A DNA stretch of 64,000 nucleotides from Alphaproteobacteria bacterium (GTDB lineage: Bacteria > Pseudomonadota > Alphaproteobacteria > RF32 > CAG-239): positions 1 through 64,000 of the forward strand of contig JAGAJR010000026.1 of assembly GCA_017626035.1 (NCBI GenBank). The letters run 5' to 3'. Under the pieces are notes generated by a model that saw only the letters and a program-made list of their open reading frames with translations, was not told the DNA's origin and ran no database searches. Positions 1 through 64,000 of this stretch are shown here, piece after piece; the stretch's first letter is position 1, and every line of letters starts with the position of its first letter. The position numbers were made by a program, and so were the translations under genes.

Positions 1-71
1 GGAGAATCAATACAAAGCAAAAATCCGACCAATGGTTTAAGCGAAAAATATGAAACAGCCTTAAAACAACA

Positions 72-96
72 AAAAGCCTTGATAATCAAGGCTTTT
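72..96 (-). terminator. Intrinsic terminator of tRNA-Phe
   Basis: A 10-bp hairpin (AAAAGCCTTG paired with CAAGGCTTTT) followed by a T-run on the minus strand lies directly downstream of tRNA-Phe. Confidence 0.8.
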
Positions 97-99
97 AAG

Positions 100-175
<76 letters not shown>

Positions 176-274
176 ATTGATTTTTAAGCAATCAACGAAA
201 AGGTTTATATAGTATATTTTTTTGCTTGTCCAGCATAAAATTTAATTATTATAATTTTTTTCACAATTATTTAT

Positions 275-312
275 AAAAAAAGTCCGCCTTCAGATAAGGG
301 GACTTTTTTATA
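275..312 (-). terminator. Intrinsic terminator after the small membrane protein gene
   Basis: AAGTCC..CTT stem paired with AAGG..GGACTT and followed on the minus strand by a run of T, just past the stop codon of the gene at 329-757. Confidence 0.75.
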
Positions 313-328
313 AAGTTTGGAAATCCGT

Positions 329-757
329 TTATTTTTTGTTAGCGAAGTCTATCCATAGCAATATGTAAAACAAGGCAGCTCCCAACATAAGACTGCCCAT
401 TTGTATATGTAACAGTATGATTTTCCATGGACTTAAAAGACTTATGCCGGCATTGATGCTGCCGAAGATAATACCATTGAAAATGCATAGGATTGAAAGG
501 CTTCCAGTACTCAGAAAGGCTATTTTGTGTTTTCTGTTTTTGAAGTCAACTTTGCTGAGAAAATCTTTTCCGATATAGAGAAGAATTATTGAGACGATTA
601 ATATTCCCAATGTAGCGAGAGCGAACATTTGGTTTATAAGCTCTTTTAAGGCAAGTGCTTTAATGTTAAAAAACAGGGCGACAGCAAAAGCAATTCCGAT
701 AATAAAATACATTATGCCGGTGTATTTACGGATAAGTTCAGGATTTTTTTGTTCCAT
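329..757 (-). CDS. Hypothetical four-helix membrane protein
   Basis: A 142-residue protein that I do not recognise. Hydrophobic stretches suggest four transmembrane helices at about residues 14-34, 42-63, 80-105 and 115-136, with a basic loop (KNRKHK) between helices 2 and 3 and a lysine pair at the C-terminus. No catalytic motif is visible. It starts at an ATG with only a weak ribosome site, stands alone between tRNA-Phe and the DUF2934 pair, and has its own terminator. It is probably an inner-membrane protein of unknown role. Confidence 0.7.
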   Translation of the reverse strand: MEQKNPELIRKYTGIMYFIIGIAFAVALFFNIKALALKELINQMFALATLGILIVSIILLYIGKDFLSKVDFKNRKHKIAFLSTGSLSILCIFNGIIFGSINAGISLLSPWKIILLHIQMGSLMLGAALFYILLWIDFANKK

Positions 758-934
758 AATTTTGAGTGTATTTAGTTAATAATAGAGATATGCTTAAAAA
801 TTGTATTTTATCTTATAGCATTAATGCGAGAAAAAAGCAATTAATAAATTAAAAATTGTATTTTGATAATCTTTTTTTAATAACTTCACAGTATAAAAAA
901 CACGATTTAATTGAAAATTTATTGGAGACTATCA

Positions 935-1198
935 ATGACTAACTTTAATGAAAACGCTATTCGCGAAGCTGCTTACTATATTTGGAAAAACAACGGTTGT
1001 CCTGCTAATACCAGTGCTCAGGACTGGAATGCCGCCATTAATCAATTGAATGCTATGGCCGCAGCCAAAACAACAACCAAAAAAGCAACTTGCAAATCTG
1101 CTGCGTCTTCTTTGGCTAAGTTGTCTGCCGGTGCTGCTTCTTTGAAGAATAAAGCTGCTTCTACTTTGAAAAAAGCATCTGCCAAAAAAGCTAAATAA
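935..1198 (+). CDS. DUF2934 family protein with Lys/Ala-rich tail (copy 1)
   Basis: An 87-residue protein. Residues about 6-36 (IREAAYYIWKNNG...DWNAAI) match the DUF2934 signature, a short helical domain common in alphaproteobacteria and of unknown function. The C-terminal half is almost entirely Ala, Lys, Ser and Thr, resembling histone H1-like tails, so a nucleic-acid-binding role is possible but not shown. A TTG lies 24 nt upstream in frame, but GGAG about 7 nt before the ATG at 935 favours this start. It is the first of two tandem paralogues and has its own terminator. Confidence 0.85.
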   Translation: MTNFNENAIREAAYYIWKNNGCPANTSAQDWNAAINQLNAMAAAKTTTKKATCKSAASSLAKLSAGAASLKNKAASTLKKASAKKAK

Positions 1199-1213
1199 AT
1201 TAGTTTTTTCTCT

Positions 1214-1247
1214 GAAAAAGAGGTCTTTTGCAGGCCTCTTTTTTTTT
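1214..1247 (+). terminator. Terminator of DUF2934 copy 1
   Basis: AAAAAGAGG is matched by CCTCTTTTT with a following T-run, between the two DUF2934 genes. Confidence 0.75.
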
Positions 1248-1329
1248 GTAATTTCGGGGTTGTTTGTTAATGTTTTGATAAATATTTATGGACTATAAAA
1301 GAACATATTTGTTTTGAAGGAGTTTGAAG

Positions 1330-1635
1330 ATGACTAATTTTAGTGAAGATGCAATCCGTGAGACGGCGTATTATATTTGGAAAAATAACGGTTGTCCTGC
1401 CAATACCAGCGTTCAGGACTGGAGTGCCGCTATTGAGCAGTTGGAAAGAAAAGACGCTTTGGCTGCTGCCAAGAAAATTTCTTCTTTATACAGAGCAGCT
1501 TCTTTGACCCCGCGTTTGAAGTTTGATGTCAGCAAGGCTGCTGCTCATGCTGCTCCGTATATTTTGGCGAAAGCTTCTTCCAAGACGGTTATTTCCGCTG
1601 CCGGAATGAGAAAAGTTGCCAAAAAAGCCAAATAA
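1330..1635 (+). CDS. DUF2934 family protein with basic tail (copy 2)
   Basis: A 101-residue paralogue of the preceding gene. The N-terminal 40 residues are nearly identical (AIRETAYYIWKNNGCPANTS...DWSAAIEQL). The C-terminal part has diverged but stays Ala/Lys-rich and ends KKAK, as copy 1 does. AAGGAG at about 1317 is 8 nt before the ATG at 1330. Strong conservation of the DUF2934 part with free drift of the tail suggests that the helical domain carries the specific function and the tail mainly carries charge. It is separately terminated, so the two copies can be expressed independently. Confidence 0.85.
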   Translation: MTNFSEDAIRETAYYIWKNNGCPANTSVQDWSAAIEQLERKDALAAAKKISSLYRAASLTPRLKFDVSKAAAHAAPYILAKASSKTVISAAGMRKVAKKAK

Positions 1636-1649
1636 AGTTTGTTTCTGAG

Positions 1650-1678
1650 AAAAAGCTCCGTAAAACCGGAGCTTTTTT
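1650..1678 (+). terminator. Bidirectional terminator between DUF2934 copy 2 and topA
   Basis: AAAAAGCTCCG paired with CGGAGCTTTTTT around a TAAAAC loop. It has T-runs on both strands, so it can stop both this gene and the converging topA transcript. Confidence 0.8.
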
Positions 1679-1720
1679 GGTATTAAGTCCTTCGATTAGG
1701 TCGAGGGGATTTTTTTGTAT

Positions 1721-4186
1721 TTATTTTTTAGCAGACATAATTTTCAATGCGTCTTCCAAGGTGAGTTCTTTGTCTTTCATATCTCTCGGAATGGCATAAT
1801 TGTTTTTGCCGCATTTGATATATGGCCCGTAGCGTCCGCTTAACAAGGTAATATCGTTTTTATCTTTGGGATTTTTACCTAAAACAACGCCTTGAGGTTT
1901 TTCGGCAACGTTTTTTAAAATTTTTTCGGCACGTTCCAAAGTGATATTAAAGATGTTATCATTACCGGTCAGGGATTTGGATTTTCCGCCTTGTTTGAGG
2001 TATGGTCCGAATTTTCCGATGTTAACTTCAATTCCGTTGCCTAATTGTCGAGGCAGGCTTAACAAAACAGAGGCCTGTTCGGGGGTTACTTCTTCCGGTT
2101 TGATGTTTTTCGGGAGGGCGGAACGTTTTGGTTTCTCGGTTGTGGCGGTCGCATCTTCTCCAAGTTGGAGGTAATAGCCGTAAGGACCTTTTTTGAGATA
2201 CATTTTTAAGCCGTTGAGTTCGCCCAGTTCTTTATCTTCTGGGTTAGCCGGTTTCGGCGTGTCGTTGTTGATTTCATCGACAACGTCGGTCAGCGGTTTG
2301 GTGTATTTACATTCCGGATAGTTGGAACAACCCAGAAAGGCTCCGAATTTGCCGAGCTTGATACTTAAGCGTCCTTTTCCGCATTCCGGGCAAATACGCG
2401 GATCCGAGCCGTCTTCGCGAGGAGGAAATAAGTGGTAAGACAGGACTTCATCTATCTTTTCAATGACTTCACTGATTTGCAAAGGCTTAACGGCATCAAT
2501 GTTTTTGATAAATTTTACCCAAAAGCCGCCTAAAAGTTTTTTCCATTCCATTTCGCCGTTGGAAACATTATCCAAATATTCTTCCAGTTGGGCGGTAAAG
2601 TCATATTCAACATACTTTTTGAAAAAGTTTTCCAAAAAGACGGTTACAATCCGGCCGCGGTCCTCCGGAATAAAACGCATTTTTTCAATACGGACGTATT
2701 TGCGTTCCTGTAAAACGGCCATAATCGACGCATAGGTTGACGGACGTCCGATACCCAGTTCTTCCAGGCGTTTTACCAGACTGGCTTCGGTAAATCTCGG
2801 AGGAGGGGTGGTGAAGTGTTGTTCCGGCGTGATTTCTCCTTTGTCAACATTCTCGCCTTGTTCAACGTTCGGGAGAATACGGTTCTCATCATCTTCGTCA
2901 TTGTCGTCTTTGCTTTCGACATAGAGTTTGAGGAAACCGTCAAAGTCGATTACCTGTCCGTTGGCACGCAGTAAAATCTGTTTGTCCGCAGAGAGGGAAT
3001 CTATAACGACTTTGTCCATAACGGCAGGATTCATCTGGCAGGCAACCGTTCTTTTCCAAATGAGTTCATATAATTTATGTCCGTCGGCGTCGAGTTTTGT
3101 TTCCAGCTTTTTCGGCGTGTTGGTTAAATCGGACGGGCGGATGGCTTCGTGTGCTTCCTGGGCGTTTTTGGTTTTGTTTTTGTATTCCTTGGCCGTTTTA
3201 GGAAGATAAGCTTCGCCGAAATATTTGAGAATAACTTCCCGACAAGCGGCAATGGCCTCTTTGGACAAATTGACCGCGTCGGTACGCATATAGGTAATTA
3301 AACCGTCTTCGTAAAGTTTTTGAGCAACCTGCATGGTCTTTTTGGCACTGAAACGCAATTTGCGGGCGGCTTCCTGCTGCAAGGTTGAGGTGGTAAACGG
3401 AGGGGACGGATAACGATTGGTCTTTTTGCGTTCGACGTTTGAAACGGCAAAGGTTTGTGCTTCAATCTTTGCTTTAGCTTCCAGAGCCTTTTCTTCTGAA
3501 TTTAAATCAAATTTTTCAAGTTTTTTGCCGTCGAGATTAATCAGTCTGGATTTTATCAGAGCCTGAGTTTTGGTAATAAGGTCGACATCGACGGTCCAAT
3601 ATTCTTCCGATTTGAATTTTTCAATTTCGGTTTCACGTTCGCAAATTAATCTCAGGGCGACGGACTGGACGCGGCCGGCGGATTTTGACCCCGGCAGTTT
3701 TCTCCACAAAACAGGAGAAAGCGTAAAGCCGACAAGGTAGTCCAAAGCCCGGCGGGCCATGTAAGCCGAAACCAAGTTGTCGTCAATTTGACGAGGGTTT
3801 TTGATGGCTTCGGTAACGGCGGATTTGGTAATTTCGTGGAAAACCACGCGTTCGATTTTTTTGTCTTTGATTTTCTTTCTGGCCGTCAATTCTTCAAGAA
3901 TGTGCCAGGCAATTGCTTCTCCCTCTCTATCCGGGTCGGATGCGAGGACAATCGTATCACAGTCTTTGAGGGCGGTTATAATGTCGTTCAGGCGTTTTTT
4001 GCCGCCGGAACTCAATTCCCAGGTCATGGCGAAACTGTCATCGGGATTAACGGAGCCGTCTTTGCTCGGAAGGTCTCGTATATGTCCGAAACTGGCCAGG
4101 ACTTTGTAGTCTTTTCCGAGGTATTTGTTAATGGTTTTGGCTTTCGCCGGAGATTCCACGATAACTAATTTCATAGCTTTTTCCAT
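1721..4186 (-). CDS. topA: DNA topoisomerase I
   Basis: An 821-residue type IA topoisomerase that relaxes negative supercoils. The TOPRIM domain is at the N-terminus (KLVIVESPAKAKTI, then DPDREGEAIAWH). The catalytic tyrosine is in GLITYMRTDA. One four-cysteine zinc finger (CPEC...GCSNYPEC) is followed by three TopoI C-terminal repeats of the K[FY]GPYL type, as in alphaproteobacteria. The first ATG directly abuts the dprA stop codon (TAAATG); an internal ATG four codons later (MKLVIVES) is an equally good start. It is the last gene of the minus-strand plsY-dprA-topA operon. Confidence 0.97.
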   Translation of the reverse strand: MEKAMKLVIVESPAKAKTINKYLGKDYKVLASFGHIRDLPSKDGSVNPDDSFAMTWELSSGGKKRLNDIITALKDCDTIVLASDPDREGEAIAWHILEELTARKKIKDKKIERVVFHEITKSAVTEAIKNPRQIDDNLVSAYMARRALDYLVGFTLSPVLWRKLPGSKSAGRVQSVALRLICERETEIEKFKSEEYWTVDVDLITKTQALIKSRLINLDGKKLEKFDLNSEEKALEAKAKIEAQTFAVSNVERKKTNRYPSPPFTTSTLQQEAARKLRFSAKKTMQVAQKLYEDGLITYMRTDAVNLSKEAIAACREVILKYFGEAYLPKTAKEYKNKTKNAQEAHEAIRPSDLTNTPKKLETKLDADGHKLYELIWKRTVACQMNPAVMDKVVIDSLSADKQILLRANGQVIDFDGFLKLYVESKDDNDEDDENRILPNVEQGENVDKGEITPEQHFTTPPPRFTEASLVKRLEELGIGRPSTYASIMAVLQERKYVRIEKMRFIPEDRGRIVTVFLENFFKKYVEYDFTAQLEEYLDNVSNGEMEWKKLLGGFWVKFIKNIDAVKPLQISEVIEKIDEVLSYHLFPPREDGSDPRICPECGKGRLSIKLGKFGAFLGCSNYPECKYTKPLTDVVDEINNDTPKPANPEDKELGELNGLKMYLKKGPYGYYLQLGEDATATTEKPKRSALPKNIKPEEVTPEQASVLLSLPRQLGNGIEVNIGKFGPYLKQGGKSKSLTGNDNIFNITLERAEKILKNVAEKPQGVVLGKNPKDKNDITLLSGRYGPYIKCGKNNYAIPRDMKDKELTLEDALKIMSAKK

Positions 4187-5329
4187 TTACTTCTTAATCA
4201 ATGCCACTTTGTTGCCAACCTGGCGTTCGATAATTCCGTTCATTTCCAGTTCTAATAATTCCATGGAAACCGTTGCCGAATCAAGGCCGGAATTTCTGAT
4301 AATCTCATCCACATAAGTGCCTGACGTGCTCAGATATTCCCGGACGGATTTGGTGGCGGCAATATTTTCCGTAACGGGAATATTGTCGGTTTTAAGCGGT
4401 TTGTCAATAGCTTTGCTGAATAAATTTTGTTCAGGGGTTTCCTTATACTTATTAGTATAAGATTTTATTTGCCGGTGGTTATTCATGCTTAAAATGTGCA
4501 AAATATCTTCGGAAGTTTCAACCAATACGGCTCCGTCTTTAATAAGTTTGTTCGGCCCTTGGGAACGGGCGTCGTTCGGGGAACCCGGAATTGCAAAGAT
4601 GTCTTTGCCCTGTTCAAGAGCCAGACGAGCGGTTATTAAAGAACCGGAGTGGAGTGTGGCTTCGACAACCAGCGTTCCCAGAGATAATCCGGCAACAAGG
4701 CGGTTCCGTCTCGGAAAATTGTTGGCTTGAGGTTCCGTGCCCAGCGGAAATTCCGAGATAATGACACCCTGTTCGGCAATTTGGTGATACAGAGCAGTAT
4801 TTTCCGCAGGGTAAGGCACATCTACGCCAGTGCCGAGAACGGCAATCGTCGGTCCTTTTTGTCCGAGAGCATACATGGCTCCTTTGTGAGCGGCGGAATC
4901 AATTCCCCGAGCCATGCCCGAAACGATGACAATTTCATTTTCCGTGAGGTCGTAAGCTATTCTGGAGGCGAGTTTTCTTCCGTTAATTGAGGCATTTCTG
5001 GCTCCGACGACGGAGAGGGACAACGGATGGTGCAAAATTTCCGTGTTTCCCAAAGCATATAAGACGGGAGGAGCGTCTTCCAGATTTTTAAGCGGTTTGG
5101 GATAGAACGAATCGTTGGAAGTTAAAATGCGTATTCCTTTGGAACGGCACAGGTCGAATTCTTTGACGGCAAGTTCTCGGGGAAAGCGTTTGCATTTGGA
5201 AGGCAAATTACCGAGAGCCTCTTTGGCACTTTTGTATTTGGCTAAGAGTTTATGAAATGTAACCGGTCCGACATTGTCAGAATTTATCAGTTGGAGCCAG
5301 TCGATGATTTCCTCGTCGGCAGTTTTCAC
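4187..5329 (-). CDS. dprA: DNA-processing protein DprA
   Basis: A 380-residue DprA/Smf protein, the loader of RecA onto incoming single-stranded DNA in transformation. The Rossmann-like core shows SVVGARNAS, VSGMARGIDSAAH and GTGVDVPYPAEN. The C-terminal 60 residues form the usual winged-helix (DML1-like) domain. The start is a GTG, 3 nt after the plsY stop, with a poor Shine-Dalgarno, so translation is probably coupled. Together with comEC at about 18 kb this is part of a competence-type DNA uptake set; no pilus genes are in the window. Confidence 0.95.
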   Translation of the reverse strand: MKTADEEIIDWLQLINSDNVGPVTFHKLLAKYKSAKEALGNLPSKCKRFPRELAVKEFDLCRSKGIRILTSNDSFYPKPLKNLEDAPPVLYALGNTEILHHPLSLSVVGARNASINGRKLASRIAYDLTENEIVIVSGMARGIDSAAHKGAMYALGQKGPTIAVLGTGVDVPYPAENTALYHQIAEQGVIISEFPLGTEPQANNFPRRNRLVAGLSLGTLVVEATLHSGSLITARLALEQGKDIFAIPGSPNDARSQGPNKLIKDGAVLVETSEDILHILSMNNHRQIKSYTNKYKETPEQNLFSKAIDKPLKTDNIPVTENIAATKSVREYLSTSGTYVDEIIRNSGLDSATVSMELLELEMNGIIERQVGNKVALIKK

Positions 5330-5332
5330 TTT

Positions 5333-5974
5333 TTATTTCTTCTTAAATGAGATTTTGCTTTCCTGATGAGTGAGAAGGCGTTTGATATTGGCATGGTGGC
5401 GAACCAAGACCAGCAGGGCAATGGCCGAATAAAAGACAGCGTATACCGGCTCGGTCAGGAAAAACGCAAAAACGGGAACGGAGGCTGCTGCGGTAATGGC
5501 GGCTAAAGAGGAATAGCGGAACATAAAGGCCATAACGAGCCAAACGCCGAGAGCGATTAATCCGAGCTGCCAATTGGTGGCGACGATGAAACCGAATGCG
5601 GAAGCAACGCCTTTTCCGCCTTTGAATTTGAGCCAAACCGGAAAATTGTGTCCGAGAACGCCGAAGGTTCCGGCAATCAGTCCGGCAAGGACATTGGCAG
5701 TTGTATACAAACCGAACAGAACAAATCCGGTGTCGGGAACAAGCTTTTCAGCGACATAAGCGGCAATACCGGCTTTAGAGGCGTCCAAGATGACGGTAAG
5801 CAGGGCCAAATCTTTGCGTCCGGTACGAAGAACATTGGTGGCTCCGATGTTTCCCGAGCCGATTTTTCTGATGTCTCCCAATCCGGCCAGTCTGGTCAGA
5901 ACAAGACCGAAAGGAACGGAGCCGAGAAAATATCCGCCGACGGCACAAAGTGTGAAAATTGTATAAATGCCCAT
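5333..5974 (-). CDS. plsY: Glycerol-3-phosphate acyltransferase PlsY
   Basis: A 213-residue, multi-pass inner-membrane enzyme transferring acyl from acyl-phosphate to glycerol-3-phosphate. Family motifs are visible: GSVPFGL near the N-terminus, then SGNIGATN and FKGGKGVA. The reading frame is open 48 nt further upstream, but GGAAGG at 8 nt before the ATG at 5974 and the family's usual N-terminus favour this start. It is the first gene of the operon with dprA and topA and is divergent from pyrH. Confidence 0.95.
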   Translation of the reverse strand: MGIYTIFTLCAVGGYFLGSVPFGLVLTRLAGLGDIRKIGSGNIGATNVLRTGRKDLALLTVILDASKAGIAAYVAEKLVPDTGFVLFGLYTTANVLAGLIAGTFGVLGHNFPVWLKFKGGKGVASAFGFIVATNWQLGLIALGVWLVMAFMFRYSSLAAITAAASVPVFAFFLTEPVYAVFYSAIALLVLVRHHANIKRLLTHQESKISFKKK

Positions 5975-6169
5975 AGTTTTTGCCTTCCAAAATAGTTTTA
6001 AACTGATGTCAGTTTTAAACATTTACCCCTTAAAGTGCAATTGTTTTTTTAGAGTTGTTGATTAAGAGCGGGTTTTAAAAGCAAGAAATTATGGAGAAAA
6101 GTTAAAAATCTTGATGACAATATGATTAATTTCGTTAATATAAAGAAAATTTTGAATAAAGGCAGAAGT

Positions 6170-6889
6170 ATGAAACCGATATACAAAAGAATATTGCTTA
6201 AGCTTTCCGGCGAAGGGCTGATGGGCAGCAAAGAGTTCGGCATGGATGCCGCCGTGATTAATTCTTTGGCTGAGCAGATTAAACATATCAGGGATGCCGG
6301 TGTGGAAGTGTGCATTGTGGTCGGCGGCGGAAATATTTTCCGCGGAGCCAAAGATGCGGCAAAGGATATGGACTTGACCACGGCCCATTATGTGGGGATG
6401 ATGGCAACGGTTATGAATGCCTTGTTTGTTCAAAATGCTTTGGAAAATCTCGGAGCTGAGGCCAGAGTAATGTCAGGTCTGCACATCCCGGCCGTTTGCG
6501 AAAATTACATTTACCGCCGGGCAAGACGCCATTTGGAAAAGGGGCGGATTGTCATTTTTGCCGGCGGAACGGGAAATCCGTATTTTACGACAGATACGGG
6601 AGCGGCTTTGCGGGCTTCGGAAATGAAATGCGATGTTTTGCTGAAAGCTACGCAGGTTGACGGCGTGTATGACAGCGATCCCAAGAAAAATGCCGGAGCA
6701 AAACGGTATGACGCAGTCAGCTATGACGAGGTTATTTCCAAACAGTTGAAAGTTATGGACGCAGCGGCGGTTACTCTGGCGAAGGAAAACAGAATCCCGA
6801 TCGTGGTATTTGCCCAGAAAGGTAAAAATGCGTTGGCCGATGCCGTCTCGGGAAAAGGCGAGTTTACTATAATTAAAGAAGAGGTATAA
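6170..6889 (+). CDS. pyrH: Uridylate kinase (UMP kinase)
   Basis: A 239-residue amino-acid-kinase-fold enzyme that phosphorylates UMP to UDP in pyrimidine nucleotide synthesis. It shows RILLKLSGEGL at the N-terminus, VVGGGNIFRG for phosphate binding, and GTGNPYFTTDTGAALRA, typical of bacterial PyrH. The frame is open 48 nt upstream, but the ATG at 6170 gives the family's length. It begins the long plus-strand operon and sits 5 nt before frr, the usual bacterial pairing. Confidence 0.96.
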   Translation: MKPIYKRILLKLSGEGLMGSKEFGMDAAVINSLAEQIKHIRDAGVEVCIVVGGGNIFRGAKDAAKDMDLTTAHYVGMMATVMNALFVQNALENLGAEARVMSGLHIPAVCENYIYRRARRHLEKGRIVIFAGGTGNPYFTTDTGAALRASEMKCDVLLKATQVDGVYDSDPKKNAGAKRYDAVSYDEVISKQLKVMDAAAVTLAKENRIPIVVFAQKGKNALADAVSGKGEFTIIKEEV

Positions 6890-6894
6890 GAAAT

Positions 6895-7458
6895 ATGGCT
6901 GATTTTAGTGCAATTAAAGAAGACAGCAAAAACAGAATGGAAAAAACGCTTGAGGCTTTGCGTTCGGATTTTGGCGGTTTGCGTGCCGGAAGAGCTCATG
7001 CCAGCCTGCTGGACGGCATTATGGTTGAGGCTTACGGCAGTATGTCTCCGATTTCTCAGGTCGGAACGGTCAGTGTTCCCGATGCCAGAACCTTATCCGT
7101 CAGCGTTTGGGACAGAGGATTGGCTAAAGCTGTCGAAAAAGCCCTGAGAGAATCTGATTTGGGATTGAACCCTGTTTCCGACGGACAGCTTATCCGTATT
7201 CCTATTCCTCCGTTGAGTGAAGAAAGAAGAAAAGAACTGGTTAAAGTTGCCGGAAAATATGCCGAACAAGGTAAAGTGGCCATTCGCAATATTCGCAGAG
7301 ATGCTTTGGATGAAGTGAAGAAACTCAAAAAAGACAACGCTATTTCCGAAGATGATGAAAAAAGATATGAAAATGAAATTCAGAAGTTAACGGATGACTC
7401 GATTAAGAAAATTGACGAACAGCTGTCCGGTAAAGAAAAAGACATTATGCAGGTGTAA
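6895..7458 (+). CDS. frr: Ribosome-recycling factor
   Basis: A 187-residue protein of the usual RRF size. The two-domain pattern is clear: KTLEALRSDFGGLRAGRAH at the start of helix 1, the beta domain with GSMSPISQVGTVSVPDART, and the PLSEERRKELVK segment leading into the long C-terminal helices. It acts with EF-G to split post-termination ribosomes. AGAGG/AAGAA precedes the ATG. A strong hairpin lies between its stop and uppS. Confidence 0.97.
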   Translation: MADFSAIKEDSKNRMEKTLEALRSDFGGLRAGRAHASLLDGIMVEAYGSMSPISQVGTVSVPDARTLSVSVWDRGLAKAVEKALRESDLGLNPVSDGQLIRIPIPPLSEERRKELVKVAGKYAEQGKVAIRNIRRDALDEVKKLKKDNAISEDDEKRYENEIQKLTDDSIKKIDEQLSGKEKDIMQV

Positions 7459-7464
7459 TATATG

Positions 7465-7504
7465 AATGCAGGCAGAAATAATTGTTTTTCTGTCTGCATT
7501 TTTA
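7465..7504 (+). terminator. Terminator or attenuator between frr and uppS
   Basis: A 14-nt arm AATGCAGGCAGAAA pairs, with one mismatch, with TTTCTGTCTGCATT and is followed by TTTTA. It lies inside an otherwise continuous gene string, so it probably lowers rather than abolishes transcription of uppS and the downstream envelope genes. Confidence 0.7.
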
Positions 7505-7531
7505 CGATTGTGATGAATTAAGGTACTGATT

Positions 7532-8242
7532 TTGACTGAAAACAATAATAATCTACAGCATATTGCCATTATTATGGACGGGAACGGCCGTTGGGCAAAA
7601 CGGCGTGGTCTGCCGCGTGCCGCCGGCCATAAAAAAGGTGCGGAAACCGTTAAAGAAATTACGCGTGCCGCCGGAGACCTCGGTATCAAGTATTTGACGC
7701 TGTATGCTTTTTCTACGGAAAATTGGCAGAGAAGCAAAGAGGAAGTAGATACGTTAATGGGACTTCTCCGCGAATATTTGAAAAGCAACTTGGACGAGTT
7801 GAAGGAAAACAACGTTAAAATCCGTTTTATCGGCGAACGGGATATGCTGGATAAAGACATTGTCGACAGCATGGACAAACTGGAAGCCGAGACTGCCGCT
7901 AATGATGCACTGACGCTTTGTATTGCCTTAAGTTACGGTTCCAGACAAGAGATTGTCGGTGCCGTACGTAAAGTTGCCGCTTTGGCAAAAAGGGGTGATA
8001 TCTCGGTTAATGATATTGATATTAGAATGTTTTCTGATATGCTCTACACCAAAGATATACCGGATCCGGACTTATTAATCAGAACCAGCGGAGAGCAGAG
8101 AGTCAGCAATTATCTTTTGTGGCAGCTTGCTTATACCGAATTTTATTTTACCGATACTTTTTGGCCTGATTTTAATAAAAAGGAATTGGAAACTATTATT
8201 CAAAACTTTAACTCCAGGGAGAGAAGATATGGAAAAGTCTAA
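7532..8242 (+). CDS. uppS: Undecaprenyl diphosphate synthase (cis-prenyltransferase)
   Basis: A 236-residue UPP synthase making the C55 carrier lipid for peptidoglycan and LPS. Motifs in order: HIAIIMDGNGRWAKRRG, GHKKGAE, YLTLYAFSTENW and the RTSGEQRVSNYLLWQ block, all typical of the family. The start is a TTG preceded at 7-8 nt by AAGGT; no in-frame ATG occurs before the catalytic MDGNGRW motif. The end overlaps cdsA by 14 nt, suggesting translational coupling. Confidence 0.95.
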   Translation: MTENNNNLQHIAIIMDGNGRWAKRRGLPRAAGHKKGAETVKEITRAAGDLGIKYLTLYAFSTENWQRSKEEVDTLMGLLREYLKSNLDELKENNVKIRFIGERDMLDKDIVDSMDKLEAETAANDALTLCIALSYGSRQEIVGAVRKVAALAKRGDISVNDIDIRMFSDMLYTKDIPDPDLLIRTSGEQRVSNYLLWQLAYTEFYFTDTFWPDFNKKELETIIQNFNSRERRYGKV

Positions 8243-9020
8243 GAAAAGCTCTTTAATCAAGAGGACGTTAACCGCTCTTGTTCTGGCTCCTCTGACGATT
8301 GGGATTCTTTATCTCGGGCATCCTTATCTGAATGTTTTGGCCTTGGTTGCCGGGGCTATGCTTTGTTGGGAGTGGGATAATATGGTTCCGCACCGGGGAT
8401 CTACGGTTTATGTGATTTGTTATGTTACGGCATTGGCAGCCGCCGTTTTGATGTCTTGTCCGATAATGATTGCCCTGCTTATTGCCGGGGCTTCCCTTTT
8501 GGTTTGGATTAAGGCCAAAGGCGAGGGACGGAGAAACCTTTTGACGCTCGGCGTATCTTATATTTCCGTTGGTATCGGTTCGCTGGTTTGGCTGTATAAT
8601 ACCGTCGGGTTTACAACGACAATTTGGTATGTGTTGATGGTTTGGGGAATGGATATCGGCGGTTATGTTATCGGGTCTACGCTTAAAGGGCCGAAGCTGG
8701 CTCCGAAAATAAGCCCGAACAAAACCTGGTCCGGATTGGTGGGCGGAATGATGTTTGCCGTTATTATAAGTCTGATTTTTTCCAATGTTTTCGGTGCTTA
8801 CGGAAATCATTTCATTTATGCTGTTCTGGGGGCTGTTATTGCCGTTATTGCCCAGATCGGCGATTTGTTCGAATCACACATTAAAAGAAGTCTCGGCATT
8901 AAAGATTCCAGCAATTTGATTCCGGGACACGGAGGCGTTTTTGACCGTGTGGACGGTTTGATTTTTGCGGCTCCTTTTGTCGTCTTGTTGTTTAAATATG
9001 GTATGATGTTTTTAGGTTAA
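8229..9020 (+). CDS. cdsA: Phosphatidate cytidylyltransferase
   Basis: A 263-residue multi-pass membrane enzyme making CDP-diacylglycerol from phosphatidate and CTP. The C-terminal family signature is complete: SPNKTWSGLVGG, then GDLFESHIKRSLGIKDSS and PGHGGVFDRVDG. GGGAGAGAAG lies just before the ATG at 8229; longer in-frame starts would run far into uppS. It is followed by rseP after 9 nt in the conserved order uppS-cdsA-rseP-bamA. Confidence 0.95.
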   Translation: MEKSKKSSLIKRTLTALVLAPLTIGILYLGHPYLNVLALVAGAMLCWEWDNMVPHRGSTVYVICYVTALAAAVLMSCPIMIALLIAGASLLVWIKAKGEGRRNLLTLGVSYISVGIGSLVWLYNTVGFTTTIWYVLMVWGMDIGGYVIGSTLKGPKLAPKISPNKTWSGLVGGMMFAVIISLIFSNVFGAYGNHFIYAVLGAVIAVIAQIGDLFESHIKRSLGIKDSSNLIPGHGGVFDRVDGLIFAAPFVVLLFKYGMMFLG

Positions 9021-9029
9021 GGTAAGAAA

Positions 9030-10163
9030 ATGGATTGGTTAATTAATGCTGTTTATTATGTCGTGCCTTTTGTTGTTCTTTTAGGCATATTGGTTTTTGT
9101 TCATGAATTCGGGCATTTTCTGGTTGCAAGAATGACCGGTGTTTGCGTAGAGGCTTTTTCCATCGGTTTTGGAAAGGTGTTATGGAGCAAAACGGATAAA
9201 CACGGCACTAACTGGCGGATTTCGGCCGTGCCTTTGGGCGGATATTGTCAATTTCTCGGCGACGGGGATGCGTCTTCCTCTACGGCTGACGAAAAAGCCG
9301 TTGAATTAACGGAAGAAGAAAAAAAGCATGCTTTTAATTTTCAGAATCCTTATAAGAAGCTGGCTATTGCTTTAGCCGGTCCGGGAGCCAACTATTTTTT
9401 TGCCATTTTGGTGTTTACGGGTATCTTTTTCTTTCTCGGAAAAATCAGTTTTCCTCCTGTCGTGGGCGAAGTTTTTCCGGACAGTGCCGCCGCAGAAGCC
9501 GGTATTCAGGCCAATGACCGTATTTTGACAATCAACGGGCATAAGATTGAGCATTTTGATGACATTCGCCGGGAAGTAGATTTGATTACCGACGGCAAGG
9601 TTGAAGTTGAGTTGTTGAGAAACGAACAGCCGATGACTTTAAACTTTAAGTTAAAAGAACTGGAAGTTTCCGGAATGGACGGGACAATTACCAAAAGGCC
9701 GATGCTTGGCGTTAAGTCGGTTAATGCCATTGAAATAGAGTATCAGAAACTTTCTCTTTGGAATGCTTTCAAAAATGCTTCGATTGAAACGTGGGACATC
9801 ACGGCTGCGACATTGCGTGGCGTCGGACAGATGATTACCGGAAAACGCAGCGGAGAAGAATTGGGCGGGATTATCCGTATTGCGGAAATGACCGGCGATA
9901 TTTCCAAACAAAGCGGTGTTTTGGATTTTCTGGTATTTATGGCTTTGCTTTCCATTAATTTGGGATTGATTAACTTGTTCCCAATTCCGGTTTTGGATGG
10001 CGGTCATGTCGTTTTATATGTGATTGAAATTGTTACCGGCAGAGAAATCAGCAATCAGGTGAAAGATGTTTTGTTTAAACTGGGTTTTGCTTTGATTGTT
10101 GCATTGATGGTTTTTGCCACATGGAATGATTTTGTTCGTTTATTTCACAGATGGTTTGCGTAA
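9030..10163 (+). CDS. rseP: Site-2 intramembrane zinc metalloprotease RseP
   Basis: A 377-residue S2P-family protease. The zinc motif HEFGH is in the first transmembrane helix (FVHEFGHFLVARMTG). One PDZ domain follows at about residues 145-220 (VVGEVFPDSAAAEAGIQANDRI). The C-terminal NLFPIPVLDGGH motif supplies the third zinc ligand. Members cleave anti-sigma factors and remnant signal peptides. An extracytoplasmic stress role is inferred from the family; no anti-sigma factor gene is in the window. Its position between cdsA and bamA is conserved in proteobacteria. Confidence 0.95.
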   Translation: MDWLINAVYYVVPFVVLLGILVFVHEFGHFLVARMTGVCVEAFSIGFGKVLWSKTDKHGTNWRISAVPLGGYCQFLGDGDASSSTADEKAVELTEEEKKHAFNFQNPYKKLAIALAGPGANYFFAILVFTGIFFFLGKISFPPVVGEVFPDSAAAEAGIQANDRILTINGHKIEHFDDIRREVDLITDGKVEVELLRNEQPMTLNFKLKELEVSGMDGTITKRPMLGVKSVNAIEIEYQKLSLWNAFKNASIETWDITAATLRGVGQMITGKRSGEELGGIIRIAEMTGDISKQSGVLDFLVFMALLSINLGLINLFPIPVLDGGHVVLYVIEIVTGREISNQVKDVLFKLGFALIVALMVFATWNDFVRLFHRWFA

Positions 10164-10191
10164 GCAGGCTTGTTTTTAAGGGATTTTACCT

Positions 10192-12456
10192 ATGAAAAAA
10201 ATATGTTTATGGACTATTCTTTGGGGAATGTTAATGGCGTCTGACGTTCAGGCGTCCGCTGTTTATGTTCGGGATATTCAGGTAAACGGGTTGCAAAGAG
10301 TGGAGCAGGAAACCGTTTTATCTTATCTGGATATTCAAAAGGGACGGGCAGTGTCTCAGGAAAAACTGGATGCTTCCTTAAAGCAGCTTTATGCGACGGG
10401 ATTGTTTTCCGATGTGGTGTTTGATGTCAGCAGTAATGGTTTGCTGGTTATCAAGATTGTTGAAAACCCTGTCGTTAATAAACGTGTTTTTGACGGTAAT
10501 GACAAGATTGACGATAAAATTCTGGAATCCGAGGTTCAATTGGCTCCGCGTTCTATTTACAGCCGAGCCAAAGTTCAGGAAGACGTGAAACGAATTCTGG
10601 AAGTTTATAAACGTTCCGGACGCTATGCCGTTGTGGTTGAACCGAAAATTATTAACCGCGATCAAAACCGCGTGGATTTGATTTTTGAAATTGACGAAGG
10701 TCCGGCAGCCAGCATTGACAAGGTTAACTTTGTCGGCAATGTGCATTATTCCGATGAGGATTTGCAGGGCGAAATTATGAGTAAGGAAAGCCGTTGGTAC
10801 AGAATCTTTTCGAGTTCCGAAAATTATGATCCTGAAAAAACGAATTATGATAAAGAATTGCTGCGTCGTTTCTATTTGAAGCACGGTTATGCCGATTTTC
10901 GCGTTGTTTCTGCCGTGGCTGAGTTAAGTCCGGATAAAAAATCTTTTGTTTTGACTTATGTTTTGGATGAAGGAAAACGTTATAAGATAAAAGATATTGT
11001 TATTAATTCTGAAATCAGCGACGTGAATGTGGAACCGATGTATGAAGAGGTTCTGTTTGAAAAAGGCGACTGGTATAATGCCGATTTGGTGGAAAAGAGC
11101 GTTTATGCCTTGACGGAAGAATTGGGCAAATCCGGTTTCGCTTTTGTTGATGTCGTTCCTGACTTAAATAAAAATCTGGATGCGGGTGAAATTGACGTTG
11201 CTTTTGATATTAAAGAAGGCGATCGCGTTTTCATTAACCGCATTAACATTACCGGAAACGACAGAACGCAGGATGATGTTATCCGCCGTGAGTTCAGAAT
11301 AGACGAGGGCGATGCTTTCAATGCCGCAAAACTGAGAGCCAGCCGCCGCAATGTTGAAAATCTGAACTACTTCAGCAAGGTGGATATTGATACGGTTCCG
11401 ACCGAAGACGGAAACAAGGCTGATTTGAATGTTAATGTTCAGGAAAAATCTACCGGTTACTTTAATGTCGGTGTGGGTTATTCCACGGTTAACGGTGCTT
11501 TAATCAGAACCGGCGTTACCGAAAATAACTTCCAGGGCAAAGGCCAGCAGCTGTCTTTGGATGCCGGAATTTCCCAACGGGCTTCCGAGTATAACCTGAG
11601 CTTTACCGAGCCGTATTTCCTCGGCAGACGTTTGAGTGCCGGTGTTGACGTATTCCGTACTGAAGAAGACTATCAGGACGAAGGGTCTTATGACAGCGAA
11701 AGCACGGGCGGACGTGTTCGTTTGGGTTGGAATTATACGGATGATTTGTCCCAGTATGCGAGATATACGCTGCGTCAGGATAAAATCAGCAATGTTGCCC
11801 ATGATGCTTCTCAGTATATTAAAAACGAAGAGGGATCTTATACCGGTTCCATTATCGGTCAGACCACTGTTTATGATAAACGGGACAGTGCCATTAATCC
11901 GAAGGAAGGGTATTATTTGTCCTTGGGTAATGATGTTGCCGGTGCCGGCGGGGATGAGAAGTTCCTGAAATTTGATGCCAAGGCTTATACTTATTATACC
12001 CTTGCCGACTATTACACCTTCAAATTCTTTGTCAACGGCGGTTATATTACCGGTTACGGCGGCAAAGACGTTCGTCTGATGAACCGGTATTATTTGGGTG
12101 GCTCTACGCTGAGAGGTTTTGAATTCGGCGGTATCGGCGCCCGTGATAAATATACGGATGACGCTTTGGGCGGTAACTGGATGGTTTATTCCGGAGCCGA
12201 GATGTCTTTCCCTATCGGTTTGGATGAATTAGGCATTAAAGGCCGCACCTTTGTCGATATGGGTATGTTAGGCAAACCGGATAATATTGACAGGGATATT
12301 GTTGAATATTCGTCATCGCCTCGTGTGGCAGCCGGTTTTGGTTTCGGTTGGATGTCGCCGATGGGACAAATCGATGTTGATATTGCCTTCCCGATTGTTA
12401 AAGAAAAATATGACAAGACAGAGGCTTTTCGTTTGAATTTCGGTACCCGCCTCTAA
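10192..12456 (+). CDS. bamA: Outer-membrane protein assembly factor BamA
   Basis: A 754-residue Omp85 protein. A signal peptide covers about residues 1-22 (MKKICLWTILWGML...VQASA). Five POTRA domains follow (first: VYVRDIQVNGLQRVEQETV). The C-terminal 16-strand barrel from about residue 420 contains RGFEFGGIGARD, the conserved RGF loop. It is the core of the BAM machine inserting beta-barrels into the outer membrane. It ends with Leu rather than the usual Phe. Directly after the stop lies the long palindrome at 12461-12573. Confidence 0.96.
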   Translation: MKKICLWTILWGMLMASDVQASAVYVRDIQVNGLQRVEQETVLSYLDIQKGRAVSQEKLDASLKQLYATGLFSDVVFDVSSNGLLVIKIVENPVVNKRVFDGNDKIDDKILESEVQLAPRSIYSRAKVQEDVKRILEVYKRSGRYAVVVEPKIINRDQNRVDLIFEIDEGPAASIDKVNFVGNVHYSDEDLQGEIMSKESRWYRIFSSSENYDPEKTNYDKELLRRFYLKHGYADFRVVSAVAELSPDKKSFVLTYVLDEGKRYKIKDIVINSEISDVNVEPMYEEVLFEKGDWYNADLVEKSVYALTEELGKSGFAFVDVVPDLNKNLDAGEIDVAFDIKEGDRVFINRINITGNDRTQDDVIRREFRIDEGDAFNAAKLRASRRNVENLNYFSKVDIDTVPTEDGNKADLNVNVQEKSTGYFNVGVGYSTVNGALIRTGVTENNFQGKGQQLSLDAGISQRASEYNLSFTEPYFLGRRLSAGVDVFRTEEDYQDEGSYDSESTGGRVRLGWNYTDDLSQYARYTLRQDKISNVAHDASQYIKNEEGSYTGSIIGQTTVYDKRDSAINPKEGYYLSLGNDVAGAGGDEKFLKFDAKAYTYYTLADYYTFKFFVNGGYITGYGGKDVRLMNRYYLGGSTLRGFEFGGIGARDKYTDDALGGNWMVYSGAEMSFPIGLDELGIKGRTFVDMGMLGKPDNIDRDIVEYSSSPRVAAGFGFGWMSPMGQIDVDIAFPIVKEKYDKTEAFRLNFGTRL

Positions 12457-12460
12457 AAAT

Positions 12461-12573
12461 ATGCTTTGTGGCCTGCTAGCGTCATTTTGTGCAGTCTCGA
12501 AAAATTCATGTACGTCTTTGTACACTAAAATTTTTCTCGCTTTCAAAATAACGTTATCAGGCTCACACATCAT
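12461..12573. repeat. Long palindrome copy A with shared 50-nt core (bamA-lpxD)
   Basis: Nearly the whole bamA-lpxD gap folds as one imperfect hairpin. The inner core (12492-12541, CAGTCTCGAAAAATTCATG... to ...TTTTTCTCGCT) matches copy B at 15117-15166 at 48 of 50 positions. The outer arms (ATG-TTTGTGGCCTG-TA-CGT-ATTTTG on the left and its imperfect complement on the right) are unlike copy B. The central hairpin is TGTAC-GTCTTT-GTACA. Confidence 0.9.
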
Positions 12574-12603
12574 ATTTTATCTAAATTAAGAAGGAGCAAA
12601 AAT

Positions 12604-13617
12604 ATGGTTGATACAAATTTCTATAATAACAACGGTCCGTTTACACTGCAAAAGATTGCGGAATCCTGTGAAGCAAAATTGGCGGATGCAAGCAAGTCAA
12701 TTATTGAGGTTCGGGATATTGCGTCCATGGAAAATGCCGGTGAGGGAGAAATTTGTTTCTTCTATGATAAAAAGGCCAAGGAAAAAGCAGCAAACATCAA
12801 AGCGACGGCTTGTGTTACGACTGAAGATTTGGCCGCTTTTGTTCCGGGAAACGTTGTTGTTTTAACGGTGGCTAATCCGAAACTGGCTTTTTTGAAGTTA
12901 AACAGCCTTTTGTATTCGGAGAGGCATCCGCAGCCGAACACTTCTTCTTCCGCTCGTATTCATCCGTCAGCCATTATCGGTGAAAACTGCTTTATCGGAG
13001 AAAATGTTGTTATCGGAAAAGATGTTAAAATCGGCAAAAACTGTGTGATTGAGCATAATGCCGTTATTGATGCCGGATGTGTTATCGGAGATAACAACCG
13101 TATCGGTGTCGGAGCCCATATTTCTTACTGCCGGATGGGAAGCAATTGTTACATTTTCAGCGGAGCAAGAATTGGTCAGGACGGTTTCGGCTTTATGATG
13201 GTGGCCGGACAGCACAAGAGAATCCCTCAGGTAGGATTGGTTATTATCGGCAATGATGTGGAAGTCGGAGCAAATACCTGTATTGACCGCGGGGCTTTGG
13301 ATAATACGGTAATCGGCGACGGATGCCGGATTGACAATTTGGTGCAGATTGCCCATAACGATAAACTGGGTAAAGGGTGTGTCGTCGTTTCTCAGACCGG
13401 TATTGCCGGAAGCTGTACTTTCGGAGATTATGTGGTTTGCGGCGGTCAGACCGGTTTTGCCGATCATTTGACAATTGGCAGCGGAGCCCAAATTGGAGCC
13501 CAGTCAGGTATTATGAGAGATATTGAACCGGGAAGCGTTGTTATGGGATATCCGGCTGTTCCGATTAAAGATTTTATGCGTCAGGTTTCTTTTATCCAGA
13601 AAAGCACAAAGAAATAA
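12604..13617 (+). CDS. lpxD: UDP-3-O-acylglucosamine N-acyltransferase
   Basis: A 337-residue left-handed beta-helix acyltransferase, third step of lipid A synthesis. The N-terminal uridine-binding domain (about residues 1-110) leads into hexapeptide repeats ([20 protein letters not shown] and on). The catalytic-histidine region is [18 protein letters not shown] precedes the ATG by 8 nt. It heads the lpxD-fabZ-lpxA-lpxI-lpxB block and is separated from bamA by the long palindrome, which could set relative mRNA levels. Confidence 0.96.
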
Positions 13618-13623
13618 TTTAGG

Positions 13624-13651
13624 GTTTACAAAAAAAGGGATTTTTTGTAAA
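13624..13651 (+). repeat. AT-rich hairpin between lpxD and fabZ
   Basis: TTTACAAAAAA pairs with TTTTTTGTAAA around AGGGA. AGGGTTT occurs directly on both sides. It is possibly an mRNA stability or partial termination element. Confidence 0.6.
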
Positions 13652-13684
13652 AGGGTTTCAGTTTAATAATAAAGGAAAAAACTA

Positions 13685-14134
13685 ATGTCTGAAAATAAAA
13701 TTTATCAAGTTGAAGAAATTATGGATATGCTGCCGCACAGATATCCGTTTTTGCTGGTGGACAGATTAGAGGTTGAAGTTCCGGGCGAGAAAGGTATCGG
13801 CTTGAAAAATGTTACCATGAACGAGGAATTTTTCCAAGGCCATTTCCCGGGTAATCCGGTTATGCCGGGTGTGTTGCAAATCGAAGCTATGGCTCAGACT
13901 GCCGGAGCATTGGTTATTGCCGGAACCGAAAATTATAAAGAAAATAAAAAAGGTGTTTTCTTCATGTCTATTGACGGTGTTAAATTCCGTAAACCGGTTA
14001 AGCCGGGAGATCAGTTGAAAATGCACGTTGAAAAAATTAAGGCCCGCCGTAATGTTTTTGTTTTCAGAGGAGAAACAAAAGTTGACGGACAGGTTGTCAG
14101 CGAAGCTGAATTTACGGCAATGATTGTTGAGTAA
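13685..14134 (+). CDS. fabZ: 3-hydroxyacyl-[ACP] dehydratase FabZ
   Basis: A 149-residue hot-dog-fold dehydratase of fatty acid elongation. The catalytic His is in GHFPGNPVMPGVLQIEAMAQ, and the N-terminal signature is LPHRYPFLLVDR. It competes with LpxA for 3-hydroxyacyl-ACP, and the two genes are neighbours here as in most Gram-negatives. An intrinsic terminator follows it and lpxA has its own promoter, so the operon is punctuated here. Confidence 0.97.
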   Translation: MSENKIYQVEEIMDMLPHRYPFLLVDRLEVEVPGEKGIGLKNVTMNEEFFQGHFPGNPVMPGVLQIEAMAQTAGALVIAGTENYKENKKGVFFMSIDGVKFRKPVKPGDQLKMHVEKIKARRNVFVFRGETKVDGQVVSEAEFTAMIVE

Positions 14135-14155
14135 TTTGTTGACGTTGTTACCAAT

Positions 14156-14187
14156 GAAAAAGCCCTGCGTTTGCGGGGCTTTTTTTG
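14156..14187 (+). terminator. Terminator after fabZ
   Basis: AAAAGCCCTGC paired with GCGGGGCTTTTTTT: a strong stem plus T-run between fabZ and lpxA. Confidence 0.85.
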
Positions 14188-14217
14188 TAATAACTTGTAG
14201 GTTTTTGTGTTTTTACA

Positions 14218-14245
14218 TTGCAATTAAATTTGGTTATTTTATTAT
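14218..14245 (+). promoter_or_regulatory. Candidate sigma-70-type promoter for lpxA
   Basis: TTGCAA, 16-bp spacer, TATTAT, about 40 bp before the lpxA start and directly after the fabZ terminator. Confidence 0.5.
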
Positions 14246-14285
14246 CATTAACAGTATTTCAACTTTATAGAAAAGGAAATTTTTT

Positions 14286-15083
14286 ATGACTAATATTCAT
14301 CCTACAGCAGTCGTTGAAGACGGTGCTCAAATTGCCGCCAGTGCGAAAATCGGACCTTTGTGCTGGATTAGCTCCCGAGCCAAAATCGGCGAAAATGTTC
14401 AGCTTTTGGGCAGAGTTACCGTTATGGGAGATACGACTATCGGAGAAGGGACAATTGTTTTTCCGGGGGCTGTATTGGGTGCCGGTCCGCAGGATCACGG
14501 CAATGAATTTAAGTCTGAAGCAAAATTGATTATCGGCAAAAACAATATTATCCGTGAGAATGTTACCATGCATGCCGGTACGCCGAAAGAGCATTTTACA
14601 ACCACGGTTGGCAATGATTGTATGTTTATGATTAACTCTCACGTTGCTCATGACTGTGTGGTCGGCAATAACGTGATTATGACTAACAACGCTGTTATCG
14701 GCGGTCATGTTCGCGTCGGAGACGGAGCTATTTTGGGCGGAAACTGTGCCGTTCACCAGTTTTGCCGTATCGGCCGCAAGGCTATGATTGGCGGTTTGTC
14801 CGGTGTTGACCGTGATGTTATTCCTTTCGGCATTGTGGTCGGTGAACGCGGAAAACTGCGTGGTTTGAATGTTATCGGCTTGAAACGCAGCGGTTTTGAA
14901 GAATCCGTCATTAAAGCCATTACCCGTGCTTATATGTATATTTTCAAAGGTAAGGAAGACAACTTTGTTACCCGTTTGGAAAAAGCTCATGAGAAGTATA
15001 AAGACAATGAAATGATTATGGAACAAATCAAGTTCATTGACGAGGCATTGGCTGGGCGTCGAAACATCATGACCGCAGAATAA
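14286..15083 (+). CDS. lpxA: Acyl-[ACP]-UDP-N-acetylglucosamine O-acyltransferase
   Basis: A 265-residue LpxA, first enzyme of lipid A synthesis. It begins with IHPTAVVEDGAQI, continues with hexapeptide turns, contains the catalytic-His region (MINSHVAHDCVVGNN), and ends with the helical C-terminal domain (LKRSGFEESVIKAIT). The length is typical. AAAGGAAA lies shortly before the ATG. Downstream, the lpxA stop codon sits inside the left arm of the second long palindrome, so the end of this gene is part of the hairpin. Confidence 0.96.
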   Translation: MTNIHPTAVVEDGAQIAASAKIGPLCWISSRAKIGENVQLLGRVTVMGDTTIGEGTIVFPGAVLGAGPQDHGNEFKSEAKLIIGKNNIIRENVTMHAGTPKEHFTTTVGNDCMFMINSHVAHDCVVGNNVIMTNNAVIGGHVRVGDGAILGGNCAVHQFCRIGRKAMIGGLSGVDRDVIPFGIVVGERGKLRGLNVIGLKRSGFEESVIKAITRAYMYIFKGKEDNFVTRLEKAHEKYKDNEMIMEQIKFIDEALAGRRNIMTAE

Positions 15084-15205
15084 ATCATTTAATAGAGTAT
15101 CTAGAGCGATTTTTTCCAGTCTCAAAAAATTCATGTACGTCTTTGTACACTAAAATTTTTTTCGCTGTTAAAATCGCTCTATCTATCTCTCTAAAATGAT
15201 TTATT
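15079..15205. repeat. Long palindrome copy B with shared 50-nt core (lpxA-lpxI)
   Basis: The whole lpxA-lpxI gap is one imperfect hairpin with arms of about 55 nt. The outer arms (AATAAATCATTT...AGAGCGATTTT and its complement) are specific to this copy. The core at 15117-15166 matches the bamA-lpxD copy, except that core position 8 is A rather than G and its paired position 45 is T rather than C. That is a compensatory change preserving the base pair. Confidence 0.9.
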
Positions 15206-15223
15206 TAATTCAAAGGGGCATTT

Positions 15224-16060
15224 ATGAATAAGCAGAAAAAGTTAGGCATTATTGCCGGAGGCGGTTCTCTTCCCGGAATGTTGATTCAGTATTGTCAGAA
15301 AACGGGGCGGGAATTTTTTGTTTTGGGGATTGAAGGCAATGCGGACAGGGCTGTCGTCAGTGACGGTATTCCTCATCAATGGATAAGGATTGGGCAGGCC
15401 GGTACCGGTTTCAAGCGTTTTAAAGAAGAAAAAGTTCAAGAAGTTGTGATGATCGGAACGATTAAACGTCCGTCTTTTGCCGATTTGGTTCCTGATTTGC
15501 GGACAACGGCTTTTTTTGCAAGAATTGGTATGAAGTCTTTGGGAGATGACGGTATTTTACGAGCCGTTGTCAAAGAAATAGAGGGCGAAGGCATCATTGT
15601 CAGAGGTATTCATGAAGTTATGCCGGATTTGTTGGTGAAAAACGGTATCCTCGGAAAAATCAAGCCGGATAAACAGGCAATGGCAGACATCAAACGCGGT
15701 GTTGAGGTCGCTTTGGCTTTGGGACGTCTGGATGTCGGGCAATCGGTTGTGGTACAGCAAGGCTTGGTTCTCGGTGTGGAAGGAATTGAAGGAACGGATG
15801 AACTGCTTCGCCGCTGTGGCGGATATCGTCGCAAAGGAGACGGCGGGGTTTTGGTTAAGCTTCGCAAACCGCAGCAGGATATGCGGATTGATTTGCCGAC
15901 AATAGGTGTGCAAACTTTGTTAAAAGCCAAGGAAAGCGGTTTGAGAGGAGTTGCCGTTCACACCGGAAACGGTTTGATTGTGGATGAAAAAGATGTTATC
16001 CGGCAGGCGGATAAGCTGGGATTGTTCGTTATGGGAGTGAATCCGGATGAATATGAATAG
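15224..16060 (+). CDS. lpxI: UDP-2,3-diacylglucosamine pyrophosphatase LpxI
   Basis: A 278-residue DUF1009 protein starting KLGIIAGGGSLPGMLIQYC, the LpxI signature. LpxI hydrolyses UDP-2,3-diacylglucosamine to lipid X and replaces LpxH in alphaproteobacteria, a useful lineage marker. AAAGGGG lies about 8 nt before the ATG. The 3' end overlaps lpxB by 14 nt, indicating coupled translation of two consecutive lipid A steps. Confidence 0.95.
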   Translation: MNKQKKLGIIAGGGSLPGMLIQYCQKTGREFFVLGIEGNADRAVVSDGIPHQWIRIGQAGTGFKRFKEEKVQEVVMIGTIKRPSFADLVPDLRTTAFFARIGMKSLGDDGILRAVVKEIEGEGIIVRGIHEVMPDLLVKNGILGKIKPDKQAMADIKRGVEVALALGRLDVGQSVVVQQGLVLGVEGIEGTDELLRRCGGYRRKGDGGVLVKLRKPQQDMRIDLPTIGVQTLLKAKESGLRGVAVHTGNGLIVDEKDVIRQADKLGLFVMGVNPDEYE

Positions 16061-17222
16061 AAAACTGAAAATCTATCTGGTGGCCGGAGAACCGAGCGGA
16101 GATGCTTTAGGTTCCCGTTTTATGAAGGCGATGCGGAACAAAACGGAGGATAATGTCGAATTTTTCGGTGTCGGCGGCGAAAGTATGGAAAAACAGGGGT
16201 TGAAATCGCTGTTTGATATTTCTGATTTGGCCATTATGGGATTGGCGGAAGTTATCCCCAGTATTCCGAAAGTTTTGCGGCGTATTCGGGAAACGGTGAA
16301 TGATATTGTTCGCGTGCAGCCGGATGTGGTGATTACGATTGACAGTTGGAGTTTTGCTTCCCGAGTGCAGAAGGCTTTAAGAAAAAAACATCTGGGTATT
16401 CCTCAGGTGCATTATGTGGCTCCGCAGGTTTGGGCTTGGAAAAAGAAAAGAGCCAGAACGATGTATAAATATGTGGATCATTTGTTGACGCTTCTGCCGC
16501 AGGAACCGAAATACTTTACGCCATATGGTCTGGAAACGACGTTTGTCGGGCATCCGGTAATTGAAAGCAATGTTGTTAAGGGAAAAGGCGGAGAGTTTCG
16601 CAAAAAATTCGGAATCGGAGAAGACAGGCGGATTATGGCGGTGCTTCCGGGATCCCGGCATAATGAAGTTGCCAAATTGCTGCCGGTATTTTTGGAAGCA
16701 GCTCAAAAGATTTATGATGAAGACAATCATTTCTGTTTTGTGATTCCGACGGTTAAGACAGTTGCCCAAAGAGTCAAAAACATGGTGGCTCAATCCAAGC
16801 TTCCGATTGTGGTCGTGGAGGATGAAGCCGACCGCCATAATGCTTTTAATGCGGCGGAAATTGCCGTGGCGGCGTCCGGAACGGTGGCTTTGGAACTGGC
16901 CATTGCCAATATTCCGCATGTAATTGCTTATAAAGTATCGCCTTTTTCGGCAATGCTGGCTCGGCGGTTTTTGCATATTCAGTTTGTTAATCTCTCCAAT
17001 ATTCTTTTGGGAAGGGAAATTATACCGGAACTTTTGCAGGAACGTTGTGTGAGCGGAAATATTAAAAATTATATGTTGGATTTGTTGGATAAAGGCGATT
17101 TGTATGAAAAGCAAATGGACGGTTTTGAGAAAGTCCGCAAAATTTTGGGAATGGGACGGCAGACGCCGAGTGAAAATGCCTGTGATGCCATTTTAGGCAT
17201 TATTGCTGAAAAGCATAAATAA
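16047..17222 (+). CDS. lpxB: Lipid-A-disaccharide synthase
   Basis: A 391-residue GT19 glycosyltransferase joining UDP-diacylglucosamine and lipid X. The N-terminal signature is YLVAGEPSGDALGSRF. HYVAPQVWAWKKKR and VLPGSRHNEV mark the two Rossmann halves, and AASGTVALELA the donor site. The start overlaps the lpxI end; ATGs at 16047 and 16053 are both possible. It is the last gene of the lpx block and is followed by another long palindrome. Confidence 0.96.
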   Translation: MNMNRKLKIYLVAGEPSGDALGSRFMKAMRNKTEDNVEFFGVGGESMEKQGLKSLFDISDLAIMGLAEVIPSIPKVLRRIRETVNDIVRVQPDVVITIDSWSFASRVQKALRKKHLGIPQVHYVAPQVWAWKKKRARTMYKYVDHLLTLLPQEPKYFTPYGLETTFVGHPVIESNVVKGKGGEFRKKFGIGEDRRIMAVLPGSRHNEVAKLLPVFLEAAQKIYDEDNHFCFVIPTVKTVAQRVKNMVAQSKLPIVVVEDEADRHNAFNAAEIAVAASGTVALELAIANIPHVIAYKVSPFSAMLARRFLHIQFVNLSNILLGREIIPELLQERCVSGNIKNYMLDLLDKGDLYEKQMDGFEKVRKILGMGRQTPSENACDAILGIIAEKHK

Positions 17223-17315
17223 CTGTTTGACAATTAGACAAAAATATATCATAACCGTATCATCTTGTTAAGATTATGAGAGTGTATTTTTTTGTCGAAC
17301 TAAAACAGTTATATT
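17219..17315. repeat. Long imperfect palindrome after lpxB
   Basis: Outer arms ATAACTGTTT / AAACAGTTAT, then GACAAAAA / TTTTTTTGTC, then CATAA / TTATG, with an apical ATCTT-GTT-AAGAT hairpin, fill the whole lpxB to 17316 gap. It has no sequence match to the two other long palindromes. Confidence 0.75.
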
Positions 17316-17717
17316 ATGATTAATTGGAAAAAAGTTAAAAATTTTCTGCGAGTTTCCTTAACGGTAAAAGAAATTACCTCTTTGATGAAGGTTCACATGG
17401 TGCAGGTTTGCTGCGGCCGGAGTTGTGAAACCTTTAATCTTGAGGAAATGAAGCTTGTGGAAACAGATCATGGCAGAGAGATGGTAATTATTTATCCTTG
17501 GGAACATCTTTTTTGGGAAGTTAGCCTGGACAGAAAAGTTGCCGCTTATGGCCCTGATGTTGCGGAACTGCGTTATCAGGGAGAAATGTTTGATTTTTCG
17601 GAGTTAGTCTGTTCGGAAGAAACTTACAAATGTTGGATGTTGTCGGACGGAATGGCTGTAAGAATATGGGGAAAAACTCCGGAAACACTGCATTTTCGCA
17701 AAGTGAAAGATCTTTAA
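17316..17717 (+). CDS. Hypothetical protein, 133 aa
   Basis: A soluble 133-residue protein that I do not recognise. It has two adjacent Cys-containing turns (VCCGRSCETF) and a Trp-rich beta-type C-terminal half (YPWEHLFWEV, CWMLSDGMAVRIWG). No signal peptide or membrane helix is visible. The ATG has no clear Shine-Dalgarno because the long palindrome runs right up to it, so translation could depend on that structure. It is followed by its own terminator and is probably independent of lpxB and comEC. Confidence 0.6.
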   Translation: MINWKKVKNFLRVSLTVKEITSLMKVHMVQVCCGRSCETFNLEEMKLVETDHGREMVIIYPWEHLFWEVSLDRKVAAYGPDVAELRYQGEMFDFSELVCSEETYKCWMLSDGMAVRIWGKTPETLHFRKVKDL

Positions 17718-17737
17718 GCAATATGCTTTTTGACAAA

Positions 17738-17778
17738 GAAAAGTTGCCTAAGCTGTTAAAGCCGGGCAACTTTTTTTT
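17738..17778 (+). terminator. Terminator before comEC
   Basis: AAAGTTGCC pairs with GGCAACTTT and is followed by eight T. Confidence 0.8.
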
Positions 17779-17825
17779 GCATTCTTTTTTCTTCGGGATT
17801 ACATTAGTCATAAAAGGAGAGAAGT

Positions 17826-19874
17826 TTGAATATATTTCTGCATTATGTGAAAGAGTATTTTTTTGCCGAACGCAGCCGTTGGTTTGTGTGGATTCCGGTT
17901 TTGTTCGGTTTGGGAATTGGAATATATTTTATTTTACCGGTTGAGCCGTCAAAGTGGCTGACTTTGGGGATTATCGAATTTATGATTATTTCCGCTTATC
18001 TGGGGCGTCATAAGCCGGGGATGTTGTTCGGGTTGTCGATTGCGGCAATTATTGTTCTGGGTTTTGCCGATATTCAACTTAAAGCTCTTTATCTCAGCAA
18101 AAATGAGGCGGTTTCCCAAGAGGATAAACTGTATTTGAAAGGCCGGATAACGCATACGGAATACAACTACCGCGGCAACCCCCGTTTTATTCTTGAAGAA
18201 ATGGAAGATTACGACGGCGAAGCCATACCCGGGAGATATAAGTTGACCGGAATATCTAAGAAAGATGTTGCAGTTTTGGGCAGCTGTGTGGAATTAATCG
18301 CTTCCGTTGCTCCTCTTCCAACGCCGGTTTTGCCGGGCGGCTATCAGATGAACCGAAAGTTGTTTTTTGAAGGAATCAGGGCTGTGGGGTTTGTGCCAAG
18401 CCGGGTAATTCCTGTTGATTGTGCTGCAAAAACGCCGTTGCTTCTTCGTTTGAAAATGTTTGTTGAGAATATCAGAAACGGTATTGTGAGGAAAATTAAC
18501 GAGGTTCTTCCCGCCGACGAAGCCGGAATTGCTTCGGCCATTGTTGCCGGAGACAAAGGCGGTATCAGTCAAAAAATTATTCAGAATTACCGGGATTCCG
18601 GATTGGCTCATTTTCTGTCGATTTCCGGGTTGCATATGAGTATGATTGCGGGAATTATGTTCTTTTTGGTGCGTTTGATTATTTCTTTTATTCCTCCGCT
18701 GGTCAGAAAATATAATTCCAAAAAAATTGCGGCGGTTTTTGCCGTTTTTATCAGTTTTGTTTATCTGTGTATTTCCGGTGCGGCTATTCCGAGCCAAAGA
18801 GCGTTTATTATGACGTTTGTGGTTTTATTGGGGGTATTGTTTGACAGAAGGGCGATTTCAATGCGGATGATTGCCATGGCCGGGCTTATTGTTTTGATAT
18901 TTTCGCCGCAGGCTCTTATCAGTGCCAGTTTTCAAATGTCATTTGCCGCAGTTGTTGTTTTAATCGCTTTTTATGAAAAATATGCTTCGCCTTTGGCTAA
19001 ATTTATGAATGGCAGCGGAAAAAATGATTTGGCACTGCCGGTGCGGGTTATTCGTGTTTTTACGGTTTATATTCTGGGACTGATTATTTCCGATTTGGTA
19101 GCGAGTGTGGCAACGCTTCCTTTTGCCGTTTATCATTTTAACCGGATTGCGATTTATACGACTTTGGCAAACGGTTTGTCGGGGCCGGTTATCGGGTTTG
19201 TCATTATGCCGTTTGTTTTGTTGGCGTTAATACTGATGCCTTTCGGATTGGAGTATCTGCCGTTGAAAATCGTGGGATGGGGTATCGGTTACGTTAATAG
19301 TATTACCGGTTATACGGCTTCTCTTCCGCATGCCGGTTATCAGGTAGTTTCAATGCCGTTTTGGGGATTGCTGTTGATTGTGTCGGGCGGATTATGGTTA
19401 TGCCTTTGGGAACGCAGATGGCGTTGGTGGGGAATACCTTTGGTTATTATTGGTGTTTTCAGTATTTTTACGGTAAGGGTTCCGGATGTGATGATTGACG
19501 GCAATGCCGAGGTTTTTGCCGTGAAAAACAAAGCCGGAGAGATAAGTATTTTGCCTTCCCGAGGAAATAACTTTATTAAAAACGTGTGGTTGGAAAAAAC
19601 GGCTAATGATAAACCTTCATCGGAAGAAAGAGAAAAAATTAAAGCCGTTTATGACGGAAAAGATTCTGACAAAGACCTGATAGATATGGTTTGTAATGAA
19701 GAAAGCTGTTTGTATAAGGATAAAATCCGAATTGTTAAATCCGGCGGGGTGGAAATTGACGGGAAGGTTTTGGATATTTCAAAAAGTGCGGGAGCGGTGT
19801 TGTATCTGAATGAAAACGGCGTGAAAGTCAATACGGTTCGGGATGATATGGGGAACCGTTATTGGAACAAATAA
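17826..19874 (+). CDS. comEC: ComEC/Rec2-family DNA uptake channel
   Basis: A 682-residue polytopic membrane protein. The N-terminal part (about 20-200) carries helices and a DUF4131-like soluble domain. The Competence domain follows, with the hallmark HFLSISGLHMSMIAG at about residue 260 and many helices to about 550. The C-terminal 120 residues look like a shortened metallo-beta-lactamase-like domain without an evident HxHxD motif. It forms the inner-membrane pore for transforming DNA. The TTG start at 17826 has AAGGAG 7 nt upstream. With dprA it supports a transformation pathway. Confidence 0.9.
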   Translation: MNIFLHYVKEYFFAERSRWFVWIPVLFGLGIGIYFILPVEPSKWLTLGIIEFMIISAYLGRHKPGMLFGLSIAAIIVLGFADIQLKALYLSKNEAVSQEDKLYLKGRITHTEYNYRGNPRFILEEMEDYDGEAIPGRYKLTGISKKDVAVLGSCVELIASVAPLPTPVLPGGYQMNRKLFFEGIRAVGFVPSRVIPVDCAAKTPLLLRLKMFVENIRNGIVRKINEVLPADEAGIASAIVAGDKGGISQKIIQNYRDSGLAHFLSISGLHMSMIAGIMFFLVRLIISFIPPLVRKYNSKKIAAVFAVFISFVYLCISGAAIPSQRAFIMTFVVLLGVLFDRRAISMRMIAMAGLIVLIFSPQALISASFQMSFAAVVVLIAFYEKYASPLAKFMNGSGKNDLALPVRVIRVFTVYILGLIISDLVASVATLPFAVYHFNRIAIYTTLANGLSGPVIGFVIMPFVLLALILMPFGLEYLPLKIVGWGIGYVNSITGYTASLPHAGYQVVSMPFWGLLLIVSGGLWLCLWERRWRWWGIPLVIIGVFSIFTVRVPDVMIDGNAEVFAVKNKAGEISILPSRGNNFIKNVWLEKTANDKPSSEEREKIKAVYDGKDSDKDLIDMVCNEESCLYKDKIRIVKSGGVEIDGKVLDISKSAGAVLYLNENGVKVNTVRDDMGNRYWNK

Positions 19875-19899
19875 AAAGCCCTCCGGAGAGAGCTTTTTG
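19873..19899. terminator. Bidirectional terminator between comEC and prfC
   Basis: AAAAAGC-TC-CGGA-GA-GCTTTTT stem between two converging genes, with A/T runs on both sides. Confidence 0.7.
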
Positions 19900-19904
19900 G
19901 AAGT

Positions 19905-21491
19905 TTAGAAAACTTGTTCGCGGGTTTTGCTTAATACCAGTTTCGGAAAGTCTTCCTGTATTTTTCCCAAATGCCAAGCGTTACGAGCCAGGAAAACGGT
20001 TTCTCCGTCATGGTCTTCGCCGATGTTGGCTTGGTTGGCGTCCATAAATTTTTTGAGGACGGCTTTGTCTTCACAGCTGACCCAGCGTGCCGTGTAGTAT
20101 TGTGTCGGTTCAAAGGCAACCGGAAGGTTAAACTCGGAACGGATGCGGTCAGCCATAACTTCAAACTGTAAGGCACCGACAACGCCGACAATCCATTCGG
20201 CACCGACAACAGGCTTGAAAATACTGGCTCCGCCTTCTTCGGCAATTTGCTGCAATGCACTGCCGAGGTGTTTTGATTTGAGCGGGTCAAGAGCCCGAAC
20301 ACTCTTCAATAATTCCGGTGCAAAGCTTGGAATACCGGTAAAGTGCAGCTTTTCCCCTTCGGTCAGCGTATCGCCGATACGGAGTTGTCCGTGGTTCGGA
20401 ATGCCGATGATGTCTCCGGCGTAGGCGTCTTCGGCCAATTCTCTTTCCTGAGCCAGAAACATGACCGGTGTCGGAACTTTGATATTTTTTCCGGTACGGA
20501 TTTGAGCCAGAGTCATTCCCCGTTTAAAATGTCCGGAGCAAATTCTCATAAAAGCGATGCGGTCGCGGTGTTTAGGATCCATGTTGGCTTGAATTTTAAA
20601 GATAAATCCGGTTACTTTATTTTCATCCGGAGAAACGGTTCTTTCCGCAGCGGGCTGCGGGCGAGGGGTAGGAGCCAGATTAAGCAGGCCTTCAAGAACC
20701 TCTTTGACGCCGAAGTTGTTAATCGCACTTCCGAAAAATACCGGGGTCAGGGCTCCAGCCAAATACAATTCCAAATCAAATGCCGGACAAAGCTCGCGAA
20801 CCATGGTTACGTCTTCCCGGAGTTTGGCTACGGCGTGAGCCGGAAGCAAGCGGTCGAGTTTTTCATCATCCAATCCCCGGCAGGTTTCAATTGTGGAATT
20901 GATTTGAGATTTGTCTCCGGTTTTGTTCATTAAAATCAGTTGGTCGTTCAACAAGTCATAGCAGCCGAGAAAATCTTTTCCGGAGCCAATCGGCCAACTG
21001 GCCGGCGTTACGTCAAGAGCCAGTGTTTTTTCAATATCGTCAAGCAGGCAAAACGGGTCTTGGCCTTCACGGTCGAGTTTGTTGATGAATGTTAAAATCG
21101 GCACATTACGAAGACGGCATACTTCAAAAAGTTTTTTGGTTTGAGTTTCAATACCTTTGGCAGAATCAAGCACCATAACAGCCGAATCGACGGCGGTGAG
21201 AACACGGTAAGTGTCTTCGGAAAAGTCTTCGTGTCCCGGAGTATCCAAAAGGTTAAACGTGGTGCCTTTATATTCAAAGTTCATGACGGAAGAGGCAACG
21301 GAAATGCCGCGTTCCTGCTCGACCTTCATCCAGTCGGAACGGGCATGGCGGTTTTCGCCGCGGGCTTTGACGGCACCGGCTTGTTGAATGGCACCTCCGA
21401 ATAACAGGAGTTTTTCGGTTAAAGTGGTTTTACCGGCATCCGGGTGCGAAATAATCGCAAAGGTTTTACGCTTATTAACAGTATTGTTCAT
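19905..21491 (-). CDS. prfC: Peptide chain release factor 3
   Basis: A 528-residue translational GTPase, close to the E. coli RF3 length. G1 SHPDAGKTTLTEKL, switch/G2 region RGISVASSVMNF, G3 DTPGHEDFSEDTYR and G4 TFINKLDRE are all intact. It recycles RF1/RF2 after peptide release. A single gene on the minus strand, convergent with comEC. Confidence 0.97.
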   Translation of the reverse strand: MNNTVNKRKTFAIISHPDAGKTTLTEKLLLFGGAIQQAGAVKARGENRHARSDWMKVEQERGISVASSVMNFEYKGTTFNLLDTPGHEDFSEDTYRVLTAVDSAVMVLDSAKGIETQTKKLFEVCRLRNVPILTFINKLDREGQDPFCLLDDIEKTLALDVTPASWPIGSGKDFLGCYDLLNDQLILMNKTGDKSQINSTIETCRGLDDEKLDRLLPAHAVAKLREDVTMVRELCPAFDLELYLAGALTPVFFGSAINNFGVKEVLEGLLNLAPTPRPQPAAERTVSPDENKVTGFIFKIQANMDPKHRDRIAFMRICSGHFKRGMTLAQIRTGKNIKVPTPVMFLAQERELAEDAYAGDIIGIPNHGQLRIGDTLTEGEKLHFTGIPSFAPELLKSVRALDPLKSKHLGSALQQIAEEGGASIFKPVVGAEWIVGVVGALQFEVMADRIRSEFNLPVAFEPTQYYTARWVSCEDKAVLKKFMDANQANIGEDHDGETVFLARNAWHLGKIQEDFPKLVLSKTREQVF

Positions 21492-21577
21492 TAATTGCTT
21501 TATCCAAATTAAATTGTCTGTTGAAAATTAAGCCTCTTTTATACTATATCCGTTCGTTTTGCAAGAGAAAACTGGGC

Positions 21578-21604
21578 AAAAAAAAGGGACGGTCTGACCG
21601 TCCC
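21578..21604 (-). terminator. Terminator of the TPR lipoprotein gene
   Basis: A perfect 8-bp stem GGGACGGT/ACCGTCCC followed by eight T on the minus strand. Confidence 0.9.
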
Positions 21605-21612
21605 AAAATCGT

Positions 21613-22809
21613 TTAGAACGGGCTGGAAACATCCGGAAGAAGAGGCTGCGGTGTTGTGGTTTGAGCCGGAATAATTTCTTCTTTCACGGTTTGTTTTATT
21701 TCGGTCTGGGTTTCGACAACTTCCTGCGGTTTTACCTGTTGTTGTTTTGGAGCGGCAGGTGTTTTGTTGATGCCGAGATATCTTTCAATAGCTTTTTGCT
21801 CTTTTGCTTTTTCATCCGAAGTAATCAGGTTTAAGTCATAAATGACTTCCAGTTTGCGGATGTCTTTGGCGGCAGAAAGAATGTCTTTGGACGGAGCTTT
21901 CGGTTTTAATCTCTGGCGAGGGGACGGAGGAAGCACGGCTTCAATAATCAAATCCCGCTCGGCGGAAAACTCTCTTGGGGTGATGGCACGGGCTTCAACG
22001 GCTTCTTTCAGAGCTTTGATGCGTTCCAGAATTACATCAGGAGCCGGTACCGGCTGAATAACGCCGGAAGCCGGAGGCGTGTTGGTTAAAGGCAACAATC
22101 CGCCGATGTTGGACATTCTGGCGTTTAAAAATTCATCTTTGGTAATCATGTCGCTTTCTGCCAATTCTTTTAAAATCAGAAAACGGGAAATGGTATTTTT
22201 TTCTTCATCCGTAAACAGAACTTCCACTGCTTTGACATCGGCTTCGGAAACGGCTTTGTTGTTAGCCGCACGTTTTTGTTCACGGATAAAGAGGGCTTCT
22301 TCCATAGCAGACTTTCCCTGCTGGGCGGCGGCTTCTTCGCTGATGTTGAAAGTTTTGACGCCGTTTCTGTCTTCAACGACCAGTTTGCTTTGGTTAATGT
22401 TTATCAGTTTGAGGCGTTTTTTGGCAATGTCTGTCATTTTTTCAGGGAGCATGTTTTTGCTGCCCAAGACGGAAGTCTGATCGCCGGCGTAAAGAACAAT
22501 GTCTTCATAAAAAGCACGAGCCCGGTTCGGACGGCCGATTTGCTCATAAGTCAGGGCTCCGACCATTAAGGCCTGAGCGTTATGCGGATTTTCGTTAAGG
22601 GCATTGATGAAGTGTTCCTCGGCCTGGGCGAAATCTCCTTGAGAATAGGCAACGGTTGCCAAATCGGCTTCTTTTTTTCCCTCATCGTTAAAGGTAAGGG
22701 CGTTGTATGTTTCTTTGCTGGTGTGTTTTTGAACAAAACTGCACGAGCTTAACAGGGCAGCGGTTGTAAAAGCGAGCAGAAAACTTTTGGCTAATTTGCT
22801 TGAAAACAC
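21613..22809 (-). CDS. TPR-repeat outer-membrane-type lipoprotein
   Basis: About 398 residues. A lipoprotein signal peptide with lipobox LLSSC is near residue 25. Two TPR-like repeats follow at about 50-115 (YSQGDFAQAEEHFINALNENPHNAQALMVG, cut here to its key pattern of A, G, F and P residues). The long middle region is charged and the C-terminus is rich in Pro, Gln and Thr. GAGGAG seven nt before a GTG places the start at 22809; the in-frame TTG at 22824 overlaps that ribosome site and is unlikely. Function unknown, probably an envelope scaffold. Confidence 0.8.
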   Translation of the reverse strand: MFSSKLAKSFLLAFTTAALLSSCSFVQKHTSKETYNALTFNDEGKKEADLATVAYSQGDFAQAEEHFINALNENPHNAQALMVGALTYEQIGRPNRARAFYEDIVLYAGDQTSVLGSKNMLPEKMTDIAKKRLKLININQSKLVVEDRNGVKTFNISEEAAAQQGKSAMEEALFIREQKRAANNKAVSEADVKAVEVLFTDEEKNTISRFLILKELAESDMITKDEFLNARMSNIGGLLPLTNTPPASGVIQPVPAPDVILERIKALKEAVEARAITPREFSAERDLIIEAVLPPSPRQRLKPKAPSKDILSAAKDIRKLEVIYDLNLITSDEKAKEQKAIERYLGINKTPAAPKQQQVKPQEVVETQTEIKQTVKEEIIPAQTTTPQPLLPDVSSPF

Positions 22810-22925
22810 AAGGGTACTCCTCAAAAAAAGACTGTATATAATAAGCGGGTTGTCGCATAGTTAACGCTATATTATTCAATATTAACTTATATTACAATAA
22901 TTTTGTTTGGTTTGTTAATTTTGTC

Positions 22926-22953
22926 TTGATTTAATTTTTTTTTTATGTAGTAT
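22926..22953 (+). promoter_or_regulatory. Candidate promoter of tRNA-Leu
   Basis: TTGATT, 16-bp T-rich spacer, TAGTAT, ending 23 bp before the mature tRNA 5' end. Confidence 0.5.
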
Positions 22954-22976
22954 GCAAGCAACTATTAACCGTGCTT

Positions 22977-23061
22977 GCGGGCGTGGTGAAATTGGCAGAC
23001 ACGCTAGACTTAGGATCTAGTGTCGTGAGACGTGTGGGTTCAAGTCCCTCCGCCCGCACCA
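22977..23061 (+). tRNA. tRNA-Leu (UAG)
   Basis: An 85-nt tRNA with the long variable arm typical of Leu. Acceptor GCGGGCG/CGCCCGC, discriminator A, encoded CCA. Anticodon stem CTAGA/TCTAG with loop CTTAGGA gives anticodon TAG. Confidence 0.97.
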
Positions 23062-23096
23062 TCTTCCCGAATTGGCTCGCGAGATGGCTTTTTTTT
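23059..23096 (+). terminator. Terminator whose stem starts at the tRNA-Leu CCA
   Basis: CCATCT, the first three bases being the tRNA CCA end, pairs with AGATGG and is followed by eight T. Confidence 0.7.
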
Positions 23097-23126
23097 ATAA
23101 ACAATCAATAACTTAAGAGAAAATTT

Positions 23127-24494
23127 ATGAATGTTACCGAGATAAAATCTGAAGGCTTGAAAAAGGAATTCAAAGTATCTGTTCCGGCAAGTGATTTTAA
23201 TAAAAAAATTGATGAAAAAATTAATGAAATCTCCAAAAAAACAAAACTTCCGGGTTTCCGTCCGGGAAAAGCCCCGAAAGAAATGTTGAAACAGAAATAC
23301 AGAGCCTCTGTTATGGGCGAAGTCTTGGATGAACTGGTCAGAACTTCCACCGATGAAGTTATCAAAAGTAAAAAATTAAATCCTGCCATGATGCCGGATG
23401 TTAAAATTACTTCTTTTGAAGACGGAAAAGACGTTGAATTTGAAATTTCCATGGAAGTCCTTCCTGAAATCAAATTCGGTGATTTTTCAAAAATCAAATT
23501 GGATAAATTAACTGCCGAAGTTCCGGCCGAAGAAGTTGAAAAAGCTTTGAAATATTTGGCTGAATCCCGCAAGGAAACCGTTAAGGTTGAAGAAGACAGA
23601 GTTTCTAAAGAAGGCGACACAACCGTTATTGATTTTGTCGGTTCTATTGACGGTGTTGAATTTCAGGGTGGAAAAGGCAACAACTATCCGTTGGTTTTGG
23701 GTTCCGGTTCCTTCATTCCGGGCTTTGAAAGCCAGTTGGTCGGTAAAAAAGCAGGTGAAAAAGTTGACGTTAACGTTAAATTTCCTGAAAATTATCATGC
23801 TAAAGATTTGGCCGGTAAAGATGCCGTTTTTGCTGTTGAAATCAAAGAAATCCGCGTTGCAAAAGACATTGAAATCAACGATGAATTTGCAAAATCTTTG
23901 GGCGAAGAGAGTTTGGATAAGCTGAAAAGCGTTATTGCCGATCGTATCAAAGGCGATTATGACGTTGCTTCCCGCATGAAACTGAAAAGACAGCTTTTGG
24001 ACAATCTGGATAAGGAATATTCTTTTGAAGTTCCGCAGTCATTGGTTGACGCCGAATACAAAGGCATTGTTGCCCAGTATGAACAGGCTAAAAAATATAA
24101 TCAGCTTGATGAAAGTGAAAAAGCAAAATCCGAAGAAGATTTGTTGGCTGAGTATAAAGATATTGCCGTTCGCCGTGTTAAGTTAGGTCTGTTGCTTTCC
24201 GAAATCGGAAAAGACGCCAAACTGACCATTACTCCGGATGACATTAACAAAGCTATTATGAATGAAGCCAAGAAATATCCGGGACAGGAAAAAGCCGTTT
24301 TTGATTATTACCTCAAAAACAAACAGGCCATTGAATCTTTGAAAGCTCCTGTTTTTGAAGAAAAGATTGTTGACCATATTATCGGTTTGGCAAAGGTAAA
24401 CGATAAAGTTGTTTCAGTTGAAGAACTGTATAACTTTGACGAAGGCGAAGCCCCGGCTAAGAAAGCAAAGAAAACAACTAAAAAAGCTTCTTAG
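23127..24494 (+). CDS. tig: Trigger factor
   Basis: A 455-residue ribosome-bound chaperone and prolyl isomerase. The N-terminal ribosome-binding signature GFRPGKAP is at about residue 46, the FKBP-type domain at about 150-240 (VIDFVGSIDGVEFQGG), and the helical chaperone C-terminus extends to about 430. It ends in a Lys/Ala tail (KKAKKTTKKAS) like those of the DUF2934 proteins. In many proteobacteria tig is followed directly by clpP; here a sugar-modification module intervenes. Confidence 0.96.
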   Translation: MNVTEIKSEGLKKEFKVSVPASDFNKKIDEKINEISKKTKLPGFRPGKAPKEMLKQKYRASVMGEVLDELVRTSTDEVIKSKKLNPAMMPDVKITSFEDGKDVEFEISMEVLPEIKFGDFSKIKLDKLTAEVPAEEVEKALKYLAESRKETVKVEEDRVSKEGDTTVIDFVGSIDGVEFQGGKGNNYPLVLGSGSFIPGFESQLVGKKAGEKVDVNVKFPENYHAKDLAGKDAVFAVEIKEIRVAKDIEINDEFAKSLGEESLDKLKSVIADRIKGDYDVASRMKLKRQLLDNLDKEYSFEVPQSLVDAEYKGIVAQYEQAKKYNQLDESEKAKSEEDLLAEYKDIAVRRVKLGLLLSEIGKDAKLTITPDDINKAIMNEAKKYPGQEKAVFDYYLKNKQAIESLKAPVFEEKIVDHIIGLAKVNDKVVSVEELYNFDEGEAPAKKAKKTTKKAS

Positions 24495-24513
24495 TTCATT
24501 GTAAAAGCAAATT

Positions 24514-24542
24514 AAAAACCCTGCCGAGCGGCAGGGTTTTTT
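24514..24542 (+). terminator. Terminator of tig
   Basis: AAAAACCCTGCC-GAGC-GGCAGGGTTTTTT; symmetric, so it can also serve the converging GtrA gene. Confidence 0.9.
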
Positions 24543-24555
24543 GTTGGCAGGATTA

Positions 24556-24984
24556 TCAGAGTTGTTTGCTTTTGGAAAATGTAATGTATTTGTGAATAAG
24601 GTAGGTTACGATTGTGGAGAAAACCAAATATATTGCCTGTGCGATGATTTCTCTGATTTTCAGGACGTCAATCAACAAGTATAATCCGGCATAGTTTAAT
24701 CCGAGCAAGAAAATGTAAACATTCCAACCTTTGAAATATTCTTTCAGCAGATTGGAGTGAGAGCGAAAAACATAATATCTCATGGTGAGGATGGAAATAT
24801 TGACGTTGATGATAAACATACAGCTCAGAGCGTAGACATAGTGTAAATTTACGATTTCTATGAAAAAAACGAATAGCAAATAAGCGGTAAGCGTGTTAAA
24901 TCCGCCGACAAGAAGAAAACGTATTTTTTCCGGAATCATAAACCAGATGTTTTCTATTGTTTTGTATAGTCTAATCAAACCCAT
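24556..24984 (-). CDS. GtrA-family membrane protein
   Basis: A 142-residue protein with four predicted helices. The GtrA family motif IRFLLVGGFNTLTAYLLF is in helix 1, and TYLIHKYITF closes the last helix. GtrA proteins are thought to flip or help translocate polyprenyl-phosphate-linked sugars across the inner membrane. The annotated ATG gives 15 residues before the family core; an internal ATG (MIPEKIRF) is also possible. It is divergent from the FAD oxidoreductase, and together with the next three genes forms a plausible cell-surface sugar module. Confidence 0.88.
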   Translation of the reverse strand: MGLIRLYKTIENIWFMIPEKIRFLLVGGFNTLTAYLLFVFFIEIVNLHYVYALSCMFIINVNISILTMRYYVFRSHSNLLKEYFKGWNVYIFLLGLNYAGLYLLIDVLKIREIIAQAIYLVFSTIVTYLIHKYITFSKSKQL

Positions 24985-25087
24985 ATGTTTTGTCTAAATT
25001 GTTGTGCATAATATATTTTTACATTTGAATAATGTATTGTATAAATTAAAATAGCAGTACTTGGTTAATATTTGGTAAGCGTGTATT

Positions 25088-26653
25088 ATGGACAAAAAAG
25101 CGATTATTATCGGAGCAGGACCGGCAGGGCTTTCCGCGGCAAGTGAACTTCTTGAGCGGACGGAGATAAAGCCGGTGTTGATTGAGGAAAATGATTTTGT
25201 CGGCGGTATCAGTGCGACGATGACTTATAAAAATAATAAGATAGATATGGGCGGCCACCGTTTTTTTACCAAATCGGAGAGGGTAAATGACTGGTGGCTT
25301 TCTTTTTTGCCGCTTCAGGGAAAAGCTTCGAAAGATGATGTTTTGCTTGACCGAAAAATAGAGTTGTCGAGAGAAGAAAATGCTCCTGATCCGGAAAAGA
25401 CCGACAAGGTTATGTTGAAGAGAAATCGTGTTTCGAGAATTTTTTACTTAAAAACCTTTTTTGATTATCCGGTATCTTTGAATTTTAACACCATTAAAGG
25501 ATTGGGAATTTTCCGGATGGCAAAAATTACGCTTTCGTATTTCAAAGCATTGTTGTTGCCGATAAAACCTGAAAAAAGTTTGGAAGATTTTTTGATTAAC
25601 CGTTTCGGGCGGGAATTGTATTTGACATTTTTTAAAGACTATACCGAGAAGCTTTGGGGAATGGAATGTTCTGAAATTTCGGCGGAATGGGGTGCACAGC
25701 GGATTAAAGGAATATCAATCTTAAAGGTTTTGATGCAGATATTCAAAAGTTTAACGGGGCATAAAGGCGGAAAAACGGAAACCAGTTTTATTGACTCTTT
25801 TATGTATCCGAAATTCGGGCCGGGGCATTTGTGGTCGGAAGTGGCTGAGAAAGTTGTTGCCCGGGGAGGAGAAATCCGTCTGAGACAGAAAGTGTCTGAG
25901 TTGGTTATGGAAAACGGCCGGGTAAAAGCCGTTGTGGTTGAGAACAGCCGCGGACAAAAGGAAATTGTGGAAGGTGATATTTTCATGTCCACCATGCCGG
26001 TTAAGGATTTGATTAAAGCGATGGGAAGCAATGTTCCGGAAAATGTGAAAACCGCAGCTTCGGGATTGATGTATCGTGATTTCAGGGTGGCCGGCGTTTT
26101 GCTTGATAAGCTTCTTTTGAAAAATAATACAAAGATAAAAACTCTGAATGAGTTAATACCCGATACTTGGATTTATGTTCAGGAAAAAAATGTGCATATG
26201 GGCAGAATACAGATTTTTAACAACTGGAGCCCGTATTTGGTTGCGGAATTTCCTGATAAAGTTTGGATCGGTTTGGAATATTTTTGCAGTGAAGAAGATG
26301 AACTTTGGAAAATGTCTGACGAAGATTTTGTCGCTTTGGCACTGGGTGAGGGATGTAAGATAGGAATCTTTAAGGCTGAAGATGTGAAAGACGCTTGTTC
26401 TTTTAAGGTTAAAAAGGCTTATCCCGCTTATTTCGGAACATATGACCGTTTTGAAGAAATCCGCAGCTATACGGATAAAATTGACAATCTTTATCTTATC
26501 GGGCGAAACGGGATGCACCGTTACAACAATATGGATCATTCCGTGCTTACGGCTATGGTTGCCGTGGACAATATTGCTAACCATATTCTCAGAAGGGATA
26601 ATATCTGGAGTGTAAATACGGAAGCCGAATATCATGAAGAGAAAAAAGAATGA
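25088..26653 (+). CDS. FAD-dependent oxidoreductase (amine-oxidase/UDP-galactopyranose-mutase-like)
   Basis: A 521-residue protein with an N-terminal FAD-binding Rossmann motif ([18 protein letters not shown]) and a GGIS...[10 protein letters not shown] segment typical of NAD(P)/FAD proteins of COG1232 and UDP-galactopyranose mutase relatives. The C-terminal FAD contact is [19 protein letters not shown]. The substrate is unknown; the neighbouring GtrA, GT-C and SDR genes suggest a sugar nucleotide or lipid-linked sugar. The end overlaps the next gene by 4 nt (ATGA), so the two are coupled. Confidence 0.82.
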
Positions 26654-28110
26654 TAAATAAAAAAATAAATTTAAGTAACAATATAACAGAAAAAGTATTG
26701 TTGGTTTACTTGGTTATTTTGGCTTTTTTTATTTTGGGAACGGCCATTTATTCCGGTGTTTTGATTTTAGATGATGTGGAGCATATTCATGCTTCTTGGT
26801 TGGTGTGGCAGGGAAAAATTCCTTATCGGGATTTTTTTGAACATCATCATGCTTTGCTTTGGTATCTGTTTGCCCCGATAACGGCTGTTTTTTATAATCA
26901 GGCAATCATTGTATATGTGGCTAAATTTTTAACACTGATTGTGTCCGTTCTTACATTTTATTACTTTTATAAAATTATGGTAAAGTTTGTAACAGACAGA
27001 ATGTCAGCTTTGTTTGCTTTAGGGATTTATTTTAGCAATTGGCCGGCTTTAATCGGGGTTTCCCAATTTCGTCCGGATAATTATATGCTTTTTATGCAGA
27101 TATTGGGGATATATTACTTTTTTGAATATCTTGAAACGCAAAAAAGGCGAAATCTGGTTATCTCTTTCGGGGCTTTTTTCTTAGCTTTTATGTTTTTACA
27201 AAAGATTTTATATTTCTTTCTTCCGATGGGTTTGGCCGGATTGTATTTATTGTATAAGCACAAAGTTTTATGGACGGATGTTTTTTGGGCTTGTCTCTTT
27301 CCTTTGGCTGCGGCGTTTTTTTATCTCGGGTATTTGTATTTCACGGGAAGCCTTAAAGTTTATTATGAACTCAATTGGCTGATTAACATGCTGCATCCTA
27401 AATTATACTATGATAAAAAGATTTTATTTTTCAGCTGGTATATTTGGCTTCAGGTTGCTTTGGCTTTTGTTTCTGTTGTGTTGTGGTTTGCTAAGGGTAA
27501 TATTTATTTTAAGATATTCAGTTTGTTTTTTGCGGTGGAATTTATTTTTAAGAAATTTGTTTTTTGTCCGTATCCGCAATATCTGATGCCGTTGCTTATG
27601 GCGGGAGCCGTTTTAAGCGGAAAATTGTTGGCGTATCTTACAGAATGTAAAAAATATGTTGTTTGGATTATTGTTGTTTTGATGGAAATATTGTTGGTTG
27701 ATATGTATTCAAAATACAGGGTTATGGCAAATAACAGAAGTTTGTTGGGGTATGAATATCCGTTACTGAAATATGTTTTGGATCATACGAAAGAAGATGA
27801 ATATCTTTTGAACGGTTATGGGAAGGTATTTAATTTATATCGCAGAAATATTTATTATTATTGGTTTTCATTAGAAAGGGTTGGCGTTTTGGATAAAGAA
27901 TTATTTGATAGAGCAGATGAACCTGATTTGAATGAAGCTATAAAGACGTATCATCCTCGTTTTATCTATATGAAGGACTATTATGATGATTTTTATTTGA
28001 TGAAAAATAAAAAAGTTAAAATTGTTCATGAATTTGATAAAACATTGGTCGAAAAAATGTATAAACCGACAGAGTTTGAATATTTATATGAATTAAAAGA
28101 GAGGTATTAG
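26650..28110 (+). CDS. GT-C family integral membrane glycosyltransferase (GT39/ArnT-like)
   Basis: A 486-residue protein with about ten hydrophobic helices. The first periplasmic loop has the acidic pair LDDVEH followed by [20 protein letters not shown], the arrangement seen in polyprenyl-phosphate-sugar transferases such as the ArnT/PMT group. A soluble C-terminal tail lies at about 400-486. It would move a sugar from a polyprenyl carrier to a surface acceptor. The start overlaps the preceding FAD gene by 4 nt, and the SDR gene follows 2 nt later. Confidence 0.8.
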
Positions 28111-28112
28111 TC

Positions 28113-29150
28113 ATGGCTGAATTTTTAATTACCGGCGGGGCAGGTTTTTTTGGGTCTATCTTAAAGAAAACTCTTGTGCAAAAAGGGCATAAATGTGTCA
28201 GCATTGATTTAATGCCGGATGATTATATGAATGAGAATTTTACAGCGGTTCGAGGAGATATTCGAGACAGAGAATTGTTAGAAAAGTTGTTTTCCGAACA
28301 TTCGTTTGAAGCCGTTTTTCACTGTGCGGCAATGCTGGCTCATGTTAAGAAAAATATGAAAGACTTGTGGTCGTCTAATGTTGACGGAACCGCGAATATT
28401 GCCGATATGGCCGAAAAATACGGGGTTAAGAAAATTATTTTTATTTCATCTAATTGTTTATGGGCAAAGAATTTTGATTATGCCGTCAAAGAAGAAGAGG
28501 AACCTTCTCCGGTAGAAATTTACGGAAAGTCAAAATTTGAGGGTGAGAAAATTTTGTTGAGTCATAAGGATAAGATTAATTCGGTTGTTTTCCGTTCGCC
28601 GACGATTATGGACGAGGGGCGTTTGGGATTGTTGGGAATCCTTTTTGAGTTTATTGATGAAAATCGCAAACTTTGGATGGTTGGCGACGGAACCAATGTG
28701 TATCAGTTTATCTATGCCGGGGATTTGGTTCAGGCTTGTCTGCTAGCATTGGATTATGACCGTAGCGATATATTCAATATCGGGTCGGATGACGTGAAAA
28801 CATTCAATGAGGTTTATACTTATGTTATTGAACATTCCGGTTCCAAGTCTAAATTAGCCCATTTCCCGAAGTGGCTTGCTATTCCGGGAATGAAGCTGGC
28901 CTATTGGCTGGGGCTTTCTCCGTTAGGTCCTTATCAATATAAAATGATTGCTTCTTCCTTTGTGTTTGATACATCTAAAATTAAGGAAAAACTTGGGTTC
29001 AAGCCAACTTTGAAAAATGAAGAAATGTTGCTCAAAGCATATGATTTTTATCATCGTAATAAAGAGGAGATTAAACGGCGTAAAAATGTGTCGGCTCATA
29101 ATGCTTCGGCTAAAATGGGGATTATCCGGCTGTTAAAATGGTTATCTTAG
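28113..29150 (+). CDS. NAD-dependent epimerase/dehydratase (extended SDR)
   Basis: A 345-residue extended short-chain dehydrogenase. The N-terminal TGGAGFFGS binds NAD, FISSN carries the catalytic Ser region, and YGKSK supplies Tyr and Lys. The C-terminal substrate domain shows VYQFIYAGDLVQA. The likely substrate is a nucleotide or lipid-linked sugar. It is the third gene of the co-directional set at 25088-29150, before clpP. Confidence 0.85.
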   Translation: MAEFLITGGAGFFGSILKKTLVQKGHKCVSIDLMPDDYMNENFTAVRGDIRDRELLEKLFSEHSFEAVFHCAAMLAHVKKNMKDLWSSNVDGTANIADMAEKYGVKKIIFISSNCLWAKNFDYAVKEEEEPSPVEIYGKSKFEGEKILLSHKDKINSVVFRSPTIMDEGRLGLLGILFEFIDENRKLWMVGDGTNVYQFIYAGDLVQACLLALDYDRSDIFNIGSDDVKTFNEVYTYVIEHSGSKSKLAHFPKWLAIPGMKLAYWLGLSPLGPYQYKMIASSFVFDTSKIKEKLGFKPTLKNEEMLLKAYDFYHRNKEEIKRRKNVSAHNASAKMGIIRLLKWLS

Positions 29151-29243
29151 AGAGATTTATTTCTAAATATTAATAATTTGTTGAATAAATTGCTTTATCC
29201 TTACAAAAGACTGTAAATTTGTAATATTGCAAGGAAAGATGAA

Positions 29244-29873
29244 ATGTATAACAGAAGTCCGTTAGAAGTCTATGACAATACGTTGGTGCCTATGGTTATT
29301 GAGCAGACCTCCAAAGGCGAGCGTTCTTTTGATATTTATTCAAGGCTGTTGAAAGAAAGAATTATTTTCCTGACAGGGGAAGTTAACGATGATGTTTCTT
29401 CTCTTGTTTGTGCCCAGTTGTTGTTTTTGGAATCTGAAAACCCGAAAAAGGATATTTTCCTTTATATTAATTCTCCGGGAGGAATCGTAACTTCGGGAAT
29501 GGCAATGTATGATACCATGCAATACATCAGCTGCGATGTAAACACGATGTGTATCGGGCAGGCATGTTCCATGGGCTCTCTGCTTTTGGCCGGCGGGGCA
29601 AAAGACAAAAGATTTTCTCTGCCGAACTCGAGAATTATGATTCATCAGCCGAGCGGCGGTTTCAGAGGACAGGCAACGGATATTGAAATTCATGCCAAAG
29701 AAATTCTGGATTTGAAAAAACGTTTGAACGGAATTTATGCTCATCATACCGGAAAAAAACTCAAAACGATTGAAGATGCTATGGAAAGAGATAACTTTAT
29801 GAGTCCGGAAGAGGCTTTGAAATTCGGTTTGATTGACCATATTGTTACAAGCCGCGATGAGATTTTGAAATAA
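29244..29873 (+). CDS. clpP: ATP-dependent Clp protease proteolytic subunit
   Basis: A 209-residue serine protease subunit. The catalytic Ser is in [11 protein letters not shown] (most homologues have GQAASMGA), the His in [10 protein letters not shown], and the Asp in [12 protein letters not shown]. It assembles as a double heptamer with ClpX, encoded 10 nt downstream, for regulated proteolysis. AAGGAAAGATGAA precedes the ATG. Confidence 0.97.
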
Positions 29874-29883
29874 GGAAAAAGAA

Positions 29884-31149
29884 ATGAGTGAAAATACAGA
29901 TAACAACGGCGAAATGCTTCATTGCTCATTTTGCGGAAAAAGTCAGGCAGAAGTGAAAAAACTGGTTGCCGGCCGCGGAGTGTATATTTGTGATGAATGT
30001 ATTGAAGTCTGCATTAATATTGTTGCCGATGAAATGGCTGAAGAAGCCAAGGCAGAAGGGCGGATTTGCAGTGAAAATCTGCCGACGCCGTCTAAAATCA
30101 AAGAGTTTTTGGATCAGTATGTAATCGGGCAGGAACAGGCAAAAAAAGTTTTGTCCGTTGCCGTGTATAACCACTATAAACGTTTGAATTCTCAGAAAAC
30201 AAACAAAGACGTTGAAGTTTCCAAATCCAATGTTATCCTTATCGGATCAACCGGAAGCGGTAAAACGCTTTTGGCTCAAACATTGGCTAAAATTCTGGAT
30301 GTGCCGTTTGCGATTTCGGATGCAACAACTTTAACCGAGGCCGGTTATGTCGGCGAAGATGTCGAGAATATCATTTTGAAGCTGGTTCAAGCTGCCAATT
30401 ATGATATTGAAAAGGCTCAACGCGGTATAGTTTATATTGACGAGATTGATAAAATTACCCGCAAGACCGATGGCCCGTCCATTACCCGCGATGTGTCCGG
30501 CGAGGGCGTGCAGCAGGCGTTGCTGAAAATTATTGAAGGCACGGTTGCCAATGTTCCTCCGCAAGGCGGACGCAAACATCCTCAGCAGGAATTTTTGCAT
30601 GTGGACACCACCAATATTTTGTTTATCTGCGGCGGTGCTTTTGCCGGTTTGGAAAAAATCGTTTCCCGCAGAGGAAATGAAACGTCTATCGGTTTTGGTG
30701 CCAAGGTAGCAGCCAAAGAAGAAAAGGGCATTGGCGAGATTTTGCAGGATGCTCAGCCGGAAGATTTGTTGAAATACGGCCTTATACCTGAGTTCATCGG
30801 CCGTTTGCCGATTATTGCCACTTTGGAAGATTTGGATGAAAACGCTTTGGTTAAAGTTTTGACTGAGCCTAAAAACGCTTTGGTTAAGCAATATGTTACC
30901 CTGTTTGACATGGAAGACGTTAAACTGACCATTACGGACGAAGCTTTAATCGCTATTGCCAAAAAGGCTATTGAACGTAAAACCGGTGCCCGAGGTTTGA
31001 GAGCAATTATGGAAGAAAATCTGTTGGATATTATGTATTCTCTTCCGGATAAAAAGGAAATTGCCGAAGTTATCATTAATGAAGATGTGATTAATGATAA
31101 AAAAGAACCGGTTTATGTTTTGAGAGAAAAAAGCAAAGATGCCGTCTAG
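29884..31149 (+). CDS. clpX: ATP-dependent Clp protease ATPase subunit ClpX
   Basis: A 421-residue AAA+ unfoldase. The N-terminal zinc-binding domain has two CxxC pairs (HCSFCGKSQ and YICDECIE). Walker A is [12 protein letters not shown], Walker [11 protein letters not shown], sensor/arginine region [11 protein letters not shown]. The ClpP-binding IGF-type loop is present as [10 protein letters not shown]. It is co-transcribed with clpP and followed by an intrinsic terminator. Confidence 0.97.
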
Positions 31150-31223
31150 TGGTGGCTGGCAGCCACTGGCGAAAGTTGGCTGTGGAGAGTAAGTGCTTTA
31201 ACTCCCCGATAGTATTTATATAC

Positions 31224-31253
31224 AAGCCCCTTTCTTTAAGGGGCTTAAATTTT
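31224..31253 (+). terminator. Terminator of clpPX
   Basis: AAGCCCC-TTTCTTTAA-GGGGCTT followed by an A/T run. Another hairpin (TGGCTG-G-CAGCCA) lies between it and the clpX stop codon. Confidence 0.8.
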
Positions 31254-31255
31254 AA

Positions 31256-31283
31256 TTGCAAATTAACCTGTTTGCTTTATCAT
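31256..31283 (+). promoter_or_regulatory. Candidate promoter of the intergenic RNA
   Basis: TTGCAA, 16-bp spacer, TATCAT, immediately after the clpX terminator and with no coding gene start within 190 bp. Confidence 0.55.
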
Positions 31284-31290
31284 TCTTCTT

Positions 31291-31450
31291 GCAGTTCAGA
31301 GGTGGACTGCGGAGTGTGGAAGCTCCTTCTAAACAATAAACTACTCCTCTATGGGGGAGCTGGGGACATAAGGCTATGCTCGAATAACCCAGACTGTGTT
31401 TAGACAGTTTCCAACTCCCCGCCTTAGATTTTCTGAGGCGGTTTTGTTTT
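31291..31450 (+). ncRNA. Candidate structured small RNA downstream of clpX
   Basis: A 160-nt non-coding unit with its own promoter and terminator. The closing helix pairs 31309-31323 (GCGGAGTGTGGAAGC) with 31407-31422 (TTTCCAACTCCCCGC). Inside it lies a perfect 8-bp stem, TCTAAACA (31328-31335) with TGTTTAGA (31397-31404), then two apical stems (CTCC/GGGGAG and CTGGG/CCCAG). A long interrupted helix of this size resembles 6S RNA, but I cannot confirm family identity from sequence alone. No plausible reading frame with a ribosome site lies inside. Confidence 0.55.
31419..31450 (+). terminator. Terminator of the clpX-downstream RNA
   Basis: CCGCCT-T-AGA...TCT-G-AGGCGG followed by TTTTGTTTT. 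Confidence 0.85.
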
Positions 31451-31477
31451 GGTAAAACAAAATTAAGGAGTTTGAAA

Positions 31478-31699
31478 ATGAACATAAATATTGAAAAAAT
31501 AATTATCCGGCCGTTAGGCTTTGCCCTTTGGCAAGAGAGACGCAAGCGGGGGCTTCGTCTCAGTTCCCTTCAGAAACAAACCCAAATTCCCATAAAGCTG
31601 CTTGACCGCATGGAACTCGGAAAACCTGTTCCTCCTTTTGCGGTTAAGAAGCTGCTGCTTTTTTATGACAAAAGCATTAAAATCGAGTTGATTGATTAA
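31478..31699 (+). CDS. Small XRE-like helix-turn-helix protein
   Basis: A 73-residue basic protein. Residues about 17-55 (LWQERRKRGLRLSSLQ...IPIKLLDRMELGK) read as a Cro/XRE-type helix-turn-helix with the ...TQIPxxxLDRxExG pattern of the recognition helix and turn. AAGGAG lies 7 nt before the ATG at 31478; the in-frame TTG at 31472 is too close to that site. It is probably a DNA-binding regulator. No target operator is recognisable. Confidence 0.75.
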   Translation: MNINIEKIIIRPLGFALWQERRKRGLRLSSLQKQTQIPIKLLDRMELGKPVPPFAVKKLLLFYDKSIKIELID

Positions 31700-31703
31700 A
31701 TTA

Positions 31704-31755
31704 AAAGCCCCTGACTGTTCTCCGAAAAGTGGAAGAGAAAAAGAAAGGGGCTTTG
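31704..31755. terminator. Bidirectional terminator with internal hairpin
   Basis: AAAGCCCCT pairs with AGGGGCTTT across a 35-nt loop that contains a smaller CTCC/GGAAGAG hairpin. It lies between converging genes. Confidence 0.6.
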
Positions 31756-31756
31756 T

Positions 31757-32158
31757 TTATGCTACTAAATCATCTAAAACAGGTGGTTTGTAGTTTGGAC
31801 CTTTCAGAAACTTTCCGTCTTCTCTTTTCAGGACTTTTCCGTTGACGAGTTTGGACATATTGCTTTGATGCACTCTTTTAAAAACCTCTTCCATCGGAAT
31901 TCCTAATGCGACCACCATACCGCTTAAAACATATTGAAGGTCGGCCAGTTCTTTATACATTCTGGCTTTTGTTTTGGGATTTGTTTTTCCTGTTGTTTGC
32001 AATTCTTCCATCAGGGTGTGGATTTCGACTTTAAGTTCGTCGAGTTCTTCCGTCAGGAGTTTTTCCCTGAGCCGGAGCAGAGGAACGGAATAAGGCGACG
32101 CAACGTCCAACTCCATGGCCTGATGGCACTCTAATACTTGTTTTTCGTAATTATCCAT
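31757..32158 (-). CDS. MazG-like nucleotide pyrophosphohydrolase (PRA-PH fold)
   Basis: A 133-residue all-alpha protein with the MazG/PRA-PH type acidic pattern (EELDELKVE and, after the long loop, KELADLQYVLSG), the two helices that carry the magnesium ligands. The C-terminus (QSNMSKLVNGKVLKREDGK, KGPNYKPP) matches the tail of the small phage- and bacteria-borne family related to phosphoribosyl-ATP pyrophosphohydrolases. A probable house-cleaning nucleotide hydrolase; the substrate is not determinable here. A single gene with its own RBS (AAGGAAAAA). Confidence 0.75.
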   Translation of the reverse strand: MDNYEKQVLECHQAMELDVASPYSVPLLRLREKLLTEELDELKVEIHTLMEELQTTGKTNPKTKARMYKELADLQYVLSGMVVALGIPMEEVFKRVHQSNMSKLVNGKVLKREDGKFLKGPNYKPPVLDDLVA

Positions 32159-32278
32159 ATTTTTTCCTTCCGTTTTTCGTCATTATAAAATCCGAAAATA
32201 AAAATTCAACCGCTTATCTTTAAGGCTGTGATTAAGCGATTATATAAAGAGATGATATTTTACAAGGAGGAAAATCCG

Positions 32279-33217
32279 ATGAAATTAAGGAAACTCAATG
32301 ATGACTATCAAATGCCTATGGTGGGGCTCGGAACATGGAAATCTGCTCCGGGAGAAGTTTATCAGGCTGTCCGCTGGGCAATTAAACTTGGTTATAAGCA
32401 TATTGATTGTGCTCCGATTTACGGTAATGAAAAAGAAATCGGGCAAGCTTTGTCTGATGCGATGAAAGAAGGCGATATTAAAAGGGAAGAGTTATTTGTT
32501 ACTTCTAAATTGTGGAATGACTGTCATAAGCCGGAAGATGTTTTGCCTGCATTGCAAAAGACTTTGGATGATTTGCAATTGGAGTATTTGGATTTGTATC
32601 TGATACATTGGCCGGTTGCACAGAAAAAAGGCGTGGAAATGCCGAAAAGCGACAGCGATGTTTTGCCGTTGAGCGAGGTGCCGGTCGAATTAACTTGGGC
32701 GGCCATGGAAGAGGTTCGCAATAAAGGTTTGGTTCGTTCTATCGGTGTTTCTAATTTTGGCGTTAAAAAGCTCCAAAATCTGATTGAAAAGGCGGAAATC
32801 GTTCCGACCGTCAATCAGGTTGAAAATCATCCGTTGTTGCAGCAAAACGATTTGATAGACTTTTGTGAAAAGAATATGATTGCCGTTACGGCTTATTCTC
32901 CGCTGGGATCCAGAGACCGGGCTTACAAACATCCTGACGAGCCGTCGGTTATTGAAAATCCGGTGATTGTCGAAATTGCGGAGCGGTTGAAGGTTTCTCC
33001 GGCTCAGGTGTTGTTGGCATGGCAGCTGCAGAGAAATGTCATTGTTATTCCGAAGTCAATCCATGTGAATCGGATTAAGGAAAATTTTGCAGCTCAGACG
33101 ATAGCGCTTGACAAAGCGGATATGGAAAAAATTGCCGCTTTGGATAAGGGGTATCGCTACATTGACGGAACAAGTTTTGCTTTCGGAGATTATAATACCG
33201 AAAATATTTTTGAATAA
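32279..33217 (+). CDS. Aldo/keto reductase
   Basis: A 312-residue TIM-barrel NADPH-dependent reductase. The catalytic tetrad is readable: Asp and Tyr in HIDCAPIYGNE, Lys in FVTSKLWN, His in LYLIHWP. The NADP-phosphate site is IPKSIHVNRIKEN. AAGGAGG 8 nt before the ATG at 32279 fixes the start, although the frame is open 51 nt upstream. The substrate is unknown; this class detoxifies aldehydes and ketones. Confidence 0.93.
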   Translation: MKLRKLNDDYQMPMVGLGTWKSAPGEVYQAVRWAIKLGYKHIDCAPIYGNEKEIGQALSDAMKEGDIKREELFVTSKLWNDCHKPEDVLPALQKTLDDLQLEYLDLYLIHWPVAQKKGVEMPKSDSDVLPLSEVPVELTWAAMEEVRNKGLVRSIGVSNFGVKKLQNLIEKAEIVPTVNQVENHPLLQQNDLIDFCEKNMIAVTAYSPLGSRDRAYKHPDEPSVIENPVIVEIAERLKVSPAQVLLAWQLQRNVIVIPKSIHVNRIKENFAAQTIALDKADMEKIAALDKGYRYIDGTSFAFGDYNTENIFE

Positions 33218-33224
33218 CCTGCAA

Positions 33225-33250
33225 GAGGGGCTTTAAACAGCCCCTTTTTT
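33225..33250 (+). terminator. Terminator of the aldo/keto reductase gene
   Basis: GGGGCT-TTAAAC-AGCCCC followed by six T. Confidence 0.88.
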
Positions 33251-33290
33251 ATTTTACCCTGAAAATAATTTAATTTTTGGGGGAAATGTC

Positions 33291-34073
33291 ATGATTGTTA
33301 CGATTTTAGGATCAGGTTCCGCTTACGGGGCTCCTCAGGCCGGGAATTATTTCGGGCAGACAGATAGGAGCGAACCGAAGAATTATCGAACAAGAAGTTC
33401 TGTTTTGTTTGATTTCGGCGATTGTAATTTTCTGATTGATGCCGGACCGGATTTCAGGACACAATTGAATACAAATAATGTTTCAAAAATTGATGCGGTA
33501 TTGTTTACGCATGCACATGCCGACCATATCAACGGTTTGCCGGATATTCAGCGTCTGGCCTCCAATCAAAAACATCCGATTGATTTGTTTTGCTCAAAAG
33601 AGACTTTTGAAGGGATTAAACTTTGTTATTTTTATATGTTTAACAACAATAATCAGGAACGGGGTTTGGAAAGCCTGCGTTGGCATGTTTTTGAAAATGG
33701 CGATAATATAGAATTTAACGGGCATGTTTTGGCAACAACAGGGTTGGTTCATCGCAATATGCTTTCGACAGCCGTCCGCTATAAAAACTTTTTGTTTGCG
33801 ACGGATTTTGAAGAGATTCCGGAAATGTCCGTTCCGTTGTTTAAAAATCTGGATTGTATTTTGATGGAAACAAACAACGGTTTTAATACGACCAGACGCG
33901 GCAACGGACATAATGATTTTTATGCGGCATTGAATATCCGGGACAGATTAAATATAAAGAAATTTGTTTTAACCCATTTGAATATTGATGTGGACTATTG
34001 CCGCGACGGAAAAAAACTTCCCGAAAACTTTGAATTGGCGTATGACGGAATGAAATTTGATGTTGATGAGTGA
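33291..34073 (+). CDS. MBL-fold metal-dependent hydrolase (PhnP-like)
   Basis: A 260-residue metallo-beta-lactamase-fold protein. It starts TILGSGSAYGAPQ and has the dinuclear zinc motif FTHAHADHINGL at about residue 72. Further ligands are likely in GLVHRN, FATDFEE and LTHLNID. This arrangement is typical of COG1235 phosphodiesterases (PhnP, RNase Z relatives). No phosphonate genes are nearby, so the true substrate is open. AGGGGGAAATGTC precedes the ATG. Confidence 0.88.
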   Translation: MIVTILGSGSAYGAPQAGNYFGQTDRSEPKNYRTRSSVLFDFGDCNFLIDAGPDFRTQLNTNNVSKIDAVLFTHAHADHINGLPDIQRLASNQKHPIDLFCSKETFEGIKLCYFYMFNNNNQERGLESLRWHVFENGDNIEFNGHVLATTGLVHRNMLSTAVRYKNFLFATDFEEIPEMSVPLFKNLDCILMETNNGFNTTRRGNGHNDFYAALNIRDRLNIKKFVLTHLNIDVDYCRDGKKLPENFELAYDGMKFDVDE

Positions 34074-34084
34074 GGCAATAAAGT

Positions 34085-35044
34085 TTAAAGCCTGATTTTA
34101 TCCATAATGAATTTGGTTAAAAATTCCGGACGTTCCCATGCCACGGAAATCTCCAAAACCTGAAACTCAGATTGCAATGATGCAGGAATTTTTACAAAAT
34201 CCTTGGATGTCGTAAAAAGTTCCGCATTTGCTTTTTTTGCCTTGTTTATCAGTCCTTTGAGTTCCGTTTCCGTGTATCGGTGGTGATCCGGAAAGTTTAT
34301 GGTTTTGATGAGTTCCAGCCCGCATTCCTGTAAAGATGCGTAAAATTTTTCCGGCCTTCCGATACCGGCAAAGGCAATGGCTTTTTTAGAAGCGGTTTGC
34401 GGTGGAACGGGAGTGATTTTTCCTTTGAAAACCGGAAGTTTGTTGACTTTGTCGGCCAGATTGTATTTGTCTTCTCCGATGATGATAACGGCATCAGCTC
34501 TTTTTAATCCGTTTTCCAAAGTTTCACGAAGCGGTCCGGAAGGAATAATGCGGCCGTTGCCAATTCCGAAGCTGCCGTCAAAAACTAAAAAAGAGACGTC
34601 TTTATGAAGTCCCGGATTTTGGAAACCGTCATCCATCAGAATTAATTCCGCTCCGTTTTTTACAGCGGTAAGGGCGGCACGAAATCTGTCAGGATTAATG
34701 ACTACGGGGGCTTGTTTGGCAAGCAGGAGGGGTTCATCTCCAACTTCGCGGGCAGAGTGTTTTTGTTTATCGACAATAACGCCTTTAAGTTTTCCGCCGT
34801 ATCCGCGAGAAACAAAATAAGGATGTTTTCCTTGTCGCTGCAAAAGCTTGGCGATGGATATGGCAACGGGTGTTTTTCCGGTTCCTCCGGCGGTAATGTT
34901 GCCGATACAGATTACCGGGCGGGAGATGTGGCCGCCGTGTCCGTGTTTGATACGGAACTGCGTTGCCCAGCCGTACAAGTATCCCAGAGGGGAGAGAAGG
35001 GTTGATATAAGGTTTTTATGTTGCCAGAAAGACGGAGTTTTCAT
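34085..35044 (-). CDS. lpxK: Tetraacyldisaccharide 4'-kinase
   Basis: A 319-residue membrane-associated kinase adding the 4' phosphate to the lipid A precursor. Walker A is GNITAGGTGKTPVA, preceded by the N-terminal amphipathic helix that anchors LpxK. The family motif VDKQKHSAREVGDEP and MDDGFQNP, containing the catalytic Asp, are present. The start overlaps the waaA stop by 4 nt (ATGA). It is the last gene of the fliN-like/acyltransferase/waaA/lpxK operon. Confidence 0.95.
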   Translation of the reverse strand: MKTPSFWQHKNLISTLLSPLGYLYGWATQFRIKHGHGGHISRPVICIGNITAGGTGKTPVAISIAKLLQRQGKHPYFVSRGYGGKLKGVIVDKQKHSAREVGDEPLLLAKQAPVVINPDRFRAALTAVKNGAELILMDDGFQNPGLHKDVSFLVFDGSFGIGNGRIIPSGPLRETLENGLKRADAVIIIGEDKYNLADKVNKLPVFKGKITPVPPQTASKKAIAFAGIGRPEKFYASLQECGLELIKTINFPDHHRYTETELKGLINKAKKANAELFTTSKDFVKIPASLQSEFQVLEISVAWERPEFLTKFIMDKIRL

Positions 35045-36309
35045 ATATCCATATATCCTTTAATTTTATCAACAATGCCGTCGATGACTTTGGCTTCTCC
35101 GTTTGCCCAGTTATATGCCAGGCTTTTTTTAGCTTCAAGGAGTTCTTTATGAGTTAAAAGCTGTTCAACGGTTTCTTCAAGTTCAATGACATCATTGACT
35201 TGGATAACTGCATCGGCTTTTTTGGCACGGTTCATGGCATCGGTGAAGTTGTGCATGTGCGGGCCGACGACAACGGCATCTCGGACTCTGCTCGGTTCCA
35301 TAAAGTTTTGTCCGCCGTGCGGAATTAATGACCCGCCGATAAAAACTATTTCAGCCAGATTATACCATAAACCGAGTTCACCAATCGTATCGGCAATGTA
35401 TATTTCCGTGGATTTGCCGATTGGTTCTCCGGCAGAGCGGAGTGCCGTTTTCAGATGGAGTTCGTTTTCCAGCCTTTCTTTAATTTCAACACCTCTCTGT
35501 GGGTGTCTGGGAACGATAATCGTCAGAACCCCGGGAACTTTTTCGGCCAGTTGCTTGTGAAAACGGGCGATTTTAAATTCCTCGTCATTATGGGTGGAAC
35601 TGGCAAGCCAGAAAGGTCGGTCGCCGATTTGTTTTTTTATTTCTTCTTTCTTTTCTTCGTCAATAGGGAGCGGAAGTCCGGCGTATTTTATATTGCCGAG
35701 GCAAAGGGCTTCTTTTGCACCTAATACTCTCAAGCGGTAAGCGTCTTCTTCCGATTGTCCCAGACAGAAGGTAAAACAGCCGAGCAGTTCTTTGCTGATA
35801 AAGTCAAACTGCTGCCATCTTTTGAAAGATTTGTTGGATATTCTTCCGTTAACCAGAATGAGCGGAATGTTTTTGCGTTTGATTGTGGAAAGCATTGCCG
35901 GCCAAAATTCGGATTCAAACCATAATACCAGGTCGGGCTGCCAGTGTTTGACAAAGCGGGCGGAATAAGCCGGATTATCTAACGGAAAATACTGGTGAAA
36001 AGCTTTTTCCGGAAGGCGTTTGGCCATGAGTTCCGCGGATGTTATGGTTCCTGTTGTTACCATAATGTTTAAGTCAGGGTAATATTCCAGCAGTTTGTTA
36101 ATCAGCGGGAGCATGGAGATGGACTCCCCGACGGAGGCTCCGTGCATCCAGATAAGTTTTCCTTCCGGACGTTTCATGGTCGGGCGTCCGACACGTTCGT
36201 TGAAACGTTTTAAGTCCTCTTTGCCGTTTTCTTTGCGTTTTTTGATATAACGGCTGATGACCAGCGGGTATAAAATTCTGATAAGTGTGTTATAAATGCG
36301 GATAAACAT
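35041..36309 (-). CDS. waaA: 3-deoxy-D-manno-octulosonic acid transferase
   Basis: A 422-residue GT30 enzyme attaching Kdo to lipid IVA. The N-terminal membrane anchor is followed by IWMHGASVGESISMLP (with the catalytic Glu), and VVPRHPQRGVEIKERL and GGSLIPHGGQNFMEPS mark the CMP-Kdo-binding half. It shares one nucleotide with the upstream acyltransferase (TAATG) and overlaps lpxK by 4 nt. The cluster supplies the later lipid A steps that the lpxD-B block lacks. Confidence 0.95.
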   Translation of the reverse strand: MFIRIYNTLIRILYPLVISRYIKKRKENGKEDLKRFNERVGRPTMKRPEGKLIWMHGASVGESISMLPLINKLLEYYPDLNIMVTTGTITSAELMAKRLPEKAFHQYFPLDNPAYSARFVKHWQPDLVLWFESEFWPAMLSTIKRKNIPLILVNGRISNKSFKRWQQFDFISKELLGCFTFCLGQSEEDAYRLRVLGAKEALCLGNIKYAGLPLPIDEEKKEEIKKQIGDRPFWLASSTHNDEEFKIARFHKQLAEKVPGVLTIIVPRHPQRGVEIKERLENELHLKTALRSAGEPIGKSTEIYIADTIGELGLWYNLAEIVFIGGSLIPHGGQNFMEPSRVRDAVVVGPHMHNFTDAMNRAKKADAVIQVNDVIELEETVEQLLTHKELLEAKKSLAYNWANGEAKVIDGIVDKIKGYMDI

Positions 36310-37076
36310 TATTGGGACGCTCCGGCAGGTTGTTTGGGATGTTTTTTCTTTTTTACTTTATGGTTGGGCAAAACAGGTTTGATGCCGACTCTTGTGTCTG
36401 CCTCATAAGTTATTTTGTTTAAGGCATCTTCAATTTGTTTCCGGTATTTTTCCAGCTCTTCGGGAGAGGCATCCTTCGGAATGTAAAAAGGATCGGTCAG
36501 ACGGCAGACTCCTTTGGAAAAAGGAAGCGGAATCATCATATCATCCCAACTTTTGGTAATGATTTTAGAATTTTTGACGCTGTATGTCATGCCGAAAATA
36601 GGTTTGCCGCTTTTTTGGGCGAAATAAACCGGAGACATACTCATTTGCATACTGGGGCCGACCGGGCCGTCGGGAATAATGGAGATGCTTTCGTTTTTTT
36701 GTAAAGAATGCATTAGTCCGGTGGCGGCTCCGCGGGCATTTCCGTTACTGGAACCGCCGATAATGCCGAGGCCGAATTTTTGCAGCAGGCCGGCAATCAA
36801 ACGTCCGTCCTGATGCAGAGATACCAGAGCGTTTATGGGTTTGTAACGGTTCCAAAAATACGGAAGCATTAAAGCTCTTCCGTGCCAGCCGATAAGAATG
36901 ATGGCTTCATCTTTGTCCCAGGTTGCGAAGCATTTTTCCCGGCCGTGGATTTCCCAGCGGGTTGTTGCTCCGACCAAGCGGGCATACCAATAAACCAGAC
37001 TGCTGATGAGGTTAGCGAAAAATGTGGATTTTACGATTTTTTTCAGCAGATTTTTTAGTGCTTTTCTTTTAATCAT
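36309..37076 (-). CDS. DUF374 lysophospholipid-acyltransferase-like protein
   Basis: A 255-residue protein with a hydrophobic N-terminus and the DUF374 pattern: ILIGWHGRALMLPYF, VSLHQDGRLIAG, GSSNGNARGA and IPDGPVGPSMQM. It is distantly related to LpxL-type lauroyl transferases and commonly found next to waaA and lpxK in alphaproteobacteria. It probably acylates lipid A or a phospholipid; the acceptor is unproven. The C-terminus is Lys-rich. Confidence 0.88.
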   Translation of the reverse strand: MIKRKALKNLLKKIVKSTFFANLISSLVYWYARLVGATTRWEIHGREKCFATWDKDEAIILIGWHGRALMLPYFWNRYKPINALVSLHQDGRLIAGLLQKFGLGIIGGSSNGNARGAATGLMHSLQKNESISIIPDGPVGPSMQMSMSPVYFAQKSGKPIFGMTYSVKNSKIITKSWDDMMIPLPFSKGVCRLTDPFYIPKDASPEELEKYRKQIEDALNKITYEADTRVGIKPVLPNHKVKKKKHPKQPAGASQ

Positions 37077-37083
37077 ATTGTCC

Positions 37084-37347
37084 TTATCTTCTGGATTTTT
37101 TTACGGTATCAGTGATAGAGACCCCGATAGATTCATTTTCGGTAATAACGACTTCGCCGTGTCCGATTAAGACATCGTTGGCATAAATATCCACATAATC
37201 GTTGACATCCCTGTCAAGTTCCACGACGGCTCCCCGTCCGAGCTTTAATAACTGCTGAACGCGGAGATCCGCCGTTCCCAACGTTACGGAAATGTCGATG
37301 CTGATTTCTTCGTCTGAAATTTTGTTTTTTCTTGAGTTGTTCATCAA
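37084..37347 (-). CDS. FliN/SpoA-family protein (short)
   Basis: An 87-residue protein. Residues about 15-80 match the SpoA fold of FliN/SctQ-C: ISVTLGTADLRVQQLLKLGRG, VVELDRDVNDYVDIYANDVLIGHGEVV. FliN in E. coli is longer because of an N-terminal extension missing here. FliN normally lines the flagellar C-ring, yet no other flagellar or type III secretion gene is in the window and it is 7 nt upstream of the lipid A acyltransferase gene, apparently heading the LPS operon. It could be a displaced true FliN or a repurposed SpoA protein. Confidence 0.8.
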   Translation of the reverse strand: MMNNSRKNKISDEEISIDISVTLGTADLRVQQLLKLGRGAVVELDRDVNDYVDIYANDVLIGHGEVVITENESIGVSITDTVKKSRR

Positions 37348-37543
37348 AAATTACCCTTAACCTTATATATGCGGACTTTATTTTTCTTTATACTATATGA
37401 TTTTTTTTAATCTGCAAATTCAATTTATCAACTTATTATATGCAAATGTATAAAATATGAGCATTTTTTAATACAATTGTGGATTAAAAAGTTTAGCGAT
37501 TGCCGACAAGGCTTAAATGTGCCAAAAAAGTTTTTAAACGGCA

Positions 37544-37572
37544 TTGTCGTTGCCGAATAGTTTTCCTATATA
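37544..37572 (+). promoter_or_regulatory. Candidate promoter of lon
   Basis: TTGTCG, 17-bp spacer, TATATA, 33 bp before the ATG. The -35 lies in the right arm of an imperfect inverted repeat whose left arm contains GCCGACAAGGC at 37502-37512. Confidence 0.55.
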
Positions 37573-37604
37573 TAAGATGACAATAAAATTGAAGGTAAAA
37601 GAAA

Positions 37605-39944
37605 ATGGCAGAAAAAAAACAAAAGTATCCCGTTCTTCCGTTGAGAGATATTGTAGTTTATCCCAAAATGATAGTTCCTTTGTTTGTCGGAAGGGAAAAG
37701 TCTATTCGAGCTTTGCAAGAGGTGGTTGAAAATGATCAGAACATTATTCTGGCAACGCAGAAAAATGCGTCGATAGAAGATCCGACTCAGGAAGATATTT
37801 TTGACGTGGGTACTTTGGGAACGGTTTTGCAGCTGTTAAAACTTCCTGACGGCACGGTCAAAGTTTTGATTGAAGGCGTGGAACGCGTTAAAATTGAAGA
37901 GTTTTTGAAAAATGAGGATTACATAGAGGCTGAAGCCGTTGTCCTTCCCGAGAAAAACGGGGACAGCACGGAACTGGAAGCTTTGTCCCGAGCGGTTCTT
38001 TCCCAGTTTGAAGAATATGTGAAATTATCCAAAAAGACACCGCCTGAGGTTTTGGTTGCCGTTAATCAGATTGAGGATTACGGTAAGCTGGCAGATACCA
38101 TTGCCTCCCATTTGGCGTTGAAAATTGCCGATAAACAAGCGTTGTTGGAAGCTCAAACGCTGAAGGATCGTTTTGAAAAAATTCTGGGTTTTATGGATGC
38201 TGAAATAACTTTGTTGGAAGTTGAGAACAAAATCAAAGTCCGTGTCAAAAAGCAAATGGAAAAAAGCCAGAAAGAATATTATCTGAATGAGCAGATGAAA
38301 GCGATTCAGAAAGAACTCGGCGACGGGGACGGTTCGGTTGAAATTTCCGATTATATGAAAAAAATCGAAAAGACTAAATTGAGCAAAGAAGCTAAAGAAA
38401 AAGCCCTTGCCGAGGTTAAAAAACTCAAAAGTATGAGTGCCATGTCCAGTGAGGCAACGGTTATCCGGAATTATCTTGACTGGCTGCTGGATATTCCGTG
38501 GAAAAAACGTTCCAAAGTTAATAAAGATTTGTCGAAGGCTTTGGAAATTTTGGAGAAAGACCATTACGGACTGGAGAAGGTTAAAGAACGCATTGTCGAA
38601 TATTTGGCCGTGCAAGCCCGGGCTGATAAAGTTAAAGGGCCGATTTTGTGTTTGGTCGGACCTCCGGGAGTTGGTAAAACTTCTTTGGGCAAGTCAATTG
38701 CCAGGGCTACGGGAAGAAGTTTTGTCAGGGCATCTCTCGGCGGTATGAGAGACGAGGCGGAAATCCGCGGACATCGCAGAACTTATATCGGGTCTATGCC
38801 TGGCAAGATTATTAAAGGAATGAAAAAAGCGGCTACCTCTAATCCGTTGTTCCTGCTTGATGAAATAGACAAGCTGGGCAATGATTACCGCGGCGATCCG
38901 AGTTCGGCTTTGTTGGAAGTTTTGGATCCGGAGCAGAATTCTTCCTTTAACGATCATTATCTGGAAGTGGATTATGATTTGTCGGATGTGATGTTTGTTA
39001 CAACGGCTAACTCTTTGGATATGCCGCGTCCGTTATTGGACAGAATGGAAATTATTCGTTTGTCGGGTTATACCGAAGACGAAAAAATCGAAATTGCCAA
39101 ACGGCACTTGATTCCGAAGATTTTCAAAGAAAATGCGGTAAAGGAAAAAGAACTGAGCATTTCAGATGATGCCGTTCGCAATATTATCCGGCATTATACC
39201 CGGGAAGCCGGTGTCAGAAATCTGGAGAGAGAGCTGTCGACTTTAGCCCGTAAAGCGGTTAAGGAAATTATGCTTTCGGGAAAGAAAACCAAAAAGATAA
39301 GCGTTACCGAAAAAAATCTGGAAAAATATCTCGGTGTTATCAAATATCGTTTCGGCGAAGCTGAGGAAAGCGATCATGTCGGTGTTACCACCGGTTTGGC
39401 GTGGACGGAAGTCGGCGGGGATATTCTCTTTATCGAAGCGGTGGATATGCCGGGCAAGGGGAACATCAAACAGACCGGAAAACTGGGTGATGTTATGAAA
39501 GAATCCATTGAAACGGCTTATTCGGTTGTCCGTTCCCATTCACGGGATTTGGGGATTGATCCGGAAGTGTTTGAAAAAACGGATATTCACGTTCACGTTC
39601 CTGAAGGAGCTACTCCGAAAGACGGTCCTTCGGCCGGTATAGCCATGTATACTACCTTGGTTTCCGTGCTGACAAAAATTCCGGTTCGGAAAGATGTGGC
39701 AATGACGGGTGAAATTACTTTGCAAGGCAGGGTTCTGCCTATCGGCGGTTTGAAAGAAAAGCTTCTTTCCGCTTTGCGGGGAGGAATTAAAACCGTGATT
39801 ATTCCGAAGGATAATGAAAAGGATTTGGCCGAAATTCCCGATAATGTGAAGTCAGGTCTGAAAATTATTCCGGTTTCGGAAGTCAGCGAAGTTATAAAAA
39901 TTGCTCTTAACGGCAAAATTACACCGTTGAAGGACAAAAAATAA
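37605..39944 (+). CDS. lon: ATP-dependent protease Lon
   Basis: A 779-residue LonA. The N-terminal substrate-binding domain (PVLPLRDIVVYPKMIVPLFVGR) is followed by a coiled-coil region. The AAA+ module has Walker A GPPGVGKTSLG and Walker B FLLDEIDK. The serine protease domain has EGATPKDGPSAGIAM, containing the catalytic Ser, and the Lys in GLKEKLLSA. It degrades misfolded and regulatory proteins. It is monocistronic with its own promoter, and HU follows downstream as in many proteobacteria. Confidence 0.97.
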   Translation: MAEKKQKYPVLPLRDIVVYPKMIVPLFVGREKSIRALQEVVENDQNIILATQKNASIEDPTQEDIFDVGTLGTVLQLLKLPDGTVKVLIEGVERVKIEEFLKNEDYIEAEAVVLPEKNGDSTELEALSRAVLSQFEEYVKLSKKTPPEVLVAVNQIEDYGKLADTIASHLALKIADKQALLEAQTLKDRFEKILGFMDAEITLLEVENKIKVRVKKQMEKSQKEYYLNEQMKAIQKELGDGDGSVEISDYMKKIEKTKLSKEAKEKALAEVKKLKSMSAMSSEATVIRNYLDWLLDIPWKKRSKVNKDLSKALEILEKDHYGLEKVKERIVEYLAVQARADKVKGPILCLVGPPGVGKTSLGKSIARATGRSFVRASLGGMRDEAEIRGHRRTYIGSMPGKIIKGMKKAATSNPLFLLDEIDKLGNDYRGDPSSALLEVLDPEQNSSFNDHYLEVDYDLSDVMFVTTANSLDMPRPLLDRMEIIRLSGYTEDEKIEIAKRHLIPKIFKENAVKEKELSISDDAVRNIIRHYTREAGVRNLERELSTLARKAVKEIMLSGKKTKKISVTEKNLEKYLGVIKYRFGEAEESDHVGVTTGLAWTEVGGDILFIEAVDMPGKGNIKQTGKLGDVMKESIETAYSVVRSHSRDLGIDPEVFEKTDIHVHVPEGATPKDGPSAGIAMYTTLVSVLTKIPVRKDVAMTGEITLQGRVLPIGGLKEKLLSALRGGIKTVIIPKDNEKDLAEIPDNVKSGLKIIPVSEVSEVIKIALNGKITPLKDKK

Positions 39945-39972
39945 AGCTGCATTATTTTATATCATAACGGAA

Positions 39973-39995
39973 GGGCGGATTTTCCGCCTTTTCTT
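39973..39995 (+). terminator. Terminator of lon
   Basis: GGGCGGA-TT-TCCGCC followed by TTTTCTT. Confidence 0.8.
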
Positions 39996-40263
39996 GTATG
40001 AAAGAATCTGTATTTCCTTTTTTTATCAGACTCGTTTGAAAGGGACTAAAATCGTTTGTAAGGCTTGATTTTTCAATGTTATCTGTGAATAACCGGGTAA
40101 AATGCTCGTTAAAATGGGCTTTTTGAGAGAAAAAAGTGGATTATTCTGTATAAAAGCGTTGATTTTGTTTGACTTAAGCGTTTTTTGAGTCTTAAATTTT
40201 ATTGTGATTGGGAATTTCCCTGTCACTTTGGTTTATAACTTATAATTAGAGGGAGTCCTCATC

Positions 40264-40536
40264 GTGAATAAAAATGAATTGATTTCTAGCATTGCTAATG
40301 AAACAGGCCTTACAAAAACTGATTCTGCTAAGGCTTTGGACGCATTTGTTGCTTCTGTAACTTCAGCTTTGAAAGCTGGTGATGAAGTTCGCCTCGTTGG
40401 TTTCGGTACTTTTGCAGTTTCTAAACGTTCTGCTACAACCGGCCGCAACCCACGCACTGGTGCTACTATCAAAATTCCGGCTCGCAAACAAGCTAAGTTC
40501 AAAGCTGGTAAAGCTCTTCAAGACTCTGTAAACTAA
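40264..40536 (+). CDS. hupB: DNA-binding protein HU
   Basis: A 90-residue HU/IHF-family protein with the diagnostic GRNPRTGATIKIPARKQAKFKAGK arm region (key residues R, N, P, G, K) and the N-terminal NKNELISSIA. The start is GTG with GGGAG 10 nt upstream. It is a homodimeric nucleoid protein. The 270-nt gap before it is AT-rich and has a TATAAT at 40241-40246 that could be its -10, although no good -35 is visible. Confidence 0.97.
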   Translation: MNKNELISSIANETGLTKTDSAKALDAFVASVTSALKAGDEVRLVGFGTFAVSKRSATTGRNPRTGATIKIPARKQAKFKAGKALQDSVN

Positions 40537-40585
40537 TTATCTGTTAAGGACTGGCTTTGTCAGTCCTTAGTTTATAGAACAATAT

Positions 40586-40617
40586 AAAGGCGGGATGATT
40601 GTTCCGCCTTTTTTGTT
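40586..40617 (+). terminator. Terminator of hupB
   Basis: AAAGGCGG pairs with CCGCCTTT plus a T-run. An additional hairpin (AAGGACTG/CAGTCCTT) precedes it at 40547-40569. Confidence 0.85.
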
Positions 40618-40714
40618 TGTTTTAAAAGAGAATAATTGACGAATAGCAATAATCTGATTAAACTCAAGGTAATTTATTAAGTTTTTGAATGTATTAATCT
40701 ATAATTTTGTTGCT

Positions 40715-41173
40715 ATGAGAAATTTAAATTCGTTTTGTAAAATGACTTCAAATGAAGCACACGATTTGATTTATTCTTCAGAGGTTCCTAATCCTGATTG
40801 CGAGTTCTTAATCCTTTCCTGTGAAAAGGGCGGCTTGTCGCATTTTTATATTCGGAGAAAAAAGGTCTTTGAGAGAATATTGTCTGATTTGTGTATGAAC
40901 TGGAGTATTGAATGCGGCGGTCGAATTCTGCAATTGGATTTTTGCCGGCACAAGGCTTTGGGGTATGTGAATGATGACGGAGAACTGAACTTTGTCGGGG
41001 TTTCCTTTGTTAACGTTGAATATGCTTCCGCGGATGGAGGGTATTGTATAAAGGCAGAGGAAGAATTGCCGTGGAAGGGCAGTCTTTTGGTTCCGTTGCG
41101 AGAGCGTAAGCATGAAATTGCGAAAAGGGAAATATTTGTTTATCCGGAGCGGAATGAAATCAAAGGAATTTAA
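40715..41173 (+). CDS. Hypothetical protein, about 152 aa
   Basis: A soluble protein that I do not recognise. Mixed alpha/beta, with scattered Cys and aromatic residues (LDFCRHKALGYVNDDG, KAEEELPWKG) and a basic C-terminus. The frame is open from a TTG at 40685, but neither that start nor the ATG at 40715 has a convincing Shine-Dalgarno. A possible promoter (TTGACG, 17 bp, TAAACT) lies at 40636-40664. It stands between hupB and tRNA-Val with its own terminator. The start is uncertain. Confidence 0.6.
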   Translation: MRNLNSFCKMTSNEAHDLIYSSEVPNPDCEFLILSCEKGGLSHFYIRRKKVFERILSDLCMNWSIECGGRILQLDFCRHKALGYVNDDGELNFVGVSFVNVEYASADGGYCIKAEEELPWKGSLLVPLRERKHEIAKREIFVYPERNEIKGI

Positions 41174-41187
41174 AAGCGTTTAAGTTT

Positions 41188-41219
41188 AGGGGCTATTTTT
41201 CGGCCCCTTTATTTTTTTG
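41188..41219 (+). terminator. Terminator after the hypothetical gene
   Basis: AGGGGC-TATTTTTCG-GCCCCT with a following T-rich stretch. Confidence 0.8.
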
Positions 41220-41261
41220 TAAAGTATAAGGAAAACCCCAAGTAAATGGGAAATAAGACAG

Positions 41262-41307
41262 CCAATAACACAAAACCCACCTGATTAGGTGGGTTTTGTG
41301 TTATTGG
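41262..41307 (-). terminator. Perfect 20-bp hairpin at the tRNA-Val CCA end
   Basis: CCAATAACACAAAACCCACC pairs perfectly with its complement around a 6-nt loop (TAATCA on the minus strand). The stem starts at the encoded CCA of tRNA-Val. The inner G/C part followed by TTTTGTGTT would act as terminator. Confidence 0.8.
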
Positions 41308-41380
41308 TGGGAGTTGAGAGGTTCGAACTCCCGACCCTCTCGGTGTAAACGAGATGCTCTTCCAGCTGAGCTAAACTCCC
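41305..41380 (-). tRNA. tRNA-Val (UAC)
   Basis: Minus strand: acceptor GGGAGTT/AACTCCC, discriminator A, encoded CCA. Anticodon stem TCTCG/CGAGA with loop TTTACAC gives anticodon TAC. The T-arm has GGGAGTTCGAACCTCTC. Confidence 0.97.
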
Positions 41381-41398
41381 ATCATGTTTACGGATGAT

Positions 41399-41427
41399 TT
41401 TATAACCTTATTATTTTAATTAATCAA
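41399..41427 (-). promoter_or_regulatory. Promoter of tRNA-Val
   Basis: On the minus strand TTGATT, 17-bp spacer, TATAAA, ending about 19 bp before the tRNA 5' end. Confidence 0.65.
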
Positions 41428-41515
41428 GCAAAAAATTAAAAAATTTATAAAAAAATTTTTAATGCTTAAATATCAATATGTTGTATGACTGGTCAGGGAG
41501 AATGCCGCGTATAGA

Positions 41516-41539
41516 TATCCCCCAGTTTACTGGGGGATA
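41516..41539. repeat. Perfect 10-bp hairpin TATCCCCCAG/CTGGGGGATA
   Basis: A GC-rich hairpin with a TTTA loop in an AT-rich gap, just outside the terminator of the start-less gene remnant. It occurs once in the window, so it is not an array unit. Confidence 0.6.
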
Positions 41540-41550
41540 TAGGAGCTAAT

Positions 41551-41579
41551 AAAAAAAACTCCGGATGGTCCGGAGTTTT
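41551..41579 (-). terminator. Terminator downstream of the minus-strand gene remnant
   Basis: AAAACTCCGGA-CCA-TCCGGAGTTTT with eight T on the minus strand, 20 bp past the stop of the frame at 41600-41878. Confidence 0.8.
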
Positions 41580-41599
41580 AGAAAGTGTAGGTATCAATT

Positions 41600-41878
41600 T
41601 TATTTTGATATCCTGAGATTTGCAATTTCCACTCCGGCAGGTACAGGATCCCGGGAGAACTCGTAGTTTTTTTGATCAGGGTAGATGTAGTTGTTAGGAT
41701 TGGTCATTTTTATTCCCCATTTTTGAGGATGTTCATCATCAATGATTTTTCCGGTAACAATATATTCTACGCCGTTTTCCCACGAGGAAAAAATCCTTTT
41801 GGAGATAATCGGAAAAAGCGTTGTGTCGACCCCCAGGCTTTTTTTGTTGTTTTTCGTGATTAAATATGAAACTATATG
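41600..41878 (-). pseudogene. Start-less remnant of an unknown protein gene
   Basis: A 92-codon minus-strand frame ends at TAA (41600-41602) just before a terminator. It reads like real protein, with balanced composition and runs such as ENGVEYIVTGKIIDDE, HPQKWGIKMTNPNNY and DPVPAGVEIANLRISK. A stop at its upstream end and the absence of any ATG, GTG or TTG there mean that no full-length start exists. The only in-frame ATG would give 35 residues (start near 41704), with GGGGA upstream. I read it as a 5'-truncated gene overlapped by the promoter region of the TM1266-type regulator; a very short protein is the alternative. No family recognised. Confidence 0.5.
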
Positions 41879-41907
41879 TTATCATTAATTTATTGAAGGA
41901 GAGGAAA

Positions 41908-42162
41908 ATGGAAACAAGAGTTGCGATTGTCGGCATTATTGTTGAGAATATGAATTCCGTGGAAAAGCTGAACGGGATTTTGCACGAATATGCTCAATAT
42001 ATGGTTGGACGTATGGGGATTCCTTATCGGCAGAAAAATATCCATATTATTTCCATTGCGATTGATGCTCCGCAGGATGTTATCAGTGCTTTGACCGGGA
42101 AAATCGGCAATTTGGACGGAATCTCCGTTAAGGCGGCATTTTCAAACGTTTGCACCGATTGA
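41908..42162 (+). CDS. TM1266-family iron-only hydrogenase system regulator
   Basis: An 84-residue ACT-like protein: METRVAIVGIIVEN...VEKLNGILHEYAQYMVGRMGIPYR...ISIAIDAP. This is the small NikR-C/ACT-like family found in [FeFe]-hydrogenase maturation loci. GAAGGAGAGG lies directly before the ATG at 41908; an upstream in-frame ATG lacks such a site. It precedes hydG, separated by a perfect hairpin, which supports a role in hydrogenase maturation control. Its ligand is not known from sequence. Confidence 0.85.
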   Translation: METRVAIVGIIVENMNSVEKLNGILHEYAQYMVGRMGIPYRQKNIHIISIAIDAPQDVISALTGKIGNLDGISVKAAFSNVCTD

Positions 42163-42190
42163 CAAACTTTTCTTTTTTTACTTGTAAAGA

Positions 42191-42226
42191 TAACGCCAAT
42201 TGATTATATTGGCGTTAATTTTTGTT
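42191..42226 (+). terminator. Terminator between the hydrogenase regulator and hydG
   Basis: TAACGCCAAT pairs with ATTGGCGTTA and is followed by ATTTTTGTT. It allows the regulator to be made apart from hydG. Confidence 0.75.
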
Positions 42227-42273
42227 ATGAACTGACAGGGAAGAGTAATCTGACCTATAAGAAAGGTAATATC

Positions 42274-43692
42274 ATGTATAATCCTAAATCGTTAAAAGCA
42301 GAAGAGTTCATCTCTCATCAGGAGATTTTGGACTCTTTGGACTATGCCGACAAGCATAAAAACAATGCCGAACTGATAGATGAAGTTTTGAAAAAAGCCA
42401 GAGAATGCAAAGGTCTTTCGCACCGGGAAGCTTTATTGCTTCTGGATTGCGACATTCCTGAGAAAAATGAAGAAATTTTTGCATTAGCCGAGCAGATTAA
42501 AAAAGATTTTTACGGTAACCGGATTGTGATGTTTGCTCCGTTATATCTTTCCAACTATTGCGTTAACGGGTGCGTTTATTGTCCGTATCACGCCAAGAAC
42601 AAACATATTGCCCGCAAGAAGCTGACTCAGGAAGAAATCGCCAAAGAAGTGATTGCTTTGCAGGATATGGGGCATAAGCGTTTGGCTTTGGAAGCCGGAG
42701 AAGACCCGGTTAACAACCCGATAGAATATATTTTGGAATCTATTAAAACCATTTACGGCATTAAACATAAAAACGGGGCAATTCGCCGTGTGAATGTCAA
42801 TATTGCCGCAACGACGGTCGAGAATTACCGCAAGCTGAAAGAGGCCGGTATCGGGACTTATATCCTGTTTCAGGAAACGTATCATAAAGAAAGTTACGAA
42901 AAACTTCATCCGAAAGGTCCGAAGCACAATTACGCTTATCATACCGAGGCGATGGACCGGGCAATGGAAGGCGGTATTGACGACGTCGGTCTGGGTGTTT
43001 TGTTCGGTTTGGAACGTTATCGTTATGAGTTTGCCGGACTTCTGATGCACGCCGAGCATTTAGAGGCTGTTCACGGAGTAGGTCCGCACACGATTTCGGT
43101 TCCGAGAATCCGTCGTGCCGATGATATTGATCCGTCGGTATTTGATAACGGAATAGATGATGATATTTTTGCCAAATTAGTAGCTTGTATCCGTATCGCC
43201 GTGCCTTATACGGGAATGATTATGTCGACCAGAGAAAGCAAGGCTTGCCGCGAAAAAGTTATTCATTACGGAATTTCGCAAATCAGCGGCGGTTCCAAAA
43301 CCAGTGTCGGCGGATATGTCAAACCGGAAGAGGAAGACGATAAGTCCGAGCAGTTTGAAGTCAGCGATACCAGAACGTTGGACGAGGTGGTTAAATGGCT
43401 GATGGAACTGGGATATATTCCGAGTTTTTGCACGGCTTGTTATCGTGAAGGAAGAACGGGAGACCGTTTTATGGCTTTGTGCAAAACCAAACAAATTCAT
43501 AACTGCTGTCTGCCGAATGCTTTGATGACTTTGAAGGAGTATTTGGAAGATTATGCTTCTCCCGAAACGAAAAAAGTCGGCGAGGCTTTGATTAAAGCGG
43601 AGTTGAACAATATTCCGAAGGAAAAGGTCAGAAATATTGTCTGTGAAAATCTGGAAGAAATTGAAGGCGGCAAACGCGATTTCAGATTTTAG
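42274..43692 (+). CDS. hydG: [FeFe]-hydrogenase H-cluster radical SAM maturase HydG
   Basis: A 472-residue radical SAM tyrosine lyase that makes the Fe(CO)2(CN) synthon for the H-cluster. The N-terminal radical SAM motif CVNGCVYCPYH has the CxxxCxxC spacing. The C-terminal cluster motif reads FCTACYREGRTGD followed by CKTKQIHNCC, with the CxxC and distal Cys of HydG. HydE, HydF and the hydrogenase itself are not in this window, so the operon is split. It indicates an anaerobic, hydrogen-evolving or hydrogen-using metabolism, uncommon in alphaproteobacteria. Confidence 0.95.
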   Translation: MYNPKSLKAEEFISHQEILDSLDYADKHKNNAELIDEVLKKARECKGLSHREALLLLDCDIPEKNEEIFALAEQIKKDFYGNRIVMFAPLYLSNYCVNGCVYCPYHAKNKHIARKKLTQEEIAKEVIALQDMGHKRLALEAGEDPVNNPIEYILESIKTIYGIKHKNGAIRRVNVNIAATTVENYRKLKEAGIGTYILFQETYHKESYEKLHPKGPKHNYAYHTEAMDRAMEGGIDDVGLGVLFGLERYRYEFAGLLMHAEHLEAVHGVGPHTISVPRIRRADDIDPSVFDNGIDDDIFAKLVACIRIAVPYTGMIMSTRESKACREKVIHYGISQISGGSKTSVGGYVKPEEEDDKSEQFEVSDTRTLDEVVKWLMELGYIPSFCTACYREGRTGDRFMALCKTKQIHNCCLPNALMTLKEYLEDYASPETKKVGEALIKAELNNIPKEKVRNIVCENLEEIEGGKRDFRF

Positions 43693-43705
43693 GATGTATG
43701 GATAT

Positions 43706-43737
43706 AAAAAAAGGCTTTCGGAAGAAAGCCTTTTTTT
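43706..43737. terminator. Terminator of hydG, bidirectional
   Basis: AAAAAGGCTTTC-GGAA-GAAAGCCTTTTTTT between converging genes. Confidence 0.88.
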
Positions 43738-43741
43738 GCGA

Positions 43742-44182
43742 TTATTTTTTGGATGGGAGTTTTTCCAATTTTCCGGTAGGAGTGAGTTCCAAGCCTTTTG
43801 TGCGGAGAGCGGCTTGTCCGCTTTCGTCGTAGGTGTAATAATAAATCAATTCTCTTTCGTTGATACGGTTGGCGTCAATAGCGGCTTCCGGAATTCCCCA
43901 GATGATGGAAATCGGCCAGGTAATCAGATTCAGAAAACCATAAAGGTAATGACTGCCGTCGCCGCCGTTTCCCGATGCCAGGTAAAAGTTTCCGAATCCC
44001 GGCAGGAGGTTTAATGCTCCGGCACCGGCGGGGTTAGCCGGGCGTTTCCAGTTTCCGGCCGGCTTTTCCACGGTTATGCCCTGAGCTTTTAAGTTTCGTA
44101 ATGTTAAGTGTTCCTGATGAGTGAGAGAAGTGCAGGCAGAAAGAAGAGATACTGCCGACAGAATAGTGATAAATTTTTTCAT
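43742..44182 (-). CDS. Small lipoprotein with Gly-rich and hydrophobic segment
   Basis: 146 residues from the ATG at 44182. A lipoprotein signal (MKKFITILSAVSLLSAC) is followed by a charged region, a Gly/Ala/Pro segment (NPAGAGALNLLPGFGNFYLASGNGG) and one hydrophobic stretch (FLNLITWPISIIWGIPEAAIDANR). AAAGGATG lies 9 nt before this ATG; another ATG 12 nt upstream overlaps it. The mixture of lipobox and a TM2-like helix pair resembles small envelope lipoproteins of unknown function. It lies downstream of the structured RNA candidate at 44211-44427. Confidence 0.78.
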   Translation of the reverse strand: MKKFITILSAVSLLSACTSLTHQEHLTLRNLKAQGITVEKPAGNWKRPANPAGAGALNLLPGFGNFYLASGNGGDGSHYLYGFLNLITWPISIIWGIPEAAIDANRINERELIYYYTYDESGQAALRTKGLELTPTGKLEKLPSKK

Positions 44183-44210
44183 ACGATTAAACATCCTTTG
44201 TTTTTAGTTC

Positions 44211-44243
44211 CTAAAAAGAAACCCGCCTAGTGGAAGAGGCGGG
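44211..44243 (-). terminator. Terminator of the minus-strand RNA candidate
   Basis: CCCGCCT-CTTCCACT-AGGCGGG followed by TTTCTTTTT on the minus strand. Confidence 0.8.
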
Positions 44244-44427
44244 CGGATGTTAGAAAACCGTACTAAACTAAACGGCTCGGCTTATTTGGCCAAAACCTTA
44301 TTCACCGACATCCACCCAATAAAGTATAGGTAGACTGTCGGCACAAAATTTAAAGTCGTGTGCACCCGACTAGTTTAGTTAGGGTTTTCTAAGCCCTGAG
44401 CGGTATCCTTTCTACGGGAGGCCGCCT
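44211..44427 (-). ncRNA. Candidate structured RNA upstream of the lipoprotein gene
   Basis: About 217 nt without a coding frame. A minus-strand promoter (TTGATT 44457-44462, 17 bp, TACTCT 44434-44439) and an intrinsic terminator bracket it. TTAGAAAACC (44383-44392 on the minus strand) pairs perfectly with GGTTTTCTAA (44250-44259), continued by CTAA-CTAAAC/GTTTAG-TTTAG. Inside are GTCGG-GCACA/TGTGC-CGAC and CTTATT/AATAAG stems with further GGCC complementarity that could form a pseudoknot. It could be a stand-alone small RNA or an attenuator leader for the lipoprotein gene. No known family recognised. Confidence 0.55.
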
Positions 44428-44547
44428 GTCCAAAGAGTAGTTGAGATTTGGCGATAAATCAAGATTAAAGTTTAAAATAGGTGGTTGTAAAATACCGATT
44501 ATATTATATACTCCGGTCAGATTTTTTAATTTTGCAGAGATAAAGAT

Positions 44548-46815
44548 ATGGAAAAGGAACTTTTGGCTCCGGCCGGAGATATTGAAGCGGGATATGCGGC
44601 CCTTTATTATGGGGCGGATGCGGTTTATTTGGGATTGCAGAAGTTTTCAGCCCGGGCGACGGCAGCAAATTTTTCGGAAGAAAATTTAAATGAATTTGTC
44701 GGTTATGCCCATTCTCTGGGGCGGAAAGTCTTTGTTGCCGTTAATACGCTGGTTCAGGAGGATGAACTTCCGTCTTTGCTTGAGCAATTGGATATTTGTT
44801 CGCGGTGCGGTGTTGACGCGGTGATTATTCAGGATTTGGGGGTGGCACGGATTGTGCGGGAACAATATCCGGAACTTGAGATGCACGCCAGCACGCAAAT
44901 GGCCGTTCACAACAAGGAAGGGGCTTTAACTCTGCAAAAACTCGGCTTTTCCCGCGTGGTGGTGGCCAGAGAACTTACGCTGCCGGAAATTAAAGAAATT
45001 GCCGAGATTCCGAATTTGGAAACCGAAGCCTTTATTCACGGAGCCTTGTGTTATTCTTACAGCGGTTTATGTATGTTTTCTTCCGTGGAGAGCGGCAAAA
45101 GTGCCAATCGGGGAAAATGTCTGTATCCGTGCCGTTCCTGCTTTAAGAGCGAAGAAGGGGAGAAACATTTCTTTTCCATGAAGGATATGGCGTTGCAGGC
45201 AGACGTTTTAAAAATGCCGGTTACTTCTCTGAAAATTGAAGGCCGGAAAAAGACGGCTTTGTATGTGGCGGCGGTAACGGATTATTATCGGCGGATTTTA
45301 GACGGGAAAGGAGCCGATGTTTCCAGAGAAGAGAATATCAAGCAGATTTTCTCCCGTCCGTGGTGCGAGTTTCATTTCAAAGGGCGGGACAAAAATGTCA
45401 TCGACCGGGATTTTGTCGGACATCGGGGATTGTTTATCGGAAAAATCGAACAGGTTGACAAGAAAAAGCTCCTCTTTACGCCGAAGAACACAATCGCCCG
45501 CTATGACGGTATTCAGATTGATGTTGACGGAGAAGAAAAACCGTTCGGATTTTCGGTGCAGGGATTGCGGGTAAACGGCAAAAACGTATATGAAGCCAAA
45601 GCCGGTGAGAAAGTCGAAGTGTTTCTGCCGCCGAAAACGCCTTTTTTGAAGAAAGGGCAAAATGTTTATTTGGCTTCGTCCACACAGGTTAAAGCCGCTT
45701 ATAAATATGAAAAACCGAAAAGCGGAGAGTTTAAGCAGCGGACGGGAATTGACGTCGAAGTTGTGATTGAGGCAAACAAGGTCAAAGCCGGCTGCGGAAA
45801 GTATGACGCCGTTGCTGCCGGAAAATGGGATAAGGCGGAACAGCCGGAGAAGGTTGCCGAGACCGTCAAAAAATCTTTTGCAAAAACCGGAGATACGCCG
45901 TTTGAACTGAGGAAACTGAATGTTGAAAACAAAGGCGGATATTTTGTTCCGGTGTCGGTGCTGAACGAATTGCGGCGGGAACTGTATGCTAAAATTGAAG
46001 TTTCGGGGAAAGTTTCTGCTCTTCCGGAACAGCCGGCAGAACGGAAATGCGGCAAAGCGGGATGGATTGTCAGAACGGATAAGGCAGATTGTTTGACGTT
46101 GATTGATTTGTCTGATGTGGCGGAAGTTGTTTATCTGCTTTCGGAAGAGAGCCGTGCGGAGGATTTGTCTTCTTTGCCGAAAGGAAAGGTTCGATTGTCT
46201 CTTCCTGCGGTTTGCAGGCAGCCGGAAAAATTTCGAAACGCTATTAATGATTTTCTGGCCAAAGGTTACAAAAAATGGGAAGCCGCCAACTATTGGGCTT
46301 TGAATGTTCTTCCTGAATTCGGAATTGATTTGAGTTTTGACTATTCGCTTTATATGATGAACACGCAGGCGGTGGAGATGGCCCGGGAGATGAGAGCTTC
46401 GCGGGTAACGATTTCGCCGGAAGACACTTTGGAAAATGTGAAAAAACTGGCAAGAAATTCCGTGCTTCCGGTTTGCTTTGACGTATATCAGGACGTGCCG
46501 TTGTTTACAAGTGCCGCTTGTATCCGCAGCAATCCGTGCAAGTCGTGCCCTCGGGGAGAAAAATGGATTGATTTGTCAAAAAGCGGGAAAGCTTATCAGG
46601 CTTTATCCAAAAACTGCCAGACAATGTTGTTTGCCGGAGAACCTTTGTGTTTTGCCCGGGAGGCTGCGGCGATTAAAGCTGATTATTATCGGGTCAGCTT
46701 TGTTTATAAAACATATTCTCCGGAACAAGCTTTGAAAATTTGGAAAAAAGTCCGTTCTTTTGAAGATGTTGACGGCTACCGGAAAGCCAATTTGGAAAGA
46801 AGCGGGATTTTCTAG
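44548..46815 (+). CDS. U32-family protein, RlhA-like (probable 23S rRNA hydroxylation factor)
   Basis: A 755-residue member of the peptidase U32 family. The N-terminal TIM-barrel-like part is LLAPAGDIEAGYAALYYGADAVYLG...FSARA, then EAFIHGALCYSYSGLCMFSS and GKCLYPCRSCF with the U32 cysteines. The middle part resembles DUF3656. C-terminal Cys groups (CIRSNPCKSCPRG) may bind Fe-S. E. coli RlhA, a 23S rRNA C2501 hydroxylation factor, has the same layout. The exact paralogue (RlhA, TrhP, UbiU/V) cannot be fixed from sequence reading, but the long C-terminal extension favours RlhA. Confidence 0.8.
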   Translation: MEKELLAPAGDIEAGYAALYYGADAVYLGLQKFSARATAANFSEENLNEFVGYAHSLGRKVFVAVNTLVQEDELPSLLEQLDICSRCGVDAVIIQDLGVARIVREQYPELEMHASTQMAVHNKEGALTLQKLGFSRVVVARELTLPEIKEIAEIPNLETEAFIHGALCYSYSGLCMFSSVESGKSANRGKCLYPCRSCFKSEEGEKHFFSMKDMALQADVLKMPVTSLKIEGRKKTALYVAAVTDYYRRILDGKGADVSREENIKQIFSRPWCEFHFKGRDKNVIDRDFVGHRGLFIGKIEQVDKKKLLFTPKNTIARYDGIQIDVDGEEKPFGFSVQGLRVNGKNVYEAKAGEKVEVFLPPKTPFLKKGQNVYLASSTQVKAAYKYEKPKSGEFKQRTGIDVEVVIEANKVKAGCGKYDAVAAGKWDKAEQPEKVAETVKKSFAKTGDTPFELRKLNVENKGGYFVPVSVLNELRRELYAKIEVSGKVSALPEQPAERKCGKAGWIVRTDKADCLTLIDLSDVAEVVYLLSEESRAEDLSSLPKGKVRLSLPAVCRQPEKFRNAINDFLAKGYKKWEAANYWALNVLPEFGIDLSFDYSLYMMNTQAVEMAREMRASRVTISPEDTLENVKKLARNSVLPVCFDVYQDVPLFTSAACIRSNPCKSCPRGEKWIDLSKSGKAYQALSKNCQTMLFAGEPLCFAREAAAIKADYYRVSFVYKTYSPEQALKIWKKVRSFEDVDGYRKANLERSGIF

Positions 46816-46820
46816 TTTGT

Positions 46821-46862
46821 TTTGTCAATATTCTTGACAAATATGACAAACAGAGGTATCGT
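46821..46862 (+). promoter_or_regulatory. Promoter overlapped by a TTTGTCAA inverted repeat
   Basis: TTTGTCAA-TATTC-TTGACAAA is a perfect 8-bp inverted repeat. Its right half is the -35 TTGACA of a promoter with 17-bp spacer and TATCGT as -10, 32 bp before the PcfJ/LRR gene. A further TGACAAA follows at 46844. This looks like an operator for a dimeric repressor. Confidence 0.5.
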
Positions 46863-46894
46863 CCGAGTAATTTTTTGAAAAAGAGATTTACGGG

Positions 46895-49519
46895 ATGATT
46901 ATCGCCAATTATCTGGAATATATTTACGTTATTCGCGAATTGTTTGATGTTTCGGTGTGGGATAAAGCCAACAAATATGTTCATGAGGCGGATAAAAACA
47001 AGTTTAAGGACAATAAGGAACGTATTGCCCTGCAATCGGATATTGCCGGGCTGCAGCAGGAAATTACCCGTTTGCGGGAAGAAATGAAGGCCGCGGAAGA
47101 TAAAAAGTCTACGGGGGTTAAATTTGCCGAAGTAAAGAAGAAAAAGCAAGAATTGGTGCTTAAACTGAAAGCGTTGACGGATAATAACCGTTTTAACAAG
47201 TTGGACAGTGAAACCAAAAGCTGTTTGTGTGCCTCTTATCTGCTGCAAAAATATCTGACTTCCGAGTTGGCGAAATCGTCAGCTTTGGTGAAAGGTAAAA
47301 TTTCAGAGAACAGTATCTTTCTTGCTGCCGCAAAATTCAAAAATTCGATATTTTATCAGGAAGCAGAGCATATTTGCGATTTTGTGGCCTCTTATATTGA
47401 ACGTTATCCGGATAAGGTAAAAACGCCGGGGTATTTCAAAACTTTATTGGGTAAAAACGCAAAATGGAACGATGTTTATCTGAAAGCGGAAGAATATTTT
47501 GCGAAATGGCGGAATGAGGATATTTCTGATCCGGATGCGTCGGAGATGATTAGAAAAAGCCGGGACGGTGTCAGCGTGGTTAAAACGTATCCGAAGACAG
47601 GGCTGCAAATTGTCCGTTTGCTTACGCCGGAAGCCTTGGATTATGAAGGCAAGAGGATGGGGCATTGTGTGGGCGGCGGAAGTTATGATGCCGGTCTTAA
47701 AAACGGAAGTTCCGAATTTTACTCAATCAGAGATCTGAACAATGAGGAATGGCGTCCTCATGTTACAATTCAGTTTTCGGACGGAAAGATTAAGCAGATT
47801 AAAGGCCGCAAAGACAGAATGGTTGTGTCCCGCTATATTAACGAAGCTCGAGATTTTGCCGCTGTTTTGCTGGGATGTGAAAGTTTGGACGGTATTGATA
47901 CCTCAAGAATTTCCGATTGGAGGAACATCGGGTATTTTACGGATGTTGACGGCAAGCTTTGCGATGTTTATCATCAGGGTTTGCAGAACAGGGTTTTTAA
48001 TGAGCTTGAATTGTATGGTGAGGATTTTCGCAAAATAAAAGATGTCGGCAATGTAGAGATTGGGACGTTAACGTTAAAAGGAGAGGTCGGGCAAGAAACG
48101 CTCGACAAGGTTGCCCAGCTGAAATCTCTGCGAAAATTGAAAATGAAAGACGCTAAATTTCAAGGCACTAATGTTTTGGATTTTTCCCGGATAGTTTGGA
48201 ACGGGCAATGTATAAAGAAAACCCATTTTGAGCCAAATCGCCTTCTGTTAAATGTTCCGCTCGGGTTGCAGGCTGTTCAATTTGAAGAGAGCAAAGGGGT
48301 TGTTATTGATTTGTCTTCTCAAAATATGGAGGGGATTGAACAGGTTATTTTTAATGAAAATATTAATGAAATCCGTTTGGGAGCCGGTTCGCAAAGCATT
48401 TTGGAAAATATGGATTTTTCGAAATATAAAAACCTGAGGTCGCTTTATCTTAAAGAAGTAGAACTCAAAGGGGCAAATTTCTTTGACGATTTAAAAAATT
48501 TGGAACAGCTTTCACTGAACAAAGTTACTTTTTCCGATGTTTCCCGTTTTGTATTGAGTGATTTTGAAAATTTAAGAAAAGTTGATCTCGACAATTCAGA
48601 TTTGTCAGGAATAGAGGTTTTGGATTTGGATGCTCCGAATATTGAACAATTGGGGCTGGATCTTGTTGTTTTGGGGCAGAACAGGGCTGTTGTTTTTGAA
48701 AAGAACAAAAAACTCAAACATTTGAACCTTTGTTATGTAACGGCGGATTTAACACGGTTGAGAATGCCAGATTCTTTACTTGAAGTTCACTTGCAACAAA
48801 ACGATAATTTTAGTTCCCTTATTCGTTTTGACAATTGCCATCAGATGAAAAAAGTAACGCTCGGATGGGGAGCCAGATTGGATAATCTGAGATTGGAAGA
48901 CCGTTTGCCGGCAAGTATGGAAGAGTTTTTTGCTTTGAAAATGGTGGATAATTTGGCGACAAAAATTGATCTCAGACGGTTTAATCATCTCAAAAAATTT
49001 GAGGTAATTGATTGGTGTATTCCGGCTGTTAAAGAGGTTCATTTTCCGGAAAGTGTGGAAGAAGTGAAAGTAAACGGTGGAAGTGCCGAAGCTTTGGAAG
49101 TGTTGGATTTTGAGAAAAATACGGCATTATCAAATGTTGTTATTTCCCTTTTTAGCACGAACAAACTTCGCGGATTAAAAGTCAATAAAAATCTTGAGTA
49201 CTTAAATTTGATGGGGATGAACTTTGGAGAAACGGAGGTTTTGGATTTAAGCCATTGCCATAAGTTATCATCCTTGCATTTTCAGTCCTGTAAATTTCCT
49301 AAACTGAAAAAGCTGCTTCTGCCTGCTTCAATTGAAAATTGTGATTTAACCAGAGGGAATAAATGTTCGGAAAATTTGGAAATTTCGGTTGAAGAGGGAA
49401 TAAATCCGGATGTTTTGGAAAAAATAACAGACAGTTTCGGAAATAATGTTGTTTATCGTCCGAAAAAGTCGTTGTTGCCGGTTTTGTTTAAGGCGAAATC
49501 ATCTTCCAATCTCCTCTGA
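46895..49519 (+). CDS. PcfJ-like domain protein with leucine-rich repeats
   Basis: 874 residues in three parts. A helical, partly coiled-coil N-terminus (about 40-110, Lys/Glu-rich) leads to a PcfJ-like domain at about 210-330 with GKRMGHCVGGGSYDAG and HVTIQFSDGKIKQIKGRKD. This domain is otherwise met in PcfJ proteins of conjugative plasmids. From about 370 to the end, irregular leucine-rich segments repeat (LRSLYLKEVELKGANF, LRKVDLDNSDLSGIE, LKHLNLCYV), likely forming a solenoid. There is no signal peptide or helix that would take it to the envelope. A single gene with its own operator-like promoter and terminator. Function unknown; mobile-element or conflict-system origin is possible. Confidence 0.7.
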   Translation: MIIANYLEYIYVIRELFDVSVWDKANKYVHEADKNKFKDNKERIALQSDIAGLQQEITRLREEMKAAEDKKSTGVKFAEVKKKKQELVLKLKALTDNNRFNKLDSETKSCLCASYLLQKYLTSELAKSSALVKGKISENSIFLAAAKFKNSIFYQEAEHICDFVASYIERYPDKVKTPGYFKTLLGKNAKWNDVYLKAEEYFAKWRNEDISDPDASEMIRKSRDGVSVVKTYPKTGLQIVRLLTPEALDYEGKRMGHCVGGGSYDAGLKNGSSEFYSIRDLNNEEWRPHVTIQFSDGKIKQIKGRKDRMVVSRYINEARDFAAVLLGCESLDGIDTSRISDWRNIGYFTDVDGKLCDVYHQGLQNRVFNELELYGEDFRKIKDVGNVEIGTLTLKGEVGQETLDKVAQLKSLRKLKMKDAKFQGTNVLDFSRIVWNGQCIKKTHFEPNRLLLNVPLGLQAVQFEESKGVVIDLSSQNMEGIEQVIFNENINEIRLGAGSQSILENMDFSKYKNLRSLYLKEVELKGANFFDDLKNLEQLSLNKVTFSDVSRFVLSDFENLRKVDLDNSDLSGIEVLDLDAPNIEQLGLDLVVLGQNRAVVFEKNKKLKHLNLCYVTADLTRLRMPDSLLEVHLQQNDNFSSLIRFDNCHQMKKVTLGWGARLDNLRLEDRLPASMEEFFALKMVDNLATKIDLRRFNHLKKFEVIDWCIPAVKEVHFPESVEEVKVNGGSAEALEVLDFEKNTALSNVVISLFSTNKLRGLKVNKNLEYLNLMGMNFGETEVLDLSHCHKLSSLHFQSCKFPKLKKLLLPASIENCDLTRGNKCSENLEISVEEGINPDVLEKITDSFGNNVVYRPKKSLLPVLFKAKSSSNLL

Positions 49520-49546
49520 TGCTTTCAGGGGATTTTTTTTGTTTTT
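49509..49546 (+). terminator. Terminator of the PcfJ/LRR gene
   Basis: AATC-CC-CTGA...TCAGGGGATT stem with mismatches, followed by eight T. Confidence 0.65.
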
Positions 49547-49607
49547 TTAGTGAATAATTTAAGTTTAGGCGTTAAATTTTCAGTAAAATAATTTTGTGGA
49601 AACGGAT

Positions 49608-50831
49608 ATGCAGAAATTAGAAAAAGTTTTGGAAACTTACGGCGTTAAAGGCAAAATCGCCGCTATTCACGAAGGCCCTCTGGTTCGGCAAATTGAATTT
49701 CAGCCGGAAACAGGAACGAAAATAAAAAGTATTACGGCGGTTTTGGATGATGTTGCCAGAGAAATCGGCGTGTCTTCTCTGCGGGTTGAACCGATAGAGG
49801 GGAGCAGCAATATCGGTTTTGAGGTTCCTGCGGATGAGATGAAAACGGTGGATTTTGCTTCGGTTTTGGAAAAAGACGAGTTTAAATCCGCTAAAGGAGC
49901 CTTACCGCTTTGCCTGGGCGTGGATATTCGCGGGGTGCCGGTTATTGCCGATTTGGCCAAAATGCCGCATTTGCTGGTGGCTGGAACAACCGGTTCCGGA
50001 AAATCCGTCGGACTGAATACATTTATTTTATCCTTGATTAAAAAGCTGAAACCGGCTGATTTGAAGTTTGTTTTAATTGATCCGAAACGGATAGAATTCA
50101 TTATTTACAATCATCTGAAATATTTGCTTCTGCCGGTTGTAACCGAGATGTCGCAGGCGTCTTCCGTGTTGGCGTATCTGGTTGAAGAAATGGAACGCCG
50201 CTATTCGCTGTTTGAGGAAAGCATGACCAAGAATATTGCCGAATATAATGAGGAAGCAGGGCATTTGCCGTATATTGTCTGTGTGGTTGACGAATTTGCC
50301 GACCTGATGGCTTATGACAAGAGCGTGGATAAGTCTATTCAGCGTCTGGCACAGAAAGCCCGTGCCGCCGGAATACATATTATTCTGGCCACGCAGCGGC
50401 CGTCAGTAGATGTGGTAACAGGGGTTTTGAAGGCAAATTTCCCGACCCGGTTATCTTATAAAGTGGCAAGTTCGGCTGATTCCAGAACTATTTTGGATGT
50501 TTCGGGGGCAGAAAAGCTTCTGGGCCGCGGCGATGCTTTGTTTTTGTCGGCGACGGGTGATTTGAAACGTGTTCACGGAGCCTATATGCCGGATAAGGAA
50601 ATTGCCGAAATGTTGGAACCGTGGCGGGGGGAAGTTAAGGCTCCGAAACTTCCCGAAAAAAATCTTCCTCAGAAAGAGAATGTTTCCGTATCCGAGAAAA
50701 AAGGCAAGGGCTTTTTCAGAACTATTTGGGATTTTTGGGTTTCTTTGCGGCAAAAAGACAAGAAAGTGATTGTTGCCGCAATTATGTATTTTATTAATTT
50801 GGTTGTCGGCAGCCGGAAGAAAAGGAGATAA
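49608..50831 (+). CDS. Minimal FtsK/SpoIIIE-type DNA translocase with C-terminal hydrophobic tail
   Basis: 407 residues. The alpha/beta translocase core of FtsK is complete: the alpha-domain start, Walker A LVAGTTGSGKSVGLN, Walker B IVCVVDEFADLM, and the ATQRPSVDVVTGVLKANFP block. Missing are the N-terminal four-helix membrane domain, the linker and the C-terminal gamma winged-helix that reads KOPS. Instead a short basic/hydrophobic C-terminus (KKVIVAAIMYFINLVVGSRKKRR: one membrane-length stretch flanked by K/R) could tail-anchor it. The GTG at 49596 is an alternative start. Three co-directional genes follow closely, so it heads a small operon. Probably a plasmid- or element-type DNA pump rather than the division FtsK. 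Confidence 0.82.
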   Translation: MQKLEKVLETYGVKGKIAAIHEGPLVRQIEFQPETGTKIKSITAVLDDVAREIGVSSLRVEPIEGSSNIGFEVPADEMKTVDFASVLEKDEFKSAKGALPLCLGVDIRGVPVIADLAKMPHLLVAGTTGSGKSVGLNTFILSLIKKLKPADLKFVLIDPKRIEFIIYNHLKYLLLPVVTEMSQASSVLAYLVEEMERRYSLFEESMTKNIAEYNEEAGHLPYIVCVVDEFADLMAYDKSVDKSIQRLAQKARAAGIHIILATQRPSVDVVTGVLKANFPTRLSYKVASSADSRTILDVSGAEKLLGRGDALFLSATGDLKRVHGAYMPDKEIAEMLEPWRGEVKAPKLPEKNLPQKENVSVSEKKGKGFFRTIWDFWVSLRQKDKKVIVAAIMYFINLVVGSRKKRR

Positions 50832-50834
50832 GCA

Positions 50835-51131
50835 ATGCATTTGGTAATTTTGGCTTTGGTGATTTATGCCGTTTTTGCGGAATGGCGGATTTCCGTTCTC
50901 AAAAAAAGGGCAGACGGGTTGGAACGGAATTTATCCAAACTGAAAAAGGACAAAACAATCTGGTATTCTGGCGTTTTGCCGAAAGCCGGGGATTTATGTC
51001 TGTTTCAGGAAAACAGCGGAGAATATGTCATTTCCAAATTATCCGACAAACGCTGGCAGAAAAAAGACGGCAGCGTGGATTTCGGAAAAATCAAACGGTG
51101 GGCAGCAATTAAGGATTTAGAGAATATTTAA
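50835..51131 (+). CDS. Small membrane-anchored protein, 98 aa
   Basis: One N-terminal transmembrane helix (HLVILALVIYAVFAEW), then a short coiled-coil-like stretch (KKRADGLERNLSKLKKDK) and a beta-rich C-terminal domain (GDLCLFQENSGEYVISKLSDKRW). Not recognised. The start is 3 nt after the FtsK-like stop, so the two are translated together; a structural partner of the tail-anchored motor is a reasonable guess only. Confidence 0.7.
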   Translation: MHLVILALVIYAVFAEWRISVLKKRADGLERNLSKLKKDKTIWYSGVLPKAGDLCLFQENSGEYVISKLSDKRWQKKDGSVDFGKIKRWAAIKDLENI

Positions 51132-51141
51132 GGAGAAGTTT

Positions 51142-51930
51142 ATGCAGAAACTGGGAATTAAAATCTGGTCAAGAGACGTTCTTAAAAACAGGGCTTTTTT
51201 TGATGAAACGGTAAAAGCCGCCAAGGAAGGTTTGTTTGAATATATTGAGTTGTTTGCGTTTCCGAATTCTTATGACGACACTTGCGATGTTATCAGGAAG
51301 GAAATGAGCGGAACAAAGGTGATTATCCATAATTCCCATAGTGCCTACGGGTTTGATACCGGAGATAAAAATCGCTTGGAAAGCAATTTGCGTGATGTGA
51401 ATGATTCCAAAAAGTTTGCCGATATGCTGAAGGCGGAAATGATTATTGTTCACACGGGCTGCGGCGATCATCCCGAAAATTTGGAGGAAACTGTTCGCCA
51501 GTTTAAGATTTTTAACGATAAACGAATTGCAGTGGAAAATATGCCGTATTTGTGCAGTGTGAGCAAAAAAGTTTTGCACGGAACATCGCCTGAGCAGATT
51601 GAAAGCATAAAGAAAGAAACCGGCTGCAAGTTCTGTCTGGATTTTTCGCATGCGACTTGTGCCGCCAACTATTATAAAAAGGATGTTATGTCTGAAATCA
51701 AGCGTTTTCAGAAACTGCATCCGGATATGTATCATATTTGCGACGGTTTTAAGGATGAAATTAATGACAAACATTTGCATTTTGGCGAAGGAAATTATGA
51801 CTTGTCGTATTTCGTTAATGAAATTATCAGCGATGACACATTTGTTACCATGGAAACGGGATATACGCCGCCGGTTGATATTCAGCCGTGGATTAAAGAC
51901 CGGAATTATTTCCGCAGTCTGAAGAAATAA
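51142..51930 (+). CDS. TIM-barrel sugar-phosphate isomerase/epimerase-like protein
   Basis: A 262-residue protein of the xylose-isomerase-like TIM-barrel superfamily (AP endonuclease family 2). The strands carry expected metal-ligand candidates: KVIIHNSHSAYG, MIIVHTGCGDHPENL, IAVENMPY, KFCLDFSHATCAANYY, HICDGF and VTMETGYTP. It may act on sugars or, like EndoIV, on abasic DNA; the substrate is undetermined. It is 10 nt after the small membrane protein and convergent with the sirtuin gene. Confidence 0.75.
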   Translation: MQKLGIKIWSRDVLKNRAFFDETVKAAKEGLFEYIELFAFPNSYDDTCDVIRKEMSGTKVIIHNSHSAYGFDTGDKNRLESNLRDVNDSKKFADMLKAEMIIVHTGCGDHPENLEETVRQFKIFNDKRIAVENMPYLCSVSKKVLHGTSPEQIESIKKETGCKFCLDFSHATCAANYYKKDVMSEIKRFQKLHPDMYHICDGFKDEINDKHLHFGEGNYDLSYFVNEIISDDTFVTMETGYTPPVDIQPWIKDRNYFRSLKK

Positions 51931-51931
51931 T

Positions 51932-52642
51932 TTATCCTTTAATCAGTTGTTCCACATATTGCGGAAAAGTCTCTCCGGCTTTTCCATAAACGTGTTTGTC
52001 AAACAGGTAGTTGTTATTGGTTGTTTCCAGAGTAAACTCTATGGTGTCTGCTCCATAGTATTTTGCGGTTTGCACAAATCCGGCGGCTGGGTAAACCACG
52101 CCGGAAGTTCCGATAGAAATGAACAATCCGCATTGGCGGAGCAAGGGTTCTACCTTGTCCATATACAGCAGGTTTTCTCCAAAGAAAACAATATTGGGTT
52201 TCATCATTCCCATGACTTCGCAGTGAGGGCAGATGGTTTCCGTATCGACATCTCCGAAAGTTTCCAAAATGTGTCCGCAGTTCAGGCAGACGGCTTGGTT
52301 GATTTGTCCGTGGATATGGTAGACGTTCTTGTTACCGGCTTTTTCGTGAAGAGTGTCGACATTTTGAGTTACGACGCTGATATTGGCGGCAGGATATTCT
52401 TTTTGCAATTTGGTAATGGCCAAATGGGCGGGATTGGGTTTGGCTTTTTGGATTTCTTTTTTCAGATCATTGTAAAAATCATGTACCAAAGCTGGATTGC
52501 GTTGAAATCCTTCAATCGTGGCAACATCTTCAACCCGATGGTTGTTCCAGAGGCCGTTGGAACTGCGAAAAGTGGCTAATCCGGACTCTGCGGAAATTCC
52601 TGCCCCGGTCAGAATTAAGATGTTTTGATATTTTGATGACAT
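51932..52642 (-). CDS. cobB: NAD-dependent protein deacylase (Sir2 family)
   Basis: 236 residues. The NAD pocket shows ILTGAGISAESGLATFRSSNGLW, then VVTQNVDTLHEKAG, the catalytic His in YHIHGQIN, and a Cys4 zinc site (CLNCG...CPHC). The class is the bacterial SIR2 typified by CobB. Frames stay open 63 nt upstream, but AAGGACTGAAG directly before the ATG at 52642 and the conserved N-terminus support this start. The gene name is by family similarity. Confidence 0.92.
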   Translation of the reverse strand: MSSKYQNILILTGAGISAESGLATFRSSNGLWNNHRVEDVATIEGFQRNPALVHDFYNDLKKEIQKAKPNPAHLAITKLQKEYPAANISVVTQNVDTLHEKAGNKNVYHIHGQINQAVCLNCGHILETFGDVDTETICPHCEVMGMMKPNIVFFGENLLYMDKVEPLLRQCGLFISIGTSGVVYPAAGFVQTAKYYGADTIEFTLETTNNNYLFDKHVYGKAGETFPQYVEQLIKG

Positions 52643-52807
52643 CTTCAGTCCTTTTGTTTTGTAAAATATTTGCTTTACCGTAGAAGATTGTGCGTTAAGA
52701 TGCAACTTTAAAATTTTTTATATTTTTCTTTTGTGTTTTTGACAAAATTATTGTAACATTTAGTCATAAACATAAAATTTACCCAATGAGGCAAAAGGAG
52801 ATTTCAT

Positions 52808-53602
52808 ATGTCGAGTATCGCTGAAAAAATAAAAAAGATGAAAGGTATTTTCGGGGCAAAGAAAAGTTTTGAAGAAGTATCTTCAGAATTTTCTGCTCTG
52901 CGTAAACAAGTGTATGAAGAGCTTCGCACTCAAAATAAACATTGGTTACCGGAAAACCGTATTGTTGCGTATGAATCGGAATTGACTCCTTTTGTAAAAA
53001 AATATCCTGAAATTGCTGAAAAATTGACCGCTGCCGATATCTCTCCTGACGATTCATTTGCTTTGGTTAGAGGTATGGTCGGTGCAATGAAAGAAAATCC
53101 TGAATTGAGCGAAACTTTTCTTCCCAGAATGGCCGAATGGACAAAGACGAACAAAACCCATGGCCTTTGGACACGGGGTTTGGATGAATTTGTGAAATCA
53201 AATCCGAATAAAGCAAAAGATATGTTACCTCTTTTGGAGGTTATCTCTAATAATCCGCCTAAAAGTTATAATCAGAAGTCTACAAAAGAGGCTAATAGGG
53301 GTTTAGCTTGGGATGCCAGAGAAAATACAAAAGATTATTTTCTATTGGCTGAGGCTGTTGTTACCGTCCAACCTGCTCTTGCTGATAAGGTTGACGCAAT
53401 GGTCGGAAAATTTAAAAAGCAGGTATCAATTTTGGATGCGATTTCCGTTGATGGTAAATTCAATGGCGGCAAAATCAGCGAAAGAACGCCGAAAGATTGG
53501 ACTTATTATCATGACCGTTATATGAAGGCTCATGTGGAAGCGAAAAAGAATAATATGAAAAAAATGGCAGCTTTCAAACAACAAGACAGTCATAACATCT
53601 AA
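52808..53602 (+). CDS. Hypothetical soluble helical protein, 264 aa
   Basis: Not recognised. Mainly alpha-helical with repeating segments of about 40 residues that each end near a Pro/Asn turn (PEIAEKLTAADISPD, NPELSETFLPRM, SNPNKAKDMLPLLE), perhaps a HEAT-like solenoid. A Lys-rich C-terminus ends KKNNMKKMAAF. No signal peptide. AAAAGGAGA lies 8 nt before the ATG. Single gene with a terminator. Confidence 0.7.
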   Translation: MSSIAEKIKKMKGIFGAKKSFEEVSSEFSALRKQVYEELRTQNKHWLPENRIVAYESELTPFVKKYPEIAEKLTAADISPDDSFALVRGMVGAMKENPELSETFLPRMAEWTKTNKTHGLWTRGLDEFVKSNPNKAKDMLPLLEVISNNPPKSYNQKSTKEANRGLAWDARENTKDYFLLAEAVVTVQPALADKVDAMVGKFKKQVSILDAISVDGKFNGGKISERTPKDWTYYHDRYMKAHVEAKKNNMKKMAAFKQQDSHNI

Positions 53603-53631
53603 ATTTGCAGTCAATTTTTTATTAAGTAAGT

Positions 53632-53668
53632 ATCCCTGTTTTCTGTTGAGAAGGCAGGGATTTTTTTT
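53632..53668 (+). terminator. Terminator after the helical protein gene
   Basis: ATCCCTG pairs with CAGGGAT and is followed by eight T. Confidence 0.8.
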
Positions 53669-53741
53669 CTGTAAAATATTTGACGAAAATTCGGTTCTAT
53701 GGTATACTAAAAATCTGAATATTAAATACAATAGATAAAAT

Positions 53742-54974
53742 ATGGGAAATTATTTTGAATTAGCACAGGCAATCATCGGTGATGGCTGCGGTGCACAGGA
53801 GTTAATAAGCAAGGGATATGCAAAGGAAGACATTGAAAACGTTGAATTGCTGCAGCGGCTTCTTGAGGAAAACAACTATAAATGCAATGCCGATGGCAGA
53901 GCTTATGTTGCAGAACGGATGCCGAAGCTGAAAAAAAGAACGTTTGACGAAGACCTTTTTATGCAGGCTTTGGAAGAGGCGGAAAAAATAGGCGGCTGCC
54001 GTCCCGGAACAAAATATAAATATGTTGATGCCCGTGGGGAAAATGCAGTTGCAAAAGTTTGCAATCTGTATAAGCTTCCCTCAAGAATGGTTAATCCGTA
54101 TTTGGTTGTGTTTTCCGGAATGATGACGGCTCCGATTTATGCCATGGAAATTCTCCGCTTTTATGCCAAGCAGCATGATGAGCTTCTTCCTCTGGTTGCA
54201 ATCGGAAAAGGCGGAAACAAGGGACTTTATGAGTCTGTTTTCAACCGTCAGGAAGGTATTATGATCGGTTCCGAGTATGGGGCTTATCTGAATATGCTGG
54301 AGATGATGGCTCCGTCAGGATATGTTCGTCAGAATGAAAAAGTCTTTACGGACATGGATACGGAAGGCAACCTGTATGAACTTTATCGCTTTGCTCAGGA
54401 GCAGAATTTGGATGAAGTTACTTATGTGCTTTGTACCGGGAACTTCAGCTATGATAAACGTCTTTTGGCAGAATGGATGCTGATGTTGAAACGTCCGGAA
54501 TTTGCCGGTGTGAAAATCAACATCGTTTTGGCCCATTGTCCGCTTTGTCTGAATTTCCAAGTTCCGGAAGGACATCTTTCTGAGATTATGCTGGGTTATA
54601 TAGCTGCGTCTATCGGCCCGCTGATGAAAGACACAATCAGCTTCGACGGCAAGACAAGTTCAGAACATCCCGAACGCTATTTGATGCCAGGCGTAGACAA
54701 AGCCAAATGGCATCTGGTGCAGGATATTATCTCGGAATATTCCAACATGGGATGGCCAAACTATATGGAAATTCTTTACGGTGAAGATCATAAAGTGGCC
54801 GTGGCAAAAATTATTCTGAGCGATTTGTTAGCCAGAGACAGCTTTACTCCTGAAATGTATGATCGGGGAATTCAGCAGGATATTACGAACTATCAGAGTT
54901 TGGTAGGGAAATATTACGGCGGAAGTTTTCTTCGGTATTTGAAAAACACGATGGATTACGAATTTTTTGTATAA
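53742..54974 (+). CDS. Hypothetical protein, 410 aa
   Basis: Not recognised with confidence. A cytosolic alpha/beta protein. A conserved-looking core (VVFSGMMTAPIYAMEILRFYAKQ, LLPLVAIGKGGNKG, VTYVLCTGNFSYDKRLLAEWML) resembles the Rossmann-like DUF218/YdcF layout, with a Gly-rich loop after strand 1 and a T-G-N/G segment, but I cannot assert the family. Cys-containing turns (AHCPLCLNF) may bind a metal. Single gene with its own hairpin terminator; no informative neighbours. Confidence 0.7.
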   Translation: MGNYFELAQAIIGDGCGAQELISKGYAKEDIENVELLQRLLEENNYKCNADGRAYVAERMPKLKKRTFDEDLFMQALEEAEKIGGCRPGTKYKYVDARGENAVAKVCNLYKLPSRMVNPYLVVFSGMMTAPIYAMEILRFYAKQHDELLPLVAIGKGGNKGLYESVFNRQEGIMIGSEYGAYLNMLEMMAPSGYVRQNEKVFTDMDTEGNLYELYRFAQEQNLDEVTYVLCTGNFSYDKRLLAEWMLMLKRPEFAGVKINIVLAHCPLCLNFQVPEGHLSEIMLGYIAASIGPLMKDTISFDGKTSSEHPERYLMPGVDKAKWHLVQDIISEYSNMGWPNYMEILYGEDHKVAVAKIILSDLLARDSFTPEMYDRGIQQDITNYQSLVGKYYGGSFLRYLKNTMDYEFFV

Positions 54975-54991
54975 TTCGTGTTTTCCTCGCA

Positions 54992-55036
54992 AAAAGAAGC
55001 CGGTTTTCAATTTAATTGAAAGCCGGTTTCTTTATT
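54992..55036 (+). terminator. Terminator with long stem
   Basis: AGAAGCCGGTTTTCAAT pairs, with single mismatches, with ATTGAAAGCCGGTTTCT around TTA. Confidence 0.75.
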
Positions 55037-55152
55037 GGATTTTAACTAATGCTTCTTTCAATCAATACTTTGGGTTATAAGAAAGTGTAATGAATGTTTA
55101 ACTTGAAATATTATCTTGTCGGCAGTATCCTTTTCTTGAAAAGGAAATCCAG

Positions 55153-55890
55153 ATGACAAAGCAAAATCTCTTGTCAATAATAACTATCTGCAAAAATGAA
55201 CCGTTTATTGCAGATACCTGTCAAAGCGTTTGTTCTCAAACAAATCAGAATTTTGAGTGGCTTATTATTGACGGAGCCTCTACAGATGATACTCTGCAAA
55301 AATTGAAACCGTTTCAGGAGCGGGCGGATGTGTTTGTATCCGAACCGGATGGCGGTATTTATTCGGCGATGAACAAGGGAATCAATTTGGCACAAGGAAA
55401 GTATCTCCTTTTTTTGAATGGCGGGGATTTGCTCTATGATACTGAAACGATAGGGAAGATTTTGCCGTATGTAAATAAAGGAAGAGCTGATGTGTTTTAT
55501 GGAGATTCTTATCGTTTATTTGAGTGTGAAAAAGATTGTTTTATAAAAACATATCCGGATGAAATTGATAAATCGTTTTTTCTGAGCAATACTCTTGCCC
55601 ATCAATCTTCTTTTATCAGAAAAGATTTGTTTACGGTTTTGGGTGGTTATCGTGAGGATTTTAAAATTGTCAGCGATAAAGAAAAATGGCTTTGCTTTCT
55701 GGATAACGGAGCAAAATTTTCACATATTCCGTTTCCGTGTTCCCGTTTCAGAATGAACGGTATTTCCCGGTTTCCCTCTCAGTTGTTGAAAGAGGAAAAG
55801 ATAAAAATGTTGAAAGAATATTATCCTGAAAAAACACTCTATAATTCGAAATTACCTTATTTACAGGCACTGTTTCACGAACGGTATTAG
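55153..55890 (+). CDS. Family 2 glycosyltransferase
   Basis: A 245-residue GT-A fold inverting glycosyltransferase. The nucleotide site is SIITICKNEPFIADT, followed by IIDGASTDDT. The EPDGGIYSAMNKGI and FLNGGDLLYD segments are typical of the WcaA/PGL-type GT2 subgroup acting on surface polysaccharides. A single gene, not linked to other polysaccharide genes here, preceded by AAAAGGAAATCC. The sugar is unknown. Confidence 0.9.
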   Translation: MTKQNLLSIITICKNEPFIADTCQSVCSQTNQNFEWLIIDGASTDDTLQKLKPFQERADVFVSEPDGGIYSAMNKGINLAQGKYLLFLNGGDLLYDTETIGKILPYVNKGRADVFYGDSYRLFECEKDCFIKTYPDEIDKSFFLSNTLAHQSSFIRKDLFTVLGGYREDFKIVSDKEKWLCFLDNGAKFSHIPFPCSRFRMNGISRFPSQLLKEEKIKMLKEYYPEKTLYNSKLPYLQALFHERY

Positions 55891-55922
55891 AGCCGCATAA
55901 CTTCTTGATTTTTATCTCAAAA

Positions 55923-56729
55923 TTATTTATTTCGATTTCGGGCAATCCATTGTGAACGTAAATTTAGCCATGCCTTTGTTAAAGGATGTCTAGGCTTGTC
56001 TGATGAACCGCCGATTTCGTTGATTGCTTGTCTTTGGGCTGAAATTTTCAGGGTATTTAAATGATGCCTGTAATCCTGTGCTGCTTCAATATCTTTCTTG
56101 GTCGGTGAAATTAAGTCCTTGCATGTTTTTATCATGTCATCATGAGAGGGCATAGTGTCATGCCAAGGCTGTTCTTCTTGTGGTTTGTCGTTTTTATGTT
56201 TTGGGGCGTTTTCAGTCAAGAGTTCTATAATTTTTCTCCTGTCAGCGACATTATAAAACTTAGGGGATTGAAAAGAGTTAAACGGATGTTCCTTATCTTG
56301 ATGATAGATGATGCTGACGGATGATTTGGCCGGAATTTGCCATTTTAATCTGCCTGCCTCTTTTATCGTTTTTGCTCCAAAAGACGGAGAGTAATCCGAT
56401 ATATGTTCTTCAGAAGAATGTGCATTAATTTCAAATGCAATGTTTGTCAGCTTTCCTTTATCTAACAAAACAGCAAAGGTCCAACTGAATGAGGTTAAGT
56501 GAGGAGTGCTGCCGTCTTTATAACCTTCCTCTTTTCCGTATGAATAAGAATTATTAAAGTAGTGTGTTATACCTACCAAAAATTTTTTGCCGTCAGGAGC
56601 CTTAATAAAGCCCGCTTCATCAAAAATTGGTGTTATGCGTGGCCCTCTGTATTTATTAATTTGCGTATAATGAGCTTGAATTTTATTTAATAAATGTTGT
56701 TCGGATAAATCTGTTAAGTTTTCCCGCAT
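55923..56729 (-). CDS. Hypothetical protein, 268 aa
   Basis: Not recognised. The N-terminal two thirds look like a mixed alpha/beta globular domain with many aromatic and Ser/His positions (FLVGITHYFNNSYSYGKEEG, SVSIIYHQDKEHPFNSF). The C-terminal part is Lys/Glu-rich and helical (DMIKTCKDLISPTKKDIEAAQDY). No export signal. AAGGAG precedes the ATG. It borders the AT-rich gene-poor stretch before the ATPase gene and could belong to the same accessory region, though its base composition is closer to the core genes. Confidence 0.68.
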   Translation of the reverse strand: MRENLTDLSEQHLLNKIQAHYTQINKYRGPRITPIFDEAGFIKAPDGKKFLVGITHYFNNSYSYGKEEGYKDGSTPHLTSFSWTFAVLLDKGKLTNIAFEINAHSSEEHISDYSPSFGAKTIKEAGRLKWQIPAKSSVSIIYHQDKEHPFNSFQSPKFYNVADRRKIIELLTENAPKHKNDKPQEEQPWHDTMPSHDDMIKTCKDLISPTKKDIEAAQDYRHHLNTLKISAQRQAINEIGGSSDKPRHPLTKAWLNLRSQWIARNRNK

Positions 56730-57112
56730 TGAGTATTCTCCTTAAAATATACAGATTATTTTATAAATTTTTGTATATTTTGTCAAGCCAGTTTGTTTTA
56801 TCTTGTAGTGAAGCTTTAGTAAAAACTTCTTGTTTATTCTGAATCTCAGAACCTTTTGGAATTGTAGAGAAAAAGATTTTGGAAATTGTTGAATAAACTG
56901 ACGAGGTGCTGGTAGAATACCTCAAATATGCAAAGAACTTGGAGTGAACAAAACCGGATAATGTTCTATTGATACCCTGTAATTATGAAAATGTAAAAAT
57001 ATAGAAAAGTGTAAAATGAAATTTTTATAAAAATTGGCTAACATTGTATGCAATCTTTATTGGTATAAAATCTTAAGTTGAATATCGTAAAATATATATA
57101 CTAAAAATAATA
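56730..57112. other. AT-rich gap with no convincing gene
   Basis: About 380 nt between two divergent genes, visibly A/T-rich with many stops in all frames. I see no RNA gene or repeat. It probably holds the left boundary of the transferred ATPase region. Confidence 0.6.
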
Positions 57113-57141
57113 TTGACAACCCCGGTGTCTTTAAATTTAAT
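57113..57141 (+). promoter_or_regulatory. Promoter of the ATPase gene
   Basis: A perfect TTGACA, 17-bp spacer, TTTAAT, 45 bp before the ATG. CCCCGG in the spacer is unusual in this AT-rich context. Confidence 0.7.
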
Positions 57142-57185
57142 TATGTAATAATAAGTGATATTTACAAAATATATGTGGGTAAAAT

Positions 57186-60100
57186 ATGGTAAGTCAAGCA
57201 GAAGAATATGTAGAACGTCTCAAGAATGAGTATATTGACAATCAGATAAAGAGCCAAGAACGAGATTTGCTCATTCAAGATAATAATATAGAAAAAGAAC
57301 AAATAAAAGGCTATCACGGAAGAGAAATTTTAGAATTATTGCAAAATGCGGATGATGCTTTCCAAAAAATGATAAACGAAGGCAAAGTTACTAAATGTGA
57401 TTTGGAAGTAAATATAGATTATGATGAAAAAAATCATATTTTGCGTGTTGCAAATACAGGAACTTTTTTTGATTATGACGGTATAAAAGCCATAGTTCAA
57501 GGCAATAACAGTACTAAAAAAGGAAAGTATATCGGGAATAAAGGAACCGGCTTTCGTTCGATTTTGAATTGGGCTGAAGAAGTAAAAATTGTATCAGGAG
57601 ATTTTCATGTCGGTTTTAGTGAGGAATTTGCAAAAGACCTTTTAGATGAATACAAGGGAGAACAACAAATAAAAAAGCAATTGGATAAAGATCCAAATCT
57701 TCATTTTCCTATATTGGCTGTTCCATATAATTTAAAAGATTATCAAAAATATGACAAAGATAAGACTATTATTGAAGTAATAGTCAATTTTAGTAAAAAT
57801 CAGGATGATTATGCTGTTGTTAACCAAATTCAAAATATTGATATGCGAATTTTATTATTTATGCCTAACATCAGCAAAATACAGATAGATATAAATGGTA
57901 CTAAGATTTTATATCAAAAAAAACGAGGGGCAGAAGGTCGCGTCGTTTTGCGAAAAATTGTGTCTGAACAAATTGAAAAAGAAGAGCACTTTCGCTTGTT
58001 CACAAAGGTAATTGAAAAGGAACTGGAAGAAGACAATGTTAGAAAAGATATAGATTTGGCAATTGCTGTTCCTGAAAAAAATGATAATTTTCAGTCTCAA
58101 TATCTGTACTCTTATTTCCCCTTATTGAATACGCAGTCACCGTTTAATTGTATAATGCATGCCTCGTATGCTTTGAGTGCAAACAGAAATACCGTCGATT
58201 TAAGCAGTAACAATAAAAAAATAATTGAGTATCAAATTGATTTTTTGTGTGACATAATTACTGATTTGGTAAAAGAAAATAAATTTGAAATGGCATATAA
58301 TATTTTGGTTCCGCAAAATTTTCCTCAAAATATTTTTTCGGGAAAAAATTGGAATTTTCCAACTCCTTTTATCGGAATTGAAGACGTTTATTATGAAAAA
58401 ATTTCGAAAATAGCATTATTTCAAACTGTAAATGGAAAAATTATATCTCTTTTAGACAATCCTAAAACACTAGATAATAATTTTCCCGATATATTTCGGG
58501 GGGAGCCATTTGTAAATTTATTAAGACCAATTACAGATAATAGCCTTTTTAAATTTATGGATTTTTTAGCACGCAGAAATAATATTAGTTTGGGTTACGA
58601 AGAAAGTGAGCTTTGTGAAAAAATAAATGCTATATCACACCTTTGGTCAAAAGAAGATCAAGTCAGCATTTTTATATGGTGGAATAACAAATATAAAACA
58701 AAGCTACCCAATCTGCTCAAAAAACAAAATGGAGACTGGATAAAATTTGGACAAGAATGCTATTTCTTAGATGGAAATTGGCAATCTAATGACATACCTG
58801 AATGGGTAAAAATTCCGGCAATAGATAAAGAATATCAGGAGATTTTGTTTAAACAACTTAAAAATTCACCAGAAATTTTAAGCTACAAAGAAAAAGATTC
58901 GGATGCGTCTATCTCACGCTTGATCTGCCAGTCTACCCCTCCTATAATTTCATGCGTAAATTTTAAATATAGAGATAGAAGTAATATCATTACAACAATT
59001 AATAGTTCTGTAGACACTTATGATAAAGCTGTTGAATATATCAAATGGCTTTGGAAAAATTATGGAAATGATTCTAATTGGCAACCTCCCAAAGGAACAG
59101 ATACCAGTAAGATTAAGTACAACTTTCCTTGTTTATCGGGTGTTAAAGATAGTGATAAACTGTATTTTGGTTCTAAATATCATAATTTTTTAGCTAATCA
59201 TTTATTTGATGAGGAATATGATTGTTTTTCGGATCCTGAGGAATTTGGAGTAGAAATAGATATTGAAGCATTTAAGGCATTTATATCAAAGTTTGGAGTA
59301 AAAGATTATCCAAATATAGAACAGGCGGAAATGCAAGGAAATGAAATATATGAATCGTATGTTAAAATTTGTCAACAAAATATAGATACAAAAGATTTTC
59401 CTAATCCCGTTTTAAATATCTCTGTAGCAGTTATTGATGATTTGCCAAAAATATTAAAAAATCTATCAACGGAAGATGTTTTTAAATGGATTGTAAATGA
59501 TACTAAATTACAAAATCATTTACGTAACTCTTCAGAAGGACGTGACGGGAAAATAAATTATCGCACCACAAGGCAATCTATTTGGCGAAATTACGAGGGC
59601 AATGTAGGTAATTACATATTGGAAATATTTAATGAGGAAAAATGGATAAAAATAGGAAATGAAAAATTTTCTCCCAGAGATATCCTTGTTTATTCGAGTA
59701 ATAACATGAAGTTTTGCAATTTTGTACCGGTTGTTGCAATTTCTTTCAATACATCACAAAAAGTATTTAATATTGAAGAACTGGCGAAGAATATAGAAGT
59801 AGATATTGATAAAATACAGGAGATATTAGGTTATTTTGAATTTAAAAAACAGATAACGGACTTATCATCAAATACGTTTTATAGTGTGTTGCTACAAATT
59901 TCAAAAATTGAATTAAGCCAAGGAATTGATTTATGTAAAACCATATATAACATCATTCAACAACCCACATTTAGGGTAAATTATGACACATCTGTTAATA
60001 AAACAAAATTTTTTACAGAAGGTAAAATGTTAGTGAAATTTAACGGGAAACTTCAATTTATATGTGCGAAAAATGCAATTTTACCAAGTAATGCAATTAT

Positions 60101-61784
60101 TAATAAAAAAAATCTTCCTATTGTAGAAAAAGGTTTGAGAACAAATAGCGATAATTTTGTAGAGGTTTTTGGTTGTAAGAAATATGAAAGGACCTATGAA
60201 ATCGATGTGGAAAATATAGAAGTAAGCACTGCAGATCAAAAATTTCAAAATTATTTTAGCGAGTTTAAGAAGTATGCCTCGGCTTTTAGGGAAAGAAATG
60301 CAAATATAGCAAAACAAGGTAAAAATTTGAGTATTAAACTTGCAGCAAAAATTCCAGTTATAGAGAAAAATTCAATTAATTTTGTGGAAGAGGAATATTC
60401 ATATATAAATAGCACACAAACAAATTGGTATGTAAAAGTAACAGGCGAAAATTTTGATGTAATGAGATTAGCAAATGTTATTAAAGATATATATGAACAT
60501 TTAGCTAATACGCCTGGATTTGATGCTGCAAAATTAAGGGAACTTTTTAGTAGAGAAAAGAAGAGTGACAGAGAATTGTTGATAGAAGATGAATTTGGAA
60601 CATTAGATGTAATTGAAGAGAAAAGCTATGCAGATCGTGTAAAAGGTAACTTCTTTAGTAGGATCAGACAGTTTAAGAATGATTATGATTTTAATACTAT
60701 AGATATTGATTTTTTTGATTTTACCGAAAACAATTTTGATAACAGTCAAAAAATCATAGAAATTTTCAAACAATTAAATATCGATGTTAAAGATTTTTGT
60801 GATAAAAATTTTGACTATCCAATTAATTTAATGCCATATTTTGAAAAGAAAGTCAGGGATTTTATTGCTGATAAATGCAAATATTATAAAAATTTTTTAT
60901 ATACACAAGCTCTCAATGATGAAACAAAGCAAAAAACTTTTTTTGCTGATTGTGAAGCGTTTGAAAATTATAGGCTATCGGAAAACATAAATACAGTATA
61001 TTTTGATACAGAACAATATATTAAAAACAAATTTAAATTTGATATTAGTGATATTTCCCAATGGATGTCAGCTGATAATGCATACGAAAATAACTATGAC
61101 AAATTAAACCCTAAGGATCTATTCGGAGAAGAAATTTCTAACGATTATAATGTACAGCAGATAATTTATTTTAATAAATCTGAAGAATTCAAAAATTGGC
61201 TTAATAAACAAACAGAAAAAGTATCTCATGCACCCAATCAGTCGGTAAACGATGATTATTCTCAATATAAAGATAAGATTCCTCAAGAAACAGAAATTAA
61301 CTACAGAGAAAGTATACCAATCGTTGAAGGAACACATCACCAGAGAAACGGGACATACAATCTTAACAAAGATATTGAAACAAAGAAGAAAAACAAAAAA
61401 TGTGGCAACATTGGAGAACTATTAATATACAATTTATTATGTTCAAAATATGGAGAAAATAATGTCTTTCCTAGATCAGAGGCATTTATCGATTTAAAAA
61501 TATTAAAGCCAGGACAAGCAAGATCAGGAGATTATGATTTATCCTATATTGCTGATGATGGAGTAGAATATTTTGTTGAAGTAAAGACAGGAAAAGAAGG
61601 CTTGTTTTATATATCAGAAAGTGAACTGGACTACGCTAAGAAGAATAGTGATAAGTATAAGCTTTTTTGCGTATTTAATATTGAACAGGAAAATCCAAAT
61701 TATATTGAATTGCCGAAAAAATTTTGGGAAGATGAGAGATATAAACTAGAATACGATACAAAGATACTGGTTTGTACGTTTTAG
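57186..61784 (+). CDS. Sacsin/NO VEIN-type GHKL ATPase with C-terminal NOV_C (DUF3883) domain
   Basis: 1532 residues. The N-terminal HATPase resembles the sacsin_N fold: N-box ILELLQNADDA (E50, N54, D57), then IGNKGTGFRSIL (G117-S125) as the G-rich lid. The long middle (about 330-1380) has no motif I know. The C-terminus (about 1390-1500) has GELLIYNLL...GDYDLSYIADDGVEYFVEVKTGKEG, the PD-(D/E)xK-like pattern of DUF3883/NOV_C. This pairing is known from the plant protein NO VEIN and from bacterial proteins found in defence islands. Codon use is strongly A/T-biased, unlike neighbours, indicating horizontal transfer. The ATG lacks a strong Shine-Dalgarno. It is a lone gene with its own promoter; no methylase, helicase or integrase is adjacent. 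Confidence 0.85.
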   Translation: MVSQAEEYVERLKNEYIDNQIKSQERDLLIQDNNIEKEQIKGYHGREILELLQNADDAFQKMINEGKVTKCDLEVNIDYDEKNHILRVANTGTFFDYDGIKAIVQGNNSTKKGKYIGNKGTGFRSILNWAEEVKIVSGDFHVGFSEEFAKDLLDEYKGEQQIKKQLDKDPNLHFPILAVPYNLKDYQKYDKDKTIIEVIVNFSKNQDDYAVVNQIQNIDMRILLFMPNISKIQIDINGTKILYQKKRGAEGRVVLRKIVSEQIEKEEHFRLFTKVIEKELEEDNVRKDIDLAIAVPEKNDNFQSQYLYSYFPLLNTQSPFNCIMHASYALSANRNTVDLSSNNKKIIEYQIDFLCDIITDLVKENKFEMAYNILVPQNFPQNIFSGKNWNFPTPFIGIEDVYYEKISKIALFQTVNGKIISLLDNPKTLDNNFPDIFRGEPFVNLLRPITDNSLFKFMDFLARRNNISLGYEESELCEKINAISHLWSKEDQVSIFIWWNNKYKTKLPNLLKKQNGDWIKFGQECYFLDGNWQSNDIPEWVKIPAIDKEYQEILFKQLKNSPEILSYKEKDSDASISRLICQSTPPIISCVNFKYRDRSNIITTINSSVDTYDKAVEYIKWLWKNYGNDSNWQPPKGTDTSKIKYNFPCLSGVKDSDKLYFGSKYHNFLANHLFDEEYDCFSDPEEFGVEIDIEAFKAFISKFGVKDYPNIEQAEMQGNEIYESYVKICQQNIDTKDFPNPVLNISVAVIDDLPKILKNLSTEDVFKWIVNDTKLQNHLRNSSEGRDGKINYRTTRQSIWRNYEGNVGNYILEIFNEEKWIKIGNEKFSPRDILVYSSNNMKFCNFVPVVAISFNTSQKVFNIEELAKNIEVDIDKIQEILGYFEFKKQITDLSSNTFYSVLLQISKIELSQGIDLCKTIYNIIQQPTFRVNYDTSVNKTKFFTEGKMLVKFNGKLQFICAKNAILPSNAIINKKNLPIVEKGLRTNSDNFVEVFGCKKYERTYEIDVENIEVSTADQKFQNYFSEFKKYASAFRERNANIAKQGKNLSIKLAAKIPVIEKNSINFVEEEYSYINSTQTNWYVKVTGENFDVMRLANVIKDIYEHLANTPGFDAAKLRELFSREKKSDRELLIEDEFGTLDVIEEKSYADRVKGNFFSRIRQFKNDYDFNTIDIDFFDFTENNFDNSQKIIEIFKQLNIDVKDFCDKNFDYPINLMPYFEKKVRDFIADKCKYYKNFLYTQALNDETKQKTFFADCEAFENYRLSENINTVYFDTEQYIKNKFKFDISDISQWMSADNAYENNYDKLNPKDLFGEEISNDYNVQQIIYFNKSEEFKNWLNKQTEKVSHAPNQSVNDDYSQYKDKIPQETEINYRESIPIVEGTHHQRNGTYNLNKDIETKKKNKKCGNIGELLIYNLLCSKYGENNVFPRSEAFIDLKILKPGQARSGDYDLSYIADDGVEYFVEVKTGKEGLFYISESELDYAKKNSDKYKLFCVFNIEQENPNYIELPKKFWEDERYKLEYDTKILVCTF

Positions 61785-61799
61785 CTGCAAAAAACATCT

Positions 61800-62252
61800 C
61801 TAAAGTAAATTCAAAATCTCCTGAATTCCGATAGTTTTCAGATATTCAATAGTTGTATTGTATATTTCGGCTTGAGGGGGTGGCCTTCGGGATTTCCTTT
61901 GGGCATGCAGATAATAATTCCTTGTTTGGTACGTGTTAACAAAATACAATATGTATTGATTTGAAGGCTTTTCTTTCGTCGGAATGAATATTTTGACCGT
62001 CATTCCAGGTAAAAGAATACTTTCCCAAACGATTGTTTTCACGGCACAAAATCTTTTCGATTTTCTTTTGAATATATTTATACCGGATTCTGTTTGCAAA
62101 TTTTTTAATTTGTGTTGCCTTGATAGATTTGACATGATAGCCAGGCTAGGTCGTTTTACTCCCATACGCCGGCCTTGATTTTCCGGCGATGCCGTCGGCA
62201 TGCTACGTCTGCCTAAAATCTGCGTTTCAAACCATCTGTTTCGCTGGTTCAA
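61800..62252 (-). CDS. Doubtful 150-codon frame beside the ATPase gene
   Basis: A frame of 150 codons, convergent with the ATPase gene. The C-terminal part (KTIVWESILLPGMTVKIFIPTKEK and on) looks protein-like. The N-terminal third is very rich in Arg, Pro and Ser and runs through two GC-rich hairpins (CGCCGG/CCGGCG and ATGCCG/CGGCAT near 62165-62200), more like RNA structure or eroded DNA. No ribosome site precedes the ATG. It could be a gene remnant whose start was lost, or not coding. Confidence 0.3.
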   Translation of the reverse strand: MNQRNRWFETQILGRRSMPTASPENQGRRMGVKRPSLAIMSNLSRQHKLKNLQTESGINIFKRKSKRFCAVKTIVWESILLPGMTVKIFIPTKEKPSNQYILYFVNTYQTRNYYLHAQRKSRRPPPQAEIYNTTIEYLKTIGIQEILNLL

Positions 62253-62287
62253 ATTAATTATTGGCCTCGAACTGCTCTTGTTTCGTA

Positions 62288-62311
62288 AGTGTTGCGTATA
62301 ATCGCAACACT
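62288..62311. repeat. Perfect 9-bp hairpin AGTGTTGCG/CGCAACACT
   Basis: Hairpin with TATAAT loop, in gene-poor DNA between the ATPase gene and tRNA-Pro. Confidence 0.6.
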
Positions 62312-62387
62312 AACTTCACTTCGGTCAAGCCAGATGTAACACTCGCTTTTGTCCGCTGTTGCTTACTGCTCGTTAACATCTGCTATA

Positions 62388-62435
62388 CTGAAAAGCTAAA
62401 AACTTGCCATTCAAGGCAACTTTTTTACTTTTCAG
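62388..62435. repeat. Long palindrome upstream of the tRNA-Pro palindrome
   Basis: CTGAAAAG-C-TAAAAA-C-TTGCC pairs with GGCAA-C-TTTTTTA-CTTTTCAG around ATTCAA. Nearly perfect, 48 nt in all, and could terminate transcripts in either direction. Confidence 0.7.
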
Positions 62436-62443
62436 CCTCTCTC

Positions 62444-62546
62444 GAGGTCGCTGGTTCTTGTCGGTAATTCAATCCAATAAAAAAAACTGCCGCAAAGGGC
62501 AGTTTTTTTTATTGGTCGGAATGACTGGACTCGAACCAGCGACCTC
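62444..62546. repeat. Palindrome containing an inverted copy of the tRNA-Pro 3' half
   Basis: The left arm on the plus strand begins GAGGTCGCTGGTTC, identical to 14 nt of the tRNA-Pro T-arm region. It continues with an eroded acceptor end and CCAATAAAAAAAACTGCC. The right arm is the real tRNA-Pro 3' half read on the minus strand plus its terminator stem. The apex is GCAAAG. Confidence 0.8.
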
Positions 62547-62589
62547 TTCGTCCCGAACGAAGCGTTCTACCAGGCTGAACTACATTCCG
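62513..62589 (-). tRNA. tRNA-Pro (CGG)
   Basis: Minus strand: acceptor CGGAATG/CATTCCG, discriminator A, encoded CCA. Anticodon stem CTTCG/CGAAG with loop TTCGGGA gives anticodon CGG. The terminator stem (18 bp) begins at the CCA. Confidence 0.97.
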
Positions 62590-62607
62590 TTGGTTTCAAC
62601 GTATGTA

Positions 62608-62635
62608 TGTTTATCACATAATTTTTTTATTGCAA
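62608..62635 (-). promoter_or_regulatory. Candidate promoter of tRNA-Pro
   Basis: Minus strand TTGCAA, 16-bp spacer, TAAACA. The -10 is weak. Confidence 0.4.
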
Positions 62636-62681
62636 TTATAAAAATCAAAAAATTGAAAAAAATGTTATTTTTTTATCAAAG

Positions 62682-62714
62682 AAAAAGCCCGTTCATCCGA
62701 ACAGGCTTTTTTTA
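62682..62714 (-). terminator. Terminator of the SemiSWEET-like/GGDEF-like gene
   Basis: AAAAAGCC-GTTC-ATCC-GAAC-GGCTTTTT with one internal mismatch and T-runs. Confidence 0.8.
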
Positions 62715-62727
62715 AGTTGAGTTTTTA

Positions 62728-63594
62728 TTATTTTTTTGTTGTTTTTTTCTTTTCTTCTTTTTTGTAAGTTTTTACGCGGATACGGCCTTTAGACGGGATT
62801 TCGGAGATGGCTTTGATTGCTTTTTGCGTTAATCCGTTTAAGTCGTCTTTTTCCGCAGAGGAACAAATACCCAATAACATTTGGATGTTAAAGCTTTGCG
62901 AACCGTTTTTAATTTCAATATTGTTAACGCTTTCCAAAACGCGTTCGGATACTTTTTTAGCAATTTTTTCGTCAGTATTAGCCAGATAAATTGCAAATAA
63001 ATTATCGTCAATACGAGCAATAAAGTCGCTGTCCCGCAAAGCTTTTTCCAATGTTTTGGCGGTGTATTTCAATGCCCGGTTGCGGTACTTTCCGCCCATT
63101 TGTTCATGGATGGTTTCCAGATTGTTTATTTTTCCGACAACAATAGAAAACGGTTGTTTATGAATTGTGGATTCAATGATTTTTTGAGAAACGCTTTCTT
63201 CGTAGTATCTTTTATTGAAGACATAAGTTAACGGATCTCTGCGGTAACGTTCGATTTTATCCTCTTCGTCGTAGTACAAAATTAAAAGCAAAATGAGGAA
63301 TGTGAATAAAAATGTTATCAAGTTGGCAATGGCCATAATCCATGAATCGAGATAAACGCCGTATGCAAACCAACAAATCAAGCTTAAGCTGTACATGGTG
63401 TACATATAGCTGGATAATCCGGTAATGTTTTTGGTTCTAAGAATACGGACTGTTTGAATGGCAAATGCGGAAACGGTTGCCAGTCCGGCGGCATAACCGA
63501 TATAAGCATAAATTGTTCCATCCGAGAACATTAAATTTGTAACTTCTATTACTGTAGAAATAAACTCAGATACTGTATTTAGACACCCCGTCAT
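62728..63594 (-). CDS. SemiSWEET/PQ-loop-like membrane domain fused to a degenerate GGDEF domain
   Basis: 288 residues. Residues about 25-110 are a three-helix PQ-loop/SemiSWEET-like unit: IGYAAGLATVSAFAIQTVRI, then NITGLSSYMYTMYSLSLICWFAYG. A linker (EEDKIERYRRDPLTYVFNKRYYEE) leads into a GGDEF-fold domain starting with the usual RDxLT-x-x-x-NKRYYEE pattern. The catalytic GGDEF is replaced by DDNLF in FIARIDDNLFAIYLA, so diguanylate cyclase activity is unlikely. It ends with a Lys-rich tail. AGGGGA 6 nt before the ATG at 63594 supports this start. Probably a membrane sensor; its ligand is unknown. Confidence 0.75.
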   Translation of the reverse strand: MTGCLNTVSEFISTVIEVTNLMFSDGTIYAYIGYAAGLATVSAFAIQTVRILRTKNITGLSSYMYTMYSLSLICWFAYGVYLDSWIMAIANLITFLFTFLILLLILYYDEEDKIERYRRDPLTYVFNKRYYEESVSQKIIESTIHKQPFSIVVGKINNLETIHEQMGGKYRNRALKYTAKTLEKALRDSDFIARIDDNLFAIYLANTDEKIAKKVSERVLESVNNIEIKNGSQSFNIQMLLGICSSAEKDDLNGLTQKAIKAISEIPSKGRIRVKTYKKEEKKKTTKK

Positions 63595-63715
63595 ATTTAA
63601 TCCCCTGATAATTTTCACAATACAATTATTTTATAATAAAAGCAGATAAAAGTAAAAAAATATTTACATCCGGGATAAAAAAGCGATAATTGGTAATTCA
63701 AGCGAGCGTATCGGG

Positions 63716-63763
63716 CAATAAAAAGAAAAGCCTTCTCAAACGAGAAGGCTTTTCTTTTTATTG
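63716..63763 (-). terminator. Perfect 21-bp terminator hairpin after tRNA-Asn
   Basis: CAATAAAAAGAAAAGCCTTCT pairs perfectly with its complement around a 6-nt loop. The stem begins within the encoded CCA. The plus-strand DNA beyond it (63685-63715) still resembles the tRNA-Asn T-arm and acceptor in inverted orientation. Confidence 0.8.
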
Positions 63764-63836
63764 GCTCCGACTGCTGGGCTCGAACCAGCGACCAATCGGA
63801 TAACAGCCGATTGCTCTACCACTGAGCTAAGTCGGA
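63762..63836 (-). tRNA. tRNA-Asn (GUU)
   Basis: Minus strand: acceptor TCCGACT/AGTCGGA, discriminator G, encoded CCA. Anticodon stem ATCGG/CCGAT with loop CTGTTAT gives anticodon GTT. It lies 11 nt after tRNA-Cys on the same strand, hence cotranscribed. Confidence 0.97.
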
Positions 63837-63847
63837 ATAAGACTTGG

Positions 63848-63921
63848 TGGAGGCCGGTACCGGAATTGAACCGATATACAAGGATTTGCAGTCCTCTGCA
63901 TAACCATTCTGCCAACCGGCC
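63848..63921 (-). tRNA. tRNA-Cys (GCA)
   Basis: Minus strand: acceptor GGCCGGT/ACCGGCC, discriminator T, encoded CCA. The anticodon loop CTGCAAA gives anticodon GCA. First gene of a two-tRNA unit with tRNA-Asn. Confidence 0.97.
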
Positions 63922-63950
63922 AATTGAGTACCACTCACTCAGTGCCTTTA

Positions 63951-63978
63951 TATATACAATATTTTTTTTCGCCGTCAA
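63951..63978 (-). promoter_or_regulatory. Promoter of the tRNA-Cys/tRNA-Asn unit
   Basis: Minus strand TTGACG, 16-bp A-rich spacer, TATATA, ending 30 bp before tRNA-Cys. Confidence 0.6.
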
Positions 63979-64000
63979 TAACTTTTTTTTATTTTTTTTG

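Follow-up and report, generated by a model that had tools for sequence, protein, structure and literature searches.

A structured RNA lies upstream of a lipoprotein gene at 44426-44211 on the minus strand of the window, the 64,000-nt stretch of alphaproteobacterial DNA analysed here. It is likely to be a C4-type antisense leader RNA that silences the gene following it, often one for a lipoprotein, autotransporter or outer-membrane protein. Its sequence shows a single unit in which an a1-like loop and b1-like strand are followed by a spacer hairpin, the C4-like domain, an intrinsic terminator and the gene. The RNA probably descends from phage immunity RNAs. The features of the window locus are as follows.

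44434..44462, minus strand: promoter-like site TTGATT-17-TACTCT, read from the sequence (-35 box 44462-44457, -10 box 44439-44434)
44399..44426, minus strand: 5' hairpin H0, from the fold of the terminated RNA
44381..44397, minus strand: hairpin H1 (AGGG/CCCT) with the a1-like loop, from covariation and swap test
44371..44380, minus strand: b1-like strand, the 5' side of helix P2 (partner 44270-44261), from swap test and covariation
44354..44371, minus strand: spacer hairpin H2 (AGTCG/CGACT), from swap test and covariation
44305..44341, minus strand: helix P4 (CCGAC...ACC / GGTGGATGTCGG), competing with the acceptor-like helix
44238..44317, minus strand: C4-like domain, consisting of the acceptor-like helix and hairpins A and B, then GCC at 44240-44238
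44317-44308 / 44250-44241, minus strand: acceptor-like helix of the C4-like domain, from covariation and swap test
44307-44278, minus strand: hairpin A of the C4-like domain
44277-44256, minus strand: hairpin B of the C4-like domain
44211..44244, minus strand: intrinsic terminator (stem 44244-44221, T tract to 44211)
44180..44199, minus strand: putative target, Shine-Dalgarno sequence (SD) AAAGGATGTT plus AATCGTATG, from RNA-RBS complementarity and the fold
43742..44182, minus strand: lipoprotein gene (146 aa), from ORF translation

Structure and covariation of the leader

The minimum free energy of the window RNA is -85.5 kcal/mol against a shuffled mean of -64.35 (sd 4.53; z -4.67), and none of 200 dinucleotide shuffles folded as well, in agreement with the structured RNA proposed in a first-pass annotation of this DNA. 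That annotation had named a conserved protein frame as the contrary finding; no minus-strand ORF of at least 40 aa was found inside the RNA. For comparison, 127 loci yielded 113 hits and 99 distinct copies, of which 97 were analysed (L021 and L103-5974, having no parsable H1, were left out) and 66 were aligned (alignment A1), while 72 of 75 matches were used as a divergent set. Loci found by pattern all carry the motif that was searched for, and its columns therefore show no variation in them.

The minus-strand promoter already suspected is weak and was not flagged by a consensus promoter scan; yet similar sites recur among relatives, with the pattern TTGA..16-18..TAnnnT found in 43 of the 97 copies against 6.2 expected from mononucleotide shuffles. 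From its position we infer that the transcript begins near 44428. Upstream of H1 in six loci (L002, L004, L009, L010, L026 and L032) a common AGGGTTTTTGA sits a few bases before the TTGAT -35 box and is a possible regulator site. At the other end a terminator-like hairpin is found in 94 of the 97 copies (1.2 in mononucleotide shuffles), and in the window the lipoprotein ATG (44182-44180) lies 29 nt past the end of the T tract, where about 30 nt had been estimated.

Covariation, which the first-pass annotation had offered as a check with loss of the pairings as the contrary outcome, is found across the helices. Within A1, double changes occur in 20 of 32 pairs, and the double-change cells number 267 against 77.2 in shuffles, so pairing is far above chance; over all helices 94.7% of cells are paired, compared with 82.7% after shuffling. 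The perfect 10-bp long-range pairing that had been noted is helix P1, joining TTAGAAAACC (44392-44383) to GGTTTTCTAA (44259-44250), and covariation supports it, as it does a further long-range helix (P2), two hairpins and a pseudoknot. In P2, 7 of 7 pairs of the main helix have double changes, and own pairing scores 9.64 against 4.43 with swapped partners (z 39.9, 88 distinct pairs). Swap scores for H1, P1 and H2 are inflated because these were parsed by searching for pairing; P2 was set by position. A pseudoknot had also been anticipated, and this is supported, but it is formed by the H2 loop GCACA (44363-44359) with TGTGC (44345-44341), the strand before P4 (z 8.3 in the swap test), and not by the GGCC complementarity originally pointed to. 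Helix P4 is paired in 99.7% of cells, its changes being mostly one-sided.

The C4-like domain begins with GGA in 69 of the 97 copies and GGG in the other 28, and RCC follows the acceptor helix in 80. Leaving aside one mismatched column (A-C in 46 of 66 sequences), the acceptor-like helix is 100% paired within the family, with a double change at only 1 of 9 pairs; hairpin B has two double-change cells. Among the 72 more divergent copies the acceptor-like helix covaries (swap z 17.0), with the variants GGTTGGAAG/CTTCCAACC and GACTGGGAG/CTCCCAGTC. The full transcript folds 15.5 kcal/mol worse in the C4-like form than in the global fold (-87.1 vs -102.6), so that processing, or the kinetics of folding during transcription, would be needed to reach the former.

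Complementarity to the ribosome-binding site

The first-pass interpretation is supported in part; it had missed the layout of phage P1 c4 and the antisense match of the 3' strand to the SD and start codon. In the window, AACATCC (44251-44245) is complementary to GGATGTT of the target, and GTACGGTT (44263-44256) to AATCGTAT, which extends into the start codon. As RNA, the possible pairings are AACAUCC to GGAUGUU and GUACGGUU to AAUCGUAU, extending into the start codon. The antisense strand is made up of the 3' arm of hairpin B, the linker and ACATCC of the C4-like domain.

A possible gene start was found in 93 of the 97 copies by a rule favouring an SD, and 86 of these lie 45-63 nt downstream of ATCC within a search range of 35-115 nt; GGATG precedes the start in only 55 of the 93. 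The longer GGATGTT occurs before 36 of 69 adjacent genes against 2 of 546 other genes at the same loci, and one of those two (L021) follows an RNA copy missed by the motif search (L164). Own RNA-RBS pairing averages 7.18 compared with 6.74 for swapped partners, with none of 5000 permutations as good. Likewise, the predicted duplex is -13.2 kcal/mol for own partners, -11.9 for swapped (z -6.6) and -8.3 for shuffled (91 distinct pairs from the 97-copy set), while 23 of the 91 RNAs set against 358 other gene starts gave -8.4. It touches the SD in 87 of the 91 and the start codon in 66. In divergent copies the switch strand again matches the RBS (z 9.2, n=64), and seed and SD co-change between genomes (AACTTCC/GGAAGTT, AACACCC/GGGTGTT, ACCTCC/GGAGGT). 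At the sequence level, then, the RNA-RBS match is copy-specific, and SD and RNA change together in divergent copies.

These results bear on whether the RNA might be a stand-alone trans-acting sRNA, for which the adjacent gene would be only one among several targets. The strong terminator of 94 copies and the four copies without a gene start in the stretch searched would suit such an RNA, but we consider it very unlikely in view of the possible start codon downstream of 93 copies and the copy-specific complementarity. In addition, the source genome has 19 AGGATGTT..ATG sites, 3 of them after an RNA copy, and by eye only L135 and perhaps L140 among the rest resemble gene starts.

A switch acting in cis is somewhat less improbable, though still unlikely. 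The leader would here toggle between the global and the C4-like fold on a ligand, ion or protein, opening and closing terminator and SD together with no free antisense RNA. One switch could set both, since the strand ACATCCGCCC overlaps the terminator, the acceptor-like helix and the SD partner, and the stretch GAATAAGGC..AAATAAGCC is highly conserved, its 3' half being partly fixed by the search pattern. In the predicted read-through fold the SD nucleotides GGAUGU are 0.70-0.99 paired, which suits the antisense reading. Forcing the acceptor-like helix leaves them 0.06-0.90 paired, so the SD is not simply freed, a point against the switch and the antisense reading alike. Also against the switch, the genes downstream are diverse, and Northern and RACE data in PMC2996969 describe the related sRNA-Xcc1 as a free RNA of 88 nt. 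No Rfam riboswitch family was among the matches in the window. The first-pass annotation had left a choice between leader, riboswitch and free RNA; the position before the lipoprotein gene bears out the leader, while nothing points to the ligand binding of a riboswitch.

Relation to C4, sRNA-Xcc1 and other RNA families

The RNA group is large and has no Rfam family of its own. At Rfam cut-offs, no family except tRNA reaches its threshold in the window. In a lax scan the best matches, sRNA-Xcc1 at 35 bits and C4 at 24.2 bits, both fell in the 3' domain (44323-44233); matches to retron msr, snoU43, suhB, anti-hemB and Ysr35 at E 0.5-7 were rejected. The C4 score is below the gathering cut-off of RF01695 (45 bits), and 0 of 10 alphaproteobacterial genomes had a C4 match over that cut-off, with weaker matches in 2. 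For sRNA-Xcc1 (RF02221, cut-off 53 bits), 8 of the 20 loci scanned gave a match in the 3' domain at E up to 1, the best at 51.7 bits (L167). The c4-a1b1 family (RF03163), named in a table of PMC2864571, matches phage P1 at 51 bits, but had no match in the window stretch (E up to 10) or the 20 loci (E up to 1). Conversely, our covariance model R1, built from 66 sequences, gave no match on P1 c4 and matched only 2 of 30 sRNA-Xcc1 loci below E 0.01. These shortfalls speak against the C4 reading.

With C4 of phages P1 and P7 (RF01695, with c4-a1b1) the RNA shares its layout: a promoter is followed by a1, b1, the spacer hairpin, the three-stem C4 domain with its RCC end, and the target RBS. The P1 record is annotated in the order a1, b1, C4, a2, b2, icd, and its sequence shows the C4 linker as the complement of a1 and the hairpin-B loop as that of b1, with a spacer hairpin between and the C4 RNA spanning GG to ACC. 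Similarly, the window RNA has a three-stem fold closed by a long outer helix, with a GG start and an RCC end; its linker and hairpin-B strand pair both upstream (the a1/b1-like P1 and P2) and at the RBS, and it is antisense to the RBS of the gene that follows within its transcription unit. There are also differences. An intrinsic terminator lies between RNA and gene here and none was seen in the P1 stretch compared, the acceptor 3' arm itself pairs with the SD, a 5' pseudoknot is present, and many copies precede surface-protein and other genes instead of icd/ant. Furthermore, a2 is identical to a1 in P1, whereas here a1 has no copy at the RBS (common substring 4.08 own, 4.03 swapped; z 0.8, not significant).

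The Rfam model of sRNA-Xcc1 (87 positions) matches the 3' domain end to end and covers that domain only. At sRNA-Xcc1 loci elsewhere (28 of 30, with L264 and L266 left out for wrong coordinates; 2 more lack a start), the 5' domain is common (z 9.2, n=28) and so is pairing to the RBS (z 6.6, n=26), which suggests that the sRNA-Xcc1 and C4 families may belong to one larger leader architecture. Matches to sRNA-Xcc1 occur in 58 of 398 Pseudomonadota genomes, 39 of them over the cut-off, and in 0 of 14 controls. Of eight of its downstream genes, hand-picked from 26, six are phage regulator types with above-cut-off matches to Bro-N, KilA-N, P22_AR_N or Rha, unlike the genes found here; a seventh has a Bro-N match below cut-off and the last has no match. 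In Xanthomonas integron cassettes sRNA-Xcc1 is found upstream of symE, according to sections of PMC12444791.

In the parts of PMC5320573 covered, Acinetobacter baumannii is described as having 21 similar C4-like Group 1 sRNAs in one genome, apparently processed at a GGW start; they resemble the present RNAs in their many C4-like copies per bacterial genome and their GG start. Those sections assign them no target, whereas in the present group the target is probably the adjacent RBS, which co-changes with the RNA. The same source attributes to C4 maturation by RNase P at GGW and occlusion of the RBS. Searching the literature for leader RNAs in gut Alphaproteobacteria yielded nothing relevant.

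If the RNA is a C4-type antisense leader, most transcripts would stop at the intrinsic terminator, and the C4-like domain would form a tRNA-like acceptor stem, with its GG start as a possible RNase P cleavage site. The freed or uncut RNA would then pair with the RBS and block translation, acting in cis on mRNA that reads through the terminator and perhaps also in trans. Helices P1 and P2 could hold the antisense strand in the precursor, giving a choice between storage, release and pairing. A phage immunity RNA system would in this way have been co-opted to silence surface-protein genes.

Distribution and downstream genes

By BLAST, the source genome has 3 copies and matches occur in 23 of 55 genomes, its own included. 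Searches with R1 detected the RNA in 121 of the 152 family genomes (among good ones, 90 of 109), in 22 of 385 genomes at class level and in 3 of 398 at phylum level, the own genome being counted at each rank. The exact pattern AATAAGCCGAGCCGTN{5,22}ACGGTTT occurs in at least 95 stretches of genome contigs; by title, almost all of the matches listed are MAGs of Alphaproteobacteria or Proteobacteria, many of gut or rumen origin; one title names Psychrosphaera and one 'Eubacterium'. Inferred from its relatives, the source bacterium is probably an uncultured gut organism. A phage origin of the window copy was considered and rejected: a single match was obtained, to an unannotated fecal scaffold (MT836653.1), the exact pattern had 0 matches in viral contigs, and the window lipoprotein had no phage match. 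Plasmid records gave no match to the window RNA.

Copy numbers in eight chosen genomes (E <=0.001) were 3, 5, 16, 19, 21, 31, 54 and 60. The 31-60 copies of three genomes, and the location of several copies near contig ends, might recall a mobile or selfish repeat spreading together with its gene while its RNA has no regulatory role. We find this hardly credible, as only selection on pairing would give the compensatory changes found inside helices and between RNA and RBS. Among individual copies, L092 has two on opposite strands, one at L103 (5974, minus strand) lacks the 5' domain and adjoins a full copy, and that of L012 adjoins 5S and 23S rRNA ends.

The window lipoprotein has 0 matches to Pfam or NCBIfam models. 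By simple rules, a lipobox-like N-terminus was assigned to 33 of 90 distinct downstream proteins against 17 of 322 other ORFs, and an export-like one to 65 of 90 against 82 of 322, the background ORFs being at least 150 aa and the downstream proteins having no such length limit. Ten downstream representatives include a PEGA lipoprotein, an OMP barrel and two autotransporters, but also an EcoRI-type methylase, an HTH regulator, an APH-like kinase and a glycosyltransferase; of the remaining two, one had no match above cut-off and the other no match at all.

C4-like RNAs are already known in phages and, from part of the A. baumannii paper, as many copies in one bacterial genome; in the present group there is a visible target that co-changes with the RNA, the targets are often surface proteins, and copy numbers go up to 60. 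A bolder and doubtful proposal is that a phage immunity RNA was domesticated into a genome-wide network in which each released C4-like RNA, having much the same seed and RBS complement as the other copies of its genome, silences sibling surface genes in trans. If true, as many as 60 surface genes could exclude one another or be expressed in stages.

In the source genome, the start at G000:C15:75855 (L135) has AGGATGTT and a membrane-like N-terminus, is not beside any of the three RNA copies and is a possible trans target. Relatives of the EcoRI-type adenine methylase (one cluster, with L022 identified) are downstream of the RNA in L022, L096 and L125, so DNA-modification genes may share the same control. 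For one protein scanned from each of the paralogue families in G113 and G119, there was no Pfam match above cut-off. In these two genomes, loci L229-L236 (G113) and L201-L207 (G119) encode families of exported-looking paralogues (MNNIKFLLLGTSLS.. and MKNYILMLGVAGVALGSY..), and every member has an RNA copy of its own in front of it.

Follow-up and report, generated by a model that had tools for sequence, protein, structure and literature searches.

A complete Tiamat (TmtA)-family gene, probably acquired horizontally, in a small-genome alphaproteobacterium

In a 64,000-nucleotide stretch of DNA from an alphaproteobacterium of the order RF32 (contig JAGAJR010000026.1; hereafter, the window), we identified an intact AT-rich gene that most likely encodes a horizontally acquired anti-phage protein of the Tiamat (TmtA) family, in which an ATP-driven clamp would license a nuclease. 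Judged by its end-to-end profile match, the gene belongs to a single-gene defence family that has already been described and is not a new system. What is new is the presence of an intact copy in a lineage that otherwise lacks the gene or carries decaying copies, together with a residue-level and fold-level case, built on conservation and predicted structures, for an ATPase-nuclease model.

Results

The 1532-codon open reading frame (Table 1) is uninterrupted, with zero internal stops. Its product matched the PADLOC TmtA model PDLC03964 from end to end (residues 3 to 1524 against model positions 7 to 1528 of 1538, 913.7 bits, E 7.8e-275). TmtA is, as we take it, the PADLOC name for the Tiamat protein, and Tiamat is reportedly one of the systems in the set of Millman et al. 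2022. Later papers place Tiamat in that set and give its mechanism as unknown (PMC12926258; PMC10482375). The score of the window protein lay within the range seen for plasmid-encoded homologues of Hymenobacter, Agrobacterium and Methylorubrum (871 to 932 bits) and a little below that of homologues from Paenibacillus, Clostridiaceae and Bacillus (1069 to 1280 bits), the Bacillus homologue L051 being the best scorer among those tested (1280 bits). Further traits of Tiamat were also found, namely, a single gene with an N-terminal Hsp90-like HATPase, lying between flanks without PADLOC matches, and a C-terminal NOV_C/DUF3883 domain. A previous reading of this DNA (the earlier note) had proposed a candidate single-gene defence system. 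This proposal was supported and the protein is beyond a mere candidate, given its full-length match to TmtA; since the family is already catalogued as anti-phage, the novelty is lower than the wording of the earlier note. By family, a defence role can be assigned to the window protein with high confidence. With the single sequence as query, scans of genome contigs and of viral contigs and a phmmer search of the PDB gave no matches, and no phage records were found.

We then compared the two ends of the protein with known domains. At the N terminus, NCBIfam P_loop_sacsin matched residues 46 to 135 (60.8 bits, above the cut-off). In an alignment of 75 full-length proteins (the window protein and 74 homologues), Y43, R46, E50, Q53, N54, D57, I116, G117, K119, G120, G122, F123, T194, R334, N343 and P538 were invariant to rounding, and the GxKGxGFR lid motif was invariant or nearly so. 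The GHKL residues E50, N54 and D57 and the glycine-rich lid had thus been named correctly, with all three residues and G117, K119, G120, G122 and F123 at 100%. The structure was predicted with AlphaFold2 in two overlapping segments, residues 1 to 1120 and 1001 to 1532 (61- and 51-row alignments), with mean pLDDT values of 89.3 and 89.6, respectively. Foldseek searches of the PDB with the N-terminal model returned Hsp90, TRAP1 and HtpG (E about 1e-10), and a PDB profile search gave sacsin 5v47 as its sole match (E 0.009). In the models, the front of the protein is predicted to adopt an Hsp90 N-plus-middle architecture; the borders of the middle-domain-like region were read from secondary structure. 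R334 and N343 fall in this region, and R334 may correspond to the catalytic arginine of Hsp90-type middle domains.

The stretch of about 1000 residues that had been described as having no recognisable motif proved to be spanned by the TmtA model, and the part that follows the ATPase takes the Hsp90 middle fold. Weak internal repeats in the middle region (residues ~470-506 with 591-629 and ~697-708 with 989-1000) are suggestive only, profile self-similarity being weak (best hhalign probability, 81.5%).

At the C terminus, Pfam NOV_C matched residues 1448 to 1504 (41.5 bits, E 1.4e-10). Among the 75 proteins, D1451 and K1467 were conserved in 100%, E1465 and E1411 in 96% and E1480 in 96-97%, and the PD-(D/E)xK set (E1411 on its helix, D1451 and E1465-x-K1467) was found on the predicted core fold. 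Foldseek placed archaeal Hjc resolvases first and then AvaII (E values of 0.03 and above, probabilities reaching 0.98), and the first 33 matches listed were all Hjc-type resolvases, AvaII or the SPARDA effector complex. The best E values are modest (0.03, at probability 0.97) because the nuclease makes up about a quarter of the 532-aa query. The models thus predict an Hjc/AvaII-like nuclease fold for the back of the protein, in agreement with the nuclease-like C terminus and D-x-EVK pattern of the earlier note, which had named the lack of such a fold as grounds for rejection. Its list of active-site residues was right for D1451, E1465 and K1467 and missed the helix glutamate E1411. On conservation, then, the window protein carries both a complete Bergerat site and a complete PD-(D/E)xK site. 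No demonstration of nuclease activity of Tiamat was found in the literature searched.

Table 1. Features of the tmtA-like locus (window coordinates)
Feature	Position	Strand	Basis or remark
Putative promoter	57113..57141	+	TTGACA 57113-57118, 17-nt spacer, TTTAAT 57136-57141; read from sequence
tmtA-like gene, Tiamat-family protein	57186-61784	+	1532 aa; PADLOC TmtA PDLC03964 match
Sacsin/Hsp90-type GHKL (Bergerat) ATPase domain, ~residues 1-235	57186..57890	+	P_loop_sacsin, conservation, Foldseek, profile match
E50; N54; D57	57333-57335; 57345-57347; 57354-57356	+	GHKL residues
Glycine-rich lid G117-S125	57534-57560	+	
Hsp90-middle-domain-like region, ~residues 236-400	57891..58385	+	AlphaFold pLDDT about 90, Foldseek to Hsp90 N+M
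Central and helical regions, ~residues 401-1392, family-specific	58386..61361	+	TmtA model coverage; well-predicted AlphaFold models
NOV_C/DUF3883 PD-(D/E)xK-type domain, ~residues 1393-1532	61362..61784	+	Pfam, conservation, Foldseek
E1411; D1451; E1465	61416-61418; 61536-61538; 61578-61580	+	
K1467; E1480	61584-61586; 61623-61625	+	
tRNA-Pro (cgg)	62513..62589	-	ARAGORN; neighbour, possible integration landmark

The base composition of the gene was unlike that of the surrounding genome, as had been claimed. Its GC content was 28.9% and its GC3 21.8%, against 42.6% ± 3.9 and 43.7% ± 5.1 for the 35 other open reading frames of the window (z of -3.5 and -4.3, respectively), so that the core-like composition that would have spoken against a foreign origin was not observed. 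Over the following 20 kb of contig, GC was 43.1%. Another long open reading frame, at 26650-28110, ranked second in the window for AT-richness (31.6% GC). We also compared the GC of tmtA with that of its flanks in 68 homologue loci from many phyla (e.g., L029, L030 and L031). It was below the flanks in 61 of the 68 loci (median gap, 4.8 points; Wilcoxon p 8e-11), whereas the longest other open reading frame of each locus was below them in only 25 of 63. AT-richness is therefore characteristic of the family, besides pointing to a recent arrival.

The distribution of the gene was then investigated. The 153 genomes of the host's order contained one intact copy, that of the window, and two broken copies in another genus, which is not the lineage-wide conservation that would argue against acquisition. 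A sample of 398 genomes of the phylum added one near-complete match (G494). One broken copy is found in the alphaproteobacterial MAG RGIG9125 from water deer (L045, positions 8001-8911); it is 83% identical to the window protein over residues 1 to 166, is frameshifted near residue 168 and is truncated near residue 307. An unclassified gene, a YgjP-like protease gene and HsdR and HsdS genes lie downstream of it. The second remnant (genome G274, L160) sits at a contig start and, in a comparison by eye, has the same sequence downstream. Between the window gene and L045, dN was 0.145 and dS 0.70, i.e., a dN/dS of about 0.2 over the 304 comparable codons, and part of this change may follow the decay of the L045 copy.

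A GTDB genome scan for tmtA homologues yielded 80 loci. The nearest full-length relatives, 39-46% identical, belong to Bacillota, Spirochaetota, Bacteroidota and Fibrobacterota and are mostly from the gut; a Bacillus member is about 22% identical. In the tree, the window protein fell in a clade (SH-aLRT 100) with proteins of Oscillospiraceae, Paenibacillus, Mogibacterium, Treponema, Bacteroidales and Fibrobacter, many of them from gut samples, and the members from Spirochaetota, Fibrobacterota and Pseudomonadota were each scattered across the tree. With its nearest relatives in other phyla and mostly in the gut, transfer of the gene is clear, and this cross-phylum tree bears out the horizontal acquisition that had been suggested.

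The locus itself is solitary. The gene lies in gene-poor DNA, with 456 bp and ~730 bp of non-coding flank and the tRNA-Pro(cgg) gene 729 bp downstream, much as the earlier note had it (a tRNA about 700 bp away). Three of the neighbouring genes encode unclassified proteins; the others encode a Sir2 protein, a family 2 glycosyltransferase and a SemiSWEET-GGDEF protein. PADLOC models had zero matches among the flanking genes, confirming that the gene stands alone here, outside any defence island; island context was observed in relatives only. The promoter had been called near consensus: its -35 element is an exact TTGACA, which is kept, with its spacing, upstream of the broken L045 copy, and its -10 element departs from consensus. 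A generic promoter scan did not list the site because the TTTAAT lacks an A at position 2.

We looked for traces of integration and for the empty site. The window holds a single copy of the 3'-end sequence of the tRNA-Pro gene, for which no direct-repeat partner was found, and the three integrases of the host genome (1.64 Mb) are all on other contigs; an element with attL/attR is therefore not demonstrated, and integration at tRNA-Pro was set aside. A 20-nt piece of L045 (7680-7699), ~300 bp upstream of the broken copy, resembles the tRNA-Pro 3' end. Its counterpart in the window is at 62512-62531, where the whole tRNA-Pro lies ~730 bp downstream of the gene. The tRNA-Pro is possibly an integration landmark common to both loci. 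Part of it also recurs as an inverted 19-nt copy (62444-62462 versus 62528-62546, 89%), which adjoins a 28-nt terminator-like hairpin. The proteins of the flanking genes at 53742-54974 and 62728-63618 were located in relatives, and other genera were compared through them. The exact empty site was not found in the relatives because gene order around these genes is not kept in other genera. The first (+ strand) encodes a 410-aa protein without a Pfam family; 16 of 49 family genomes have it, and its position varies among them. The second (- strand) encodes a fusion of a SemiSWEET/MtN3 membrane domain with a GGDEF domain; versions 45-60% identical are present in about ten family relatives, some with an in-frame stop.

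In a further step, 940 neighbours of homologues were clustered. No conserved upstream partner gene was found in the closest orthologues. HsdR-type and HsdM-type neighbours each occurred in ten loci and HsdS-type neighbours in nine. In the Bacteroidota loci L062, L094, L087, L091 and L097, an hsdR-type gene directly follows tmtA, which is preceded by hsdM- and hsdS-type genes; in L062 and L094, tmtA sits between an HsdS-type gene and HsdR at junctions of -2 to +11 bp. Identities were checked with Pfam in L062 (HsdM, HsdS and HsdR), L094 (HsdR) and L045 (HsdR and HsdS). This arrangement points to a possible functional coupling of tmtA to type I restriction in these Bacteroidota loci. A type I restriction component was rejected for the window, where linked hsdM, hsdS and hsdR genes are absent from the flanks and HsdR is absent from the whole host genome. 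Twelve other loci, mostly alphaproteobacterial (L080, L081, L083, L088, L089, L096, L098, L099, L101, L106, L068 and L065), carry upstream of tmtA a gene for a mostly ~1100-aa RNase_H_2 plus AAA_12 helicase-type protein (the L065 and L083 versions are shorter; only that of L080 was checked for domains), which together with tmtA possibly forms a two-gene variant. In L025 and L024, tmtA adjoins DruA (Druantia) and an AbiEii gene, respectively. A PADLOC tally of 120 neighbours, given no weight because it has no control set, contained dynamin-like LeoA/LeoBC and many methyltransferase models.

Discussion

The mechanism that we propose for TmtA follows by analogy from VcSduA, a GHKL-type Shedu (paraMORC3-like) protein of V. 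cholerae that combines GHKL and PD-(D/E)xK domains in direct phage restriction (PMC12137116). Substitution E27A or K557A abolishes phage protection by VcSduA, indicating that both active sites are required (PMC12137116). By analogy, TmtA would dimerise like other GHKL ATPases, and ATP binding would shut its Hsp90-like clamp. An infection signal, such as a phage protein or a nucleic-acid structure, would be sensed by the middle and helical regions, and the ATPase cycle would then license DNA cutting by the C-terminal nuclease, which would stop the phage directly or through killing of the cell. The two proteins, likened by description, share a one-gene format, an N-terminal GHKL ATPase and a C-terminal PD-(D/E)xK nuclease; however, the nuclease lysine of the far shorter VcSduA is K557, and its nuclease is a DUF4263 domain and not NOV_C. 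Membership in Shedu (SduA) was rejected, since Pfam finds NOV_C and no DUF4263 in the window protein. From Tiamat, which it resembles in its single large gene, whole-length profile match and both terminal domains, the window protein differs in nothing qualitative, only in its distance from other members.

Other readings of the gene were weighed. It is unlikely that TmtA is an Hsp90/sacsin-like accessory of type I restriction or of other defence enzymes, the window copy then being an orphan. Such a role would fit the tight hsdS-tmtA-hsdR junctions of L062 and L094, the broken L045 copy near hsdR/hsdS and the 12 loci with a conserved helicase/RNase_H_2-type gene just upstream; however, no conserved partner accompanies most homologues, the closest full-length ones among them, the host has no HsdR, the family is listed as a system of one gene and the supposed orphan keeps its nuclease residues. 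The full set of intact catalytic residues and the intact 1532-codon frame, along with the conserved -35 element and a dN/dS of about 0.2 over 304 codons (to which L045 decay may contribute), make it quite improbable that the gene is a silent, decaying passenger, i.e., acquired cargo without present function in its host, as its strong AT bias, its lack of island partners and the broken remnants in two relatives might otherwise suggest.

It is very improbable that the protein has no link to phage and is instead a stress chaperone or an ATPase-nuclease of genome maintenance. The strong Hsp90 fold is compatible with such a role, a nuclease fold like that of Hjc could be used in DNA repair, and the eukaryotic relatives sacsin and NO VEIN have cellular roles. 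Yet almost all relatives of the host lack the gene, which is AT-rich and spread over phyla, and relatives of the protein have defence-gene neighbourhoods. We thus retain a Tiamat-family anti-phage protein as the best explanation.

NO VEIN, a plant protein, ends in NOV_C. The window protein is like sacsin and NO VEIN in its sacsin-like ATPase, a likeness seen at residue level in the sacsin 5v47 profile match only, and like NO VEIN in its C-terminal end; it differs from both in that their roles are cellular. "Tiamat" calls in plant metagenomes turned out to be plant genome sequence (PMC12409356), which fits the NOV_C domain common to plant NO VEIN. DUF3883 has been called a novel REase domain (PMC3710099). 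The SNF2 helicase-DUF3883 restriction proteins described there likewise place this nuclease-type domain at the C terminus of a defence protein, with an SNF2 helicase as motor in place of the Hsp90-like ATPase. More broadly, and as a rather doubtful extension, TmtA might be an Hsp90-type immune clamp, a general infection sensor with exchangeable output that acts alone or coupled to restriction, of which plant NO VEIN would be an immune-derived relative.

As the mechanism of Tiamat is still listed as unknown, the residue conservation and the two-ended fold assignment enable a direct test. A small-genome, gut-type lineage of alphaproteobacteria that otherwise lacks the system, or has it in broken form, is now seen to hold a complete Tiamat gene, and the finding shows that one TmtA subfamily moves among unrelated phyla, mostly of gut bacteria.
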